64,000 bases of DNA from Cellulomonas cellasea (GTDB lineage Bacteria; Actinomycetota; Actinomycetes; Actinomycetales; Cellulomonadaceae): NCBI RefSeq assembly GCF_006538745.1, contig NZ_BJLR01000009.1, positions 1 through 64,000 on the forward strand, in the 5' to 3' direction. The translations under genes were made by a program, and so were the position numbers. The notes below the pieces were generated by a model that ran no database searches, had not been told where the DNA came from, and saw only the letters and a program-made list of their open reading frames with translations. Below are positions 1 to 64,000 of the stretch, in pieces (position 1 is the first letter of the stretch; the number at the start of each line of letters is the position of its first letter).

Positions 1-30
1 AGGCCCCCGGCGCAGGTGCGCCGGGGGCCT
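1..30. terminator. Rho-independent-like hairpin after metQ
   Basis: Two perfectly complementary 14-base arms (1-14 and 17-30) separated by two bases, so the effective hairpin has about 12 pairs and a small loop. It lies just past the stop of metQ on the minus strand and probably ends the metNIQ transcript. No U-tract follows, which is usual in high-GC actinobacteria. Confidence 0.7.
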
Positions 31-56
31 CGTCACGTGGGTCGTGCGCTCGCCGG

Positions 57-902
57 TCAGAACGCCGGCAGCACCTCGCCGGCCGGCCACCGCTCCTCGA
101 TGAACGCCTTCACGTCCGCCGAGTGCAGCAGCTCGTCGAGCGTCGCGAGCGCCTCGGAGTCCTTGTCCTCCGACCGGAACGCGAGGAAGTTCGCGTACGG
201 GTTGTCCTCGCCGGCCTCGAGCACGAGCGAGTCCTCGGCGGGGTTGAGGTCCGCCTCGAGCGCGAAGTTGCCGTTGATGACCGCGAGGTCGACGTCGGGC
301 AGCGCGCGGACGAGCTGCTCGGGCGCCGTCTCGATCAGCTCGAGGTCCTTCGGGTTCTCCGCGATGTCGAGCAGCGTCGGCAGCGCGTCGCCGGTGTCCT
401 CGAGGGTGATGAGGTCGTTCGCCGCGAGCAGGTCGAGCGCACGCGCCTGGTTGCCGGGGTCGTTCGTGATGCCGACGGTGCCGCCGTCGGGGATGTCGTC
501 GAGCGACTCGTGCTTGTCCGAGTAGATGCCGAGCGGCTCGATGTGGACGCCCTCGAAGTGGTCGAACTCGTAGCCCTGCTCCTCGACCTGCGACTCGAAG
601 TACGGCAGGTGCTGGAAGTAGTTGGCGTCGAGGTCGCCCTCGGCCAGCGACGTGTTGGGCAGCACGTAGTCGTCGAACGTCACGATCTCGAGGTCGAGGC
701 CCGCGTTCTCCGCGAGCTCCTCGTCGACGAACTCGAGGATCTCGGCGTGCGGCACGGGGCTCGCGCCGACCTTCAGGGTCGTCACGCCGCTCGTCTCGGC
801 GACGTCGTCGGCCGCCGGCGTCTCCTCGGAGCCCGAGCCGCACGACGCGAGGACCAGGGCTGCGGCGGTGGTGAGCGCGAGGGTGCTCAGGGTCTTCCTC
901 AT
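57..902 (-). CDS. metQ: MetQ/NlpA methionine-binding lipoprotein
   Basis: Substrate-binding lipoprotein of a D/L-methionine ABC importer. The N-terminus (about residues 1-22) is a lipoprotein signal ending in the lipobox LASC, so the mature protein is tethered to the outer face of the membrane by a cysteine. The body has NlpA-family features: the KVGASPVPHAEIL start of the mature domain, the NYFQHLPYFES segment and the TVGITNDPGNQARAL segment. The length of 281 aa is normal. An AGGAGG-type ribosome site precedes the ATG. It is the last gene of metN-metI-metQ, about 100 bases after metI, and is followed by a strong hairpin. Confidence 0.95.
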   Translation of the reverse strand: MRKTLSTLALTTAAALVLASCGSGSEETPAADDVAETSGVTTLKVGASPVPHAEILEFVDEELAENAGLDLEIVTFDDYVLPNTSLAEGDLDANYFQHLPYFESQVEEQGYEFDHFEGVHIEPLGIYSDKHESLDDIPDGGTVGITNDPGNQARALDLLAANDLITLEDTGDALPTLLDIAENPKDLELIETAPEQLVRALPDVDLAVINGNFALEADLNPAEDSLVLEAGEDNPYANFLAFRSEDKDSEALATLDELLHSADVKAFIEERWPAGEVLPAF

Positions 903-1008
903 GTGTCCTCCTCGGACGTGGGCCCTCGTGGGGCGGGGTGGGTCGGGGGTGGGCGGTGCGGTTCGGGGGCGGCGGCCGGGTGGGTGCCGCGCGTCCGGGC
1001 GTCCGCCG

Positions 1009-1682
1009 TCAGCGGTGGTCGAGCCGGCGGGCCACGGCGTCGCCCACGGCCTGCACGACGACGACGATCAGCACGATCACGACCACGCAGGCGACCATCA
1101 CGGGCGGGTCGAAGCGCTGGTAGCCGTAGGAGATCGCGAGCGCGCCGAGCCCGCCGCCGCCGATGACGCCGGCCATCGCGGAGTACCCGACGAGCGCGAT
1201 GACCGTGACGGTCAGGCTCGCGACGAGGGCCGGGAGCGCCTCCCGGACGAGCACCTGCGCGACGATGCCGAAGCGCGTCGCGCCGATGACCCGCGCGGCC
1301 TCGACCTTGCCGGGGCTGACCTCGCGCACCGACGTCTCGACGAGCCGCGCGAAGAACGGCACCGCGCCGATGGTCAGCGGGACGACGGCCGCCTCCCAGC
1401 CGAGCGACGTCCCGACGAGCAGCCGCGTGAACGGGATGACCGCGATCATGAGGATGAGGAACGGCACGGACCGGACGACGTTCGCGACGAGGCCGACGAC
1501 CCGGTTGACCAGGGCGTTCGACGTGAGGCCGCCGCGCGCGGTCGCCGCGAGCAGCAGCCCGAGCGGCAGGCCGAGCACCGCGGTGAGCAGCGACGACAGG
1601 CCGACCATGGACAGCGTCTCGAGCGTGGCCTCCGGGAGCTTCTCCTGGATCACCGGGCTCGTCACCAGCTCGTCGAGGAAGC

Positions 1683-1686
<4 letters not shown>
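1009..1686 (-). CDS. metI: MetI methionine ABC transporter permease
   Basis: Inner-membrane permease of the methionine importer, 225 aa with about five hydrophobic segments. The EAA-type loop that docks on the ATPase is visible around VEAARVIGATRFGIVAQVL. The ATG overlaps the stop of metN by four bases (ATGA), so the two are translationally coupled. With MetN (ATPase) and MetQ (binding lipoprotein) it forms a complete MetNIQ system. Size and gene order are those of the family. Confidence 0.95.
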
Positions 1687-2738
<1,052 letters not shown>

Positions 2739-2969
2739 GAGGTCCTCGGAGGTCGTGCCGGACGGCGGCGGGCCGACGCGCGGCGGCGGCTGTGCCAGGG
2801 AAGGTCCGTGCAGGTGCGTGCGGGGTCCGTGCGGACGGTCGGAGCGGGGCTCCGGGGGCGCCGACGAGCGGCGCGCGGGGACGGTGTCAGCTCAGAGGCT
2901 GCGACACGCGCCGGGACAGCACGGTCGACACGCGACGCGCGCACGCGTCGGGCGGTCGGTGCTCGTCCC

Positions 2970-2990
2970 GGTCATAGGACCTATTGGACC
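2970..2990. promoter_or_regulatory. Candidate operator/promoter upstream of metN
   Basis: The core ATAGG-A-CCTAT (2974-2984) is an 11-base palindrome, flanked by GGTC on the left and GGACC on the right. It is AT-rich against the surrounding sequence and sits about 235 bases before metN, the first gene of metNIQ. The reverse strand reads TAGGTCCTAT, which could also overlap a -10 box. An operator for a methionine or cysteine-responsive repressor is an inference. Confidence 0.35.
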
Positions 2991-3088
2991 ACAGCGGGTG
3001 AGGCGCGCAGAAACCGGGCGGTGCGCCGGGGTCACGGCCGCGGGGCCGACGTGGGGTGCTGCGAGCGGGCCGACCGGGACGCCGTGGT

Positions 3089-4756
3089 TCAGCGCGCGGC
3101 CGGCCGCGTCTCGACCGTCACGACGCCCACCACGTAGTCGTCGTCGTCCGGCGCGGCCGAGGTGGGCGTCAGCGTGGCCGTCGAGCCGGCGGTCGTGACC
3201 CGCGAGAAGCCCTTCGCGTCGACCAGCAGCGAGTTCGGGAAGGCGTAGCCCGTCGCCGTGCTGTCGAAGGCGTTGTCCGGGCTCCCCACGGCCGCGCCGG
3301 CGCGCTTGGGCGTCAGCGGGAAGCCGTCGAGGAGCAGCTGGTCGCCGCGCAGCCCGCGGTCGCCCTCCCACGCCACGACGCCGACCCGGGTGCTGCCGCC
3401 GGGCTGGGTCGCGACCGTCAGGCTCGGGCCGGTGACGTCGGCCACGCGCAGCGGCGTGTCGTGCACCGCGACCTGGCCGCCCGACGCGTCCGCGTAGACG
3501 ACGACGAGGGCCCAGCCGGCGTACGCGTCGACGAGCGAGCCCTCGCGGAGCTCGGCGATGTCCGCGACGGACCACACGCCCCCGCGGTGCTGCGACACGA
3601 GCGCCGTGACGTCGGCGAACGCCTGGAACTCGCTCGGCCGGCCCGAGCCGTGCTGGGCGAGCACCGTGACCCTGCCGGTCACGGGCGCGTACGCGGCTGC
3701 ACCGGGCGGGCGGACCTCGATGCGGTCCACCGTCGGGAGCGGGTTCGCGCGCGGGTGGACGCTGTTCGAGGCCCAGTACAGCCCGGCCCAGGCGACCTGC
3801 CGGCCGGCCGGGAGGTCGAGCGTCGCGGAGGACGAGACCGAGTCCCCGCCCGCGGCGTTGAGCGGGGTCAGCGAGACGTCGTCGCTGTCCGACGTGCCCG
3901 CGAGCACCGCCGCGCACGTGTCGCCGGAGCCGCGGGTCGTGCACGTGAGGAGCGGCGCGCCGATCTCGGTTACGGCGTACCCCCCGGCGGGCGTGCTGTA
4001 GCGCGGCGTCGGCGGCGGAGTGGGGCTGTCGGTCGGCGTCGGGGTCGGGGTCACGCTCGGCGTGGGCGTCGGGGTGACCGACGGGGTCGGCGTCGGCTCG
4101 ACGGACGGCGTCGGGGTCGGCGTGACCGACGGCGTCGGCGTCGGCTCGACGGACGGCGTCGGGGTCGGGGTCGGGGTCGGGGTGACCGAGGGGGTCGGCG
4201 TCGGCGTGACCGACGGCATCGGCGTCGGCGTGACCGACGGGGTCGGCGTCGGGTCGGTGCCGTACGGGAGCGCCGTGACCCCGACCTTCGCCGCGGGGAA
4301 CGGTCCGTCGACGCCCGGCGTCTCGATGGCGAGCTCCGCGGTCCCGAGGTCCCCGTGCTCGGACATCCCGTTCTTCACGAGCCGCGCGCTGACCTGGAGG
4401 TCCGAGCCCGCAAGGAGCCGCGCGCCGGTGCACACGACGGTGTCCCCGCCCGGTCCGGGCTCGTAGGACGGCTGCGGCGGGCCGCACGTCCAGCCGGGCG
4501 CGGTCACGGGGTCCGGCTGCGCCCAGCGCGCGCCGTGGGGTGCGGTGAGCCGGAGGGTGGGGACGTCGACCGTGCGGCCGCCGACGTTCGTGACCGTCAC
4601 CGGGATGTCGACCGCGCCGTCGGGCCCGACCAGCTCGACGCCCCGCGCGGAGGACGTGACCTGCAGGTACCCGTCGACCCCGAGCCCGAGGCGCTGGTTC
4701 TGGCTGCGGCCCGGGGCGTCCGGCTGCAGCGAGTAGACGAGCGCCGCCCCGGGCAC
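3089..4756 (-). CDS. C-terminal extracellular part of the sigma fusion, downstream of the amber codon
   Basis: Same frame as the sigma part. The first available start after the amber codon is GTG at 4756, giving 555 aa, but no convincing ribosome site precedes it, so independent translation is doubtful. It contains another WTCGP-type beta module (about residues 30-160), a Pro-Thr-Pro-Ser linker of short repeats (about 185-260), and a final domain of about 290 aa ([11 protein letters not shown] ... [14 protein letters not shown]). That last domain recalls secreted actinobacterial proteins with DUF3344-like beta folds. It has no signal peptide or membrane anchor of its own, which supports its having been part of the upstream protein. 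Confidence 0.6.
4026..4262. repeat. Degenerate PTPTPSV-coding tandem repeat
   Basis: The linker of the sigma-fusion tail is coded by short repeats alternating PTPTPSVT and PTPTPSVE; a unit of about 48 bases recurs, with degenerate shorter copies on either side. Because the repeat is so regular, two other frames are also open through it. Copy number is likely to vary between strains. Confidence 0.7.
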
Positions 4757-4852
4757 GCGCGCCGCGGAGGCGTCGGCCCACAGGTCGAGCGTGAGGTCGA
4801 TCCCGTGGCCGCGGCTGGGCAGCTGGTGCCCGGTCGCGAGGCCGCACGTGAC

Positions 4853-7057
4853 CTAGTCGCCTCCGGCCGCCGAGGCGGCGATGCAGGACCACGGCAGGCG
4901 GGCGCTCGACGGGTCGGTGTGCACGCCCGGCGGCAGCTGGAGGACGACCCCGGCGGCGGCGCTCGTGCTCTCGCCCGCGTTGAGCAGGTCGAGCGTGAAG
5001 GGGCGCGCGTGCTCGGCGTCGCCCGAGGGAACGACGAGCGGGACGGACGTGGCGGTCCCCCCGTGGGCCAGGCGCGCGGCCGAGGCGGTGATCGGGGTGC
5101 GGAGCGAGATCGGGGGCCCGGCGGTGAGGCCGGTGCCGCGGATCGCGATCGTGACCTCGGCGTCGTCGCGGGCGTCGACGGACTCGTCCGCGACGACCTG
5201 CAGGACGAGGCGCGCGCTCGCGTTCGGCGGCAGCGTGGCGAGCGTGCACTCGGCGACCGAGCTGCCGCCGACGGCGCTCCGGGCCGGGCCGCAGGTCCAC
5301 GTCGTCGACTCGGCGGCCACGGCGAACCGCCCGGCGGCGCCGCCCGCGAGCGCGACGGGCGCGAGCTCGGTGCGGACCTCGTCGATGCTCACGCCGCTCG
5401 GCAGCGTCACCGTCGCGACGAGGTCCGTCGCGGGGAGGCCGCCGCTGTTGACGAGCTCGACGCTCAGCCGGTTCGACGCCCCCGCGGTCAGCGTCACGGC
5501 GGCCTGCGTGGTCGCGACGCCGATGGTCGCGGGGACCGGCGGCGGCGTGGTCTCGTCGGGGTCCGGCTCGGGCTCGGGGTCCGGCACAGGCTCGGGGTCC
5601 GGGGTCACGTCGGGGTCCGGCTCGTCGTCCGCACCGGTGCCCGGGGCCGTCGTCGGGACCGTGCGCGGGCCGGTACGGCTCGGGACGGTGGTGTCGTCCT
5701 CGTCCGAGGGCGTGGCGGCGTCCGCGTCGAGCTCGGTGCCGGGCTCGGGGTCGAGCGTCGGCAGGTCGGTCGGCGCGATGCTCGGCAGGACGGACGGCGT
5801 CGGCGTCGCGGTCGGGCGCAGGGTCGAGCCGGGGGTCGGCGACGCGGAGGCGACCGGCCCGTCGGCCTCGTTCGTGGGTGCGGCGTCGCCCGAGAACACG
5901 CCCAGGACCCCGCCGACGGCCACCGCGGCACCGACTGCGACCGTCGCCGCGACCGCCCCGAGCACCCCGACGGGCAGGGCGCCGACGAGCGCCGCAAGCC
6001 CGGTGGCCCCGGCGGCGGCTGCCGAGCCCGCCGCGACGCTGGTCGTCGCCCCGACCGCACCGGCACCGACCGCGACGCTCGCCGCGCCGGTGCCCGCACC
6101 GACGCCTGCTCCTGCGCCCGCACCGGCTCCCGCGCCCGCACCGGTTCCCGCGCCGGCCCCGGCGGACGCGCCGGCACCCGCACCGGCCCCGGCGGTCCCC
6201 GCAGTCCCAGCCTCGCCGAGCGCCGCGAAGCCCGACGCGATGCCGCCGCCGACCGGCAGGCCGTGCGACAGCGCGCCGAGCCCGAGCACGCCCAGCACGA
6301 GCGGCGCGATGACGACGCGCATGCCGTGGTTGACGTCGCCGAGCTCGAGCAGCAGCGCGCGGCAGTCCCCGCACGTCTCGACGTGGGCGTCGACCTGCGC
6401 GGTCTCGCGCTTGGCGAGCCCCCCGCGGACGTACGAGCCGAGCTTGCCGGAGACGCCGCGGCAGCCCTCGGTGAGCGGCTCCTGCAGGTGCTCCTGGAGG
6501 TACGCCTGGCGCAGGCCCTCGCGCGCCCGGTAGGCGAGCGCGGCGACGCCGTTCGCGGTCAGCCCGAGCAGCGGGGCGATCTGGGCCGGGTTCATCGCCT
6601 CGACCTCGGTGTACCAGAGCACGGCCTGCCAGCGCTCGGGGAGCGTGCGGTAGGCGCGGGAGACGACGCCGCGCTCGAAGCCCTCGAGCGCGGGGTCCTC
6701 GGTCGAGGCGGCCGGGCCGACGGCGGACTCGAACGTCGTGACGTCGTCGGTCGGCTCGACGCGGCGTCCGCCCTGCACGCGCAGCATGCCGAGGCGGCGG
6801 ACCACGGTGAACAGGTACGCGCGGAACGCGACGTCCGGCCCGCCACCGGTCTGGATGATCGAGTAGACCTTCGTGAACGCGTCGGCGACGACGTCCTCGG
6901 CGTCCGCGGCGGAGTTCGTGTACTGGCGCGCGACGGCCCAGGCCGCTCCGGCGTGCCGCTCGTAGAGGTGGCCGAACGCGTCCGCGTCGCCGGTCCGGGC
7001 AGCAGTGATCAGCTCGGCGTCGCTGAGGACGGTGTCCTCGACCCCGGCGCTGCTCAT
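4853..7057 (-). CDS. ECF sigma factor fused to zinc-finger anti-sigma segment, membrane segments and extracellular region (first part)
   Basis: The 734-aa product of the first part. Sigma region 2 is at about residues 25-95 and region 4 at about 130-190 (RTLPERWQAVLWYTEVE, then an HTH). A zinc-finger anti-sigma motif follows (H225, C229, C232 in VDAHVETCGDC). Then come a membrane segment at about 247-264, a Gly/Ala-only stretch at 285-335, a second hydrophobic segment at 355-388, a Pro/Thr/Asp-rich linker and adhesin-like beta modules. The ATG at 7057 was chosen because GAGGAG lies just upstream and sigma region 2 starts right after it; longer starts give low-complexity sequence. Actinobacterial ECF groups with built-in anti-sigma and membrane domains are known (ECF52/53-like, from memory). 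Such a protein could sense the envelope and hold its own sigma at the membrane. Confidence 0.85.
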   Translation of the reverse strand: MSSAGVEDTVLSDAELITAARTGDADAFGHLYERHAGAAWAVARQYTNSAADAEDVVADAFTKVYSIIQTGGGPDVAFRAYLFTVVRRLGMLRVQGGRRVEPTDDVTTFESAVGPAASTEDPALEGFERGVVSRAYRTLPERWQAVLWYTEVEAMNPAQIAPLLGLTANGVAALAYRAREGLRQAYLQEHLQEPLTEGCRGVSGKLGSYVRGGLAKRETAQVDAHVETCGDCRALLLELGDVNHGMRVVIAPLVLGVLGLGALSHGLPVGGGIASGFAALGEAGTAGTAGAGAGAGASAGAGAGTGAGAGAGAGAGAGVGAGTGAASVAVGAGAVGATTSVAAGSAAAAGATGLAALVGALPVGVLGAVAATVAVGAAVAVGGVLGVFSGDAAPTNEADGPVASASPTPGSTLRPTATPTPSVLPSIAPTDLPTLDPEPGTELDADAATPSDEDDTTVPSRTGPRTVPTTAPGTGADDEPDPDVTPDPEPVPDPEPEPDPDETTPPPVPATIGVATTQAAVTLTAGASNRLSVELVNSGGLPATDLVATVTLPSGVSIDEVRTELAPVALAGGAAGRFAVAAESTTWTCGPARSAVGGSSVAECTLATLPPNASARLVLQVVADESVDARDDAEVTIAIRGTGLTAGPPISLRTPITASAARLAHGGTATSVPLVVPSGDAEHARPFTLDLLNAGESTSAAAGVVLQLPPGVHTDPSSARLPWSCIAASAAGGD

Positions 7058-7254
7058 CCGCACCGCTCCTCGCTCGTCGTCCGCCGCACGACAGCTCCCC
7101 AGGGCCGCGCGTCGCTCCGGGGAGGGCGCCAGCACTGCTGTCGTCGTCCGCCCGGAACGACAAGAGTCGCACATCCGCGCGATATCCAGGATCCGTCTCG
7201 AAAACTTCGCCCGGAACCGCGTCATAGTGGCCGACCTGGCCCCTCTCATCCGGT

Positions 7255-8028
7255 GTGACGACCACAGGACCGGACAGCAGCCAGGCAGTTCCGCCGGCTC
7301 TCCGCGAGCGCTGGCGCAGCCAGAGCGCCGAGTCGGTGTGGCTTCGACCCGCCGACTGGTACCACCCCGCCGTCGACGCGGTCGTGGAGGCCGTGCTCGC
7401 CGGGCGGGACCCGTCGGCAGCGGCGGAGCGCCTCGGCGAGGTGCGCGGCGGCGCGGGCGTCGGCATCTCCGAGGCGATCGAGGACCTCGCATGCCTGTAC
7501 CGCTCGACCGGGGCCGTCGAGCCGCCGCTCGCGGTGGTGCGCGCGCTGTGCGAGGGCTGGTCCTCGGCACAGGGCGGCGCGCTGCTCATGGGCTCGTGCC
7601 TCGACCCCGAGTCCGGCCTGCCGACGCGCGACTACCTCGTGACGCGGCTCGGCGAGACGTACGGCACGGCCGAGCGGGAGGACACGTTCGCCCAGCTCAC
7701 GCACTGCCTCGTGCTCGTCGACGTGGCCGCCGCCGAGGTGTCGCCGTGGACGCGCATGGCGCGCTCGGCCGCCGTCGGTGCCGCGCTGCGCAACGCGTAC
7801 GGCCCCGGGCACCCGATGGCGACGCTCGGGGGCGGGCTGTTCGCCGTCCTCGTCGAGCGGGACCCCGAGCTCGGCCCGGGCATCGCGGTCGCGCGCCTCG
7901 AGATCACGCACCAGGCCGAGCAGCTCGAGGTCACCGACCTCCTGCGGCAGCCGCCGCGCATCTGGACCGAGCAGCTCCCGCGCACGCACGAGCGCGCGGT
8001 GCAGCTCCTCGCCGAGATCTCCCGCTGA
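7255..8028 (+). CDS. Degenerate GGDEF-like protein
   Basis: 257 aa, GTG start, diverging from the sigma-fusion gene across about 200 bases. The middle (LDPESGLPTRDYLVTRLGETYG, about residues 120-142) resembles the D.LTGL.NR..L..RL stretch that opens a GGDEF diguanylate cyclase domain, and the ordering of helices and strands fits. No GG(D/E)EF active-site loop is present, so cyclase activity is unlikely. The first 110 residues are helical, without membrane segments or signal. Possible roles are signalling or a c-di-GMP-related scaffold. The divergent arrangement with the sigma gene suggests shared control. The family assignment is by pattern only. Confidence 0.6.
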   Translation: MTTTGPDSSQAVPPALRERWRSQSAESVWLRPADWYHPAVDAVVEAVLAGRDPSAAAERLGEVRGGAGVGISEAIEDLACLYRSTGAVEPPLAVVRALCEGWSSAQGGALLMGSCLDPESGLPTRDYLVTRLGETYGTAEREDTFAQLTHCLVLVDVAAAEVSPWTRMARSAAVGAALRNAYGPGHPMATLGGGLFAVLVERDPELGPGIAVARLEITHQAEQLEVTDLLRQPPRIWTEQLPRTHERAVQLLAEISR

Positions 8029-8158
8029 CGCGGGAACCAGCTCCGCCGGGACGTCTGACCCCCCTCGCCGTCCCGGCGTGACCTCTTCTCCGGCCGTGGC
8101 GTCGGTTGGGCACGGGGGGCTCAGCCGACGTCCCGGCCCGAGAACCCTCCGGTGCGCA

Positions 8159-8275
8159 CCGGCGGGACGCACGCACGCGGCGTGAGCACTCCGGCGCGAC
8201 GCACGCACGCGCGACCAGCTGCCCGGCCCGACGCACGGCCCGGTGGCGTGGTGCCCGTCCGCGGACCGACGCACG
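8159..8275. repeat. Degenerate 32-base direct repeats
   Basis: The octamer GACGCACG occurs at 8166, 8198 and 8230, exactly 32 bases apart, inside units that begin CCGGC; a fourth copy is at 8268. The repeats fill most of the 318-base gap between two convergent genes (8029-8346). No gene is seen in that gap. Unit-to-unit identity is moderate, unlike a CRISPR array. Confidence 0.6.
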
Positions 8276-8346
8276 GACGGCGACGGGCAGACGTCGACCC
8301 CGCCGTCCGCGAGGCGACGACGGGGTCGGGCGACGTGTGCGGGCGG

Positions 8347-8649
8347 TCAGCGGTGCGTGTACGTCAGGCAGTCGGCGAGGTCGCGCCCGGCGCCGACCCG
8401 GACTGCGGGCGCGCTGCACTCGAGGTGGTCGTTGTGCGCGCAGTCGTGGCGCTGGCACGCGCCGACGTGCGAGACGACCTTGTCGAGGCCCCCGCGGATG
8501 TCGAGCGGGATGAAGGTCGCACACGCGGCGTCGGCCCCGCTGCCACCGATCGTGACCGCCTCGGCGTGGCAGCCGTGGTGGTGGTCGTTGTAGGAGCACT
8601 GGTCGACCGAACACTCGCTGACGGCGGGCATGTCCGTGAGGGCGCTCAT
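8347..8649 (-). CDS. DUF1540 cysteine-rich protein, two domains
   Basis: 100 aa with two copies of a small cysteine-rich module. The first is CSVDQCSYNDHHHGC...CATF (about residues 13-45) and the second is CQRHDCAHNDHLEC...C (about 64-94). This spacing matches DUF1540, a probable metal-binding family of small actinobacterial and firmicute proteins with no known function. Histidines between the cysteines (DHHHGC) strengthen the metal-binding idea. Monocistronic, minus strand. The 5' region is shared with the divergent CAP gene at 8868. Confidence 0.85.
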   Translation of the reverse strand: MSALTDMPAVSECSVDQCSYNDHHHGCHAEAVTIGGSGADAACATFIPLDIRGGLDKVVSHVGACQRHDCAHNDHLECSAPAVRVGAGRDLADCLTYTHR

Positions 8650-8780
8650 CCTGACCTCCGAGAGGGTGTCGTACGGATCCTGCGGTCCCTCTCGACGGTA
8701 GACCCGCGGGCCGCGTCGCGCCCAGGGGCGGGCGGGCCGGCGCGCGTGCCGGCGCTGGGCCGTGCGGGTGGACGCCCGGG

Positions 8781-8856
8781 TGAAACTGGTGCCGTCCGAC
8801 CACTTTCAGGTGATGCGCTGCGGCCGATCGGGTCGGGTGAAGGCATCCCGACCCGA
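8781..8856 (+). promoter_or_regulatory. Leader elements of the CAP gene: inverted repeat and RBS-proximal hairpin
   Basis: TGAAACTGGT (8781-8790) pairs with ACCACTTTCA (8799-8808) except for one central mismatch, giving an operator-like inverted repeat. Further on, TCGGGTCGGG (8828-8837) pairs perfectly with CCCGACCCGA (8847-8856), directly before the GAGAGG ribosome site, so the stem could modulate translation. Between them, TTTCAGG and GCCGAT (8823-8828) loosely resemble flagellar sigma (FliA) boxes of motile actinobacteria, although the 13-base spacing is short. Confidence 0.4.
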
Positions 8857-8867
8857 GAGGTTCTCCC

Positions 8868-9443
8868 GTGAACACCGACGTCCGCATGGGCACGACCCGC
8901 GCCCTCATCCCGTCCCGCCCGACCGGCCGCGTCGCGCGTGCCGCGTTCGCCGCCGCCGTCCTCGCGCTGCTCGCGACCGGGCTCGCCGTCCCGTCGCCGC
9001 TCGTCGCCCCGGCCGCGGCGGCGACCGTGCCTGCGGCGTCCACCACGGCGGTCACGCTGCCGGCCCCGGGGAGCCCCGAGGCGTACCTGTTCACGCGCGT
9101 CAACCAGGTGCGCGCGCAGAACGGGCTCGCCCCGCTGCAGTACCGCGCGCGCCTCGGCGAGGTCGCCGAGGCCTGGTCGCAGGAGATGGCACGCGTCAAG
9201 GTCCTGTCGCACAACCCGCGCATCTCCTCGCTCATCGAGCCCGGCTGGACGGCCTGGGGCGAGAACGTCGGGTTCGCGGGCGGCTACGCGAACAACGCCG
9301 AGCGCATCTTCACCGGGTGGATGAACTCCGCCGGCCACCGCGCGAACATCCTCAGCACCCGCTTCACGTCCATCGGGATCGGAGCCGCGACGGACTCCCG
9401 CGGCTACCTCTGGTCCACGCAGGACTTCGCGACGTACCGCTGA
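8868..9443 (+). CDS. Secreted CAP-domain (SCP/PR1-like) protein
   Basis: 191 aa, GTG start with GAGAGG upstream. Residues 1-45 form a long Sec signal peptide (arginines, then AAFAAAVLALLATGLAV, then PAAAA). The rest is one CAP domain: LFTRVNQVRAQNGLAPLQY, SHNPRI, GENVGFA, FTGWMNSAGHRANIL and the final YLWSTQDFATY. The histidines and glutamates of the CAP cavity (H in LSHN, E in GEN, H in GHR) are present. CAP proteins are extracellular; bacterial roles are poorly defined, with proposals in lipid binding, peptidoglycan-linked functions and proteolysis. A strong hairpin follows. Confidence 0.9.
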   Translation: MNTDVRMGTTRALIPSRPTGRVARAAFAAAVLALLATGLAVPSPLVAPAAAATVPAASTTAVTLPAPGSPEAYLFTRVNQVRAQNGLAPLQYRARLGEVAEAWSQEMARVKVLSHNPRISSLIEPGWTAWGENVGFAGGYANNAERIFTGWMNSAGHRANILSTRFTSIGIGAATDSRGYLWSTQDFATYR

Positions 9444-9451
9444 CGAGGGCA

Positions 9452-9488
9452 GCCTGCGGTGCGCTCCGGGCAAGTGCGCACCGCAGGC
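9452..9488 (+). terminator. Terminator hairpin after the CAP gene
   Basis: A perfect 13-base-pair stem (9452-9464 with 9476-9488) and an 11-base loop, nine bases after the CAP stop codon. Confidence 0.75.
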
Positions 9489-9547
9489 ACCTCATGCGAT
9501 CGTCAAGGACAGGCGACAACGGCCGCGAACCGGTCTAACGTCGGTCT

Positions 9548-10267
9548 ATGAATCCCGCGCAGCTCGCACCGCACGACGACGCCCCCGGGCCGCTCCTGAC
9601 CTCGGGTCGCGACGCGGACGTGTACGCGCTCGACGAGGACCGCGTCCTGCGCCGCAACCGGGACGGCCAGAGCGTGCTCCGCGAGGCCGCGATCGTCCGG
9701 CACGTGTGGGCGCACGGGTTCCCCGCACCGCAGGTGTTCCGCGCCGAGGGCGCCGACCTCGAGATGGAGCGCCTGCACGGCCCGACGCTGCTCCAGGCGC
9801 TCGCCGCCGAGGAGGTCCCGCTGCGCGAGGGCGCCACCATGCTCGCCGAGCTGCTCAACCGCCTGCACCGCCTGCCGGTGCCGCAGGACGACCTGCTGAC
9901 CGTCGGGAACGCGGACGACGTCGTCGTGCACCTCGACCTGCACCCCGCCAACGTGGTCCTCACCGAGTCGCACGGCCCCGCGGTCGTCGACTGGTCGGCC
10001 GCGCGGCTCGGCAGCGCGGCGCTCGACGTCGCGACGACCGCGCTGCTGCTCGCCGAGGTCGCCGCCGACGAGGGCGGCGACTACTCGCACGCCGCGCAGG
10101 TGCTCCTCGTCGCGTTCCTCGCGGCGGTCGACACCGACCCGCTGCCCGCGCTGGACGAGGCCGTGCGCCTGCGGACGCGGGACAGCCACCTGGTGCCGGG
10201 CGAGCGCGAGCTCGTGCCGGCCGCCGCGGCGCTCGTGACGCGGTACGCGCACGGCGCGCACTCCTGA
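9548..10267 (+). CDS. APH-family phosphotransferase-like protein
   Basis: 239 aa, ATG start. It shows the kinase-like fold of aminoglycoside/choline phosphotransferases: an N-terminal lobe with LLTSGRDADVYAL (nucleotide loop) and VLREAAIVRHV, the hinge LEMERLHGPTL, the catalytic loop VHLDLHPANVVL (D of HxDxxxxN near residue 135) and the metal-binding VVDWSAAR. The substrate cannot be told from sequence; small-molecule phosphorylation or antibiotic inactivation are both possible. It stands alone and converges with the HNH gene, whose stop lies 19 bases away. Confidence 0.85.
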   Translation: MNPAQLAPHDDAPGPLLTSGRDADVYALDEDRVLRRNRDGQSVLREAAIVRHVWAHGFPAPQVFRAEGADLEMERLHGPTLLQALAAEEVPLREGATMLAELLNRLHRLPVPQDDLLTVGNADDVVVHLDLHPANVVLTESHGPAVVDWSAARLGSAALDVATTALLLAEVAADEGGDYSHAAQVLLVAFLAAVDTDPLPALDEAVRLRTRDSHLVPGERELVPAAAALVTRYAHGAHS

Positions 10268-10285
10268 CCCGCGTCGCCCGGGCCG

Positions 10286-10726
10286 CTAGCCGGGGGTCGG
10301 GGCGAGCGGCACGGCGTCCGGGGTTGCGGCGAGCGGCGCGACGTCCGGGGTTGCGGCGAGCGGCACGGCGCCCGGCGCTGACCCGACGCGAGCCGCCGCG
10401 CGGAGCTCGGCGTGCCGCAGCAGGAACTGGCGCTCGTCGAGACGCCTGCGCCGCATCCACGCCGTGACCTCGGTGTTGCACTTGCTCGCGTTGCACGACC
10501 GGCACGCGGGGACCACGTTGTCCCAGGTGTAGCGGCCTCCGCGGGAGATCGGGAGCACGCAGTCGCGCTGCAGGGCGTCCGCGCCGGGCGCAGCGCCGCA
10601 GTAGGCGCAGCCGCCCCACGCCGCCAGGAGCGCGGCCCACTGGACCGCGTCGAGGTCGTGCTCGACCGCACCCATCCGCCGCTTCCGCCGGTTCGCGGCT
10701 CGCGCCCGGCGGCTCGTGCTTGCCAT
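10286..10726 (-). CDS. HNH endonuclease family protein
   Basis: 146 aa from the ATG at 10726, chosen because it gives a basic N-terminus (RRARAANRRKRR) right before the domain. The HNH fold is clear: CAYCG (zinc knuckle), DCVLPISRGGRYTWDNVVPACRSCN (HNH core with the second CxxC), then SKCNTEV. The usual first H of the HNH motif is replaced in LPISRGG, so activity is uncertain. The C-terminus is three copies of a nine-residue PLA(A/P)TPxxx repeat coded by a 27-base DNA repeat. Small free-standing HNH proteins like this are common; the target is unknown. Confidence 0.8.
   Translation of the reverse strand: MASTSRRARAANRRKRRMGAVEHDLDAVQWAALLAAWGGCAYCGAAPGADALQRDCVLPISRGGRYTWDNVVPACRSCNASKCNTEVTAWMRRRRLDERQFLLRHAELRAAARVGSAPGAVPLAATPDVAPLAATPDAVPLAPTPG
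10291..10371. repeat. Three 27-base tandem repeats at the 3' end of the HNH gene
   Basis: Units at 10291-10317, 10318-10344 and 10345-10371 with few differences. Each codes nine residues (PLAATPDxV type). In frame, so the protein tail can grow or shrink by slippage. Confidence 0.8.
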
Positions 10727-10833
10727 CGGGCGAGCATACGGAGCACCGCCGCTCCCCCGGCGGTGGCGCGCGGACGCACCGGGTGGCACGCGGCGGCACC
10801 GCCGGCCACGGGGGCACGGACCCAGGACGACGA

Positions 10834-10871
10834 CGCGCGGCCGCCGCCTCCGGGGAGACGACGGCCGCGCG
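10834..10871 (-). terminator. Possible terminator after nrdF
   Basis: CGCGCGGCCG (10834-10843) pairs with CGGCCGCGCG (10862-10871) over an 18-base loop, 20 bases past the nrdF stop. It probably ends the nrdHIEF transcript. Confidence 0.5.
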
Positions 10872-10891
10872 GTGGTGCAGGGGTCAGGACG

Positions 10892-11881
<990 letters not shown>

Positions 11882-11923
11882 TCAGGGGTTCGCGGGGGCG
11901 CAGGGGCGCGGGCGGGCGTCGGC

Positions 11924-14068
11924 TCAGAGCATGCAGCTGACGCAGCCCTCGACCTCGGTCCCCTCGAGGGCCATCTGGCGCAGGCGGATGTAGTAGAGCG
12001 TCTTGATGCCCTTGCGCCACGCGTAGATCTGCGCGCGGTTGATGTCACGCGTCGTCGCGGTGTCCTTGAAGAACAGCGTGAGCGACAGGCCCTGGTCGAC
12101 GTGCTGCGTCGCCTCGGCGTACGTGTCGATGATCTTCTCGTAGCCGATCTCGTACGCGTCGTCGTAGTACTCGAGGTTGTCGTTCGTCAGGAAGGGCGCC
12201 GGGTAGTAGACGCGCCCGATCTTGCCCTCCTTGCGGATCTCGATCTTCGACGCGACCGGGTGGATCGACGACGTGGAGTGGTTGATGTACGAGATCGAGC
12301 CCGTCGGCGGGACGGCCTGCAGGTTCTGGTTGTAGATCCCGTGCTCGCGCACCGAGGCCGCCAGCTCGCGCCAGTCGTCCTGCGTCGGGACGTGCACGCC
12401 GGCCGTCTCGAAGAGCTCACGCACCCGCGCGGTCTTCGGCTCCCAGGCCCGCTCGGTGTACTTCTCGAAGTACTCGCCGGTCGCGTACTTGGAGTCCTCG
12501 AACCCGTCGAACTTCTGGTTGCGCTCGATCGCGAGGCGGTTGGACGCCCGGATCGCGTGGTACGCGACCGTGTAGAAGTAGATGTTCGTGAAGTCCAGGC
12601 CCTCCTCGGACCCGTAGTGCACGCGCTCGCGCGCCAGGTACCCGTGCAGGTTCATCTGCCCGAGGCCGATCGCGTGGCCGCCGGCGTTGGCGCGGCGGAT
12701 CGACGGGACCGAGTCGATGCTCGTCTGGTCGGAGACCGCCGTGAGCGCGCGGATCGCCGTCTCGACCGTCTGGCCGAAGTCCGGGGAGTCCATCGCCAGG
12801 GCGATGTTCATCGAGCCGAGGTTGCACGAGATGTCGCGGCCCACGTGCTCGTACGACAGGTCGTCGTTGTAGGTCGACGGCGTCGAGACCTGCAGGATCT
12901 CCGAGCACAGGTTCGAGTGCGTGATCTTGCCCTTGATGGGGTTCGCGCGGTTGACCGTGTCCTCGAACATCACGTACGGGTAGCCGGACTCGAACTGCAG
13001 CTCGGCGAGCGTCTGGAAGAACTCGCGCGCGTTGATCTTCGTCTTGCGGATCCGCGCGTCGTCGACCATCTCGTAGTACTTCTCGGTGACGGAGATGTCC
13101 GCGAAGGGCACACCGTAGACGCGCTCGACGTCGTACGGCGAGAACAGGTACATGTCCTCGTTCTTCTTGGCGAGCTCGAACGTGATGTCCGGGATCACGA
13201 CGCCGAGCGAGAGCGTCTTGATGCGGATCTTCTCGTCGGCGTTCTCGCGCTTGGTGTCGAGGAACCGGTAGATGTCCGGGTGGTGCGCGTGCAGGTACAC
13301 GGCGCCGGCGCCCTGGCGCGCGCCGAGCTGGTTGGCGTAGGAGAAGGAGTCCTCGAGGAGCTTCATCACGGGGATGACGCCCGAGGACTGGTTCTCGATG
13401 TGCTTGATCGGGGCGCCGTGCTCGCGGATGTTGCTGAGCAGCAGGGCCACGCCGCCGCCGCGCTTGGAGAGCTGCAGCGCGGAGTTGATGCCGCGCGCGA
13501 TGGACTCCATGTTGTCCTCGATGCGCAGCAGGAAGCACGAGACGGCCTCGCCGCGCTGCGCCTTGCCCGAGTTGAGGAACGTCGGCGTCGCGGGCTGGAA
13601 CCGGCCCGAGATGATCTCGTCGACCATCGACAGCGCGAAGTCCTCGTTGCCGTCGGCGAGCGTGAGGGCGACCATGCAGACACGGTCCTCGAAGCGCTCG
13701 AGGTACCGCTTCCCGTCGAACGTCTTGAGCGTGTACGACGTGTAGTACTTGAACGCACCGAGGAACGTCTGGAAGCGGAACTTCTTCGAGTACGCGTACT
13801 CGAACAGCGTCTTCACGAACGCCGCGTCGTACTTCGCGAGCACCTCGGGCTCGTAGTACTTGTTCTCGACGAGGTAGTCGAGCTTCTCCTTGAGGTCGTG
13901 GAAGAAGACCGTGTTCTGGTTGACGTGCTGGAGGAAGTACTGGCGCGCTGCCTCGCGGTCCTTGTCGAACTGGATCTTGCCGTCGGGACCGTACAGGTTG
14001 AGCATCGCGTTGAGGGAGTGGTAATCCATCTCCGTCGCTACGCCGGTATCCGTGACTGTCGCTGCCAA
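11924..14068 (-). CDS. nrdE: Class Ib ribonucleotide reductase alpha subunit NrdE
   Basis: 714 aa catalytic subunit that reduces ribonucleoside diphosphates. It has the N-terminal RNR fold, [18 protein letters not shown] (an active-site cysteine), the loop NLCSEIL, the [15 protein letters not shown] segment and the C-terminal VEGCVSCML pair of redox cysteines that NrdH re-reduces. The overall ATP-cone is absent, as in class Ib. The best start is TTG at 14068, served by GAGGAC six bases upstream; an ATG at 14029 has only a cramped GGAG. It overlaps nrdI by 31 bases, so translation is probably coupled. Confidence 0.96.
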
Positions 14069-14454
14069 AATGTCCTCAATCCTTCACGGACGCGGGTGAC
14101 GTCCTCGTTCGTTCCCAGGAGCTCGAAGCCGTACAGGTACGGGACGCCGCACTTGGCGGCGATGATGTCGCCCGCGATGCAGTACGCCTCGCCGAAGTTG
14201 GTGTTCCCCGCGGCGATGACCCCACGCAGGAGCGCGCGGTTGCTCTCGTCGTTGAGGAACCGGACGACCTGCCGCGGCACCGCGCCGCCCTCGTTGCCGC
14301 CCCCGTACGTGGGGACGACGAGGACGTACGGCTCGTCGACGTGGAGGAACGGCTCCTTGGGCGTCAGCGGGATGCGCTGCGCGGGGAGACCGAGCTTCTC
14401 GACGAAGCGGTGCGTGTTCTCCGAGGCGCTGGAGAAGTAGACCAGCGAGCTCAT
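14038..14454 (-). CDS. nrdI: NrdI flavodoxin-like protein
   Basis: 138 aa flavodoxin that activates the manganese centre of NrdF. The sequence opens with [18 protein letters not shown] (FMN phosphate loop), followed by [23 protein letters not shown] and [15 protein letters not shown], all hallmarks of NrdI. The start at 14454 was chosen because MSSLVYFSS is the normal N-terminus; upstream sequence in this frame is low-complexity. It lies between nrdH and nrdE and overlaps the latter. Confidence 0.96.
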
Positions 14455-14623
14455 GCTGTGCTCCCTCGTCTGCGGACCTCGGTGGACCCGGGGCTGGTCC
14501 TGGCGCGTTGCTGCTGCGGTGCTCGCGCCCGCCTCGACGGCTGGGGCGCGGGCACCGCGGGTGGTGCGGCGCCGCGTGGTGCCTGCTGAGCGGTGGTGCA
14601 GCGGCCTCGTGGGCCGCCGGCGC

Positions 14624-14869
14624 TCAGGCGACCGCGTCGGCCATGCGCTCCGCGAGGGCCTTGATCTGGTCCGGGCGGTAACCCGACCAGTGCTGGCCGC
14701 CGGCGACGACCACGGGCGCCTGCAGGTGCCCGAGCGACATGACGTAGTCGCGTGCGTCGGCGTCCTGGCTGATGTCGACGACCTCGTACTCGAAGCCCAG
14801 CTTGTCGAGCGCGCGGTACGTCGCGTTGCACTGCACGCAGGACGGCTTCGTGTAGACGGTGATCGACAT
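14624..14869 (-). CDS. nrdH: NrdH glutaredoxin-like protein
   Basis: 81 aa thiol-redox protein that hands electrons from thioredoxin reductase to NrdE. It starts [21 protein letters not shown] with the C-x2-C active site (CVQC, residues 11-14), and ends with the [16 protein letters not shown] segment characteristic of NrdH. First gene of the operon; 169 bases with no gene separate it from nrdI. Its upstream region carries two NrdR boxes. Confidence 0.96.
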
Positions 14870-14928
14870 TCTGGCTCCCGTGGACTTGCTGTGAGACTCG
14901 GTGCCGCAGCCCTCACTGCGGTGTCTCG

Positions 14929-14976
14929 ACACTACACCTAGTGGTCGGTCTTGGCAGTGACCACAACCACTTGTGC
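14929..14976 (-). promoter_or_regulatory. Paired NrdR boxes upstream of nrdH
   Basis: ACACTACACCTAGTGG (14929-14944) and CCACAACCACTTGTGC (14961-14976) both fit the NrdR consensus acaCWATATATWGtgt at its conserved outer positions. They are 32 bases apart, about three helical turns, which is the classic paired arrangement. NrdR is the ATP/dATP-sensing repressor of ribonucleotide reductase genes. A TAGTGT (14934-14929 on the minus strand) could be the -10 box, so bound NrdR would block transcription. Confidence 0.8.
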
Positions 14977-15002
14977 TTACATCCGTGTCGTTTCTCACCC
15001 GC

Positions 15003-15106
15003 TGTGGACAACTCCAGGCTACGCGCAGGGTCTGACACGGCCCCGACCTGCGGGTTCGCGCCCCTCCACAGCACCCCCACAGTGCTCTCCACAGGCGCCT
15101 CCACAG
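15003..15106. promoter_or_regulatory. DnaA-box-like cluster
   Basis: TGTGGACAA at 15003-15011 is an exact reverse match to the actinobacterial DnaA box TTGTCCACA. Four CCACAG motifs follow at 15066, 15077, 15089 and 15101, that is 11, 12 and 12 bases apart and on one face of the helix; the third (CTCTCCACA) matches seven of nine DnaA-box bases. The cluster lies in the 459-base gap between nrdH and the divergent chemoreceptor gene. DnaA control of nrd genes is known in E. coli; here it is inferred. Confidence 0.5.
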
Positions 15107-15328
15107 GGGGACGTCCGATTCGTCCCGCGTGCCGCCGGGCGACACACCGCGTGAACACGCGAGGGCCTCGGCGTGTCGCGCCGGTGACGCGCGGACGACG
15201 CACCGGAGGTGTCACCCGAACGGGCGTCACCCGGCGCCCGGCTTCATCCGCAGGCACCCGTCACGCCGGGGGACGGACACCCGATGGGGCCCGACGAACC
15301 CCTGTCGTCCCACCGAGGAGCCTTCCCC

Positions 15329-16954
15329 GTGAGCACCACCGCCCCCGACCCGACCGTGCCCCCCGCCGCCGCGGGCCCACGCTGGAGCTGGACCATCGGC
15401 CGCCGGCTCGTCGCCGGCTACGCCGTCGCGCTCGTCCTGCTCGCGGTCATCGGTGTCGTGTCGTTCACGAACACCCAGAAGCTCGTCGAGAACAGCGGCT
15501 GGGTCGCGCACACGCACCAGGTCCTGAACGGGACCGACGCGATCCTGTCCTCGCTCAAGGACGCCGAGACCGGCCAGCGCGGCTACCTCATCACCGGCGT
15601 CGACGGCTACCTCGCCCCGTACACCGCGGCGCAGGCCGACGTGACCGAGCACATCGACGCCGTCCGGGCGCTCACGAGCGACAACGCCGAGCAGCAGGGC
15701 CGCCTCGACGACCTGGAGCCGCTCGTCGCCGCGAAGTTCGAGGAGATGCAGCAGACGATCGACGTGCGCGACGACGAGGGCTTCGAGGCCGCCCAGGCGA
15801 TCGTGCTCTCCGACGCCGGCAAGGCCGTCATGGACCAGATCCGGGGCGTGCTCGACGAGATCCGCTCGGACGAGGCGCAGCTGCTCGCCGAGCGCGACGC
15901 CGCCGCGAGCGCGACCGCCACGACCACCAAGTCGGTCGTCCTCGGGGGCACGGCCGTCGCCGTGCTCGTCGTGCTCGTCCTCGCGACCTTCCTCACGCGC
16001 AGCATCACGCGCCCCGTCAACGCGCTCACGAGCCGCCTGCGCGAGATCGCCGACGGCGACGGGGACCTCACGCAGCGCGTCGACGAGTCGGCGGCCGACG
16101 AGATCGGCGCGCTCGCGACGGTGTTCAACCGGTTCGTCGGCAACGTCGCCACGCTCGTGCAGCAGATCGGCGAGACCGCCTCGACGTCCTCGGCCGCCGC
16201 GCAGGAGCTCTCCGTGATCACCGCGGAGATGACCCGCCAGTCCTCCGACGCCGCGCTGCAGGCCACGGCCGCCGCCGCGGCCGCGGAGCAGGTCTCCTCG
16301 AACGTCCAGACGGTCGCTGCCGCGAGCGAGCAGATGGGCGCCTCGATCCACGAGATCGCCCGCAGCGCGTCCGAGGCGAGCAACGCGGGCCGCACGGCGG
16401 TGACCCGCACCGACGAGGCGAACACGACCATCAGCCGGCTCGGGGAGTCCTCGGCGGCGATCGGCGGCGTCGTCGCGCTGATCAACACGATCGCGCAGCA
16501 GACCAACCTGCTCGCGCTGAACGCGACCATCGAGGCCGCGCGCGCCGGGGAGGCCGGCAAGGGCTTCGCGGTCGTCGCCGGCGAGGTCAAGGAGCTCGCG
16601 CAGCAGACCGCGCGGGCGACCGAGGAGATCACCGCGCGGATCTCGCAGATCCAGGGCGACGTCGACGTCGCGGTGTCCGCGATCTCGTCGACCACCCAGG
16701 TCATCGGTCAGGTCAACGACCACCAGAGCAGCATCGCGGGAGCGGTCGAGGAGCAGAGCGCCACGACGAGCGCGATGTCGGCGAACGTCGCCGAGGCCGC
16801 GGTCGGCGCCACGACCATCGCCGACAACGTCCGCTCGATCGCCGAGAACGCGCAGCACACCGTCGGCAACATCGACCAGATCCGCTCGTCGGCCGACGAG
16901 CTCGCGCGCAGCTCCCAGCACCTCGACGAGCTCGTCGGACGCTTCCGGGTCTGA
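15329..16954 (+). CDS. Methyl-accepting chemotaxis protein with CHASE3 sensor
   Basis: 541 aa transmembrane chemoreceptor. TM1 is at about residues 25-45 ([20 protein letters not shown]). The periplasm-equivalent CHASE3 domain is at about 50-190 ([21 protein letters not shown]). TM2 ([21 protein letters not shown]) and a HAMP linker follow ([27 protein letters not shown]). The signalling domain contains the hairpin tip [38 protein letters not shown] in segments typical of all MCPs. The GTG at 15329 has GAGGAG eight bases upstream. No che or flagellar genes lie in the window, but the gene implies a motile or chemotactic host. Confidence 0.95.
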
Positions 16955-16960
16955 CCCGCC

Positions 16961-16996
16961 GCCGCGCGTGCACCTCGACCCGGGTGCACGCGCGGC
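16961..16996. terminator. Terminator hairpin after the chemoreceptor gene
   Basis: A perfect 13-pair stem (16961-16973 with 16984-16996) and a 10-base loop, seven bases after the stop codon. Confidence 0.8.
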
Positions 16997-17103
16997 GTCG
17001 TCTCACCGGGGCCGGCGGCGCAGCGTCGCGTCAGTGAGCGCCGGCTCGACGGTCCGCGGGCCGGCGCCCTCCGCACGCGCGCCGGCTGCGCGATGCTGTC
17101 CCC

Positions 17104-20100
17104 GTGCAGATCACGACGCTCGGGACGCTCGCCGTCGACGGCCGGCCCGTCCGCGGGGCGCGGCTCGTCGCCCTCGTGCGTGCGCTCGTCGACGCGCGCG
17201 GACGCAGCGTGAGCGTCGCCGCCCTCGCCGAGGCGGTCTGGGACGGCGCGGCGCCCGACGACGCGGCCGGTGCGCTGCAGGCCCTCGTCTCGCGCGCGCG
17301 GCGCACCGGGCTGCGGGTCACGTCGGGCCCGGCCGGGTACGCGCTCGCGCACGACCCCGCGGACATCGACGCGGTCCGTGCCGCCGCCACGCTGCGCCGG
17401 GGCCGCGACGCGCTCCGCACGGGCCACGCCGACGACGCCGACCGGTGCGCCGCCGAGGCCCTCGCCCTCGTCGGCGCCGACGTCCCGCCCGGCACCACCG
17501 CCGTGCACGACGACCCGGCGCACCTGCGGCTGCTCGCGGGCGCGGTCGCGCTGCGCGTCGAGGCCGCGCTCGCGGGCGGCACCGACCCGGGCCCGCTCGA
17601 CGTGCTGCGCGCCCTCGCGCTGCGCACCCCGCCCGACGAGCCGCTCGTCGCGCTGCTGGTCCGGGCGCTCGCCGCACAGGGCCGCGACGCGGAGGCGCTC
17701 GACGTCCTCGAGGGCGTGCGCGCCGGGCTCGCCGAGCGGTTCGGCACCGACCCGTCGGGGGTCGTCGCGCAGGTGCACGTCGCGCTGCTGCGCGGCGAGC
17801 TGGCACCGGGCGCACCGACCGGCCCGCCGACCGGCCCGGCGACCGCGGCGGGCGAGGCCCTCGCCGTCGGGTGGCGCCGGGCTGTCACGGGGCTCGTCGG
17901 GCGGGAGGTCGACGTCGCCGCAGCCGAGAGCGCGCTCGCCGATCAGCCCCTCGTGACCCTCGTCGGGCTCGGCGGCGCGGGCAAGACCCGCCTCGCGCTC
18001 GAGGTCGCACGCCGCGCCGCCGAGCGCGGGGTCGCGGTCCACGCGGTCGAGCTCGCGGGTCTGCGCGAGCCGTCCGAGGTGCTCCCCGCGCTGCTCTCGG
18101 CGGTCGGCGCCGCGGAGTCCGTCGCGGACCCCGACCGACCCCAGGGCCGCCGGGTGCTCGGCGCCGACGAGCGCCTGCAGCGGGTCGCCGAGGTCGGCGG
18201 GCTGCTCGTGCTCGACAACTGCGAGCACCTCCTCGACGCCGTCGCCGACGTCGCGGCGCGGCTGATCGCGCTCGCCGACCGGGACCTGCGCGTGCTCGCG
18301 ACGAGCCGGGCACCGCTCGCCGTGCCGGGCGAGACCGTGCAGCCGGTGCTCGCGCTGCCCGACGCCGACGCCCTCCAGCTCCTCGGGACGCGCGCACGCG
18401 CGGTGCGGCCCGACCTCGCGTGGGACCCGGACGTCGCGGCGGCGCTGTGCCTCCGGCTCGACAACCTGCCGCTCGCGCTCGAGCTCGCGGCGGCGCGCGT
18501 GCGGTCCATGCCGCTGACCGACGTGCTCGCGGGGCTCGACGACCGGTTCGCGCTGCTCGACCACGCCCTGCGCGGGATGCCCGAGCGCCACGCGGGGCTC
18601 CGCGCGATGGTCGACTGGAGCTGGAGCCTCCTGACCGACGACGAGCGCGTCCTGCTGATGCACGTCGCGGTGGTGCCGGCGCCGTTCACCGCCGCGACCG
18701 CGGTGCACCTCGTCGGGCCGGACGCGGCGCGCGCTCCGGCGGGACCGGGTGCAGCGAGGTCGGGTGCAGCCAGGCCGGAGGTAGCGACGACGGTTGCCGG
18801 GGCGTCGGGGCCGCTGCTCGGCGAGACGCGGGCCCGGCGGGCGCTCGGCGCGCTGGTCGAGCAGTCGCTGCTCGTGCTGGAGGAGCCGGGCCGTGACGCG
18901 TCGGCCCGCGACGCCGGAGGGCACGGCGGCGAGGCCCCCGCCCGCCCGGGTGCCGCGCGCTACCGGATGCTCGAGACCGTGCGCGAGTACGGCGAGCAGC
19001 GGCTCGCGGAGCTCGGTGACCCGGCGGACGCGCGCGACCGCCTCGTCCGGTGGGCCGTCGACGAGGCGCACGCCGTCGCGGAGATGCTCGCCGCCCGGGA
19101 GCACACGGCCGGGATCCGGCGCGCGGGCGCCGAGCAGGAGTCGCTCCTGGCCGCGCTGCGCTGGGCCGTCGAGCGGCGCCGCGAGCGCGAGGCGATGGCC
19201 GTCGGCGCGGCGCTGCTCGCGCTGTGGACCGTGCGCGGCCTGCACGCCGAGGTCGACACGTGGGCCGCGGTCCTGCTCGGCTCGCACGACCCGGAGCTGC
19301 GCGCCACGTCGTGGGCGCTGCACGGCCCGCGCACGGACGCACCGCCCCCCGAGGCGGAGGACGTCGCGACGGTCGCGCTGCACGCGCTCGTGAACTCCGG
19401 CATCGCCGGCACCCAGCGGCGCGGAGCGGTGGCCCGCCGGGTGGCGCGACGCGCGCTCGCGTCGCCCGCGGCCGTCGGACGCGGGCGGGTGCGCCACCGG
19501 ACGGCGGCGCTCGTGCGGGCGATGGACGCGCTGACGTCGGTGGAGTCCGCCGACGGCGTCGCCGCCGCGGAGGCCCTCGCCCGCGAGGACGACCCCTCGC
19601 TGGCCGGCATGGGCCTGTTCCTGCGCAGCGCGCTCCGCGAGAACCTCGGTGACGTGGACCTCTCGCTGCGCGACGCGCACGCGGCCTACGACCGGTTCGC
19701 GTCCGTGGGCGACCTGTGGGGCATGGGCATGGCAGCCCAGGGCATCGGGCAGTGGGAGGGCGGGCGCGGAGGCGCCGGCGCCGACGTGTGGCTCGAGCGA
19801 GCCGAGGACCACCTCCGCGCGATCGGGGCTGTCGCGGACGCGCGGGCGATCGCCGTCGTCCGGCACGTGCACCGGGCGCTGCGCGGCGAGACCGGGTCGC
19901 GCGCGGCGCTCGAGGACGTCGTCGCGGCGCCCGCGTCCGGGGGCGCGTCACGGGCGCACGCCTCGGTCGGGCTCGCCGCGCTCGCCGCGCTCGAGGACCG
20001 GTGGGACGACGCCGTCCGGCATGCCGACGAGGCGCTCGCCGTCGCGCGCGACGACCCGGCGGCCGTCCCGCAGGCCCGGGTCGTGTACGTCGTGTGCGCG

Positions 20101-20436
20101 GCGGTCATCCGGCTGCGGGCGGGTCACGACAGCGAGGCGCTCCTGCGCTCCGCGGTCCCGGAGGCCGTCAGCACCAAGGACGCGCCGGTGCTCGGGTCGC
20201 TCGCGCTGGGCTTTGCCGAGCTCGCGGCGAGCCGCGGGGAGCACGAGCGCGCGCGGACCCTGTGGGCGCTCGGCACCCGGCTCGGCGCGAGCATCGCCCT
20301 GATCTTCGGGCCCGCGTTCGCGTCGCTGCTGCACGCGCACGTCGGGGACGGCGACGAGCGCACCGCGCTGCTGGCCGAGGTGCACGACCTGACCAGCAGC
20401 GCGGCTGTGAGCCGCATCGTGGCGCTCCTGCGCTGA
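17104..20436 (+). CDS. AfsR/SARP-type transcriptional regulator with BTAD and NB-ARC ATPase
   Basis: 1110 aa. Residues 1-85 form a winged-helix DNA-binding domain (TLGTLAVDGRPV, GRSVSVAALAEAVWDG). A helical BTAD domain extends to about 240. An NB-ARC-type ATPase follows, with Walker A LVGLGGAGKTRLALEV near residue 288 and Walker B GLLVLDNCEHLLD near 368. The C-terminal 600 residues are helical, tetratricopeptide-like. This is the layout of AfsR-like activators that often control secondary metabolism. GTG start, no good ribosome site, possibly leaderless. An alanine- and glycine-rich insert near residue 550 may be disordered. Its target is unknown; the neighbouring exporter is one candidate. 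Confidence 0.85.
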   Translation: MQITTLGTLAVDGRPVRGARLVALVRALVDARGRSVSVAALAEAVWDGAAPDDAAGALQALVSRARRTGLRVTSGPAGYALAHDPADIDAVRAAATLRRGRDALRTGHADDADRCAAEALALVGADVPPGTTAVHDDPAHLRLLAGAVALRVEAALAGGTDPGPLDVLRALALRTPPDEPLVALLVRALAAQGRDAEALDVLEGVRAGLAERFGTDPSGVVAQVHVALLRGELAPGAPTGPPTGPATAAGEALAVGWRRAVTGLVGREVDVAAAESALADQPLVTLVGLGGAGKTRLALEVARRAAERGVAVHAVELAGLREPSEVLPALLSAVGAAESVADPDRPQGRRVLGADERLQRVAEVGGLLVLDNCEHLLDAVADVAARLIALADRDLRVLATSRAPLAVPGETVQPVLALPDADALQLLGTRARAVRPDLAWDPDVAAALCLRLDNLPLALELAAARVRSMPLTDVLAGLDDRFALLDHALRGMPERHAGLRAMVDWSWSLLTDDERVLLMHVAVVPAPFTAATAVHLVGPDAARAPAGPGAARSGAARPEVATTVAGASGPLLGETRARRALGALVEQSLLVLEEPGRDASARDAGGHGGEAPARPGAARYRMLETVREYGEQRLAELGDPADARDRLVRWAVDEAHAVAEMLAAREHTAGIRRAGAEQESLLAALRWAVERRREREAMAVGAALLALWTVRGLHAEVDTWAAVLLGSHDPELRATSWALHGPRTDAPPPEAEDVATVALHALVNSGIAGTQRRGAVARRVARRALASPAAVGRGRVRHRTAALVRAMDALTSVESADGVAAAEALAREDDPSLAGMGLFLRSALRENLGDVDLSLRDAHAAYDRFASVGDLWGMGMAAQGIGQWEGGRGGAGADVWLERAEDHLRAIGAVADARAIAVVRHVHRALRGETGSRAALEDVVAAPASGGASRAHASVGLAALAALEDRWDDAVRHADEALAVARDDPAAVPQARVVYVVCAAVIRLRAGHDSEALLRSAVPEAVSTKDAPVLGSLALGFAELAASRGEHERARTLWALGTRLGASIALIFGPAFASLLHAHVGDGDERTALLAEVHDLTSSAAVSRIVALLR

Positions 20437-20490
20437 GGCTCGGACCTGGCGCGCGGCTCAGACCTTGCGCGCGGCTCAGACCTTGCGCCG
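20437..20490. repeat. Three 18-base tandem repeats at the end of the ABC permease gene
   Basis: Units at 20437, 20455 and 20473 read GGCTC(A/G)GACCT(T/G)GCGC and so on. On the minus strand the unit holds the permease's last codons and stop (CGC AAG GTC TGA), so the gene's end has been copied twice downstream of itself. Slippage is the likely origin. Confidence 0.75.
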
Positions 20491-21321
20491 GTACGCCCGC
20501 AGCGCGAGCGGCATGAGCACCGCGACGAGCCCGACGCACCACACGAGCGTCCAGAGCACGTGCGCACCCGTCGGCCCCCCGAGGAAGAGCCCGCGCACCG
20601 CGCCGACGAGGTGCGTCAGCGGGTTGACGTCCACGAACGTCTGGAGCCAGCCCGGCATCGACTCGGCCGGCACGAACACGTTCGACGCGAAGCTCAGCGG
20701 CATGATGACCAGGAACATGATCCCCTGCACGGCCCCGGAGGTCCGGACCATCATCCCGACCCACACCGAGACCCAGCTCAGGCACAGCGCGAACAGCACC
20801 GCGAGCGCGCACCCCGCGATCATGCTCGCCGGGTCGGTCATGATCCGGAACCCCATCGCGTACCCGATCGCGAGCGTCGACACCGTGACGATCGCGTACC
20901 GCACGACGTCCCCGAGCACCGCGCCGACGAGCGGCGCCGACCGCGGGATGGGCAGCGACCGGAACCGGTCGAAGATGCCCTTCTCGAGGTCGGTGTTGAG
21001 GTTGACGCCGATCGCGATCGCCCCCGTCGCGATCGTCTGGGCGAGGATCCCGGGCAGCAGGAACTGCAGGTACTCCCCCGTCGACCCGGCGACGGCGCCG
21101 CCGAAGATGTAGACGAAGATCACGAGGAACAGCGCGGGCTGGAGCGTGACGTCGAGGAGCGCCTCGGGCGTGCGCCACGTCTTGATGAGGCTGCGCCGCG
21201 CGAGGCTCGCGGAGTGGCGCACGTACGCGAACGGGCGGGGCTGCGCCGCGACGCCCGCGGGAGCGCGGCCCGCGAGCGGGGACGGCGCGGCGGGGGTGGT
21301 CGTGCCGGGTGCCGTGGTCAT
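20476..21321 (-). CDS. ABC-2 type (DrrB-like) exporter permease
   Basis: 281 aa with about six membrane segments. The region SASLARRSLIKTWRTPEALLDVTLQPALFLVIFVYIFGG opens the ABC-2 permease domain; LEKGIFDRFRSLPIPRSAPLVGAVLGD is the conserved cytoplasmic loop and MPGWLQTFVDVNPLTHLVGAVRGL lies near the end. This combination is typical of DrrB daunorubicin-resistance type exporters of drugs or lipids. The ATG shares one base with the stop of the ATPase gene (TGATG), so the pair is co-translated. The transported substrate is not known. Confidence 0.92.
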   Translation of the reverse strand: MTTAPGTTTPAAPSPLAGRAPAGVAAQPRPFAYVRHSASLARRSLIKTWRTPEALLDVTLQPALFLVIFVYIFGGAVAGSTGEYLQFLLPGILAQTIATGAIAIGVNLNTDLEKGIFDRFRSLPIPRSAPLVGAVLGDVVRYAIVTVSTLAIGYAMGFRIMTDPASMIAGCALAVLFALCLSWVSVWVGMMVRTSGAVQGIMFLVIMPLSFASNVFVPAESMPGWLQTFVDVNPLTHLVGAVRGLFLGGPTGAHVLWTLVWCVGLVAVLMPLALRAYRRKV

Positions 21322-22313
21322 CACGCGGCCTCCTTCGGGCTCGGGAGGGAGCCGTCGCCGGCCCGCTCGCTGTCGGGTGCGCCGGTGAGCGCGAAGAAGA
21401 CCTCGTCGAGGCTCGGCAGGTGCAGCGAGAGCTCCGTGACGCCGACGCCCGCGGCCGCGAGCCGGGCGACCGTCGCCGTCAGCGCCGCGTCGTCCGCGAC
21501 CGGCACGGCGAGCACGCCCTTGCGGACCTCCTCGGCACGGCCCGCGGTCGAGACGGCGCCGAGGATCGAGGCCGTCTCGTCGAGCCGGGCGGCGTCCGAC
21601 GGGCGCACCGTGAGGGTCTGCCCGCCGACGCGCCGCTTGAGGCCGTCCGGGGTGTCGTGCGCGATGACGCGGCCGTGGTCGATCACGGTGATCTCGTCCG
21701 CGAGCGCGTCGGCCTCCTCGAGGTACTGCGTCGTGAGCAGCACCGTCGCGCCGTCGGCGACGAGCGACCGGACGACGTCCCACATGTCCTCGCGCTTCGC
21801 GGGGTCGAGGCCCGTCGTCGGCTCGTCGAGGAAGATGATCTCGGGGCGCCCGACGAGGCTCGCCGCGAGGTCCAGCCGGCGCCGCATCCCGCCCGAGTAC
21901 GTCTTCGCGGGGCGTCCCGCCGCGTCGGTCAGGTCGAACCAGGCGAGCAGCTCGGTCGCCCGCGCCCGGGCCGCCGGGGCACGCAGGTCGAGCAGCGCGC
22001 CGATCAGCTCGAGGTTCTGCCGGCCCGAGAGGTCCTCGTCGACCGACGCGTACTGCCCGGTCAGCCCGATCGCGCGGCGCACGCGGTCGGCGTCGCGGTC
22101 GACGTCGTGCCCGCCGACCCGGGCGGTGCCGGCGTCGGCGCGCAGGAGCGTCGCGAGGATGCGGACCGCCGTCGTCTTGCCCGCGCCGTTGGGCCCGAGC
22201 ACGCCGAGGACGGTGCCGCGTGCGACGGCCAGGTCGATGCCCTGCAGGGCCTTCGTCCGGCCGAAGTGCTTGACGAGGCCGTGCGCCTCGATCACCAGGT
22301 CGTCTGCTGTCAT
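21321..22313 (-). CDS. DrrA-like ABC exporter ATPase
   Basis: 330 aa. Walker A is GPNGAGKTTAVRIL (near residue 40), the signature is YSGGMRRRLDLAASL, and Walker B is IIFLDEPTTGLDP. The DrrA-type C-terminal extension (about residues 230-320, LPSLDEVFFALTG) is present. It powers the permease encoded immediately downstream. The start at 22313 gives MTADDLVIEAHGLVKHFG, the family's usual beginning. The two-component genes beginning 1.2 kb away on the other strand may regulate this exporter, a common pairing. Confidence 0.93.
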   Translation of the reverse strand: MTADDLVIEAHGLVKHFGRTKALQGIDLAVARGTVLGVLGPNGAGKTTAVRILATLLRADAGTARVGGHDVDRDADRVRRAIGLTGQYASVDEDLSGRQNLELIGALLDLRAPAARARATELLAWFDLTDAAGRPAKTYSGGMRRRLDLAASLVGRPEIIFLDEPTTGLDPAKREDMWDVVRSLVADGATVLLTTQYLEEADALADEITVIDHGRVIAHDTPDGLKRRVGGQTLTVRPSDAARLDETASILGAVSTAGRAEEVRKGVLAVPVADDAALTATVARLAAAGVGVTELSLHLPSLDEVFFALTGAPDSERAGDGSLPSPKEAA

Positions 22314-22491
22314 GCCCCCCACGGTGCGGGGGGCCGCTGACGGCGCACCGACAGGCGCGACGTCGCGCTGACACGACGCCGACAGGCCGTCCGCTGCACG
22401 CCACGCCGGCGCGGGGCTCACCCAGCAGGGGGAGGCGGGCTCCCCGCGGCGGAGGACGACCGGCGCGGCCACGGGCTCCGACGATGGCCGC

Positions 22492-23556
22492 ATGACACCC
22501 GAGCCCCCTCCCCGCACCACCCCTCCGGCCCCCCGCGGCCCGGGCGCGACCCCGACCGGCGCGGGTCCGCTCCCGTCGCGCCTCCCGCGTCGTCCCTCGG
22601 AGGTCGCGCGCGCCGTGACGGCGCAGCTGCGCGCCGCCCTGGCAGACGCCGCACCCGGCTCCGGCTACCAGCGCGCGCTCTACCTCGCCGGTCTGGTGCT
22701 CCTCGCCTCCGCCGTCGTGCACATGGGGGTGTGGGTGGTCGACGGCGGTGCCTGGGAGGGGGCGGTGTCGTGGCGCAAGCCCATGACGTTCGGCTTCTCC
22801 TTCGGCCTCCTGCTGCTCTCGTGCGGCTGGATCCAGGGCGCCCTGCCGCGCTCGCCGGCCTGGGGCTGGTCGGTGACCGTGCTGGTCGCGGGCGGCTCGC
22901 TGCTGGAGGTCGGGCTCATCACCGTGCAGCGGTGGCGCGGCGTGCCGTCGCACTTCAACGACGCGACCCCGCTGGACGCCCTCGTGTTCACGTCGATGGC
23001 GGCCGCGATCGGGACGGCCCTCCTGGGCGTGGTCGTGCTCGGGGTGTGGGCGGCCCTGCGCCTGCGCGGGCCCGCCCCGGTCGTCGTGGCCGTCGCCCTC
23101 GGGCTCACCGTCACGATGGTCGGGGGCGCGATCGGCGGGGACATGATCGCGCGCGGGCTGGAGCTCACCGAGATGCACGGCACGGTGCCCGACGTCGTCG
23201 TGGTCGGAGCGGCGGGCTCGGCGAAGCTCGCGCACGCGGTGTCCCTGCACGGGCTCCAGGTGCTGGCGCTGCTGGCCCTCCTGCTCGGGCGTTCCGGGCT
23301 CACCACCCGGGGCCGCACGCGCGCGATGCTGGTGGCCGCGGCCGGGTACACGGCGCTGACGGCGCTGGTCGTCGCTCAGGCGTACGCCGGACGCGCCCTG
23401 ACGGACCTCCCGGCGGCGACGGCCGTCGGGCTCGTCCTGGCCACCACCGCTGTCGTCGTTCCGTTCGTGCTGGCGGTGCGGGATGCTGGTGCCCGTCCTG
23501 AACCGCTCCGGCTGACCGCGGACGACAGCGAGGGGACGCATGCGCACCGGCTCTGA
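22492..23556 (+). CDS. Uncharacterised multi-pass membrane protein
   Basis: 354 aa. After a proline-rich cytoplasmic N-terminus of about 60 residues there are seven or eight membrane segments (about 63-83, 98-115, 124-145, 163-190, 196-215, 240-275, 285-305, 312-332). The loop AVSWRKPMTFGFSFG and the segment EMHGTVPD may be functional sites, but I do not recognise a characterised family. It overlaps the sensor-kinase gene by 17 bases, so it is part of the same operon and could be an accessory sensor or a target of the two-component system. Confidence 0.75.
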   Translation: MTPEPPPRTTPPAPRGPGATPTGAGPLPSRLPRRPSEVARAVTAQLRAALADAAPGSGYQRALYLAGLVLLASAVVHMGVWVVDGGAWEGAVSWRKPMTFGFSFGLLLLSCGWIQGALPRSPAWGWSVTVLVAGGSLLEVGLITVQRWRGVPSHFNDATPLDALVFTSMAAAIGTALLGVVVLGVWAALRLRGPAPVVVAVALGLTVTMVGGAIGGDMIARGLELTEMHGTVPDVVVVGAAGSAKLAHAVSLHGLQVLALLALLLGRSGLTTRGRTRAMLVAAAGYTALTALVVAQAYAGRALTDLPAATAVGLVLATTAVVVPFVLAVRDAGARPEPLRLTADDSEGTHAHRL

Positions 23557-24814
23557 GGCCGAGACCGAGATCGACGAGGTCCGGCCCCGCCTACCCCGGC
23601 CCGGCAGCACGGTCGCGCGGACGGCGACGCTCCGGGGAGCCGTCGCCCGGACGCTCGCGGCCCGCCCGGCCCCGGGCACGCGGGTGCTCCTGTGGGACGG
23701 TGCCCTCGCCGTCGTGCTCGGCACGATCCTCGTCGGTGAGGCGGTCGCGGAGACCGGCGGGGCGCCGGGGGCGATCGTCCTCGCGGGCACGATCGGGGGT
23801 TCCCTCGCCTTCCGGCGCCGGTTCCCGCTCGCGTCGTACCTCGTGAGCTGTGCCGCGCTGCTGGTCCTTGCCGCACGCTGCTACGACGCCGGCCTGTACC
23901 CCTACCCAAACGCAATCGGCCTGTACTCCGCCGCCGCGTACGGCAGCCGTCGGCGCTCGGCCGTCGCGCTCGTCGCCGGCCTCGCCGGCGTCATCCTCTA
24001 CTGGACCCTCGTGCCGTCGTCCGACATCCCGTGGCTGCCCGGCGCCCTCGTGGGCGCGTGGGCGCTCGCCTGGGTCGCGGGGCGGGCCGAGGTCCAGCGC
24101 CGACGCACCGCCGCCGAGGCCCTCGAGCGGCTCGCCGAGGCGGAGCGGCGCCGGGAGGCCGACCGGGCCCGCGCCGTGGCGCAGGAGCGGGAGCGACTGG
24201 CCGCGGACGTCCACGACATCGTCGGCCACGCCCTCAACGTCATGGTGCTCCAGGCCGGGGCCAGCCGGCGGCTGCTCGACCGTGACCCCGTGGCCAGCGC
24301 CGACGCCCTCGCGGTCGTGGAGAGCGTCGGCCGGGAGGCGCTCGCCGAGCTCGACGGCGCGCTCGAGCTCCTCGACACCGCACCGACCCGCCGACCGGGG
24401 CGCGGGGTGGAGGACCTCGGAGAGCTCGTCGAGCGGTTCGTCGCCGCCGGTCTGGCGGTGCACCTCACGGTGAGCGGCCGGCCGCGCGAGATCCCGGCGC
24501 CGGTCGCCGTCACCGTTCACCGCGTCGTCCAGGAGGCGCTCACGAACGTCGCGAAGCACGCCGGTGGGGCGCGGACCGAGGTCGAGGTCGCGTACGGCGA
24601 CGACGAGGTGCGCGTCCGCGTGCAGGACGACGGTGCGCGGGCGGGCTCGGCGACGGGCGGGCCCGGGCGCGGGTCGAGCGCGGACCGGACCGGCGCCGGG
24701 CGCGGCGTCCGCGGCATCCGCGAACGGGTCGCCGCCCTCGGGGGGACCGCCGAGATCGGGCCCGACCAGCACGGGGGCTGGGCCGTGCGCTGCACGCTGC
24801 GGACCGACCGGTGA
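23540..24814 (+). CDS. NarL-type sensor histidine kinase
   Basis: 424 aa. Four or so membrane segments occupy residues 45-195. A coiled region (RRRTAAEALERLAEAERRRE) leads to the HisKA_3 dimerisation helix with the phospho-acceptor in ERERLAADVHDIVGHALN. The ATP-binding domain has the N box QEALTNVAKHAG and the G boxes DDGARAG and GRGVRGIRERV, with a Gly/Ala/Arg-rich insert between the boxes. It is coupled by a GTGA overlap to the response regulator. The membrane sensing part is of the short DesK-like kind, often linked to envelope or antibiotic stress. Confidence 0.93.
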   Translation: MRTGSEAETEIDEVRPRLPRPGSTVARTATLRGAVARTLAARPAPGTRVLLWDGALAVVLGTILVGEAVAETGGAPGAIVLAGTIGGSLAFRRRFPLASYLVSCAALLVLAARCYDAGLYPYPNAIGLYSAAAYGSRRRSAVALVAGLAGVILYWTLVPSSDIPWLPGALVGAWALAWVAGRAEVQRRRTAAEALERLAEAERRREADRARAVAQERERLAADVHDIVGHALNVMVLQAGASRRLLDRDPVASADALAVVESVGREALAELDGALELLDTAPTRRPGRGVEDLGELVERFVAAGLAVHLTVSGRPREIPAPVAVTVHRVVQEALTNVAKHAGGARTEVEVAYGDDEVRVRVQDDGARAGSATGGPGRGSSADRTGAGRGVRGIRERVAALGGTAEIGPDQHGGWAVRCTLRTDR

Positions 24815-25476
24815 TCCGGGTCGCGCTGGTCGACGACGACCACCTCGTGCGCAGCGGCGTCCGCCTGATCCTGGAGAGCGTCGACGACATCGTGGTCGTC
24901 GCGGAGTCCCCCGACGGCCCCGCGGGCCTGCGCGCGATCGAGCGGGAGCGGCCCGACGTCGCACTCGTCGACATCCGCATGCCGCGGATGGACGGCATCG
25001 AGGTGACGGGCAGGCTCGCCACGTCGGCGCCGTCGACCCGCGTGGTCATCCTCACCACGTTCGAGCGCGACGCGTACGTGGTCGACGCCATCCGCGCGGG
25101 GGCCTCGGGGTTCCTGCTCAAGCGCACGCCACCCGAGGGCCTGATCGACGCGGTGCGCGTCGTGGCGTCCGGGGACGCCCTGCTGTCGCCCTCGGTCACG
25201 CGTCGGCTGATCCAGGCGTTCGCGCGCACCCCGGCGCCCGGGGCCGGTCACCCGGCGCTGGCCACGCTGACCGACCGCGAGCGCGAAGTGCTCCTCGCGA
25301 TGGCGTCCGGGGCGTCGAACGGGGAGATCGCGGGCCGGCTCTACGTCTCCGAGGAGACGGTCCGCACCCACGTGAAGCACCTGCACCGCAAGCTCGGGCT
25401 GCGCGACCGCGCGCAGGCGGTCGTGCTCGCCTACGAGTCCGGGCTCGTGACGCCCGGCGACTCCCGCCCCGCCTGA
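24811..25476 (+). CDS. NarL/LuxR-family response regulator
   Basis: 221 aa. The receiver domain (residues 1-120) has acidic pocket DDD at 8-10, the phospho-acceptor D in VALVDIRMPRMDG, the T in VVILTTFERD and the K in SGFLLKRTPPEGL. The C-terminal LuxR helix-turn-helix reads LTDREREVLLAMASGASNGEIAGRLYVSEETVRTHVKHL. GTG start overlaps the kinase stop. Together with the kinase it forms a complete two-component system; the nearby DrrAB-like exporter is a plausible target by proximity. Confidence 0.95.
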   Translation: MIRVALVDDDHLVRSGVRLILESVDDIVVVAESPDGPAGLRAIERERPDVALVDIRMPRMDGIEVTGRLATSAPSTRVVILTTFERDAYVVDAIRAGASGFLLKRTPPEGLIDAVRVVASGDALLSPSVTRRLIQAFARTPAPGAGHPALATLTDREREVLLAMASGASNGEIAGRLYVSEETVRTHVKHLHRKLGLRDRAQAVVLAYESGLVTPGDSRPA

Positions 25477-25712
25477 GCCCGGACGCACGGCGCGGCCGCT
25501 CCGTCGCGCAGCTCGGCGCGGTGCCGGCTGTTGCGCGCCCGGGCGGTGCTCGACCTGCCGCTGCAGCCGGACAAATCGGTTATGGACACCCCCGCCCTCC
25601 CGCGCAGGACGCGACCTAGGGTTCGGGCGGCGGTCGAGCTCGTGACCGCACGGACGGACCGGCGCCCGCGCCGCGCGACCGCGCCGCCCCACCCCTGACG
25701 AAGGAATCCGCC

Positions 25713-26666
25713 ATGACCGCATCCCCCCGTTGGGGCGTCCCGATGGAGCTCGGCGAGCGCCGTGTCCTGCACCCCGGACGGTTCCGCTGGCTCCGGGCGC
25801 TCGGGTGGGCCCCGGCGCTCCTCTTCGGCATGACCCTCGCCTTCGGCCCGCCGATCGAGGCGCTGGGCGGGCTGCTGCCCGACACGGAGGCCGTGACCTT
25901 CCTCGTCCGCGCCCTCGGTGCGGCGGTCGCGCTCGGCGCGTACGCGTTGCTCGTCCGGGCCGGCGAGGACCGGGCACCGTCGGAGCTGGCCCTGCGCCCC
26001 GCGCTTCCGTCGCTCGCCGTCGGGCTCGCCCTCGGCGCGCTGATGATGGCGGTGGTCATGGGGCTGCTGGCGCTGAGCGGCACCTACGAGGTCACCTGGC
26101 TCGGGTGGACGTCCGCGTGGGAGGCCGCCGGGCTCGCGGTCCAGGCGGGCGTCGTCGAGGAGCTGATCGTGCGCGGGATCATCCTGCGCCTCGTATGGCG
26201 GGCCTTCGGCCCGTGGGCCGCGTTCGCGGTCTCGGCCGTGCTCTTCGGCGCCGGGCACCTCGCCAACCCCGGGGCCACCGTGTTCGCCGCGCTGTGCATC
26301 GCGCTGGAGGCCGGCGTCATGCTGGGCGCCCTCTACGTCCTCACCGGGCGGCTGTGGACCTCGATCGGGGTCCACGTCGCGTGGAACCTGACCCAGGGCT
26401 ACGTCTTCGGGGCTGCGGTCTCGGGCGGTGACACGGGCAGCTCGCTCGCGCGCAGCGTCGCGGACCCGGACGCGCCGCTGTGGCTCTCGGGCGGCGAGTT
26501 CGGGCCGGAGGCGTCGCTCGCGGCCGTCCTCGTGTGCACCGCGGTCGGTGTGCTCGCGCTCGTGCTGGCGCGCCGGGCGGGGCGCTTCGCGCGACCGGCG
26601 CCGGAGCCCACGGACGCCGCGGACGCGGACGCCGAGCGGGCCGACAGCCCGCTCACGACCGCGTGA
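25713..26666 (+). CDS. CPBP-family intramembrane metalloprotease
   Basis: 317 aa, about eight membrane segments. The conserved CPBP motifs are all present: E149-E150 with R154 (VVEELIVRG), H182 in GAGHLANP, and H221 with N225 in GVHVAWN. These glutamates and histidines bind the catalytic metal in CAAX-type proteases (Rce1-like). Bacterial members process prenylated proteins or peptides, mature bacteriocins or give self-immunity; nothing here points to a specific substrate. Monocistronic, with a 236-base upstream region and a strong hairpin downstream. Confidence 0.9.
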   Translation: MTASPRWGVPMELGERRVLHPGRFRWLRALGWAPALLFGMTLAFGPPIEALGGLLPDTEAVTFLVRALGAAVALGAYALLVRAGEDRAPSELALRPALPSLAVGLALGALMMAVVMGLLALSGTYEVTWLGWTSAWEAAGLAVQAGVVEELIVRGIILRLVWRAFGPWAAFAVSAVLFGAGHLANPGATVFAALCIALEAGVMLGALYVLTGRLWTSIGVHVAWNLTQGYVFGAAVSGGDTGSSLARSVADPDAPLWLSGGEFGPEASLAAVLVCTAVGVLALVLARRAGRFARPAPEPTDAADADAERADSPLTTA

Positions 26667-26711
26667 CGTCCGGGGCCCGGCACGCGGTCCCCGTGCCGGG
26701 CCCTGGACGTC
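26665..26711. terminator. Bidirectional terminator between CPBP gene and hspR
   Basis: A long stem-loop: the outer arms GACGTCC (26665) and GGACGTC (26711) enclose the perfect 12-base arms GGGCCCGGCACG and CGTGCCGGGCCC. It fills the gap between two convergent genes and can serve both. Confidence 0.8.
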
Positions 26712-26712
26712 C

Positions 26713-27156
26713 TCAGCGCGGCGTCGGCTGCCAGAGCACGAGGGCGCCCGGCGTCGCCGTGAGCTCCCCCCGCACGGTGCGCGTGCCCGGCGGCCGCTGT
26801 CCGGGCCGCACCGCGACGACGTCGCCCGAGGGTGCGGCGGTGAACACGCGCCGGCCCGGCTCGGTGAACGCCCGCAGGTACTCGACCTGCCGCTGGAGCC
26901 GGTCGACCTGCGCCTCGAGCTCGAGGATGCGCTTGATGCCCGCGAGGTTGACGCCCTCGTCCTGCGAGAGCCGCTGCACCTCGCGCAGGGTCGCGATGTC
27001 CCGCAGCGAGTACCGCCGGCCCCGCCCGCGCGTGCGACCGGGCGAGACGAGGCCGAGCCGGTCGTACTGCCGGAGGGTCTGGGGGTGCATGCCGGCGAGC
27101 TCGGCCGCGACCGAGATCACGTAGACCTGCGCGTCCTCGGAGACCACGGCCCTCAC
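26713..27156 (-). CDS. hspR: HspR heat-shock repressor (MerR family)
   Basis: 147 aa. The N-terminal MerR helix-turn-helix (VYVISVAAELAGMHPQTLRQYDRLGLVSP) and the wing GRGRRYSLRDI are followed by a coiled dimerisation helix (LELEAQVDRLQRQVEYLRAF). The last gene of dnaK-grpE-dnaJ-hspR. HspR binds HAIR inverted repeats and needs DnaK as co-repressor, closing a feedback loop; two HAIR sites lie upstream of dnaK here. The GTG start overlaps the dnaJ stop by four bases. Confidence 0.95.
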   Translation of the reverse strand: MRAVVSEDAQVYVISVAAELAGMHPQTLRQYDRLGLVSPGRTRGRGRRYSLRDIATLREVQRLSQDEGVNLAGIKRILELEAQVDRLQRQVEYLRAFTEPGRRVFTAAPSGDVVAVRPGQRPPGTRTVRGELTATPGALVLWQPTPR

Positions 27157-28142
27157 TCCCGGGCGCGCGCCAGCAGGTCGGCGCGCGGGTTCTCGCCGGA
27201 CGTGGCGACGCCGAACGCCATGACGGCCTCGCGCGCCGCGCCGGTGAGGCGCTGCGGGACGACGACCTGGACGGTCACGAGCAGGTCGCCCGTGCCGTCC
27301 GGCGTGCTGACGCCCTTGCCCTTGACGCGCAGCGTGCGCCCCGACGGCGTGCCCTCGGGCACCTTGACCCGCACGGTGCTGCCGTCGAGCGTCGGGACGT
27401 CGACCTGCGCGCCGAGCGCGGCCTCGTCGAACGCCACCGGGACCGTCACGCGCAGGTTGCTGCCCTCGAGCGCGAACACCGGGTGGGGGGTCACGCGGAC
27501 GGTGACGACCAGGTCGCCGGCCGGTCCGCCGTGCTCGCCCGGGCGGCCCTTGCCGCGCAGCCGGATCTTCTGGCCGTCCTTGACGCCCGCGGGGATGCGC
27601 GCGTTGACGACCCGGCCCTCGACGTTCAGCGAGACGGTCGAGCCCGTCGCGGCCTGCCGGAAGGGCAGCGTCGTGACCGCTGAGAGGTCGGCGCCCTGGC
27701 GCGGCCCGCGCGACGGCGAGAAGCCTCCCCCGCCGCCGGCACCGCCGAAGAGCCCGCCGAGCAGGTCCTCGAAGTTCGCGCCGCCCGGGGCCGCGCCGGT
27801 CTGCTGGAAGCGGACGCGCTGGCCCTGCGTCGCACCCCCGAACATCCCGCCGAACAGGTCCTCGAACCCGGCGGAGCCGCCGGCGCCCGGTGCGAACCGG
27901 GCGCCGCCGGCCATCGCGCGCAGCTGGTCGTACTGCGCGCGCTGCTCGGTGTCGGAGAGCACGGCGTACGCCTCCCCGACCTCCTTGAACTTCGCCTCGG
28001 CGCGCGCGTCACCCGGGTTGTGGTCCGGGTGCATGTTGCGCGCGAGCTTGCGGTACGCCTTCTTGATCGTCGCGGCGTCCGCGTCCTTGGGGACGCCGAG
28101 CACGGCGTAGAAGTCCTTCTCGAGCCAGTCCTGGCCGGTCAC
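27153..28142 (-). CDS. dnaJ: DnaJ co-chaperone lacking the zinc-finger domain
   Basis: 329 aa. J domain at residues 8-75 with the HPD motif (RNMHPDHNPGD), then a Gly/Phe-rich region (about 85-150, FGGMFGGA, LLGGLFGGAGGGGG), then the two C-terminal peptide-binding domains. The four CxxCxGxG zinc modules of classical DnaJ are absent, making it a class B (CbpA-like) protein, as seen in the dnaK operon of several actinobacteria. A second DnaJ with zinc fingers probably exists elsewhere in the genome. GTG start with GGGAGG. Confidence 0.94.
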   Translation of the reverse strand: MTGQDWLEKDFYAVLGVPKDADAATIKKAYRKLARNMHPDHNPGDARAEAKFKEVGEAYAVLSDTEQRAQYDQLRAMAGGARFAPGAGGSAGFEDLFGGMFGGATQGQRVRFQQTGAAPGGANFEDLLGGLFGGAGGGGGFSPSRGPRQGADLSAVTTLPFRQAATGSTVSLNVEGRVVNARIPAGVKDGQKIRLRGKGRPGEHGGPAGDLVVTVRVTPHPVFALEGSNLRVTVPVAFDEAALGAQVDVPTLDGSTVRVKVPEGTPSGRTLRVKGKGVSTPDGTGDLLVTVQVVVPQRLTGAAREAVMAFGVATSGENPRADLLARARE

Positions 28143-28170
28143 GGCGCCTCCCTTCCTCGTCGGCGGACGC

Positions 28171-28826
28171 TCAGGCGTCCGGGTCGATCACCGCGACGCG
28201 CACGGGCCGCAGCACGCGCTCGCCGATCCGGTACCCCGGCTGGAGCACCGTACCGACCGTCGGCTCGGTGACGTCCGCGGAGTGCGAGTGCATGAGCGCC
28301 TCGTGCACCGTCGGGTCGAACACCTCACCCTCGGCACCGAACCGCTCGATCTTGAACCGCGCGAGCGTCGACTCGAGCTTCTCGGCGATCGACAGGAACG
28401 GGCCCTGCAGGTCGCCGTGCTGGCGGGCGAGCGCGATGTCGTCGAGCACCCCGATGAGGGCCTCCGCGACCTCGGCGACACCCTGCTCGCGTGCGACGAG
28501 CGCCTCGGACTTCGAGCGCTTCACGTAGCCCGAGTACTGCTGCTCGAGGTTGTAGTACGCCGCGTTGCGCCGCTGGAGCTCGTCGAGCCGCTCCGCCGCG
28601 AGCGCCTCGGCCGCCGCGAGCGCGCCCGTGTCGGGCGTCTCGAAGTCGAGGTGCGCGACGGGGTCGTCGGCCCCTCCCCCGGCAGCCGCGGCCTCGGCCT
28701 CCTCGGCCGGCGTCGGCTCCCGCAGCAGGCCCGTGTCCGGGTCGATGCGGCGCTTGTCCGTGAACCTGGGGGCGCCCTCCGCGGGGTCGGGCTCGCCCGA
28801 CCCCGCGTGGCGTGCGTTGTCGCTCG

Positions 28827-28830
<4 letters not shown>
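28171..28830 (-). CDS. grpE: GrpE nucleotide-exchange factor
   Basis: 219 aa. An acidic, poorly conserved N-terminus (residues 1-75) is followed by a long helix ([29 protein letters not shown]) and the beta domain ending [23 protein letters not shown]. These are the GrpE dimer helix and the part that opens the DnaK nucleotide cleft. It is coupled to dnaK by a GTGA overlap and sits before dnaJ. Confidence 0.95.
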
Positions 28831-30686
<1,856 letters not shown>

Positions 30687-30809
30687 GTGCGTGTGCCTCT
30701 TCCTTCGGTGGTCCTGCTGCTGCGGTGCGTGTCGCGCTCGCGGCGGGTGTCGCCGTCCGGGCTGCTGCCTGCCCCCTGTAGGGGCGCAGCGCCGCGGGCG
30801 GCGGGCCGT

Positions 30810-30895
30810 CTTGAGCCTGCTGCGCTCAAGTCTGCGTCGCGGCGGGGTGGTGCGCAAGTCCGCGGCGCTGGAGTTGAGCCTGTCTGACTCAACTC
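30810..30895 (-). promoter_or_regulatory. Two HAIR elements (HspR operators) upstream of dnaK
   Basis: HAIR consensus is CTTGAGT-N7-ACTCAAG. Site 1 (30810-30830) is CTTGAGC-N7-GCTCAAG, a perfect inverted repeat with a seven-base spacer. Site 2 (30873-30893) is GTTGAGC-N7-ACTCAAC, extended by flanking bases to GAGTTGAG and CTCAACTC. Both lie 124-210 bases before dnaK. Their spacing of 63 bases is close to six helical turns. Confidence 0.88.
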
Positions 30896-30954
30896 TCGAT
30901 CGGGAGCTGTTGTTCCCGTCGCCCGAACGGCCGCACGGGCGGCGTCGCTGTGGG

Positions 30955-31023
30955 ATCTCATCCCGGGTTGGCCAAATCTCACGGAGTTGGCCACGGCGTG
31001 TCCGAATCTCACCGAGTTGGCCA
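30955..31023. repeat. Three short direct repeats upstream of the 31.1 kb gene
   Basis: ATCTCACGGAGTTGGCCA (30976-30993) and ATCTCACCGAGTTGGCCA (31006-31023) differ at one base and start 30 bases apart. A weaker copy with two extra bases (ATCTCATCCCGGGTTGGCCA) is at 30955-30974. They sit between the HAIR sites and the gene at 31091. They could be iterated regulator-binding sites or debris of a mobile element end. Confidence 0.65.
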
Positions 31024-31090
31024 CGCGGGATGCTCGAAGCGTGGAGCCGCGCGCGGCCCGGGCCGCGTACCTGACGCACCGGAGGTCCAG

Positions 31091-31942
31091 ATGCGCTGCC
31101 TGGCCCGGACCAAACGGCTCTCCCGCTGCGCCCGTCCCGCGAGGCGGTGGCGCCTGACGTGCGCGCAGCATTGGGTCCAGCCGTGGTCCGCCGCCGCAGC
31201 CGTTATGGCGGGCGCCTTCGCGATGGCCGGCGGTGTCGACGACGCCCTGAGCGTCGTCGACAGGTTCCGAGAGCAAGACCCGACGACCGCGGAGGAATGC
31301 CTGGACCGACTGTCGTCTGGCCCGCTCGCCGACCTGATGGTCGACACCTGGTACTGCGACACCGAGTTCGCCAACATCTGGCAGCCCGGGATGAAGCACG
31401 TCATGCTGCGCGACAACCGTGAGCTCGTCCGGGACAACTACGCGAGGATCGTGCACGGAGCGGTGGACCCGGCGTCGCAGTTCTCCGCGGAGGGTCTGTC
31501 GGACCCGGACCTGGCCGGCGGCAAGGTCTCGCGGTTGTTCGCCCGGTGGCCCAACTACCAGGACCGAAGCTCTGTCGTCCTGGGCCGGGTGGCCGCCGTC
31601 CAGATGCTCTACGACGATGACGTCAGCTCGGACTGGGTCGTCCAGCTCGGCACCGTGCGGGATCCAAACCAGGTCGTCTACCTCCGCGTCGTCGGACCGC
31701 CCGGCTGGCAGCACCCCGGCGAGAGCAAATGCCCGCTCGTCCGCGCCGAAGGCATACCGATCGCCCGCGGGTACGTTCCGCGAGGCGACGGAGACGGGCT
31801 GGTCGACGTGATCTACGAGATGGCCACCAAGGTCGAGTGCTTCCCTCTGCTCTCCGAGGAGGACATCGCGGCATTCGAGGAGGGACTGCCGCCGGACCTG
31901 CGCGACGCGTTCGACGAGGGCGCCAGCGGCGACCGGTGGTGA
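31091..31942 (+). CDS. Uncharacterised protein with N-terminal Cys3-His zinc-knuckle
   Basis: 283 aa from the ATG at 31091, chosen for the GGAGG eleven bases upstream. Residues 1-27 hold C3, C13, C24 and H27 in the pattern of small zinc-knuckle modules of the DUF5763 sort (CxxxTK...C...CxxH). The rest is an unrecognised soluble domain rich in acidic residues, with [16 protein letters not shown] and a [12 protein letters not shown] stretch. No membrane segments. It is the first gene of the accessory region and faces away from dnaK. Function unknown. Confidence 0.7.
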
Positions 31943-32293
31943 CATCGGCGCCCGACAGCCGGCGAGTGCGTCACTGTCCAGTGAGCGGCGTCGACACAGG
32001 CCGGGATGTCGTCGCCGGAGTTCGCCGTCGGCTCGCGCGATCCGCCACCTGATCCTGACCGACAGGATCCGGCAGATCACGCCGCCTCGAACGGGGACCA
32101 CCGGCGGGCCCGGCGCGTGCACGCTGTGGAGTGGCCGCGCTCGTCGTCGAAGAAGCGCTCGAGCGTCTGCCCTTACGCCGTCGATCACGACGGTCCCGGC
32201 TTGAGGGTTTGGACGAGTACGTGAGACGCAGCCCGTTTCCCGTACTCGTCCCACCTGAGGTCAGCGCGATGGGCTCCGGACAAGTTCGATGAG
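31943..32293. other. Gene-free stretch before the transposon remnant
   Basis: No reading frame with protein-like composition was found on either strand. A few short GC-rich inverted repeats are present, none long enough to call a terminator. Together with the next 100 bases it forms the upstream flank of the tnsA-like remnant. Confidence 0.5.
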
Positions 32294-32311
32294 TTCCTAC
32301 AGCTGTAGGAA
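32294..32311. promoter_or_regulatory. Perfect 18-base palindrome upstream of the tnsA-like gene
   Basis: TTCCTACAGCTGTAGGAA is an uninterrupted palindrome 83 bases before the tnsA-like start. It could be a dimeric regulator's operator or mark the boundary of the mobile element, since the GTC-motif array begins on its right edge. Confidence 0.55.
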
Positions 32312-32378
32312 GTCATCTGACCTGTCGTTTTGTCATCGATCCGTCATCTCGATGTCGCGTTGTCACCGACTTGTCACC
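32312..32378. repeat. Array of GTC(A/G) motifs, possible transposon-end binding sites
   Basis: GTCATC, GTCGTT, GTCATC, GTCATC, GTCGCG, GTCACC and GTCACC start at 32312, 32324, 32332, 32343, 32354, 32362 and 32373, so most lie 11 or 8 bases apart. Iterated transposase-binding motifs next to tnsA are normal at the ends of Tn7-like elements. No matching right end was found. Confidence 0.4.
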
Positions 32379-32393
32379 TGCCACGCTGACCGC

Positions 32394-33120
32394 ATGACCA
32401 TCGAGGCGCTGCTGCAGACCGAGGTGCAGTACGTCACCGATGCGGGCGACCCGGTGGTCACCTCGCTGCGCCTCCTCGACGGTGACCGGGCGCTGCACGG
32501 GCTGCCGGTCCGCAAGATCTGGTCCCACAAGGGTCAGACCCACTACCCGGGCTTCTTCTGGTCCGACACCACGGGCCGGCACGTGGAGTACGAGAGCCGC
32601 ATGGAGCTGGACCGCATGTGGCTCGCCGACTTCGACCGCGACGTCCACTGGATCGCTGCGCAACCGCTCTGGTTCTGCGGTCGCGACGGTGAGGCCCTGC
32701 GCCGTCATGCACCCGACCTCTTGCTCGGGACCCGGAGCGGCGGGTTCACGCTCGTGGACGTCAAGCCTCAGGCGTTCGCGGGTCGCCCCGAGGTGCGTGC
32801 AGTGTTCGACTGGACGGCGCGCCTTTGCGACGCGAAGGGCTGGCGCTACGAGGTCTGGACGGGCGCGGGCCCGGTATACCTCGCAAACGTGCGCTGGTTG
32901 GGCGGAGCACCGCGACGAGGCCGCGTTGACCGCGGTGCTCGCGGGTCCACGCGCCGCGTCGACGATCACCGAGCTGTGCGAGGCCGCCTCACGTGAGGCG
33001 GACCCGAGCCTCGTTCGGCGGGTCGTCATGTTCTTGCTCTGGTCGCACGTGCTCCGGGCCGACCTCACTCAGGTGCTGGACGCGGCGTCCGCCGTCGCAT
33101 GGCGCGAGGACGCAGCGTGA
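32394..33120 (+). pseudogene. TnsA-like transposase endonuclease subunit, frameshifted
   Basis: TnsA cleaves the 5' ends of a Tn7-like element. From the ATG at 32394 the frame runs through YESRMELDRMWLADFD (E67/E71), HAPDLLL (D108) and FTLVDVKP (D122, K124), which together make a PD-(D/E)xK nuclease core. At about 32901 one extra G in a GGG run throws the frame into nonsense. Dropping it restores RWLAEHRDEAALTAVLAGP and a helical C-terminus ending AVAWREDAA at 33120. The repaired length of about 241 aa is normal. A real frameshift or a homopolymer sequence error are both possible. Confidence 0.75.
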
Positions 33121-33206
33121 GCGGGCATGTCCTAGAGCTCCGCGTGGGTGCTCGCCTCTGGTTCGAGGGGGTGGCGTGGTCGGTCGTCGAGGTGGCTCCC
33201 GCCTGC
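33117..33206 (+). pseudogene. 5' stub of a TnsB-like transposase gene
   Basis: A GTG at 33117 overlaps the tnsA stop (GTGA) and opens a frame reading [17 protein letters not shown] then VAWSVVEV, which resembles the N-terminal beta module of TnsB/Mu-type transposases of actinobacteria. After about 30 codons the sequence loses that character ([10 protein letters not shown]) and drifts in frame into the RidA gene. So the transposase is deleted except for its start. Identification rests on position and a short match. Confidence 0.45.
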
Positions 33207-33317
33207 CACTCGCCGGCGACAGCGAGGAGAGCCGGCGCAACAGCTGCTCGTCCTTCGCTCCGTGCCATGGACGTGTGGGCGGCCAGAGGGGGGCGTGTCG
33301 CCTGGCAGGATCGACGC

Positions 33318-33707
33318 ATGTCGAAGCGTCAGATCGTGTCCTCGGGTGCGGTGTGGGAGCCGCTGGTCGGGTACTCCCGGGCCGTGCGGGTCGGTTCCTG
33401 GGTCAGCGTGGCCGGCACGACGGCCGCCGGCCCGGACGGTGCTCCCGTGGGTGGTGACGACATCGCCGAGCAGACGCGGGAAGCCATCCGACGCATCGAG
33501 GCGGCCCTCGAGCAGGTCGGGGCCTGCCTCGGCGACGTGGTACGCACCCGCATGTTCGTGGCCGACATCAGCCGTTGGGAAGACGTCGGCCGGGCACACG
33601 GGGAGTTCTTCGCCGACATCCGGCCCGCGTCCTCGATGGTCGAGGTCAGCGCGCTGATCGACCCACGCCTTCTCGTGGAGGTCGAGGCAGACGCGGTCCT
33701 GAGCTGA
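33318..33707 (+). CDS. RidA (YjgF/UK114) family protein
   Basis: 129 aa from the ATG at 33318. The frame is open further upstream, but that part is the transposase stub. The sequence [28 protein letters not shown] matches the RidA start. It continues with [43 protein letters not shown] and ends with [25 protein letters not shown], containing the conserved arginine (R in VVRTRMFV) that binds the imine substrate's carboxylate. RidA enzymes hydrolyse reactive enamines and imines. Probably transcribed alone. Confidence 0.93.
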
Positions 33708-33821
33708 CCGTAGAGGTCACTGCCGGCCGCCACGACACCACGTGGCGTGTCACTGCTCGGCTGCGGCAGATGCAAGCACCATCGGTTCTGACTGCGCGTC
33801 GAGGGCGGCAAGTGCGTGCGC

Positions 33822-33991
33822 TCAGGCAGGCTCTCCCCGCAGCCGCGAGGCGATCCACGCGTCCGCAGGTCGACCGCGGTGGACGAGGTAGTCACGCAAA
33901 GTGCCCTCGTGCCGGAGGCCCAACTTGTCCACGACCCGCCTCGGCGAGAGGTTGCCCAGGGATTCGGACACGAAGGTGAGAAGCGACCCGT
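33822..33991 (-). pseudogene. C-terminal fragment of a GNAT acetyltransferase
   Basis: The minus-strand frame reads FVSESLGNLSPRRVVDKLGL, then RHEGTLRDYLVHRGRPADAW, then IASRLRGEPA and stop at 33822. This is the typical tail of a RimJ-type GNAT (N.xS.RV.EKLGF..EG..RD....G...D...). An in-frame stop lies upstream and no start or acetyl-CoA loop is present, so only about 55 residues survive. The rest of the 33.7-34.3 kb gap shows no gene. Confidence 0.7.
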
Positions 33992-34316
33992 CTCACGCTT
34001 GTTTCAGTGCCCAGGTCAGAACGCTGCCGACCGGACAGGTTCGGCGAGTTCCTCCACCCACGAACGCCGTTCGACCCGACGGCCCGTCGTCCCGAGAACG
34101 CCGCCACCTCGATGCGAACCCACCGCCAACAGGTAGCTGCGATGCACCTGGTCAGGCGTCACGACTCCGCCAGGACCAGCGCGAACCTACGGTCCCGACG
34201 AGCGCGACGACCGGGCGCGTCGCGCGCCCCGGCGACCAGATCGTGGCACGCAGCGTCTGCGGCCGGTCAGGTGGACGTCGCGGGCGCAGGACGCGCGACG
34301 ACGCCAGACTAGCGCG
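33992..34316. other. Gene-free stretch before the GH25 gene
   Basis: No frame with convincing protein composition was seen. Short open frames here resemble neither the GNAT fragment nor any known family. The stretch may be eroded sequence from the lost acetyltransferase and its neighbour, plus the promoter of the GH25 gene (AGACTAGC just before its GTG). Confidence 0.4.
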
Positions 34317-35054
34317 GTGCCGAGCCGCCGTCGCATCCGCGTCCTGCTGATCGTCCTGACGGGGACGATCGTCGTCATCGCGCTCGGGGCCGCGCTCGTC
34401 GAACGCGGCCTGGTGTGGCCGAACCGTCTGTTCGCGGCGCGCTACGACGTGCGGGGGGTCGACGTCTCGGCGTGGCAGGGAACCATCGACTGGCCGGCGA
34501 TCGCCCGGCAGGACGTCGACTTCGCGTACGTCAAGGCCACCGAGGGCTCGTCGTTCGTCGACCGGGAGTTCGAGGCGAACCTGCGCGGGGCGCGTGAGGC
34601 CGGGCTGCTGGTCGGTGCGTACCACTTCTTCAGCTTCGAGAGCAGCGGCAGGGCGCAGGCGGAGCACGTGCTCGCGACGGTGCCGGACGACGAGGACCTG
34701 CTGCCCGTCGCGATCGACGTCGAGTACTACGGGACGTTCCACGCCGACCCCCCGGACGCGTCGCAGGTCCGCCCGGAGCTGACCGCGCTCATCGAGACCC
34801 TGCGTGACCACGGCATCGAGCCGGTCGTCTACGCGACCCGCAGCGCGTACGACCGGTACGTCGCCGGCCACTTCCCGGGCACGCCCCTCTGGATCCGGTC
34901 GGTGATCGTGCCGCCCACCATGTCGGACGACCGGGTGTGGACCTTCTGGCAGTACTCGAACCGGGACCGCCTCGACGGGTACGACGGCGAGGAGTCGTTC
35001 ATCGACATGAACGTCTTCGACGGTGACCTCGACGACCTGCGCGCCCTGCGGTAG
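34317..35054 (+). CDS. Membrane-anchored GH25 muramidase
   Basis: 245 aa, GTG start. Residues 8-27 form a membrane anchor (VLLIVLTGTIVVIALGAALV). The GH25 lysozyme barrel follows: RGVDVSAWQGTIDWPAI, VDFAYVKATEGSSFVD, GAYHFFSF, LPVAIDVEYYG (catalytic D and E) and the final WTFWQYSNRDRLDGYDG...DMNVFDG. The enzyme cuts the MurNAc-GlcNAc bond of peptidoglycan. The missing cleavage site suggests it stays attached to the membrane and remodels the cell wall. Chalaropsis-type lysozymes have the same motifs. Confidence 0.93.
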   Translation: MPSRRRIRVLLIVLTGTIVVIALGAALVERGLVWPNRLFAARYDVRGVDVSAWQGTIDWPAIARQDVDFAYVKATEGSSFVDREFEANLRGAREAGLLVGAYHFFSFESSGRAQAEHVLATVPDDEDLLPVAIDVEYYGTFHADPPDASQVRPELTALIETLRDHGIEPVVYATRSAYDRYVAGHFPGTPLWIRSVIVPPTMSDDRVWTFWQYSNRDRLDGYDGEESFIDMNVFDGDLDDLRALR

Positions 35055-35222
35055 GCCTGCCGGAGGGAGCGGACGGTCATCACCCGACGACCTGGATGAG
35101 TCCCAGCCCCACCTGACACGCGGTAGGCGCGCCCCACGATGCGGCCGCTCCCACCCCGCACCTAATCGTTTGGGCCGACCACAGGTTCGACGAGCCGTGC
35201 CACAGTGGGCTCGGGCCCGTCG

Positions 35223-35236
35223 TGTTAGCGCTCACA
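35223..35236. promoter_or_regulatory. LacI-family-type operator upstream of the SGNH esterase
   Basis: TGTTAGCGCTCACA has half sites TGTTAGC and GCTCACA, one mismatch from a perfect palindrome with a central CG. That is the usual shape of LacI-family sugar-repressor sites. It lies 129 bases before the esterase gene at 35365, in a 310-base gap that otherwise shows no gene. Confidence 0.55.
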
Positions 35237-35364
35237 TCGGCGGACCTCACCGACCATCCGGCAGGGTGAGCGCAACGGCGCCGACCAGAGGTCGCAGGAC
35301 GCTCATCACCGCAGCGCTGCGCGCGCAGGGGTCGCCGCGCAGCCATATCCAGGAGGCAGACGAC

Positions 35365-36537
35365 ATGCACCGAATCGCCCGACGGCTGCTGCTCGCCGTC
35401 ACGCTCTGCGTCGCACTGGCCGGGGGTGTCGTGACCGAGTCCGCGCCCGCCTCCGCCGAGAGCAACGGGGGCACCCGCGTGATGCCCCTGGGCGACTCGA
35501 TCACGGACGGCGTCGGCTTCCCCGGGGGCGGCGGCTACCGCGTCGGGCTGTGGCAGCGCCTGGCCCAGAACGGCTACACCACGGACTTCGTGGGGTCGGG
35601 CTTCAACGGGCCGGGCAACCTCGGGGACCACGACCACGAGGGGCACTCCGGCTGGCGAATCGACCAGATCGACGCAGGCGTCGTCGCCTGGCTGCGCACG
35701 TACCAGCCGCGCACCGTGCTGCTGCACATCGGCACCAACGACATCACCCAGGACCGGGACCTGGGGAACGCACCCGCCCGCCTCGCGTCGGTCGTCGACA
35801 AGATCACGAGCACGTCCCCGCAGACCGACGTCTTCGTCGCGACCCTCATCCCGGTGTCGTTCGCCGACGCCAAGGTCCGGGCCTACAACGCCGCCATCCC
35901 CGGCATCGTGTCGAGCAGGGCCGCCGCCGGGAAGCGGGTGCACCTCGTCGACATGTACCGGGCGCTGACCACCGCCGACCTCGCCGACGGCGTGCACCCC
36001 AACGCGACCGGCTACGACAAGATGGCGGCCGCCTGGTTCGCCGCGCTGCGTGCCGTGCCGGGGAGCATCGGCAACCCGTCCGGGAACCCCGGGACCACCG
36101 GTCCGGTGGACACCGCGGCCTGGTACACGCTCGTCAACCGCAACAGCGGCAAGGCCATCGACGTGTACAACCTGTCCACCGCGGACGGCGCACGCATCAC
36201 CCAGTGGTCCCGCAACGGCGGCACCCAGCAGCAGTGGCAGTTCGTCAGCTCCGGCAACGGCTACTACAAGCTGAAGTCACGGCTGTCGGGCAAGGTCCTC
36301 GACGTGACCGGGAGGTCCACCGCCGACGGTGCGGCGATCCAGCAGTGGAGCGACAACAACGGCGCCAACCAGCAGTTCAGCATCCAGACGATCGACGGGT
36401 ACGTCCAGCTGATCAACCGGAACAGCGGCAAGGCGGTCGAGGTCCAGGGCGCCTCCACCACCGACGGCGGGAACATCGTCCAGTACTCCGACTGGAACGG
36501 CGCCAACCAGCAGTGGCAGCTCGTCCGGGTGGGCTGA
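35365..36537 (+). CDS. Secreted SGNH/GDSL esterase with ricin-type (CBM13) lectin domain
   Basis: 390 aa from the ATG at 35365, with AGGAGG upstream. Signal peptide at 1-32 (LLLAVTLCVALAGGVV...APASAE). The SGNH domain (35-230) has GDSITDGVG (S45), the HIGTND block and DGVHPNATGY with the catalytic D and H. It resembles family CE3 acetylxylan esterases. The C-terminal ricin-B trefoil (250-390) has three repeats of LVNRNSGKAIDVYN...QQWQF type that bind sugars. It probably deacetylates xylan outside the cell. Confidence 0.92.
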   Translation: MHRIARRLLLAVTLCVALAGGVVTESAPASAESNGGTRVMPLGDSITDGVGFPGGGGYRVGLWQRLAQNGYTTDFVGSGFNGPGNLGDHDHEGHSGWRIDQIDAGVVAWLRTYQPRTVLLHIGTNDITQDRDLGNAPARLASVVDKITSTSPQTDVFVATLIPVSFADAKVRAYNAAIPGIVSSRAAAGKRVHLVDMYRALTTADLADGVHPNATGYDKMAAAWFAALRAVPGSIGNPSGNPGTTGPVDTAAWYTLVNRNSGKAIDVYNLSTADGARITQWSRNGGTQQQWQFVSSGNGYYKLKSRLSGKVLDVTGRSTADGAAIQQWSDNNGANQQFSIQTIDGYVQLINRNSGKAVEVQGASTTDGGNIVQYSDWNGANQQWQLVRVG

Positions 36538-36625
36538 CTGAGCAGCATCCGACTGTTCAGGGCGCGCCGAGCTCGACCAGCGCCGGACGTCGGCCGGGTG
36601 CCCTCGACACGACGTCTGCCTCATC

Positions 36626-36655
36626 TGGCCCCACCCTGCCGCTGAGGTGGGGCCA
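36626..36655. terminator. Bidirectional terminator between esterase and HEAT-repeat genes
   Basis: TGGCCCCACC (36626-36635) pairs perfectly with GGTGGGGCCA (36646-36655) across a 10-base loop, between two convergent genes. Confidence 0.8.
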
Positions 36656-36662
36656 CCCCGTC

Positions 36663-37253
36663 TCAGATGTGCGAGGCGATCCACGCCTGCCACTGCGCGA
36701 CGGCCCGGTCCTGGTCCCCCGCGCCCGGTTCGTAGCGACCGAGCTCCCGCCAGAGCTCCTGCCAGTCGCCCGTGCCTGGCATCGCTTCGACGACGGACCT
36801 CACCACCACGAAGGCGCGTTGCCGAGTGACGGGGTCAGGCGCGTCGAGCAGAGTGGCGACGGCAGGCAGCGCCGGCGCGCCGAGCGCGATCAAGGCGTGG
36901 ACGCTGGCCGTGTACGGGTAGTGCAGCAGGTCCTGCCGGTCGTCGATCGTGCGCAGGAGCGCCTCAGCCGCTCGCGGGTCCCCGATCCGGCTCAGTCCGA
37001 CGGCCGCGTTCGCCCTCACCTCCTCGTCGAGGTCGCCGACGGCGGCGGCGAGGTCGTCGGCGCACGCAGGGTCCGCGATCTCGGCGAGCGCCTCGGCCGC
37101 CAGCCCACGCGCCACGGACGCCGTGTCGCGCACGACCCCGACGAGGCCGGGCACGGCGGCAGAGCCCAGCTGGACCAGCTCCCCCACGGCGAGCATCCGG
37201 TCGTTCGGGTCACCTGACCCGAGTCGGCCGATCAGTTCGTCGACGCCGCTCAC
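36663..37253 (-). CDS. HEAT-repeat protein
   Basis: 196 aa made of four to five HEAT-like helical pairs (DPNDRMLAVGELVQLGSAAVPGLVGVV, ARGLAAEALAEIAD, EEVRANAAVGLSRIGDPRAAEALL, TRQRAFVVVRSVVE). Such proteins act as binding scaffolds; no enzyme site is seen. Its start overlaps the stop of the upstream OmpA-domain gene by four bases, so the two are one operon and may act together. The tail EPGAGDQDRAVAQWQAWIASHI is not repeat-like. Confidence 0.8.
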   Translation of the reverse strand: MSGVDELIGRLGSGDPNDRMLAVGELVQLGSAAVPGLVGVVRDTASVARGLAAEALAEIADPACADDLAAAVGDLDEEVRANAAVGLSRIGDPRAAEALLRTIDDRQDLLHYPYTASVHALIALGAPALPAVATLLDAPDPVTRQRAFVVVRSVVEAMPGTGDWQELWRELGRYEPGAGDQDRAVAQWQAWIASHI

Positions 37254-38740
37254 GGGCCGACCGCCGGAGCCGGCGCGGCCGCAGGCGAGAACGTGGCCAC
37301 CACCCGACGGTTGAACTGCCGGTTCTCCGCGCGGTCCCGATCGCGTGCAGCTGCCGCGTCACCACCCTGGTCACCGGTACCGGCGTCGGCGGTGCTGTCG
37401 GTCGAGATGCCGCTCCCGACCAGGGGCGAACTGATGCGCGCGGGATCAACGCCCTTGACGATCAGCTCGGCACGGACTGCTTGCGCGCGACGCAGCGACA
37501 GCTCGGTGTTGAAGCGGCTGGCCCCGCCCCGGATGTCGGCGAAGCCCTCGAGCGATATCTGGGCCCGGGGATTGCGGGTCATGTACGGGATGAGCTCGTC
37601 GATCTTGGCTGACTCGACCGTCGAGAGCTCGGCACTCGCGAAGGGGAAGTGGAACGTGACCGGCTCGTGCACGTAGAAGTCGCGGTGCCGCTCGAGCGCC
37701 TCGACGAAGGTCGCCGAGGCGCCCTCCAGCGGCGTGATGTGGTCGTTCTCGACCACGCCGTTGCGGAGCGTGAAGCCCCACCGGACCGTGCCGTAGACGA
37801 CCTGGGTGTCCTCACCCTTGGCCACGCTCTCGAACTCGAAGATGAGGTTGGCCCGGCCGACCGATCCCGGTGTGTCGAACAGCGCCGCCGAGCGGATGTC
37901 GGCAGCGTCGTCGGATCGCTTGAATCCGGGCGTCTGACCGACGACGCCGCCCGTTCCACCTGCCGGCGTGGGAGTCGACCCCGCGACGCCCGTGACGCCG
38001 GCACCGGCGGGCTGGAAGTTGAAGTTGGGCGACAGCGCCGAGCCTGCTGCCGCCGGCGTGGCCGACGGGTTGGCCTGATGGTGGACGTCGGTGAAGAACC
38101 CGCCCTCCACTCCACGGGACGCATCGTCCTGGGTCCGCACCCCAGGTTGGCCCAGGGCTCCGCGAGCCCCGCGGGAGGCGGGTATCGACTGCGAGCGCTC
38201 GTCCGCTCCACCGAGGTCTGTGAGCTTCACGATCTGGATCATGACGATCTTGCTCGAGTTGGGTGCCCCGACGGCCGGCACGAACCGGATGAAGCCGTCG
38301 AGGCCGCTGAAGGTGGGCGGTGTGCTGGCAGCACCCTGACGGGTCCGCATGTCGGCCTCGAACACACCGGCGCTGACCGGCATGGACTGCGCGAGGTCGC
38401 GTTGGACCGGCAGGTGCGACGCGGCGGCGGGTCCGGGCACTGCGCGCGTCCGGGTCGCGCTCTCACGAGTCGGCACCTCGACGACCGCGTCTGCTGTGGT
38501 CTCGACGGTCACTGCTCGGGACAGGACGTCGGACGACGGACCCGCGAAGCTGCGACCCGCGCCCGCGGCACCCGCCCGGAGACTGCCGAGCAACGACGAC
38601 ACCGCCCTGTTGCCCACCAGCCGCTGGAGCCGGAGGGCATCGCGGACGGCCTCCGACGCCCCGTCGTCCGCAGACGAACGGGTCGCCGCCCGTTGTCCCG
38701 GCTTCTCGGTGGCCTGCGACTCCGGACCGTGCTCATGCAT
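37250..38740 (-). CDS. Orphan eCIS-associated-like protein with OmpA-family C-terminal domain
   Basis: 496 aa. Near residue 40 it carries LRLQRLVGNRAVSSLL, the L.LQR..GN.AV..LL signature seen at the N-terminus of proteins tied to extracellular contractile injection systems (eCIS). A central domain (about 125-300; GLDGFIRFVPAVGAPNSSKI, GVEGGFFTDVHHQ, GVVGQTPGFKRSDD) looks like the eCIS-linked family I know. An OmpA-type domain with TFHFPFASAELS and SLEGFADIRGGASRFNTELSLRRAQAV closes the protein (about 370-480). No signal peptide. No eCIS tube or sheath gene lies nearby. ATG with GGGAGG somewhat distant. Confidence 0.7.
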   Translation of the reverse strand: MHEHGPESQATEKPGQRAATRSSADDGASEAVRDALRLQRLVGNRAVSSLLGSLRAGAAGAGRSFAGPSSDVLSRAVTVETTADAVVEVPTRESATRTRAVPGPAAASHLPVQRDLAQSMPVSAGVFEADMRTRQGAASTPPTFSGLDGFIRFVPAVGAPNSSKIVMIQIVKLTDLGGADERSQSIPASRGARGALGQPGVRTQDDASRGVEGGFFTDVHHQANPSATPAAAGSALSPNFNFQPAGAGVTGVAGSTPTPAGGTGGVVGQTPGFKRSDDAADIRSAALFDTPGSVGRANLIFEFESVAKGEDTQVVYGTVRWGFTLRNGVVENDHITPLEGASATFVEALERHRDFYVHEPVTFHFPFASAELSTVESAKIDELIPYMTRNPRAQISLEGFADIRGGASRFNTELSLRRAQAVRAELIVKGVDPARISSPLVGSGISTDSTADAGTGDQGGDAAAARDRDRAENRQFNRRVVATFSPAAAPAPAVGP

Positions 38741-39089
38741 GTGGCGCGCCGCCTCCCATGTCTGCAACGTAGCGAGGGGCACGCGAGCGTGTCGTCGACC
38801 GCCGGACGGTCCCTTCGGGTGGACCTCGCGTCCCGTTCGGGCAGCTCGTCGGCGGGGCACCGGCCGCCGGTCCAGCGTCTCCGGCGAGCCGCGTCGTCGT
38901 GGGCGGACCAGCACGCGTCGCGACGGGCATCTCTCGACAAGGTCGTCCGCGGCCTCGGGGTCACGGGCAACCTCGTGGGTTCCGTCCTCTGCACGTCCGA
39001 CCAGCCCGCGAAGCGACGCCCGCGGACGACCCACCCGTCGGCTCCGCCGGCTAGGGCCGGTGCCGGGATGCCGCGTGCAGCCGGCTCGA
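38741..39089. other. Gene-free stretch between the DUF72 and OmpA-domain genes
   Basis: Both flanking genes are on the minus strand. TACGTT at 38771-38766 could be a -10 box for the OmpA-domain gene. No protein-like frame was seen. Confidence 0.4.
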
Positions 39090-39797
39090 TCAGAGCAGGG
39101 CGAGAAACCGCTCCGCATCGCCGACGCGGGGCAGGTTGTTGAACATCACGTAGGGCGACGGTCGGCCGTCGACCATGTCCCGGAGCCGGCGCAGCTCGTC
39201 GTCCGTGTGGACGTGCCGCGAGCCGGAAGTGCCGTGCAGGCGGTAGTAGGTCTGCTCCGGTGTCACCGTGTCGGTCTGCATCGGGTCGACGACGTGCACG
39301 AGATCCAGCTCGGCACAGAGCTCCGTGAGCAGCTGCGTGGGCCACTCACCACGGGGTTCCCACAGCAGCCGCCCCGCCGGCCGCTCCGCCTGCGCCAGGA
39401 AGCTGCGCAGCCGTCCGACGTTGTCGGCCGTCGGGCGAAAGCTCCTCGGGCACTGGAGCAGCACGGCGGTGGCCTGCAGGATCCGCGCGCACTCGAGGGT
39501 CCGCTGCCATCCCGCGAGGACCGGCGGCGTGGTCCGGAACGCCCCGACCTGGCCACGTGCGCTGTCCGGCAGAGGCTGCTTCAGTCGCCGGTAGGTGGGG
39601 CTGTTGGACTCGTGGGTGACGATCTGCCACGCCTTGATCGTGAACTCGAAACCGGCCGGCACCTGGGCTCGCCAGCGCATCAGCACGGCGTCGGACGGCG
39701 GTTCGTAGAACGTGTGCTGCACCTCGACGACGGGGAAGCGACGCACGTACGACGCCTGGGAGACCGTCCAACCACACAGCCCGACGTGAACCCCCAC
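39090..39797 (-). CDS. DUF72 (YecE-like) TIM-barrel protein
   Basis: 235 aa from a GTG at 39797. It has the DUF72 signature throughout: VGLCGWTVSQASYVRRFPVVEVQHTFYEPPSD, RAQVPAGFEFTIKAWQIVTH, LLWEPRGEW and YYRLHGTSGSRHVHTDDELRRL, YVMFNNLP. The family forms a barrel and is widespread, but its reaction is unknown. Slightly short at the C-terminus. A 20-codon open frame with a good ribosome site ends just before its start and may drive its translation. Confidence 0.9.
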   Translation of the reverse strand: MGVHVGLCGWTVSQASYVRRFPVVEVQHTFYEPPSDAVLMRWRAQVPAGFEFTIKAWQIVTHESNSPTYRRLKQPLPDSARGQVGAFRTTPPVLAGWQRTLECARILQATAVLLQCPRSFRPTADNVGRLRSFLAQAERPAGRLLWEPRGEWPTQLLTELCAELDLVHVVDPMQTDTVTPEQTYYRLHGTSGSRHVHTDDELRRLRDMVDGRPSPYVMFNNLPRVGDAERFLALL

Positions 39798-39801
39798 CTG
39801 C

Positions 39802-39864
39802 TCAGGCGTCCCCGGTGCGGCGCGCTCGAACCGACGCCGTGCGCAGCATGATCCAGTCAGCCAT
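39802..39864 (-). CDS. Possible 20-residue leader ORF ahead of the DUF72 gene
   Basis: ATG at 39864 with GGGAGG nine bases upstream, reading MADWIMLRTASVRARRTGDA and stop, four bases before the GTG of the DUF72 gene. The DUF72 start has no clear ribosome site of its own, so translational coupling is a fair guess. There is no other evidence that the peptide is made. Confidence 0.3.
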   Translation of the reverse strand: MADWIMLRTASVRARRTGDA

Positions 39865-40137
39865 GGAGCCGATCCTCCCAGGAGCAGACCGGGACCGCTC
39901 GTGTCCCGCTTCTCCGGTCCGGTCGCAGGTACGGCTTCCGCGCGCCGGACAGATCACGTGAGCCCTGGGGTCTCCGTGTCCCGTGGGTCTACCGTGACGA
40001 CGTCGGGCGACCCGGGCGCAGAGGCAGCCGCTCGGATCGCCCCGCCGGGCAGCAGCCGGTCAGCTCACCCCGGCGGGCCGGCCCTCAGAGCCCGGGCAGG
40101 TCGGCAGCTCGTCGCGTCGTGCACCGGGGAGGTCGTC
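39865..40137. other. Intergenic region between divergent DUF72 and hydrolase genes
   Basis: No further gene seen. The hydrolase frame is open through much of it, but the sequence there is low-complexity and the better ribosome site favours the start at 40138. Confidence 0.4.
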
Positions 40138-40998
40138 GTGACTCGGCTGGCCCTGTCCGAGCGGGTGCCGCGGGGCCGCGCGCGCCGACTGGGGCGCGGC
40201 GTCGTCGTGGTCCTCGCCTGTGCCCTGGTGCTGGTCACACTGGTTGTCGTGCTGCAGCGAGCGCTCATCTACTTCCCGGACCGGACCGACGTCGGCTCGG
40301 TCGCGGACCGCCTGCCCGGCGGGCGAGACCTCACCCTGCGGACCGAGGACGCGCTCGAGCTCACGGCGTGGCTCGTCCCGCCGAGCGGTGCGGACCGGGA
40401 CGTCGCCGTCCTGTACCTGCCGGGCAACGGCGGCAACCGGCTCGGTCGGCTGGACGTGGCGCGGGAGATCGCGAGCCGAGGGTTCACGGTGCTCCTGCTG
40501 GAGTACCGGGGGTACGGCGGCAACCCGGGTCGGCCGAGCGAGGAGGGCCTGGCGCTCGACGCCCGTGCGGCGGCCGCTGCGCTCCGCGCAGAGGGCTTCG
40601 AGCCCGGCCGGACCCTGTACGTCGGGGAGTCGATCGGGACAGGCGTGGCGTCGCGGCTGGTCACCACGGACCCGCCCGCCGGTGTGCTGCTGCGGTCACC
40701 GTTCACGTCGCTCGTCGACGTGGCGCGGGCGCAGCTCCCGTACCTGCCCGTCGGGCTGATCCTGCGCGACCGGTTCCCGAGCGCGGAGCACCTGTCCGGC
40801 AGCGAGGTCCCGGTGCTCGTGCTGCACGGCAGCGCCGACGACGTGGTGCCGTCCCGGCTCTCGGCCGAGCTCGCGTCGCGGGTGGGCAACCTGCAGGACG
40901 AGGTCGTCGTGCCGGGTGCTGGGCACAACGACCGCATCTGGTTCGGCCCCTTCCTGGCCGACGCCGTCGTCGACCTCGCGGATGCGGTCGTCGGGTAG
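40138..40998 (+). CDS. Membrane-anchored alpha/beta hydrolase
   Basis: 286 aa from the GTG at 40138, served by GGGGAGG five bases upstream. Residues 20-40 are a membrane anchor (VVVVLACALVLVTLVVVL). The hydrolase fold shows VAVLYLPGNGGNRLGRL, VLLLEYRGYGGNPGRPSEEGL, the nucleophile elbow YVGESIGTG (S), VLVLHGSADDVVP (acid) and PGAGHND (His). This matches the BEM46/ABHD-type membrane hydrolases. The substrate is unknown. A start 79 codons upstream is possible but unlikely. Confidence 0.88.
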   Translation: MTRLALSERVPRGRARRLGRGVVVVLACALVLVTLVVVLQRALIYFPDRTDVGSVADRLPGGRDLTLRTEDALELTAWLVPPSGADRDVAVLYLPGNGGNRLGRLDVAREIASRGFTVLLLEYRGYGGNPGRPSEEGLALDARAAAAALRAEGFEPGRTLYVGESIGTGVASRLVTTDPPAGVLLRSPFTSLVDVARAQLPYLPVGLILRDRFPSAEHLSGSEVPVLVLHGSADDVVPSRLSAELASRVGNLQDEVVVPGAGHNDRIWFGPFLADAVVDLADAVVG

Positions 40999-41082
40999 GT
41001 CTGGGCGATCCGCCTGGACGCGTCAGCCGGCATCGGAAGAAGATGAGTGCGACGGGATCGCGTCCAGCGACCGGTGGTGGTC

Positions 41083-41925
41083 ATGACCCGAACGGAGCAA
41101 GCCGCAGACGGTTCGAGCGTGCACTCGCGGCTCCAGCGACTCCAGGAGCGGCCCGTCCTGGCCGTCCTCCTCTTCGCCGCGGCGGTCGTCGGCGCAGTCA
41201 GCGCCGTCTGGGAAGCGCTCGGCTGGGCCCGCGACCGCGTCGAGGACGTCGCGCAGCCCTATCGCGAGGAGTACGCCGCGCTCGATCAGCTCGACCTCGA
41301 CGTCCGCCTCGAGTACTTCGAGGACACGTTCGGCGTCGCGAGAGCGGTGGTCGACCCCTGCACCAGCACCTCCGTCCCGTGCCCCGAGCCCCGGCCCGAG
41401 TCGATGCAGCTGTTCGTCCACGAGACCGACGAGACGGTCGTCCGCGCGCTCTTCGCGGACAACAGCCTGGCCGCATACCTGGTGACCACGACGACGGAAG
41501 GGTTCGAGCCCGCGATCCGGTGGATCGACCTGGAGCTCGGGCCCCTGGGCGCTGTCTCGACGGCGGAGATCCTCGACTCGGTGGGGGTCGACGTCGTCGC
41601 GGGCGCGTCGGTTCGCTCCGGGATGGTGTGGCACTCCTACGCCGAGGTCGTCCCGGGCGGCGCTCCGGCGAGCTACCGCGGGCTGGTCCTCGCGTGGGTG
41701 GGGGAAGGTCTGCAGAGCCAGTTCGACCTGGACGCGTTCCAGCGGCTCGAAGCCGCGCAGGAGGCGGCGGCGGACGGGGCAGCGTTCTCGGCGGCACTCG
41801 ACGACATGAGGACGGCGACCGCACCGAACACGTACGGCGAGTTCCGGGACGACGGCCCGCTCGCGACCTGGTTGCACGACCCCGAGGTGATCCACGATCT
41901 CCTGTTCGCCGGCAGCGAGGTCTGA
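41083..41925 (+). CDS. Membrane-anchored protein of unknown function, possibly ETEC_3214-like
   Basis: 280 aa. A single membrane segment lies at about residues 26-48 (VLAVLLFAAAVVGAVSAVWEAL), followed by an extracytoplasmic domain with LDVRLEYFEDTFGVARAVVD and two cysteines (CTSTSVPC). The arrangement of membrane anchor plus an EYFED.FG stretch recalls the ETEC_3214 family, but the match is weak. The start at 41083 is the first ATG before the conserved part; a GTG six bases upstream is possible. No close functional link to neighbours is visible. Confidence 0.65.
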   Translation: MTRTEQAADGSSVHSRLQRLQERPVLAVLLFAAAVVGAVSAVWEALGWARDRVEDVAQPYREEYAALDQLDLDVRLEYFEDTFGVARAVVDPCTSTSVPCPEPRPESMQLFVHETDETVVRALFADNSLAAYLVTTTTEGFEPAIRWIDLELGPLGAVSTAEILDSVGVDVVAGASVRSGMVWHSYAEVVPGGAPASYRGLVLAWVGEGLQSQFDLDAFQRLEAAQEAAADGAAFSAALDDMRTATAPNTYGEFRDDGPLATWLHDPEVIHDLLFAGSEV

Positions 41926-42199
41926 CGCCGGCTCCCCCGTGAACGTTGTGGACACGCCCCCGCGCCGCGGTGATCTCCCAGCTCCTCGAGGAGGGTGGGC
42001 CGACGACGGCGCGCTCGCGACGACCGCGCCGGCTCGGATCTCGGTCGGGACGCTCCGACGCCGGGTGGCCGCGTACAGCGCTCGCCGTCTCCAGCTCCGG
42101 CGAGCGACGGCGGCGGTGGTGGTCCACCATCGGAGACGACGAGAGCAGCCGCACGGCCTGCGAGACCGCCTCGACCGACGACCTGTGAGGAGCGCACGC

Positions 42200-42538
42200 A
42201 TGGCACGGACGGACGACGCGGTCGCCGAGATCTGGGACGACGGGCAGGCCGCGGTGACGACGACCCCCGCGGCGCTCGAGCAGTGGCTCGAGACCGAGGA
42301 GTCCCGGTCGGTCGGCGACACGGGCGGCGACGGCGAGTCGACGGGCCACCGGTCCGGGCGACGCATCGTCGAGATCCTGCGCACGAACAAGACGGACCTC
42401 ACGGCCGACGACGCCGCGCACATGCGGAAGGTCGTGGGGTACGTGCACCGGCACCTCGCGCAGCGGCCCGACGGTGATGTGACGGACACCCCGTGGCGGT
42501 GGTCGCTCATGAACTGGGGGCACGACCCCCTCGCCTGA
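42200..42538 (+). CDS. DUF3140 family protein
   Basis: 112 aa from the ATG at 42200 with GAGGAG upstream. The sequence ALEQWLETEESRSVG, GRRIVEILRTNKTDLTADDAAHMRKVVGYVHRHLAQRP and DTPWRWSLMNWGHDPL matches DUF3140, a small actinobacterial family sometimes annotated as DNA-binding. Function is not established. The open frame extends 87 codons upstream, but that part is arginine-rich noise and lacks a ribosome site. Confidence 0.88.
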   Translation: MARTDDAVAEIWDDGQAAVTTTPAALEQWLETEESRSVGDTGGDGESTGHRSGRRIVEILRTNKTDLTADDAAHMRKVVGYVHRHLAQRPDGDVTDTPWRWSLMNWGHDPLA

Positions 42539-42580
42539 CCGGACGCTGGCGGGCGCAGGCACCGACCGGCCACGGACTCA

Positions 42581-42673
42581 CTGAACCCCGCCACGATCGC
42601 CGTCCCCCTGGGCGAGGAATCGCGCGAGGACGTGGCAGCGGCGATCGCGGCGTGCCGGGACCTGCCGGAGTAG
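42581..42673 (+). pseudogene. Possible C-terminal gene fragment
   Basis: The frame reads LNPATIAVPLGEESREDVAA then AIAACRDLPE and stop. It has natural codon use and looks like the tail of an oxidoreductase-type protein, but no start or upstream domain exists; it may be a relic. It ends nine bases before the next gene. Confidence 0.25.
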
Positions 42674-42682
42674 CGTCACAGG

Positions 42683-42934
42683 ATGAACACGCAGAATGAG
42701 GGCTCCGACGACCCGACCGTGATCGTGAACGAGGCCGACCTTCCAGGGTTGCGGATGCCCGGCGAGTACGACGCGAGCTACGACCGCGACGCTGGCACGG
42801 TGACCATTGAGACGGGCCCCGAGAAGGGCAAGGTGATCCTGCCGAACGACCGGGTGATCGACGCGATCGAGCAGGCCCAGGGCGGGGACGTCGTGATGGA
42901 CACCGTCGCCCGCTACGAGGACAGCGCGGACTAG
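42683..42934 (+). CDS. Small acidic protein of unknown function
   Basis: 83 aa, ATG start, strongly acidic (NEGSDDPTVIVNEADLPGL, YDASYDRDAGTVTIETGPEKG). A beta-rich fold is likely. I do not recognise a family. Codon usage is normal for the genome, with a GC-rich third position, which supports a real gene. Monocistronic or downstream of the DUF3140 gene. Confidence 0.65.
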   Translation: MNTQNEGSDDPTVIVNEADLPGLRMPGEYDASYDRDAGTVTIETGPEKGKVILPNDRVIDAIEQAQGGDVVMDTVARYEDSAD

Positions 42935-43488
42935 CCGTCGGCGACACCTCGCGGGCGTCCACGTGCTCCGGGACGACCTCTCCGGCGCCGTGGCCCGGAA
43001 CGGCGGTGGACTCGCCAGTCGTCGCACAGCTTCTGGCCGCACGGATGCCGTGGGACGCTCCCGCGGGGAACCACGCAGGTCAGGTGTTCGTGTTCGTGCG
43101 CGACCGGCGCTCGGACCGAGACGCGCCGATCACGACGCGCGTCGCCACCACTCCGACGATCCGTCTTTCGCTCGACACGCCGCCGGGGGCACACCGCCCG
43201 GCGGGATTCTCTCCACGCCACCGAGCTGCATCGCGGTCCGCGACGCAGCTCTGGGAGTCACGTCCTCGGTGTGCTGGCAAGCGGCGCCGGCCTGCAGAAC
43301 GCCTTCCGTACCTGCTGTCTGTCGAGCGTCTCGACCGGGCCCAGGTGCTCTCGGGTGTGGTCCGACCCGTTCCCGGCTCATCGGCCCGGAACTCCCGACG
43401 ACGACCGCCTCGGTGGCACCACCACCCGCCCTTGCCGGGGCGTCCGGGTCGCTGCCAGCCTGGAGCCCCCGTCCTACCGGAGGCGCTC
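42935..43488. other. 554-base stretch without a convincing gene
   Basis: Open frames occur on both strands (for example 43130-43381 minus) but have no start signals or domain-like composition. It may contain eroded genes and the promoter of the RibD-like gene. Confidence 0.5.
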
Positions 43489-44055
43489 ATGGGCAAGCTG
43501 ATCTACGCAGCCAACACCTCGCTCGACGGCTACCTGGAGGACGCGGACGGCTCCTTCGACTGGTCGGTGCCCGACGACGAGGTGCACGCGTTCTGGAACG
43601 AGCACGAGCGCGGCATCGGCACGTCGCTCTACGGCCGCCGCATGTACGAGACGATGCGCGTCTGGGAGACCGACGACTGGTTGGCGACCGAACCGGACGT
43701 CGTCCGCGAGTACGCGGGGATCTGGCGCGACGCCGACAAGGTCGTGTACTCCACGACGCTCGACGCGGTCTCCACGGCGCGGACGAGGATCGAGCGGCAG
43801 TTCGACCCCGAGGCGGTACGTCGGCTCAAGGAGGAGTCCGGCTCCGACCTGAGCGTCGGCGGCGCGACCCTCGGTGCGGAGGCGTTCCGGCACGGGCTCG
43901 TCGACGAGTGCGTGCTGCTCCTGTGCCCGGTGACCGTGGGCGGCGGCAAGCCGGCGCTGCCGCTGGGCGTCCGGCTCGACCTGGAGCTGCTGGACAGCCG
44001 ACGGTTCGGCAACGGCGTCCTCTACGTGCGCCATGCCGTGCGAGGCGCCGGCTGA
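43489..44055 (+). CDS. Dihydrofolate-reductase-family (RibD C-terminal) protein
   Basis: 188 aa from the ATG at 43489, with GGAGG six bases upstream. It starts LIYAANTSLDGYLEDADGSFDWSVPD and contains SLYGRRMYETM, VVYSTTLDAV, DLSVGGATLGAEAFRHGLVDEC and the closing LCPVTVGGGKPALP. These match the RibD_C/DHFR-like reductases, many of which are free-standing NADPH-dependent enzymes of unknown substrate. No riboflavin genes are nearby. Confidence 0.92.
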   Translation: MGKLIYAANTSLDGYLEDADGSFDWSVPDDEVHAFWNEHERGIGTSLYGRRMYETMRVWETDDWLATEPDVVREYAGIWRDADKVVYSTTLDAVSTARTRIERQFDPEAVRRLKEESGSDLSVGGATLGAEAFRHGLVDECVLLLCPVTVGGGKPALPLGVRLDLELLDSRRFGNGVLYVRHAVRGAG

Positions 44056-44175
44056 GCGTGCGCACCGGCTAGCGGCGAGCATCGCGCGGGACTGTCGGAG
44101 CAGAGGCGAGCGTCGTGCCCCGCTGCCGGCGCGACGCCGCCGCCGGTCCGAGGGCGCTGCCGCTACGGTGCCGTC

Positions 44176-45492
44176 GTGGACCCGCTCTCCGACCTGCCGC
44201 TCGCCACTCTCGTCGAGGCCGCGCTGGAGGAGGAACGCCACAGCACCGGTGACGCGCCGCCGACCTACCTGCTCGAGCTGCACCGGCGCCCCACCGAGGA
44301 CGTGCTCGACCTCGCGCTGCGCTCGACGACCAGTGCCGACCCGGACGAGCGCGATCTGGGCATCAGGATCCTGCGCGAGCTCGGCCCCGCCGACGAGACC
44401 GGCCGGCGCCCCTTCAGCGACCGGGTCGTCCCCCACCTGCTCGTGCTGCTGGACGCGACGAGCGACCCGGTGACCGAGCGGAACCTGCTGGCGGCGCTCT
44501 CCTTCAACGGCGCGCACGAGGCGCTCGGGGAGTTCCTGCGCCGCGTCGACCACCCCGACGACGGCGTCCGCGAGACCGTCGCCTTCCAGCTGCCCGGCCT
44601 GACGGACCCGGACCGTCCGAGCGCCAAGGTGCTCGACGCCCTCGAGCACCTCGCCCACGACACGGACGCCGACGTCCGGTTCTACGCGCTCTACGCCCTC
44701 GTGGCGGAGGACGGCTTCGCGGTCGACACGGCACGCGCGCTGCGCGCCGCCCGACACCTCGTCGACGACCCGGACGACGTCGTACGCGACCTCGCCCGGG
44801 CCCACAGCGCCGAGCGGATCACGACGCCCCTCGGTCCGCTCGCGCTGAGCCTGACCTGCGGCGGCGTCCCTCTCGGGGTGCCGACCGCGACCTCGGTGCT
44901 CCCGTCCGGAGCCCGCACGGCCCGGTGGGACGACGTCGGCGGGCTCACCGTCGACGCGCTCGTCGTGCCGTACTCGTACGACAGTGATCTCCTCGAGCAC
45001 CCGCGGTGCACGTGCTGGGGCATCGAGTGGCGCCTCCACGCTCGTGTCGACACCGGCACGATCCGCGTCCAGGCGCAGCTGCCGGACAGCATGGAGGGTG
45101 TGCGCGGCGGCGGCTGGCACCTCGCGGCGACGCAGTTCGAGGACGCCGAGCACGTGCTGACCGTCGGTGGACCCGAGCAGGACGCCTTCGACGACGAGCT
45201 GGCTGCGGGCCTGCACGCCCCGTCCTGGCGGGGGTCGTTCAGCGGGCGGACGCCGCCCTACCACGGCTCGGAGGCGAACCCGCGGGGACTCGGCTGGCTG
45301 CTGCCCGGGCTGCTCGCCGGCGAGAGCGCCGCCACCCACGTCGCGGTCGCCTGGACCCGGCTCGGTCCGGAGAAGGCCGACGACGCGACGGAGTGGGCCG
45401 TCGAGATCACCCGCGCGACCCTGCGCCGCGCCGCCGGGGTCGGGACCCCTGGCCCGACGCGGCCGGACGGTCCTCCGCGAGCCGGTCGCTGA
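44176..45492 (+). CDS. HEAT-repeat protein with an unknown C-terminal domain
   Basis: 438 aa, GTG start. The N-terminal 210 residues are HEAT-like helical repeats (ERDLGIRILRELG, TERNLLAALSFNGAHEALGEFL, DDGVRETVAFQLPGL, DADVRFYALYALVAEDG). The C-terminal half (about 215-420) is a beta-rich domain with RCTCWGIEWRLHARVDTGTI and two nearby cysteines; I do not recognise it. It converges with soxR, whose repaired reading frame would run into this gene's 3' end by 86 bases. Confidence 0.75.
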   Translation: MDPLSDLPLATLVEAALEEERHSTGDAPPTYLLELHRRPTEDVLDLALRSTTSADPDERDLGIRILRELGPADETGRRPFSDRVVPHLLVLLDATSDPVTERNLLAALSFNGAHEALGEFLRRVDHPDDGVRETVAFQLPGLTDPDRPSAKVLDALEHLAHDTDADVRFYALYALVAEDGFAVDTARALRAARHLVDDPDDVVRDLARAHSAERITTPLGPLALSLTCGGVPLGVPTATSVLPSGARTARWDDVGGLTVDALVVPYSYDSDLLEHPRCTCWGIEWRLHARVDTGTIRVQAQLPDSMEGVRGGGWHLAATQFEDAEHVLTVGGPEQDAFDDELAAGLHAPSWRGSFSGRTPPYHGSEANPRGLGWLLPGLLAGESAATHVAVAWTRLGPEKADDATEWAVEITRATLRRAAGVGTPGPTRPDGPPRAGR

Positions 45493-45975
45493 GGACCGAG
45501 GTCCGCTCCGCGGCCCCGGGAGCGGCCGGCCCGAGCCGCCGAGCACCGGGGCCCTCGGCGCCGAGGGTGTCGGCCGGGTTCGTGTACGGGCACGCGGTCA
45601 GGAAGAGGCAGCCGCAGGCGATGCACCTCGCGAGGATGTCGCGGAGCCCGACGAGCTGCGCGATCCGCTGGTCGAGGTCGTCGCGCCACAGTCGCGCCAG
45701 TCGCGCCAGTGGTGGGTGGTGGGCGGCTCGTCCTGCGGGAGGCCGTCGAGCGCCTGCTTGATCCGGGCCAGGGAGATGCCCAGCGTCTGCGACGCCTTGA
45801 TGAGGGCGACGAGGCGGAGCGTGTCACGCCGGTACTCGCGACGGTCCCCGGCGGTGCGACGGCTCCGGATGAGCCCGAGCTGCTCGTAGTAGTGCAGCGT
45901 GGAGACGGCGACGCCTGCCCGCTGCGCCACCTGACCCGGCCTGAGCCACACGGCCTCGTGGGGCAGACCGGTCAT
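45407..45975 (-). pseudogene. soxR: SoxR redox regulator broken by a one-base deletion
   Basis: The ATG at 45975 opens a MerR-type helix-turn-helix (LRPGQVAQRAGVAVSTLHYYEQLGLI) and continues to PPTTHHW. The expected SoxR helix follows in the next frame: RLARLWRDDLDQRI, QLVGLRDILARC, and the [2Fe-2S] site CIACGCLFLTAC (C-x2-C-x-C-x5-C). Adding one G at about 45707 joins the halves. As it stands the protein would end in nonsense, without its iron-sulfur ligands. The repaired tail runs past the usual SoxR end, to 45407. Confidence 0.8.
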
Positions 45976-46205
45976 GGCGACGGCGCGGAGCTGGTCGCGT
46001 GCGTCGCCGAGCTCGAGCGGAACCAGCGCGCCGAGGGCTTCCTCGGCGCTCCTCGACCACGACGCCGTCTGGGTCACCGGCGGCGGCAGGCGCCTCGTCG
46101 GGCCCGAGGCGGGCGACAGTGCGAAGTCATCGGCGCGACCGTGGGCGGGCCCAGGTGTGCGGCGTCTCCTGGCCCGCACCGCGGAGCAGGCGGCATGCTG
46201 GCCGG

Positions 46206-46505
46206 ATGACCGTACGCGACACTCCGGATGGCCTGGCTGGTCGCCTGGCGGTGCTGTTCGTCGAGCACGACCCGGTGGAGTCGTGGCTGACCGAGAGCCA
46301 CTACGACGACGACTACTGGCGCACTGAGGCGTCCCTGCTCGCCGACCGCGTGACCGGCGACATGACCGTCCACGACGTTCGAGCCGCGCTTCTCGCCGTG
46401 CTCCACCAGACGTTCCCGGGCTCTCGGGTCGACGGCGGTCTGCTGCGCGGGGACAACGTCGACGCTCTCGCCGAGGCCTGCTGGGGCCTCCTCCACACCG
46501 CCTGA
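46206..46505 (+). CDS. Small protein of unknown function
   Basis: 99 aa from the ATG at 46206. It is acidic and mostly helical (WLTESHYDDDYWRTEASLLADRVTGDMTVHDVRAALLAVLHQTF). No signal or membrane segment, no recognised family. It lies divergent from the soxR remnant with about 230 bases between starts. Confidence 0.6.
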   Translation: MTVRDTPDGLAGRLAVLFVEHDPVESWLTESHYDDDYWRTEASLLADRVTGDMTVHDVRAALLAVLHQTFPGSRVDGGLLRGDNVDALAEACWGLLHTA

Positions 46506-46551
46506 GCCCCGGCGCAGAGAAGGGCACCGGAGTCCCGACGCGGAGGTCGGT

Positions 46552-46572
46552 CAGTGACGGTCACCGTCACTG
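46552..46572. promoter_or_regulatory. Inverted repeat upstream of the 46.6 kb gene
   Basis: CAGTGACGGT (46552-46561) and ACCGTCACTG (46563-46572) are perfect arms around a single central base. It lies 60 bases before the gene at 46632 and looks like a dimer-binding operator. Confidence 0.45.
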
Positions 46573-46631
46573 TCACGGCCCCCCGCGCCAACGCCGGGCT
46601 CGGCGCAGCGGGACTGACAGACTGCGGTGTC

Positions 46632-46979
46632 ATGGAGTACCCGACGCCCGACGACCCGGCGAGAGCCCCGGTGTGGGAGAACTACGTGACCGCGCAGGGC
46701 GCCCTGGCAGCCCTGCGCCTGGTGCCGCCCTATGCCCACGCCCTGGGGATCGAGGTCGACGGGAACGACGTGGTCCTCGTCGTCCAGGTGCCGCCCGAGG
46801 CGCCGGAGAGCGACGAGGACATCGACGACATCGTGCTGCAGCTCGAGGTCCTGCTCGGCGACGCCGTGACGGTCCGCACGCGCACGGACGTCCGACCGGA
46901 GTGCACCCTCTCCCCCACCGGCGGGGTGAACGACCGGGTGCGGTGGTTCTTTGCGGGCCGGTACGTCGGCGAGGACTAG
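46632..46979 (+). CDS. Small acidic protein of unknown function
   Basis: 115 aa from the ATG at 46632. The middle is very acidic (PPEAPESDEDIDDIVLQLEVLLGDAVTV), and it ends NDRVRWFFAGRYVGED. Predicted alpha/beta, soluble. No family recognised. The frame is open a further 26 codons upstream, through the inverted repeat at 46552, but that part (TVTVTVTAPRANAG) is unlikely to be coding. Confidence 0.6.
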   Translation: MEYPTPDDPARAPVWENYVTAQGALAALRLVPPYAHALGIEVDGNDVVLVVQVPPEAPESDEDIDDIVLQLEVLLGDAVTVRTRTDVRPECTLSPTGGVNDRVRWFFAGRYVGED

Positions 46980-47023
46980 GACACGACTGCCGCGCTCCAG
47001 CGGGCCACGGGTAGCCTCGCCGG

Positions 47024-47830
47024 GTGCTCGTCACCCGGTCCCAGCTCACCCATCCGGACCAGGAGGTCCGGGTCGAGGCCGTGCAGGGGCTCGTCACTCT
47101 CGCCGGGTACGGCGACGACGAGGCACGCGAGATGCTGCGCGAGGTGGTGACGCACTACCGCGACTTCGACGTCGAGATCTACACGCGGGCGCTCAACCGC
47201 GTGGAGGTGTTCGGCGACGCGCGGCTGGCGGAGCCCTTGTTGGTAGCGCTGGGCGACACGGACTACGGCGGCAAGCTCTGGAGTGCCACGGCCTGCGGGC
47301 GGCTGGGCGTGCGGGCGGCCGAGCCGCTGCTGGTCGCACTCCTCGAGCACCCGGACCTGATGGTCCGGGAGGGTGCCTGCTACGCGCTCGGGGACCTCGG
47401 AGCCTCAACTGCCGTGGGCGCGCTGGCTCGGAGCCTGGACGACGAGTCCGAGTACGTCCGCGCCGCGGCCAGTGAGGCGCTCGCCGAGCTGGGTGACGAC
47501 GACGCGGTCGAGGCGCTGTGGTCGGCCTTCCGGGCCCGGCGCTACCGTCGCCCCCACTACCTCGCCCAGGCCCTCGCGAGATGCGGCCCCGACATCCACG
47601 ACAGGCTGGTCGAGGCCACCGCGCACGACGACCCGGAGATCCGGTTCTGGGCGGCCACGGCCCTCGGCGCGACGGGTGATGAGCGGTTCGAGCCGGTGCT
47701 CGTCCGCCTGGCTGCCGACGACCACGCGACAACGCCCACAGGCGCGCACGTCAGCACGGGCGCGAAGAAGGCGCTGAAGTCGTCGAGACGACGGCGCGAG
47801 CGGCGCGACTCCGGGCAGCCCGCTCTCTAG
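47024..47830 (+). CDS. HEAT-repeat (PBS-lyase type) protein
   Basis: 268 aa, GTG start. It is built of about seven HEAT/PBS-lyase repeats (DQEVRVEAVQGLVTLAGYGD, AEPLLVALGDTDYGGKLWSATACGRLG, DLMVREGACYALGDLGA, EYVRAAASEALAELGDDDAVEALW, DPEIRFWAATALGATGDERFEPVL) and a basic tail (KKALKSSRRRRERRD). No catalytic site. It is the third HEAT-repeat protein within 11 kb; they may have arisen by separate acquisition or duplication. Confidence 0.82.
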   Translation: MLVTRSQLTHPDQEVRVEAVQGLVTLAGYGDDEAREMLREVVTHYRDFDVEIYTRALNRVEVFGDARLAEPLLVALGDTDYGGKLWSATACGRLGVRAAEPLLVALLEHPDLMVREGACYALGDLGASTAVGALARSLDDESEYVRAAASEALAELGDDDAVEALWSAFRARRYRRPHYLAQALARCGPDIHDRLVEATAHDDPEIRFWAATALGATGDERFEPVLVRLAADDHATTPTGAHVSTGAKKALKSSRRRRERRDSGQPAL

Positions 47831-47876
47831 CCTCGCCGCTGGTCAGGACGAGAGCCTCCCCGCTGGTCAGGACGAG
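47830..47876. repeat. 23-base direct repeat
   Basis: Two copies of GCCTC(G/C)CCGCTGGTCAGGAC and the three bases after it, starting at 47830 and 47854, differing at one base, right after the HEAT-gene stop. Confidence 0.7.
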
Positions 47877-47928
47877 CAGCTCGTACCGAGGGTCCGACGC
47901 CACCACTTCCTGAGAAGACCATCATTGA

Positions 47929-47942
47929 ATGAATCGATTCAT
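47929..47942. promoter_or_regulatory. LacI-family-type operator upstream of the cellulase
   Basis: ATGAATCGATTCAT is a perfect 14-base palindrome centred on CG, 96 bases before the cellulase start at 48038. It is AT-rich in a GC-rich background. The form fits LacI-family repressors that respond to cellobiose or similar sugars; it differs from the TGGGAGCGCTCCCA site known for CelR/CebR. Confidence 0.6.
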
Positions 47943-48037
47943 GCCGCTGTTCCGACCGCTGCCGTCTGGTGAACTGCCAGTCCGTCGCCGGGCGTCCGTG
48001 GCCCGTGCACGTTCCCGCACCCGAGAGGCATCCCCCC

Positions 48038-49687
48038 GTGTTCTCACTACGCAAGGCGCTGACCGTGGTCGCGGCGGCCGTCGTCGCCGTCACCGGTTCC
48101 GTCGCCGTCAGCGAGCAGGCGAGCGCCGCCGCCGGCTGCCGCGTCGACTACGCCGTCACGAACCAGTGGCAGAGCGGCTTCGGCGCCGACGTGAAGGTGA
48201 CTAACCTGGGCGACGCGGTCTCCGGCTGGGACCTCCGCTTCACCTTCGGCGCAGGGCAGAGCGTGACCCAGCTGTGGGGCGGCTCCGTCACCCAGTCCGG
48301 CGCCGCGGTGTCCGTGCGCAACGCGGCGTGGAACGGTGCGCTCGCGACGAACGGCACCGCGTCGTTCGGCTTCAACGGCACGTTCGCCGGGACCAACCCC
48401 GCGCCGACCGCGTTCACGCTCAACGGCGTCGCCTGCACCGGGGCCCCGGTCACCCCGACCAGCTCGCCGACCACCACGCCGTCCCAGTCGCCGCGGCCGA
48501 CGACGACCCCGTCGCAGTCGCCGCGGCCCACGACCACGCCGTCGCCCACGGCCACCCGGACACCCACGCCGACGCCCACCCCCTCCACCGCGCCGGTCAC
48601 GGTCGACGCCACCCAGCTCGTCGCCGGCATGGGCAAGGGCTGGAACCTCGGCAACCAGCTCGAGGCCAACGTCAACGGGATGCCCGACGAGACGGCGTGG
48701 GGCAACCCCGTCGTGACGGGCGCCCTCCTCGACCGGGTCAAGGCTGCCGGCTTCAGCACGGTTCGCATCCCCGTCTCCTACCTCGGCAAGATCGGTTCCG
48801 CGCCGGGCTACGCCGTCGACCCCCCCTGGCTCGACCGGGTCGAGGAGGTCGTGAAGCTCGCCTACGACCGCGGGCTCTACGTCGTCATCAACATGCACGG
48901 CGACGGCTACAAGAGCGTCGGCGGCGCCTGGCTCATCTGCGACGCGTCCTCGCAGACGGCGATCAAGGACAAGTACGGGAAGGTCTGGCAGCAGGTGGCG
49001 TCGGAGCTCCAGGGCTACGGCGGGCGCCTCGTCTTCGAGTCGATGAACGAGAACTTCGACGGGCAGTACGGCGCCCCGACCCAGCCCTGCTACGCGAACA
49101 TCAACGCGTACAACCAGATCTTCGTCGACACGGTGCGCCGGACCGGCGGCAACAACGCCTCGCGGTGGCTGCTCGTGCCGGGCTGGAACACCAACATCGA
49201 CTACACCGCTGGCAACTACGGCTTCGTCGTGCCGACCGACCAGTACCGGTCGACGGCGGTCCCCAGCGCCGAGCGCCGGATCATGATCTCCGTGCACTAC
49301 TACGACCCGTGGGACTTCGCCGGCACCGAGAGCGGCGCGACCACGCAGTGGGGCCCGAACGCGACGGACCCGGCGAAGAAGTCGACGTGGGGCCAGCAGG
49401 ACTTCATGGACGCGCAGCTGAAGAAGATGCACGACACGTTCGCCACGAAGGGCTACCCGGTGTTCGTCGGCGAGTACGGCTCGATCGACAAGACGGCGTT
49501 CGACCCGTCGAGCAACCGGTACCGCGCCGACTACGCCCGGACCCTCGTCGCCACCGCGGCGAAGTACGGCGCCGTCACCGCCTACTGGGACAACGGGCAC
49601 AACGGCCAGTACGGCTTCGCGCTGTTCGACCGGCGCACCGCGACGGTGACGCAGCAGGGCATCATCGACGCCATCATGGGGCGCTGA
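48038..49687 (+). CDS. Secreted GH5 endoglucanase with N-terminal CBM2
   Basis: 549 aa from the GTG at 48038, with GAGAGG upstream. Signal peptide at 1-32 ([14 protein letters not shown]...QASAAA). CBM2 cellulose-binding domain at 34-133, closed by C34 and C133, with the tryptophans W44, W64 and W98 of the flat binding face. [11 protein letters not shown] linker (140-185) leads to the GH5 barrel, with acid/base E338 (ESMNENF) and nucleophile E479 (FVGEYGSID). It should cut internal beta-1,4 bonds of cellulose outside the cell. The layout is typical of Cellulomonas cellulases. Confidence 0.96.
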
Positions 49688-49704
49688 ACGGGCCCGGGAG
49701 GTCG

Positions 49705-49758
49705 CGCCGAGGGGCGCCGAGGGACACCGTGCGCGGTGCTCCGCGGCGCCCCTCGGCG
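49705..49758. terminator. Terminator hairpin after the cellulase
   Basis: CGCCGAGGGGCGCCG (49705-49719) pairs perfectly with CGGCGCCCCTCGGCG (49744-49758); the loop contains a smaller hairpin. It lies between convergent genes. Confidence 0.8.
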
Positions 49759-49766
49759 TCTCCGCG

Positions 49767-50360
49767 CTACGCGGACCCTGGCTGCTGCCGCTGCTCCCAC
49801 TGGTCGCGGGTGATCTCGTACCGGTAGCCGCCGAGGTCGGCTCCCTCGACCGCGAGCATGTCCTCGGGCGTCCCCAGCGTCTGCGTGACGGCCATCCCGA
49901 CCTTCTCCATGACGCGCTGGGACGCACGGTTCAGCGCCATCGTCTCGCCCCACACCACCCGCACGTCGAGCTCGGTGAACGCCCGCGTGAGGAGCGCCGC
50001 GCACACCTCGGTGGCGTAGCCGCTCCCCCAGGCGGCCCGCCGCAGCCGGTACCCGAGCTCGACCTCGTCGAGCGGTCCCTCCCGCTGCGGCCGCAGGCAG
50101 AACCACCCGACGAACGCGTCGCTCGTCCTCTCGTACGCCGCGAAGACCCCGAAGGCGCCGGCCCACCGCTCGTAGGCGACGAGGAGGCTCGGCAGGACCT
50201 GGTCGCGGACCACCTCCGGCGCGGTCGGCGCGCCACCGGACAGGTAGCGCATGACCTCGGGGTCGCTGTCGAGCTCGACCAGCAGGTCGGCGTCCTCGGC
50301 GCGGAAGCGGCGCAACGTCACGCGGTCGGTCTGCAGGTAGGTGTCCACGGCCGCCAGCAT
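49767..50360 (-). CDS. GNAT acetyltransferase, RimJ-like
   Basis: 197 aa from the ATG at 50360. It shows the RimJ/RimL-type GNAT pattern: LQTDRVTLRRFRAEDADLLVELDSDPEVMRYL, VELGYRLRRAAWGSGYATEVCAALLTRAF (acetyl-CoA loop) and MALNRASQRVMEKVGMAVTQTL. The substrate may be a ribosomal protein, an antibiotic or a small amine; none can be told from the sequence. A GTG at 50345 is an alternative start. Confidence 0.92.
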   Translation of the reverse strand: MLAAVDTYLQTDRVTLRRFRAEDADLLVELDSDPEVMRYLSGGAPTAPEVVRDQVLPSLLVAYERWAGAFGVFAAYERTSDAFVGWFCLRPQREGPLDEVELGYRLRRAAWGSGYATEVCAALLTRAFTELDVRVVWGETMALNRASQRVMEKVGMAVTQTLGTPEDMLAVEGADLGGYRYEITRDQWEQRQQPGSA

Positions 50361-50477
50361 GCCGGAGCCGCAGGAGCGTACGCCCGCGATTACTCCCCGC
50401 GACGGCCGTCGCGCCGGGCGCCCGCCGCCCTTCTCGCGAGGGCCGGCGGCTGCCACCATGAGGCGGAGGCGATTGCG

Positions 50478-50837
50478 ATGACCACCTTGCGTCACGGGAA
50501 GATCTGCCACGTCGAGCTGCCGTCGGACCATCCGCAGAGGTCCGCGGAGTTCTACGCCCGCGTCTTCGACTGGAAGGTGCGCGCCGAGCACGGCACCTGG
50601 TTCTTCGAGGACTCGACCGACGAGGTCAGCGGCCACTGGGTCCCCCATCGGGAACCGACGCCGCCCGGCGTCCTCGTCTACGTCTGGGTCGACGACCTCG
50701 CCGCGGCGGTCGAGCGCGTGCAGGCCGAGGGGTGCGAGATCGTCCAGCCGACCGGCGGGGACCCGGGAGAGCTGACCGCCAGGTTCCTCGACCCCGGGGG
50801 CAGCGTCGTGGGGCTGTACCAGGAGCCGCCAGGCTGA
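50478..50837 (+). CDS. VOC-family (glyoxalase/dioxygenase-like) protein
   Basis: 119 aa. It has one vicinal-oxygen-chelate domain: KICHVELPSDHPQRSAEFYARVFDWKV, VLVYVWVDDLAAAVERVQAEGCEIVQPTG and ARFLDPGGSVVGLYQEP. The first histidine (CHVEL) and the C-terminal glycine-rich GLYQE segment are the usual metal and fold elements. Single-domain VOC proteins include antibiotic-binding and lyase types. Monocistronic. Confidence 0.9.
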   Translation: MTTLRHGKICHVELPSDHPQRSAEFYARVFDWKVRAEHGTWFFEDSTDEVSGHWVPHREPTPPGVLVYVWVDDLAAAVERVQAEGCEIVQPTGGDPGELTARFLDPGGSVVGLYQEPPG

Positions 50838-50892
50838 GCTCACCGGCGGCGCACGCGGCTCGGTCACCACCCGGACCAGCGGTGCGGGCGGC

Positions 50893-51615
50893 TCAGTCCG
50901 GCGGCGCAGGCGAGCCGGCGACGCACACGACTCCCCTGTTGCCGTCCTGGTCGGCGATCACCGTGAGCGCCGGCGCGTCGCTGTCGTCGACGACGGTCCC
51001 GCCCGCGGCGACGGCGGCGGCGATCCGCTGCTCGGCCGCCTCGGGCGCGACGTAGACCTCGACGTGGAACCGCTGGTGCGGCGCTTCGTCCTCGTCGGCG
51101 TCCCCGAACCACAGGTTCGGCACCCGCCCCGTCGCGTCGCGCACCTCGTCGCTCGGGGAGCCGCGGCCCTGGGACTGCGCGTCCCCGGTCAGCAGCGCGG
51201 CCCAGACCGGCGCGATCGTCGCGGACCGAGCCGTGTCGACACCGAGCTCGACGACGCTGACCGAGGCCGGGTCGGCGAGCAGCCCGTGCTCGGCGGCCAC
51301 CGCGGTGATCCGCCGCGCGAGGTCGAGGTCCTGCTCCGTCACCCACTCGACCACGTGCTCGGTGCCCTCGCCGTCGCGGTAGAGCGCGTCGGCGCTGACG
51401 AGCTTCAGGTCGACGTAGCCGCGGCCGACCGCCACGCTCGGGTGGTGCCCGACGGCGTCACCCGCCTCGCCGACCGCGGTGACGAACCGCGCGGCGGCGG
51501 CGAACGAGTCGACCAGGTAGCGGGCGTGCAGCCCCTGGGCCAGCTTGCGCCAGTCGGCCAGCCTCGCGGCGGCGATCTCGTCGTCCGACAGCATCTCCAT
51601 GTCCGGGGACCTCAT
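50893..51615 (-). CDS. Pterin-4a-carbinolamine dehydratase fused to a VOC domain
   Basis: 240 aa in two domains. Residues 8-100 match the PCD/DCoH family: LSDDEIAAARLADWRKL, DAVGHHPSVAVGRGYVDLKLVS with the HH-P motif, and LDLARRITAVAAEHGLL. Residues 110-235 form a VOC domain (VWAALLTGD, VPNLWFGDADEDEAPHQRFHVEVYVAPEAAEQRIAAAVAAGGTVV, VIADQDGNRGVVC). Such fusions occur in actinobacteria. The dehydratase recycles 4a-hydroxytetrahydrobiopterin. The typical HHP triad looks intact apart from its third His. Confidence 0.85.
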   Translation of the reverse strand: MRSPDMEMLSDDEIAAARLADWRKLAQGLHARYLVDSFAAAARFVTAVGEAGDAVGHHPSVAVGRGYVDLKLVSADALYRDGEGTEHVVEWVTEQDLDLARRITAVAAEHGLLADPASVSVVELGVDTARSATIAPVWAALLTGDAQSQGRGSPSDEVRDATGRVPNLWFGDADEDEAPHQRFHVEVYVAPEAAEQRIAAAVAAGGTVVDDSDAPALTVIADQDGNRGVVCVAGSPAPPD

Positions 51616-51806
51616 CCGTGGTCGAGCCGCTGGGCCGGTGGTCGGCGCTCCGCCCGCATCCTCGTCCTGGCCGAGCGGCTCGGGGGACGACGGTCGAGCG
51701 CCTCACCGGACGATCGTGGCCTGAGCCCGGAGGCAGGAGAAGCCACCTGCCCGAAGGTGCTCCGCGCACAGCCCCGTCGAGCACCGGGACGGAACGGCAG
51801 GGGGCG

Positions 51807-52310
51807 TCAGTCGGCGGCGGGGACGGAGCCGACGTCGACCCAGGTCGCGCGCGTGAGCGTCTCGAGCTGGTCGAGCGTGAGCCGGACGGCGCTCGAGCGG
51901 CTGCCGGCGGCCGGGTAGACCGCGTCGTACGCCCGGAGCGACACGTCCGCGTACACGGCGAGCTCGGGGGCGTGCCCGAGAGGCCCGACGCCGCCGACCG
52001 GCTGACCGGTGAGCCGCTCGGTCTCCTCGGCGCCCAGCATCCGCGGCTTCGCCCCGAAGCGGTCGCGGAACTTGCGGTTGTCCAGGCGGGCGTCCCCGCT
52101 CATGACCAGCAGCAGGACGCCGTCGCCGGCGCGCACCGCGAGGGTCTTGGCGATCTGGCCCGGGCGGACGCCCAGCGCCGCCGCGGCCGCGACGACCGTC
52201 GAGGTGTCGGCGTCCGGCACGAGGACCTGCACGCCGGCCGCGTGCTCGTCGAGGAACTGCTGCGTCCGGGTCACAGCGTCGGGGTGCAGGGGGAGCGGCT
52301 GGGTCGTCAT
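51807..52310 (-). CDS. YbaK/EbsC-family aminoacyl-tRNA deacylase
   Basis: 167 aa. The YbaK/ProX fold is clear: TQQFLDEHAAGVQVLVPDADTST, GVRPGQIAKTLAVRAGDGVLLLVMSGDARLDNRKFRDRFGAKP, MLGAEETERLTGQPVGGVGPLGHAPELAVYADVSLRAYD. The catalytic lysine (K in IAKTL) and the GGVGP loop are present. These proteins hydrolyse mischarged aminoacyl-tRNAs such as Cys-tRNA(Pro) or Ala-tRNA(Pro) and raise translation accuracy. Confidence 0.93.
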   Translation of the reverse strand: MTTQPLPLHPDAVTRTQQFLDEHAAGVQVLVPDADTSTVVAAAAALGVRPGQIAKTLAVRAGDGVLLLVMSGDARLDNRKFRDRFGAKPRMLGAEETERLTGQPVGGVGPLGHAPELAVYADVSLRAYDAVYPAAGSRSSAVRLTLDQLETLTRATWVDVGSVPAAD

Positions 52311-52412
52311 AACGCCATCGTGCCGTGGTCCGGCGCGTGCGCGCGCGGTCGGGCGGTCCGTGGACGGCTGCCGGCGCGGGTCGCTCAGCCGACCCGGTCC
52401 TGTGCCGAACGC

Positions 52413-53369
52413 TCAGAGCAGCTCGACGCCGTCCGCCTGCGGCCCGCGGTCGCTCTGCCGCACCCGGTACCGGACCCGGTCGCCCTCCTGCAGGCCGTCC
52501 GCGCCGCGCACGACGGACACGTGCACGAACAGGTCCGCGCCGCCCGCGTCCGGCGTGATGAAGCCGAAGCCGCGCTCCGCGTCGAAGCGGGCGACCACGC
52601 CCTCGCCGCCGCGCACCGGGCCGGCGGAGGCCGGCGGGCGCTCCGACCGGCCGCGCTCCGGCCGGCCCCGCGACGGCGCCGGGGTCGCGCCCCGCTGCGT
52701 CGTGCCGCGCACGAGCTGCACGTTGCGAGCCTGCGGGCCCTTCTCGTTCGCCGCGATGTCGTAGGAGATGCGGTCGCCCTCGGCGAGCCCGGTCAGGCCC
52801 GCGGGCAGCGCCCGGACGTGCACGAACACGTCGTCGCCACCGATGTCGGGGGTGGCGAACCCGAAGCCCTTGTCCACGTCGTACCAGGACACGGTGCCGT
52901 CCGCGCCGTCGGACGCCACGGCCCGCGGAGCGGCGTCGGCCCCGAGCGGCAGCAGGTGGTCCGCCTGCGGACCCCTCTCGCCGTCGACGATCAGGAACGC
53001 CACCCGCTGGCCCTCCGAGATGACGCCGCCGCCGACGATCGCGGAGCTGTGGACGAAGATCTCGGTGCCGCGGGAGTCCGGCGTGACGAAGCCGTAGCCC
53101 TTGCCCGGCTCGTACCAGGACACGGTCCCGAGCACCCCGAGGACCGCGTCGGGGGCGTGGTCGCCCGTGACGCGGACGCGTCGGGCCTGCGGGCCGCGGT
53201 CGCCCTCGCCGACCTCGAACTCGACGACCTGCCCCTCGCGGAGCACCCGGACCGCGTCGTCGCCGACGATCTCGGACGCGTGCACGAACAGGTCCTCGGC
53301 CCCGTCGTCGAGGGCGAGGAAGCCGAACCCCCGCTCGGCGTCGAACCAGCGGACGGTTCCTTCGGGCAC
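52413..53369 (-). CDS. Protein with four cold-shock domains
   Basis: 318 aa from the GTG at 53369 with AAGGAG upstream. Four cold-shock domains stand in a row at about 1-67, 79-142, 157-221 and 256-318. All carry both RNA-binding motifs, in the forms (G/K)G(F/Y)GF and (L/I/V)FVH (GFGFL/DLFVH, GYGFV/EIFVH, GFGFA/DVFVH, GFGFI/DLFVH). A basic, serine- and proline-rich linker (GRPERGRSERPPAS) separates the third and fourth. Typical bacterial Csp proteins have one domain of about 67 residues; this could bind longer RNA or several strands as a chaperone. Confidence 0.9.
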   Translation of the reverse strand: MPEGTVRWFDAERGFGFLALDDGAEDLFVHASEIVGDDAVRVLREGQVVEFEVGEGDRGPQARRVRVTGDHAPDAVLGVLGTVSWYEPGKGYGFVTPDSRGTEIFVHSSAIVGGGVISEGQRVAFLIVDGERGPQADHLLPLGADAAPRAVASDGADGTVSWYDVDKGFGFATPDIGGDDVFVHVRALPAGLTGLAEGDRISYDIAANEKGPQARNVQLVRGTTQRGATPAPSRGRPERGRSERPPASAGPVRGGEGVVARFDAERGFGFITPDAGGADLFVHVSVVRGADGLQEGDRVRYRVRQSDRGPQADGVELL

Positions 53370-53470
53370 GGTGGACTCCTTGTCGGACGAGCGTTGCTGT
53401 CCCCCAGTGTCCCTGACCGGCGCGGGTCGGCGCGCAGCCCGGGGCGGCCGCCGCGCCCGGTGGCGGGCGG

Positions 53471-54493
53471 TCAGGTGGAGGACGCGCCCGCGTACTGGGC
53501 GTGGATGTCGCCGTCGACGAGGCGCCAGCAGAAGTCGTTCATCCGGGCCGCGGCGGCGGCGTGGCGGCGCAGGACGCCCGCGACGGTCGCCGGCACGTCT
53601 GGCGGGACGTCGCCGCTCGCGCACCGCCGGACGTAGGCGTTGCGGGCGACCGGGCCGCCGCTCGCCGGCACCGGGACCCCGCACACCGCGGTGACCAGCC
53701 AGTTCACCAGTCGCATCGCGGCGTAGTCGGCGTCGTGGTCGACGTTGCGCGCGACGAAGTCCCGCTCGGCGTCGGACAGCTCGAACCGCGGCGACGTGGC
53801 GAGCCCGAAGTCGACGAGGTGGACCCGGTCGCCGTCCGCCCGCAGGTTGCCCAGGTGCCCGTCGAGGTGCAGCAGCTCGTGGCTGCGCAGGAACGCGACG
53901 ATGTCGGCGAGCTGCCGCTCGAACGTCTCGGCGCTGCCCACCGGGTCCTCGCCGAGCCTGTCCACCAGCGGGTCGGGGAGGTGCTCGAGGAAGAGCACGA
54001 GGCTCGAGCGCGCCGCGGCCAGCGCCTCGAAGCGCTGCCGCACCGCCGGGTCGCCCTCGAACTGGGCGACGACCGCGTCGACGTCCCGGTGCTCGTCGGC
54101 GACCGGGGGCCGGCCCGGGAGCACCCGCCAGTGGTGCAGCAGCGCGAACGCCTCCGACTCCCCGGCGAGGACCCCCTCGGTCACGACGAGGTTCGCGGCG
54201 AGCTCGCGCCACGCGCCGAAGCCCGGGCCGGCGAGCGGGTGCATGCCGTACTGGCAGGACAGCGGCAGGCCGAACAGGTTCGCGGTGCTGTGCGGGTGCG
54301 CGAGCTCGCGGTCGGTGATCGGGACGCGCTTCGCGAACACCGCGACGCCGTCGACCTCGACCACCGACGAGCCGCCGCCCGCACCCACGGCACCGGGCGG
54401 CGCGGCGTCCAGCAGAGCCACCAGCGCGTCGTCGTCCCGGGCGGCGAGCGACGCGGACACGAGGTCGTGACGGGCACGTCGGGCGGTGAGCAC
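53471..54493 (-). CDS. Protein-kinase-like (APH-fold) protein
   Basis: 340 aa, GTG start with a GGATGG site. It shows GAGGGSSVVEVDGVAVFAKRVPI (nucleotide loop and lysine), LVLFLEHLPDPLVDRL and the catalytic segment ELLHLDGHLGNLRADGDRVHLVDFGLA, with the HxDxHxxN and DFG motifs of kinases. The whole N-lobe is small. It resembles actinobacterial serine/threonine-kinase-like and APH-type proteins. The substrate is unknown. It diverges from the lipoprotein gene at 54586. Confidence 0.85.
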   Translation of the reverse strand: MLTARRARHDLVSASLAARDDDALVALLDAAPPGAVGAGGGSSVVEVDGVAVFAKRVPITDRELAHPHSTANLFGLPLSCQYGMHPLAGPGFGAWRELAANLVVTEGVLAGESEAFALLHHWRVLPGRPPVADEHRDVDAVVAQFEGDPAVRQRFEALAAARSSLVLFLEHLPDPLVDRLGEDPVGSAETFERQLADIVAFLRSHELLHLDGHLGNLRADGDRVHLVDFGLATSPRFELSDAERDFVARNVDHDADYAAMRLVNWLVTAVCGVPVPASGGPVARNAYVRRCASGDVPPDVPATVAGVLRRHAAAAARMNDFCWRLVDGDIHAQYAGASST

Positions 54494-54585
54494 GGCACCA
54501 TCCTGCCCGCCGGGTCACGTGATCGTGATCCGGTCGTGGCGCCGTCGTGTCCTGGCCCGTGCGTGCTGCCGCTACGGTCCGGAGC

Positions 54586-55071
54586 ATGAGAGCGCGCACC
54601 GTCGTCGCAGCCGGCCTCGGCGTCCTGACGGCCGCCACGCTGAGCGCCTGCTCCCCGGTGCCGGACGGGATGGTGGGGCTGCAGCGCGAGCAGGACGGGT
54701 CGCTCTCCGCCGTCGTGCACCTGTGCCACGACCACGTGGACCGGGTCCACCTCCGCGACCTCGACACCGGGGACGAGGAGGTCTGGACGTTCGCGACGGA
54801 GGTCGCCGGGACCGGCGCGTTCCCGCTCGTCGAGGTCGTCGAGAGGCACCTGCGCGACGGCCACGCGTACGGCCTCGGCGCGTCGGCCCACCACGTCGCC
54901 TCGGCCGAGGGGCCCACGATCACCGCGGACAGCGTCGCCGCGCTCGCGCCCGGGCAGGTCCTGGTCGACCCGTTCATGGTCGACCCGGAGGTCGAGGACC
55001 CGCCGGAGGCGCAGGTCGTGGCGTCGAGCGACTTCGCGGACGTGGGCCGCGACTACTGCGACAGCCTCTGA
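54586..55071 (+). CDS. Lipoprotein of unknown function
   Basis: 161 aa from the ATG at 54586. The first 23 residues are a lipoprotein signal with lipobox LSAC (TVVAAGLGVLTAATLSAC). The mature domain is beta-rich and acidic (VHLCHDHVDRVHLRDLDTGDEEVWTF) with one more cysteine near the end (DYCDSL), which could form a disulfide with the cysteine in HLCHD. No family recognised. Confidence 0.8.
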   Translation: MRARTVVAAGLGVLTAATLSACSPVPDGMVGLQREQDGSLSAVVHLCHDHVDRVHLRDLDTGDEEVWTFATEVAGTGAFPLVEVVERHLRDGHAYGLGASAHHVASAEGPTITADSVAALAPGQVLVDPFMVDPEVEDPPEAQVVASSDFADVGRDYCDSL

Positions 55072-55168
55072 CGCGGGCGCGCCGGCGTCCGGGTGCGCCC
55101 GCACGAGACCCGAGGAGCGCGACCGCGGCGGCCCCGCTCGGACCCGCCCGTGGGGGAAGGTTGGACCC

Positions 55169-55837
55169 GTGATGATCACGCTGCCCCCGGGAGAGCCCGC
55201 GGCCGGACCGTGGCGCGCCGTGCCCGAGGCGGAGCTCGCCGCCTCCGTGCTGCACGCCGCCGGCGCACCGACGGGGCGGCCGCGCGTCGTGGCCGTGGAC
55301 GGGCGGAGCGCGTCGGGGAAGTCGACGCTCGCCGAGCGGCTGAGCCGGCAGGTGGGCCGCGCGAAAGTCGTCCACACCGACGACCTCGCCTGGCACGAGT
55401 CCTTCTTCGGGTGGGGCGACCTGCTCGTCGAGCACGTCCTGCGGCCCCTGCACCGCGGCGAGGCGGTGTCCTTCCGTCCGCCCGCGTGGGACCGGCACGG
55501 CCGGGAGGGGGCGGTCGACGTCCCTGCAGGCCTCGAGCTCGTCGTCGTCGAGGGGGTCGGGGCGAGCCGGCGCGCGTGGGACGACCTGGTCGACGCCACG
55601 CTGTGGGTGCAGTCCGACGCCGCCGTCGCCGAGGAGCGGGGCCTCGCCCGCGACCTCGCGCAGGGCGTCAACGGGGACGCCGCAGCGACGGTGGCGTTCT
55701 GGCACGAGTGGATGGCCGAGGAGCTCCGCTTCCTCGCGCACGAGCGGCCGTGGGAGCGGGCCCGCCTGGTCGTCGCCGGCACCCCGGTGGTCCCGCTGCG
55801 CGACGGGGAGGTCGCCGTCGCCCCCGGCCCCGCGTGA
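55169..55837 (+). CDS. Uridine-kinase-like P-loop protein
   Basis: 222 aa, GTG start. The P-loop VDGRSASGKSTLAERLSRQ sits near residue 45, followed by VHTDDLAWHESFFGWGDLLVEHVLRPLHRGEAV and VVEGVGASRRA (the hydrophobic strand and second acid), DATLWVQSDAAVAEERGLARD and WMAEELRFL. This is the layout of small uridine/nucleoside kinases, but the substrate residues differ from true Udk. Located 100 bases before the TerD pair; a link is not evident. Confidence 0.85.
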   Translation: MMITLPPGEPAAGPWRAVPEAELAASVLHAAGAPTGRPRVVAVDGRSASGKSTLAERLSRQVGRAKVVHTDDLAWHESFFGWGDLLVEHVLRPLHRGEAVSFRPPAWDRHGREGAVDVPAGLELVVVEGVGASRRAWDDLVDATLWVQSDAAVAEERGLARDLAQGVNGDAAATVAFWHEWMAEELRFLAHERPWERARLVVAGTPVVPLRDGEVAVAPGPA

Positions 55838-55936
55838 GGTCGGCACCCGTCAGGTGGATCCGTCGGCACGGTGTCGCCCGGTACATTCCCTACGGCCGGT
55901 GCCGTCCCCCGGTCGGCGACCCACGGAAGGATCCCG

Positions 55937-57247
55937 GTGGACCAGCTCACCAAGGGTGCGAACGCCCCGCTCTCCGCGTCCCGCGTCACGCTCACGGTCG
56001 ACGTCCCGGCGCCCGCCGACATCTCGGCCCTGCTCGTCACCGAGAGCGGCAAGGTCCGCTCCGACGCCGACTTCGTGTTCTACAACCAGCCGACCGGGCC
56101 GGGCGTGCGGTGCCTGCAGCCGTCCGCCGGGCAGCCGTGGCGCGTCGAGGTCGACCTCGCGGCGGTGCCCGCCGACGTGCACGCGGTCCGCGTCGTCACG
56201 AGCCTCGACGACGCGGGCGCCACGTTCGGCCGCGTGGGCCAGCCGGTCGCGCGCGTGGCCGACGACGCCGGGACCCCGCTCGTCGCGTTCGCGATGACCG
56301 ACCTGTCGACGGAGAGCATCGTCGTCGCGGTCGAGCTGTACCGGCGGGCCGGCGCGTGGAAGGTGCGCGCCGTCGGCCAGGGGTACGCGGGCGGGCTCGC
56401 GGACCTCATCACCGACCACGGCGTGTCCGTCGACGACGCGCCCGCCCCGACGCCGGCCGTCGCACCCCCGGCCCCCGCGGCCGCCGTCCCGCCGCCGGCG
56501 CCGCCCGCGCCGCCCGCGCCGTCCGAGCGCCCCGCGCGCTCGTGGGGCCCGCCGCCCGCGCAGACGACCCCGCCGGTCGACGCGCCCCCCGCACCGCCGG
56601 CGCCGACGTACGCCCGGCCCGAGACCGGCACGGGGACCGGCAGCGGCGGCGAGGTCCAGCTGACCAAGGCGCGCCCGGTGAGCCTCACCAAGGGCCAGAA
56701 GGTCACGCTGACCAAGGACGGCGGCGTCGCGCTCACGATGATCCGCATGGGCCTGGGCTGGGACCCGGTCAAGAAGCGCGGGATGTTCGGCAGCCGCGAG
56801 GTCGAGATCGACCTCGACGCGTCGGCGATCCTCTTCGCGGGCTCGGACCCGGTGGACGTGGCCTTCTACAACCAGCTCCGCACGCGCGACGGCTCGGTGC
56901 AGCACATGGGCGACAACCGGACCGGCGAGGGCGAGGGCGACGACGAGACGATCCTCATCGACCTCACGCGCGTGCCGGTGCACGTGACGAGCGTGATGCT
57001 CGTGGTGACGTCGTACCAGGGCCAGACGTTCGAGCAGGTGCAGAACGCGTTCTGCCGGCTCGTGGACCACACCACGGGGATCGAGCTCGCGCGCTACACC
57101 CTGGCCGGCGGGATGGCGTTCACGGGCATGCTCATGGCGCGCGTGTACCGGCAGGGCTCGACGTGGAAGCTCCAGGCGGCGGGCGAGGGCATGCAGGCCC
57201 GGACGCCCACGGACAGCATCCCGTCGCTCCTCCGGCACCTCGGGTGA
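55937..57247 (+). CDS. TerD-family protein with two TerD domains
   Basis: 436 aa from the GTG at 55937, with GGAAGG upstream. The first TerD domain (1-170) has LTKGANAPLSASRVTLTVDV, SDADFVFYNQPTGPG and WKVRAVGQGYAGGL. A proline/alanine-rich linker (170-235) separates a second, more complete domain (240-436) with LTKGQKVTLTK, GLGWDPVKKRG, EIDLDASAILF, VDVAFYNQLRTRDGSVQHMGDNRTGEGEGDDE. The DNxTGxGxGDDE stretch is the calcium-binding loop of TerD. The family is linked to tellurite and other stress resistance. It is coupled by GTGA to the next gene. Confidence 0.92.
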   Translation: MDQLTKGANAPLSASRVTLTVDVPAPADISALLVTESGKVRSDADFVFYNQPTGPGVRCLQPSAGQPWRVEVDLAAVPADVHAVRVVTSLDDAGATFGRVGQPVARVADDAGTPLVAFAMTDLSTESIVVAVELYRRAGAWKVRAVGQGYAGGLADLITDHGVSVDDAPAPTPAVAPPAPAAAVPPPAPPAPPAPSERPARSWGPPPAQTTPPVDAPPAPPAPTYARPETGTGTGSGGEVQLTKARPVSLTKGQKVTLTKDGGVALTMIRMGLGWDPVKKRGMFGSREVEIDLDASAILFAGSDPVDVAFYNQLRTRDGSVQHMGDNRTGEGEGDDETILIDLTRVPVHVTSVMLVVTSYQGQTFEQVQNAFCRLVDHTTGIELARYTLAGGMAFTGMLMARVYRQGSTWKLQAAGEGMQARTPTDSIPSLLRHLG

Positions 57248-58911
57248 GCTCACCGCTCGAGCTCGCCAAGGGGCAGAACGCGCCCTGGCCCGACGCCGGC
57301 GTGCTGGTCGAGGTCGTGGGGGCCGCGGTCGCCGACTGCGACGTCTCGGTGCTGCTCGTCGACGAGCGGCAGCGGGTCGCCTCCTCCGACGACTTCGTCT
57401 TCTACAACCAGCCAGCCGCGCCGGGAGCGACGCTCGAGCCGGGGTCGCCCGCCCGGGTGCGGCTGGACCTGGCCGCGGTCCCCGCACGCGTCCACGCCGT
57501 CCTCTGCCTGGTCAGCGTCGACGCGCACCGACCGGCGCTCGGCGCCCTGCCGCCGGTGACCGCGGTGCTGCGCGGCGCGGACGGCACCGAGCGCGCGCGG
57601 TTCCCGCTCGGGGGGCTGACCAGCGAGCGCGCGGTCGTCACCGTCGAGGTCTACCGCCGCGGCCCGGCGTGGAAGGTGCGGGCCGTCGGCCAGGGGTACG
57701 ACGGCGGGCTGGCGCAGGCCGTCACGGAGCACGGGGTCGAGGTGGACGACGCCCCGGAGGCACCGGCCGCGCCGGCGTCCGCGGCGGCTCCGGCGTGGGG
57801 CGCTCCCCCGCCGCCGCCTCCGCCCGGCCCGGCGGCGCCCCTGCCGCCCGGCACCAGCGACGGCGAGCGCCTCCTGCGGCAGGCCGCCGCGATCTTCGAG
57901 GACGCCGCGCGCTCGACGTCGGCGCTGCGGTCCAGCGTCGGGTACGCGGACGGCCGGCGCGACGCCGCCCTCGCCGAGATCGTCGCCGACCCCCGGCTGC
58001 GCGGCGGGCCGGCGCACCAGCAGGCCTCCGCCGCGGCGGAGCGCGAGCACGCCGACCTCGTCGGCCGCGCGCGCGAGCGGCACGACGGCGACCTCCGCCA
58101 GCTCGCCGCCGAGCTCGCCGAGTACGAGACCCGGCTCCCGGCCGCGATGGCGCCGTGGACGTCCGCCGCGTGGCGCGGCTGGCAGCCACCGGCGCTGCCG
58201 GCACCGGCCGTGCGCGTCGGCGAGCTCCACGTCGAGGAGGCGCCGTGGCTGGCGTTCCCGATGCTGCTCGCGCTGCCGCTCGCGCGACCCCTGTGGGTCG
58301 ACACCCGGACCGACCCGGGCGGGGCGGCCGTGCGCAAGGTGCGCGCGCTCGTGACACGGCTGCTCGCGGCCTACCCGGCGGGCGGGCTCGAGGTGCTCGT
58401 CGTCGACCTCACCGGCGGGCTCGCGCCCTCCCTCGCGGCCCTCGCCCAGCCGGGCAGCCGGGTCATGACGACGCCCGCGGCCACGTCCGTCGCGGCGGCC
58501 GGCGCGGTGCTCGACGCGCTGGTGCGCCGCGTCGACCTCGTGCAGATGGCCCGCTCGGCCGGTGCGATGGACGCGCTCGGGGACGACGTCGCCGACCGGC
58601 TCCTCGTGCTGCACGACTTCCCCACCGCGCTCGACGACGCGGCCGTGGGCCGCCTGCGCCACCTCGTCGACGAGGGACCGTCGGCCGGCGTCCAGGTGCT
58701 CCTGACCGGCGAGCACAGCCCGGTCCTGGACGGCAGCCCGCTCGTCACCACGCTGTTCCGCGAGTCGATGCGGCTCCCGCTCGAGCCGGACGACCACCTC
58801 GCCGACGGCTGGACGGGCACGCAGTGGCGGTACGCCCCGGACCTGGGCCCGGACGACGCGGGCGTGCTCGACGGGGTCCTGCGCTCGGCGGCGGGCACCG
58901 GCTGGACCTGA
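57244..58911 (+). CDS. TerD domain fused to a Walker-less FtsK-like tail
   Basis: 555 aa. The N-terminal TerD-like domain (1-165) has LAKGQNAPW, SSDDFVFYNQPAAPGA and WKVRAVGQGYDGGL. After a proline-rich linker and a coiled region (210-285; EREHADLVGRARERHDGDLRQLAAELAEYE) comes an FtsK-like fold (about 310-540), with PLWVDTRTDPGGAAVRKVRALVTRLLAAYPAGGLEVLVVDLTGG, DRLLVLHDFPTALDDAAV and VQVLLTGEHSP. Where FtsK has its Walker A lysine, this protein reads TDPGGAAVR, so ATP use is unlikely. It is probably a structural partner of the preceding TerD protein. Confidence 0.85.
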   Translation: MSSPLELAKGQNAPWPDAGVLVEVVGAAVADCDVSVLLVDERQRVASSDDFVFYNQPAAPGATLEPGSPARVRLDLAAVPARVHAVLCLVSVDAHRPALGALPPVTAVLRGADGTERARFPLGGLTSERAVVTVEVYRRGPAWKVRAVGQGYDGGLAQAVTEHGVEVDDAPEAPAAPASAAAPAWGAPPPPPPPGPAAPLPPGTSDGERLLRQAAAIFEDAARSTSALRSSVGYADGRRDAALAEIVADPRLRGGPAHQQASAAAEREHADLVGRARERHDGDLRQLAAELAEYETRLPAAMAPWTSAAWRGWQPPALPAPAVRVGELHVEEAPWLAFPMLLALPLARPLWVDTRTDPGGAAVRKVRALVTRLLAAYPAGGLEVLVVDLTGGLAPSLAALAQPGSRVMTTPAATSVAAAGAVLDALVRRVDLVQMARSAGAMDALGDDVADRLLVLHDFPTALDDAAVGRLRHLVDEGPSAGVQVLLTGEHSPVLDGSPLVTTLFRESMRLPLEPDDHLADGWTGTQWRYAPDLGPDDAGVLDGVLRSAAGTGWT

Positions 58912-58915
58912 CGCG

Positions 58916-58938
58916 CGGGCGGCCGACAGGGCCGCCCG
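58916..58938 (+). terminator. Terminator hairpin after the TerD pair
   Basis: CGGGCGGCC (58916-58924) pairs with GGCCGCCCG (58930-58938), five-base loop, beginning four bases after the stop. Confidence 0.75.
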
Positions 58939-59025
58939 TGGGACCCGGTCGCCTTGACGCGTCCGGGAGCCGTACCTACCGTGTCACCCACACGGCCTAC
59001 AGAACGTCGATCGCCGCGGGAGCCT

Positions 59026-59041
59026 TCTACACCGGTGTAGA
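59026..59041. promoter_or_regulatory. LacI-family-type operator upstream of the xylanase
   Basis: TCTACACCGGTGTAGA is a perfect 16-base palindrome centred on CG, 153 bases before the xylanase start. GCCTACAGAACGTCGATCG upstream contains a partial copy of the half site. Form and position fit a sugar-responsive repressor. Confidence 0.6.
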
Positions 59042-59193
59042 GGCGTCGCGTCCGGGCCCGGGACAGCCGTCGGCACAGCCGGCGACGGCGACGACCCCGG
59101 GCCTCGGACGCAGGGACGTGGCCCGATGTCGGCCCGGCACGGAACGTGCCGCCGCAGCGCCGACCCCGCGCAGGACACCGAGAGGAACCAGGG

Positions 59194-61095
59194 ATGAGAG
59201 TGCTTTCCGCACGACGAGGTGAGGGTGCACGCGAGCCGGTCCTGCGGGACGGCCGACGGTGGGTCGCACGGTGGACGGGAGCGGCCACGGCGGTCGTCCT
59301 CGCGGCCGTCGGGCTCGCCGGGCCGGCCCAGGGCGCGGTCCCGGACGAGACGTTCGAGGTCGACGTCCGGGTGCAGGGTCGCGGGACCGTCACCGGCGAG
59401 GGCAGCTACGAGGCCGGGGAGACCGTCGAGCTGACGGCGACCCCGGCGCGGTCGCACGTGTGGGGCGGGTGGACGTCGGCCGAGCTCGGCTGGATCGGCG
59501 CCCGGGTCGAGTCGTTCACGATGCCCGAGGGCGACGTCGTCCTCGACACCACGTTCCGGCGGCAGATGGCTCCCCTCAAGGACGTCTACCGCGACCACTT
59601 CGACGTGGGCAACATCTGGTCGGGCGAGCGGACCTACGCGCCCGGGTCGCCCGACTCGGCGCTCGTCGAGCGGCACTTCGACGTCATGACGGCCGAGAAC
59701 GCCATGAAGCCGGACCAGCTCCTGCCCAACGACAACATCGACCCGGAGACCGGGGACTTCACGTTCGACTTCACCGCGGCCGACGCGTTCGTCGACGAGA
59801 CGCTCGCGCGCGGCATGACGGTCCACGGCCACGTGCTCGTCTGGCACGGCCAGTCCCCGCCGCGCATCAACAGCGGCACGACCGGCGGCACCCGCGAGCT
59901 GGCCCGCGCCAACATGGAGCGCTACATCGAGCAGGTGCTGACCCACTTCCAGGGCCGCACCGTCTCCTGGGACGTCGTCAACGAGGCGTTCGTCGACGGG
60001 CTCGAGGAGTTCGACCCCGCGACGCAGGACTGGCGCGACTTCCTGCGCGGCGGCCCGAACGGCGGGTCGTCGAACTGGTACACCGCCTACGCCAACGGCC
60101 TCAACGCCTCCGCCGGCGAGCACCCGGCCGACTTCCTGTACGACGCGTTCGTCTTCGCCCGCACGTACGCGCCCGAGGTCCGGCTCGTCTACAACGACTT
60201 CAACGTCTTCCAGTCCGAGGGCAAGGGCGAGGCCATCGTCGCCATGGCGAAGGACCTCAACGCGCGCTACGCCGTCGACCACCCCGAGGACCCCCGGCTG
60301 CTCGTCGAGACGATCGGCCTCCAGTCGCACAACTACATCAACCAGACGCCGGCGTTCGCCTGCTCCGACCACACGCGCCTGCCGGGGCTGTCGGACGACG
60401 CGGCCGAGGAGTGGCGGCCGGGCGCGTGCTCGGACACCGCCTCGGTCGAGCGGTCCCTGCAGCTCATCATCGAGGCCGGCATGACGGCCGACATCAGCGA
60501 GCTGGACCTGCAGGTCTGGGAGGCGTGGAACGGCCAGCCCGAGGGCGACGACCGCGCCGCGTACCGCGACCTGACCGACCCGACCGTCGCGGACCGGATC
60601 TCCCGCGACGAGTTCACGTACTGGGTCGGGAAGATCAGCAACCGCGCCGAGCTCGAGGCCATCCAGGCGCAGCGGTTCGCCGAGTACTTCGCCGTCTACA
60701 AGACGTACTCGCAGGACATCAACCGGGTCACGTTCTGGGGCCTGACCGACGAGCTCAGCTGGCGGTCGACGCACAACCCGCTGATCTTCAACAGCGACTT
60801 CTCCGAGAAGCTCGGGGCCGCCGCGGTCGCCGACCCGGAGCGCTGGCTCGGCGTCCGCACGCCGATCACCGACACCTCGACGCTCGAGGAGACGATCGCC
60901 GAGGTCGAGGCGCTCGACCTGCGCGGCCGCACCTACACCGGCCGGAGCGTCGCCGCGGTGAAGAAGGCCCTGCATCGTGCGGAGGCCGTCCTCGCCCGGG
61001 GTGGCTCCCAGGCCAAGGTGAACGCGGTGACCGCGGCGCTCGCCGACGCCGTCGCCGCGCTCGAGCTGAGGGAGCCGCCGCGCCCGAGGTCGTGA
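59194..61095 (+). CDS. Secreted GH10 endo-xylanase with N-terminal beta module
   Basis: 633 aa from the ATG at 59194 with GAGAGGAACCAGGG upstream. Signal peptide at 20-48 (AATAVVLAAVGLAGPAQGA). Residues 52-122 form a bacterial repeat-type beta module (VQGRGTVTGEGSYEAGETVELTATP). The GH10 barrel (127-520) has AENAMKPDQLLP, HVLVWHGQSP, acid/base E264 (VVNEAF) and nucleophile E436 (ISELDLQVW). The C-terminus (about 545-625) is a FIVAR-like helical repeat (SLEETIAEVEALDLRGRTYTGRSV type). It cleaves xylan backbones outside the cell. The mix of added domains is less common than a CBM. Confidence 0.95.
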   Translation: MRVLSARRGEGAREPVLRDGRRWVARWTGAATAVVLAAVGLAGPAQGAVPDETFEVDVRVQGRGTVTGEGSYEAGETVELTATPARSHVWGGWTSAELGWIGARVESFTMPEGDVVLDTTFRRQMAPLKDVYRDHFDVGNIWSGERTYAPGSPDSALVERHFDVMTAENAMKPDQLLPNDNIDPETGDFTFDFTAADAFVDETLARGMTVHGHVLVWHGQSPPRINSGTTGGTRELARANMERYIEQVLTHFQGRTVSWDVVNEAFVDGLEEFDPATQDWRDFLRGGPNGGSSNWYTAYANGLNASAGEHPADFLYDAFVFARTYAPEVRLVYNDFNVFQSEGKGEAIVAMAKDLNARYAVDHPEDPRLLVETIGLQSHNYINQTPAFACSDHTRLPGLSDDAAEEWRPGACSDTASVERSLQLIIEAGMTADISELDLQVWEAWNGQPEGDDRAAYRDLTDPTVADRISRDEFTYWVGKISNRAELEAIQAQRFAEYFAVYKTYSQDINRVTFWGLTDELSWRSTHNPLIFNSDFSEKLGAAAVADPERWLGVRTPITDTSTLEETIAEVEALDLRGRTYTGRSVAAVKKALHRAEAVLARGGSQAKVNAVTAALADAVAALELREPPRPRS

Positions 61096-61118
61096 CGCCC
61101 GGTCGCCGGACCCGAGTC

Positions 61119-61159
61119 CCCGCGGGGGCGGGAGCGCACGCCGCTCCCGCCCCCGCGGG
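61119..61159. terminator. Strong terminator after the xylanase
   Basis: A perfect 18-pair stem (61119-61136 with 61142-61159) and a five-base loop, between two convergent genes. Confidence 0.85.
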
Positions 61160-61170
61160 CACGTCCACCC

Positions 61171-61824
61171 TCAGACGGCCCGGGCGGCGATGGCCCCGTG
61201 CGACCGGGCCTGCCCCTCCGGATCCCGGTGCATGCGCTCACGCTCGACGAACCCCGCGAGCGCGAGCCGGCGCGCCAGCTCGTCGGGCGGCCACCGGTAG
61301 GCGGTGACGACCTTGTGCGCGAACGGCTCCGGCCCCGGGCCGTCGAAGAACCCGACGACGAGCGTCGCGCCCGGCGCCAGGACCCGCCGGACGGCGCTGA
61401 GGGCCGTGTCCACCTGCTCGGGTCGGAAGTGGATGAGCGAGTACCAGGCCAGGACGCCGGCGACCGAACCCGCAGCACGGTCGAGCTCGAGCATCGAGCC
61501 GAGCTCGAACCGCGCAGCGGGGTGGGCGCGGCGTGCGTGCGCGAGGAACTCGGGCACGAGGTCGACCCCCGTGACGTCCGGGTGCAGGGTGCGCAGGAAG
61601 CCGGTGAGGTGGCCGGGGCCGCAGCCGAGGTCGAGCACCGGCCCGGACACCGGGCGCAGGTGCCGCTCGATGAACGCGAGGTCGTCGGGGTGCACGTGCT
61701 CGAGGGAGCCCAGCGCCTCGATGTACCGCTCGGCGAGGAGCCCGTAGGCCCGCTGCACCTCGCGCGACGACACCCGCGGAGCACCGGGCGCGTGCCCCGG
61801 GGGACGGACCGCGGGCCTACGCAT
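61171..61824 (-). CDS. Class I SAM-dependent methyltransferase
   Basis: 217 aa. Motif I is PVLDLGCGPGHLTGFL, followed by VTGVDLVPEFLAHAR (motif II acid), GSVAGVLAWYSLIHF and VLAPGATLVVGFFDG. This is the Methyltransf_11/25 type for small molecules. No substrate hints. It follows the serine hydrolase gene with an eight-base overlap, so the two are co-transcribed. Confidence 0.92.
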   Translation of the reverse strand: MRRPAVRPPGHAPGAPRVSSREVQRAYGLLAERYIEALGSLEHVHPDDLAFIERHLRPVSGPVLDLGCGPGHLTGFLRTLHPDVTGVDLVPEFLAHARRAHPAARFELGSMLELDRAAGSVAGVLAWYSLIHFRPEQVDTALSAVRRVLAPGATLVVGFFDGPGPEPFAHKVVTAYRWPPDELARRLALAGFVERERMHRDPEGQARSHGAIAARAV

Positions 61825-63349
61825 GGTCGGGCCGCGTCACGAGCGGCGACCGCAGGTGCCGCTCCAGGTGCGGGCTGGCGAGGGGCACGGTGCTCCACGT
61901 CGCGGTGGCGCTCCCCGCGGCGGCGTCGACCGCCACGCGCACCCGGTGCGGGGTGGTGACGATGCGCAGCTCGGCGACGAACGTGTCGTCCTGCCAGGCG
62001 CCGGACGCGACGACCGGGCGGCCGAGCGGCGAGCTCTCGCGCCACCCGCCGCGGCCCACGTCCACGGGCAGGGACGGCCCCAGCTCCAGGCGCCAGCCCA
62101 CGTCCACGGGGTCGACGACGACCACGGTCCCGTCGGGCAGCGCGGAGTCCACGACGGAGCCGTCGAGCCGCGCCTCGGCCGAGCGCCTCGCGTCGCCCGA
62201 ATCCGGGACCGGGACCGGCGCGAGCGAGAGCCCCCGCAGCCGCTCGGCAAGCACCTCGTCGTCACGCACGCTCGCCTCGTCGTCGTCGTCGCGCGCGCCT
62301 GCCGCGTCGTCGTCGCGGGCGCGACCCGCCTCGTCGTCACGAGTGCCGCCCACCTTGCCCCCCGCCTCCGCCGCGTCGTCCAGGCCCGGCAGCAGGCACT
62401 GCCAGAGCGCGTCGAACACCTCCTGGGCCTCGCCCTCGGCCGTCACCGCGACGACGAGGTCGTGCGACGGGACGACCACGCACTGCTGCCCGTACGCGCC
62501 GTGCGCGTGGTACCCGTGCTGCGACATCCAGGTCTGGTAGCCGTAGCCGCGGCTGAAGTCGGTGTCGTGCGACTCGTCGTCCTTGTACGGCTCGGTGTCG
62601 GCGTGATGGCGGGTCATGAGCTCGACCCAGTCGCGCGGCACGAGCTGCCGGTCGCCCCAGCGGCCGCCACGGAGCAGCAGCTCACCGAACGCGGCGACGG
62701 CCTCGGTCGTGAGATGCAGCCCGTGGAACCCGTAGGCGGCCCCGCTGCCCACGCGGTCCCACTCCGCGTGCTGGATGCCCATGGGCACGAGGACGCGCTC
62801 GTCGAGCAGCTCCGGGAGGCCGCGGCCGGTGACCCGCTCGACCATCCGGGCCAGGACGAACGTGGTCGGGTTGTCGTAGGTGTGCCGCGTCCCCTCGGGA
62901 TCGGGGAACGGGACGCCCAGGAAGCCCCGCACGAGGTCGCCCGGCTCCCGCTCCCACGCCTCGTCGATGCTGTCCTCCCGGTGCCCGGTCGTCATGGTCA
63001 GCAGGTGGTGCACGGTGAGGCGACGGGCCTGGTCGGAGACGTCGGCGGGCACGTGGTCGGGCAGCACGTCCACCACGCGGTCGTCGAGCGAGAGCACGCC
63101 GTCGGCCACCGCGAGCCCGACCGCGACCGCGGTGACCGTCTTCGTCAGCGAGTAGAGCAGGTGCGGGCGCCCGGCCGAGTAGGGCGCCCACCAGCCCTCG
63201 GCGACCACGTGGCCGTGGCGGACGACCATGAGGGAGTGGCACTCGGCGGCGCTCGCCTCGAGCCGGTCCAGCAGGGCGGTCAGCGAACGCGCGGAGACTC
63301 CGGCGGCGGTGGGCGTCGACCGTGGCAGGAGCGTGCGTCCGGCGGGCAT
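61817..63349 (-). CDS. Beta-lactamase-fold serine hydrolase
   Basis: 510 aa. The class C beta-lactamase/esterase fold has the catalytic S67-LTK70 (HLLYSLTKTVTAVAVG), the tyrosine in TYDNPTTFVLARM and a HGAYGQQCVVVPSHDLVVAV strand that takes the place of KTG. An inserted acidic-arginine-rich stretch around residues 335-375 (TRDDEAGRARDDDAAGARDD) is probably disordered. Cytoplasmic, as there is no signal. Such proteins act as esterases or peptidases rather than true lactamases. Coupled to the downstream methyltransferase. Confidence 0.9.
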   Translation of the reverse strand: MPAGRTLLPRSTPTAAGVSARSLTALLDRLEASAAECHSLMVVRHGHVVAEGWWAPYSAGRPHLLYSLTKTVTAVAVGLAVADGVLSLDDRVVDVLPDHVPADVSDQARRLTVHHLLTMTTGHREDSIDEAWEREPGDLVRGFLGVPFPDPEGTRHTYDNPTTFVLARMVERVTGRGLPELLDERVLVPMGIQHAEWDRVGSGAAYGFHGLHLTTEAVAAFGELLLRGGRWGDRQLVPRDWVELMTRHHADTEPYKDDESHDTDFSRGYGYQTWMSQHGYHAHGAYGQQCVVVPSHDLVVAVTAEGEAQEVFDALWQCLLPGLDDAAEAGGKVGGTRDDEAGRARDDDAAGARDDDDEASVRDDEVLAERLRGLSLAPVPVPDSGDARRSAEARLDGSVVDSALPDGTVVVVDPVDVGWRLELGPSLPVDVGRGGWRESSPLGRPVVASGAWQDDTFVAELRIVTTPHRVRVAVDAAAGSATATWSTVPLASPHLERHLRSPLVTRPDHA

Positions 63350-63473
63350 CCGGGCACCCTAGCGACGCGGCGCGCGCCCGGTCACCGGAATGGTGGCGGC
63401 CCACCGCGTCGGGCACGACCCGGTCCGCACCGCCGACGCGCGTGGCTCGGCCCGGGTCACTAGCGTCGAGGGC

Positions 63474-64000
63474 ATGTCCCTGATGCAGCCCCGTGACCTG
63501 ACCGGCTCCGTCGTCGCCATCACCGGTGCCTCCGCCGGCATCGGTCGTGCCGTCGCGGAGGCGCTGGTCGCCGCAGGCGCCAACGTCGTCGCGGGGGCGC
63601 GCCGGCTCGAGCGCCTCACGGAGCTCGCCGACCAGCTGGGCAGCGACCGGGTCGTGCCGGTGCAGATGGACGTGCGCGAGCCCGCCGACAACGCCCGCCT
63701 CGTGCAGGCCGCCCTGGACACGTGGGGGCGGCTGGACTCGGTGGTCGCGAACACGGGGATCGGCTCCTACGGGTCGGTCCTGGACGGCAGTGACGAGGAC
63801 ATCCGCACGATGGTGGACACCAACTTCACCGGCACGGTCTTCACGGTCCGCGCCGCCCTGCCGCCGATGCTCGAGGCGGGCGCGGGCGACATCGTCATCG
63901 TCGCGTCCGTGGCGGCCTTCCGCGGTGGACCCGACGAGGCCGTGTACGCCGGCACCAAGTTCGCCCAGCAGGGCTTCGCGGGATCCATCGACCGCGAGCT
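63474..64000 (+). CDS. SDR-family oxidoreductase, cut by the window end
   Basis: Partial: 175 residues from the ATG at 63474, continuing past 64000. It has the nucleotide-binding TGASAGIGRAVAEAL, the ANTG motif (usually NAG), catalytic S (IVIVASVAAFRGG) and YAGTKFAQQ (Y-x3-K). It uses NAD(P)H to reduce or oxidise an alcohol or carbonyl. The substrate is unknown. No terminator between it and the neighbour is visible; it diverges from the serine hydrolase. Confidence 0.92.
   Translation, partial: MSLMQPRDLTGSVVAITGASAGIGRAVAEALVAAGANVVAGARRLERLTELADQLGSDRVVPVQMDVREPADNARLVQAALDTWGRLDSVVANTGIGSYGSVLDGSDEDIRTMVDTNFTGTVFTVRAALPPMLEAGAGDIVIVASVAAFRGGPDEAVYAGTKFAQQGFAGSIDRE

Follow-up and report, generated by a model that had tools for sequence, protein, structure and literature searches.

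Several sigma factors of the ECF class are fused, within a single polypeptide, to their own membrane-bound extensions. SCO4117 of Streptomyces coelicolor, an ECF52 protein, is described in the accessible part of the literature as consisting of a sigma domain, a zf-HC2 zinc finger, a transmembrane part, a proline-rich extension, and an extracytoplasmic module (PMC5826349). When SCO4117 was cut to its sigma domain, a delay was still seen, which was less than that of the full deletion, and expression of the gene itself was activated, according to the same excerpts (PMC5826349). For the Streptomyces clavuligerus ECF52 ortholog, a stop that splits off the distal module is reported, and in the excerpts the authors voice the suspicion that the sequence is in error (PMC5826349). 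Groups ECF48, ECF52, and ECF53 are characterized, in the text available, by fused zinc-finger and membrane extensions, and activation by proteolysis of the tether is expected (PMC8999054). The effect of premature stops has been described for IutY of Pseudomonas putida: the sections at hand report that 39 of 46 selected constitutive clones had premature stops, and that the stop mutants were constitutively active and fully RseP-dependent, except for the sigma-only one (PMC5411451).

The window analyzed here (the whole stretch of 64,000 nucleotides) is the start of a contig in a 4.73-Mb draft genome of 50 contigs. On its minus strand, the frame 7057–3089 contains a single internal stop, TAG at 4855–4853 (codon 735), in the context GGC GAC TAG GTC ACG TGC; the translation thus agrees with the initial annotation, which had described this frame as open save for one TAG. 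The frame encodes 734 residues ahead of the TAG (7057–4856) and 587 beyond it (4852–3092). By itself, a long open frame past the stop is weak evidence, because the genome is so GC-rich, and among the 103 judged orthologs there are 16, counting that of the window, in which at least 300 open same-frame codons follow the gene's own stop. Homology beyond the stop is therefore the deciding evidence. In the nearest relative examined (G005), both halves correspond to one unbroken protein of 1308 residues, with which the 587 residues past the stop share 81% identity over their full length; the sigma part is 99% identical between the two. This unbroken ortholog and the domain matches described below bear out the earlier proposal of one gene in which a sigma factor is joined to membrane and sensory portions. 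The comparison confirms that the TAG at 4853–4855 is present in the assembly and lies inside one gene, whose inferred ancestral extent, covering an ECF sigma factor, zinc finger, membrane segments, and long ectodomain, is 3089–7057.

The sigma-70 regions 2 and 4 and the zf-HC2 zinc finger occupy residues 1–241 (6335–7057, minus strand), as assigned with Pfam and TIGR02937. In the front half, Sigma70_r2 scored 41.8 bits (cut-off 24) and Sigma70_r4_2 scored 21.2 bits, below its cut-off of 25.7, and the 62 bits of TIGR02937 (cut-off 42.9) identify the protein as an ECF sigma factor. The zinc finger, fused behind the sigma domain at residues 199–233, scored 31.8 bits against a cut-off of 22.2. A hydropathy scan located hydrophobic segments at about residues 242–271 and 340–393 with an Ala/Gly-rich stretch between them (5879–6334, minus strand), which are predicted to insert into the membrane, and the translation shows a Pro/Asp/Thr-rich linker at residues 401–514 (5516–5857, minus strand). 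Predicted membrane segments followed by a long Pro-rich extension are the layout of the ECF52/ECF53 type.

The ectodomain begins with three DUF11-like modules (residues 516–935; 4253–5512, minus strand), the limits of which were set by eye. Their matches to DUF11 (PF01345) reached 14.2 and 16.7 bits in the window, below the cut-off of 24.6, and the family was found above the cut-off in two relatives, L031 (32.9 bits) and L032 (54.6 bits). Alignment with relatives placed the TAG in the second module, three residues ahead of its second cysteine, so that the stop does sit inside a module, as had been proposed. The accompanying claim that this module lines up with two sister modules held for the repeat as such, since pairwise alignment shows a clear relationship between modules 1 and 3 (z 6.9; the score was reached by 0 of 500 shuffles), but for the interrupted module 2 the relation to either neighbour was weak (z 2.4 in each case; 16 and 13 of 500 shuffles), and it has the W-x-C ... 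C pattern in common with both. A structural model of the three-module region, built from a two-sequence alignment, was poor (mean pLDDT 55.8, pTM 0.35) and was given no weight. The modules are followed by a Pro/Thr-rich (TPTP) linker at residues 936–1017 in the translation (4007–4252, minus strand) and by a C-terminal beta-rich domain at residues 1018–1322 (3092–4006, minus strand), which would be missing from a truncated product and was delimited by sub-cut-off Pfam matches, a profile, and a model. We use "DUF3344-like" for this domain as a label only, because the Pfam scores for DUF3344 (PF11824), 20.1 and 21.9 bits, are below the cut-off of 27.2. The model of the domain was beta-rich (pTM 0.79, mean pLDDT 68.7). 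Naming it by fold was rejected, because the structure ranked first in the PDB, PNGase F (TM 0.25, rmsd 13.6), resembles it too weakly for a function to be named, and sequence searches with E values up to 1 gave no relative of solved structure. Neither the two halves nor the rescanned parts matched a Pfam carbohydrate-binding family at E values up to 1; a weak NPCBM-associated match scored 15.2 bits against a cut-off of 24.4.

The distribution of the gene was examined in the genus and the family. Both the sigma ortholog and a match to the back half were found in seven of seven genus genomes, and tblastn located the divergently oriented neighbour gene (7255–8028, plus strand) beside the sigma gene in all six other genus regions. 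In the family, the sigma front end was present in 131 of 150 genomes (E up to 1e-50). Regions were taken from 117 of the 131; 14 were left out, 12 having the match at a contig edge by coordinates and two having distant (41–49%) matches. Together with two named loci, this gave 119 loci, the first 20 regions having been picked for short or middling frames. After removal of 11 genes running off their contigs, one region from the wrong side (G058), three masked regions, and one duplicate, 103 orthologs were judged. A gene was taken as broken when homology was found past its stop (E up to 1e-6), a test that is blind to tails unlike those of any other ortholog. Homology past the stop was seen in four of the 103, namely the window, G006, G075, and G004; the match in G004, 40 residues in another frame past the natural end, was judged to lie outside the gene. 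By this test 100 of the 103 orthologs are unbroken, with lengths of 652–2149 residues (median about 1320), two of them being no longer than 734 residues and ten shorter than 1000; a smaller count over 89 loci gave 74 of 77. The three broken genes differ in kind: the window carries the in-frame TAG, G075 a frameshift with continuation in another frame, and G006 an adapter-like sequence with in-frame continuation. The window is thus the sole case of a clean in-frame stop with a homologous in-frame continuation among the 103. The initial annotation had suggested comparing the gene in relatives, where two naturally separate genes might be encountered; no such pair was found in the 103 judged orthologs. 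Its suspicion that a mutation or a sequence error is the likely cause of the TAG is supported.

The C-terminal domain was detected in 30 of the 103 judged orthologs with a profile built from 12 sequences; these include G001–G005, the five genus members besides that of the window in which the gene is unbroken. Sequence comparison shows a family with a conserved front of sigma factor, zinc finger, and membrane part and an ectodomain varied in length and make-up. In two genomes (L111 and L112; G064 and G087), there are natural forms of 652 residues in which the DUF3344-like domain starts at about residue 371, so near to the membrane part that three DUF11-like modules would not fit in between. In G003 (L052), the frame continues roughly 95 residues beyond the shared C-terminal domain; the tail may be naturally longer in this protein, or the stop may have been lost. 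In G090 (L106), an ortholog of 953 residues ends with TGA, and after position 2868 there are 539 further open codons in the same frame, with no detectable homology to other ectodomains; this could be a natural end or another broken gene. The copy in G075 (L102, on C1 of a single-contig genome) is frameshifted before about residue 380, near the membrane and linker region, and about 700 residues of homologous ectodomain remain intact in another frame. In G006 (L050, on C11), the adapter-like sequence lies within the sigma gene at about 5950–6030, with the in-frame continuation after it. We take this insert to be a Nextera transposon adapter, and it is probably an assembly artefact. At least seven of the 11 orthologs (among 119) that run off contigs do so in Ala/Gly-rich or Pro/Thr-rich stretches, which suggests that such repeats break short-read assemblies.

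At the position of the TAG, G005 has a valine codon that differs at all three bases, and, of the 17 aligned relatives, the 14 with a residue in this column have V, A, G, I, or T. The ancestral codon cannot be inferred, because the G005 codon differs throughout and the residue varies, and the earlier suggestion of a one-base change from TCG is left unsupported for the same reasons.

TAG is an ordinary stop in this genome. It ends 44 of 400 genes called crudely in 450 kb of the genome, a set in which the two halves of the sigma gene counted as two genes; the front half is among the 44, leaving 43 of 398 others. Nine of the 56 other called genes in the window also end in TAG, as do 20 of the 100 orthologs judged unbroken. 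Release factor RF1 is present (467 bits against a cut-off of 423), and no CTA anticodon occurs in the 49 tRNA genes detected (Rfam search with E up to 0.001, typing with ARAGORN), within the reach of a search that a very odd tRNA would escape. The tRNA set and RF1 rule against a reassigned TAG or a suppressor tRNA. Since TAG functions in this genome like any other stop, the codon has no weight as evidence for unusual decoding. RNA structure downstream was rejected as a readthrough signal, as 48 of 200 shuffled sequences fold at least as well (z −0.62). An independent start of the back half also appears unlikely: among ATG, GTG, and TTG codons sought in frame within 150 codons past the stop, there were no ATGs and only four GTGs. 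The first GTG, at 4756, has no Shine-Dalgarno-like stretch in the preceding 20 bases by eye, and the fourth, at 4435, has GGGGA nearby. The back half is probably not translated separately. We also scanned 450,197 of the 4,734,929 bases for same-frame interruptions and inspected nine of the 25 best candidates, including the TAG in the window. No second interruption of this sort was found in the nine, the other eight resembling, on visual inspection, borders between genes or frames that do not code.

The constraint on either side of the stop was estimated from the window and G005 (L048). The dN/dS ratio was 0.019 for the sigma domain and zinc finger and 0.27–0.45 for segments of the ectodomain, among them 0.43 in the part of the ectodomain that precedes the stop, 0.31 in the modules that follow it, and 0.305 in the C-terminal domain; the 65 codons directly past the stop gave 0.45, the same as the stretch directly before. 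By these values, a fast-changing sensor is carried on a near-frozen front end in one protein. Relative-rate counts past the stop with 16 outgroups assigned 22 changes to the window and 20 to G005 (10 vs 9 in the modules, 12 vs 11 in the C-terminal domain). With genus outgroups only, the counts were 11 vs 6 in the modules and 15 vs 15 in the C-terminal domain, and the slight excess on the window side in the modules is not clear. The probability of the 22 vs 20 split under neutrality along the whole window branch was 0.0006, with the constrained rate taken as 0.31. Neither dN/dS nor the relative rates showed clear decay past the stop; therefore, the lesion is either recent or false, unless the tail continues to be translated. 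"Recent" is meant loosely, because the polarised counts, by an estimate from their interval, leave room for an untranslated tail over as much as roughly half the window branch and because the modules gave 11 vs 6.

The lesion is absent from the orthologs and homologous sequence continues beyond it, and we consider it probable that the window carries a recent nonsense allele, private to the strain or species, of a membrane-tethered ECF52/ECF53-like sigma factor. We rank second, as an unlikely explanation, an error of base calling or assembly, in which case the living strain would have an intact gene for 1322 residues. The lack of clear decay, the 100 unbroken orthologs, the draft state of the 50-contig assembly, and the adapter-like sequence that breaks the G006 copy all fit an error of this kind. 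Against it, the TAG site is neither a simple repeat nor a homopolymer, draft assemblies seldom contain single-base substitution errors, and the candidates inspected in the 450-kb scan yielded no second such interruption. The stop in the S. clavuligerus ortholog, suspected as an error by its authors in the text available, is a precedent in favour of an error (PMC5826349).

Two other explanations appear considerably less probable. In a stronger version of the nonsense-allele reading, loss of the distal ectodomain could be a recurrent selected switch from a ligand-gated to a constitutive or re-tuned sigma factor, with the sigma part under strong constraint and such alleles arising repeatedly in this gene class, a view to which we assign a low probability. 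It would account for the frameshifted G075 gene, whose remainder is intact in a single-contig genome, for the natural short forms among the orthologs, and for a sigma part that stays 99% identical while the ectodomain drifts. The partly available reports of the stop-split ECF52 gene in S. clavuligerus (PMC5826349) and of the constitutively active IutY stop mutants (PMC5411451) point the same way. The clear interruptions, however, amount to two in 103, both known from assemblies alone, and the lesions in G075 (at or near a low-complexity stretch) and S. clavuligerus (in the proline-rich region) lie where sequence errors are likely. Translational readthrough, in which some ribosomes would decode the TAG and produce a minor full-length sensor beside a major truncated one, seems the least probable of all. 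The conservation of the 587 open codons past the stop is consistent with it, and the lack of decay is equally expected of a tail that is still translated. The option of readthrough, raised in the initial annotation, nevertheless gains no positive support from the tRNA set, RF1, or the unremarkable RNA fold, and the residue at the TAG column is variable. Moreover, no judged ortholog other than the window has a stop with a homologous in-frame continuation once G006, where the stop is in adapter-like sequence, is set aside. Among the matches listed by a literature search on readthrough, none described readthrough in such a gene.

If the TAG is a recent nonsense mutation, RF1 would terminate translation there, and the resulting protein of 734 residues would extend from the sigma domain through the zinc finger, membrane segments, and linker to roughly the middle of the second ectodomain module. 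Missing from it would be module 3 and the DUF3344-like tip, the end that presumably binds a ligand or contacts the wall. The initial annotation had envisaged that truncation releases the sigma and membrane part from most of the ectodomain; the front half, however, retains the predicted membrane segments. Because these segments precede the stop, the product should stay tethered in the membrane with a shortened ectodomain, which suggests that the sensor is cut short and not that the sigma factor is set free. Signalling would then be mis-set: the tether may become a default protease substrate, making the sigma factor independent of the signal, or it may be unable to receive the signal. By analogy with the IutY stop mutants and the proteolysis model of ECF52, we regard such mis-setting, in either direction, as likely. 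The analogy with IutY may fail, because the anti-sigma part of IutY is periplasmic and the zinc finger here should be cytoplasmic. The delay that persisted in the sigma-only SCO4117 strain also counts against this reading (PMC5826349).

Provided that the stop is genuine, the strain offers a naturally truncated mutant of the little-studied one-protein signal systems and would show the fate of a tethered sigma factor once its sensor tip is cut off. The conserved front and varied ectodomain would be of use in finding out which signals these proteins respond to. A recurrent switch, if true, would be the natural counterpart of the IutY stop mutants obtained in the laboratory.

The comparison with the known systems can be drawn as far as the accessible parts of the reports extend. 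Like ECF52, the window protein is actinobacterial and has a sigma domain, a zf-HC2 zinc finger, a membrane part, and a proline-rich extension. It differs from ECF52 in its distal part, which consists of three DUF11-like modules and a DUF3344-like domain and in which a carbohydrate-binding family was not found with Pfam. No paper joining DUF3344 with a sigma factor was found in the literature searched, a result that may differ in the wider literature. The zinc-finger and membrane extensions fused to the sigma factor are also those of ECF48 and ECF53, a likeness by build, with group assignment being a matter for the ECF classification models. IutY is similarly a fused sigma/anti-sigma membrane protein, the activity of which is changed by premature extracytoplasmic stops; unlike the window protein, it comes from a Gram-negative bacterium, has a periplasmic anti-sigma function and an outer-membrane receptor as its partner, and its stops were selected in the laboratory. 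A precedent is the S. clavuligerus gene, whose stop lies in the proline-rich region, whereas that of the window lies inside a module. Because this ECF52 stop has been published (PMC5826349), we regard the gene in the window as a further case of a fused ECF sigma factor shortened by its allele and not as a new kind, and the stop looks like a recent, ordinary mutation that truncates a protein, not like a departure from normal decoding.
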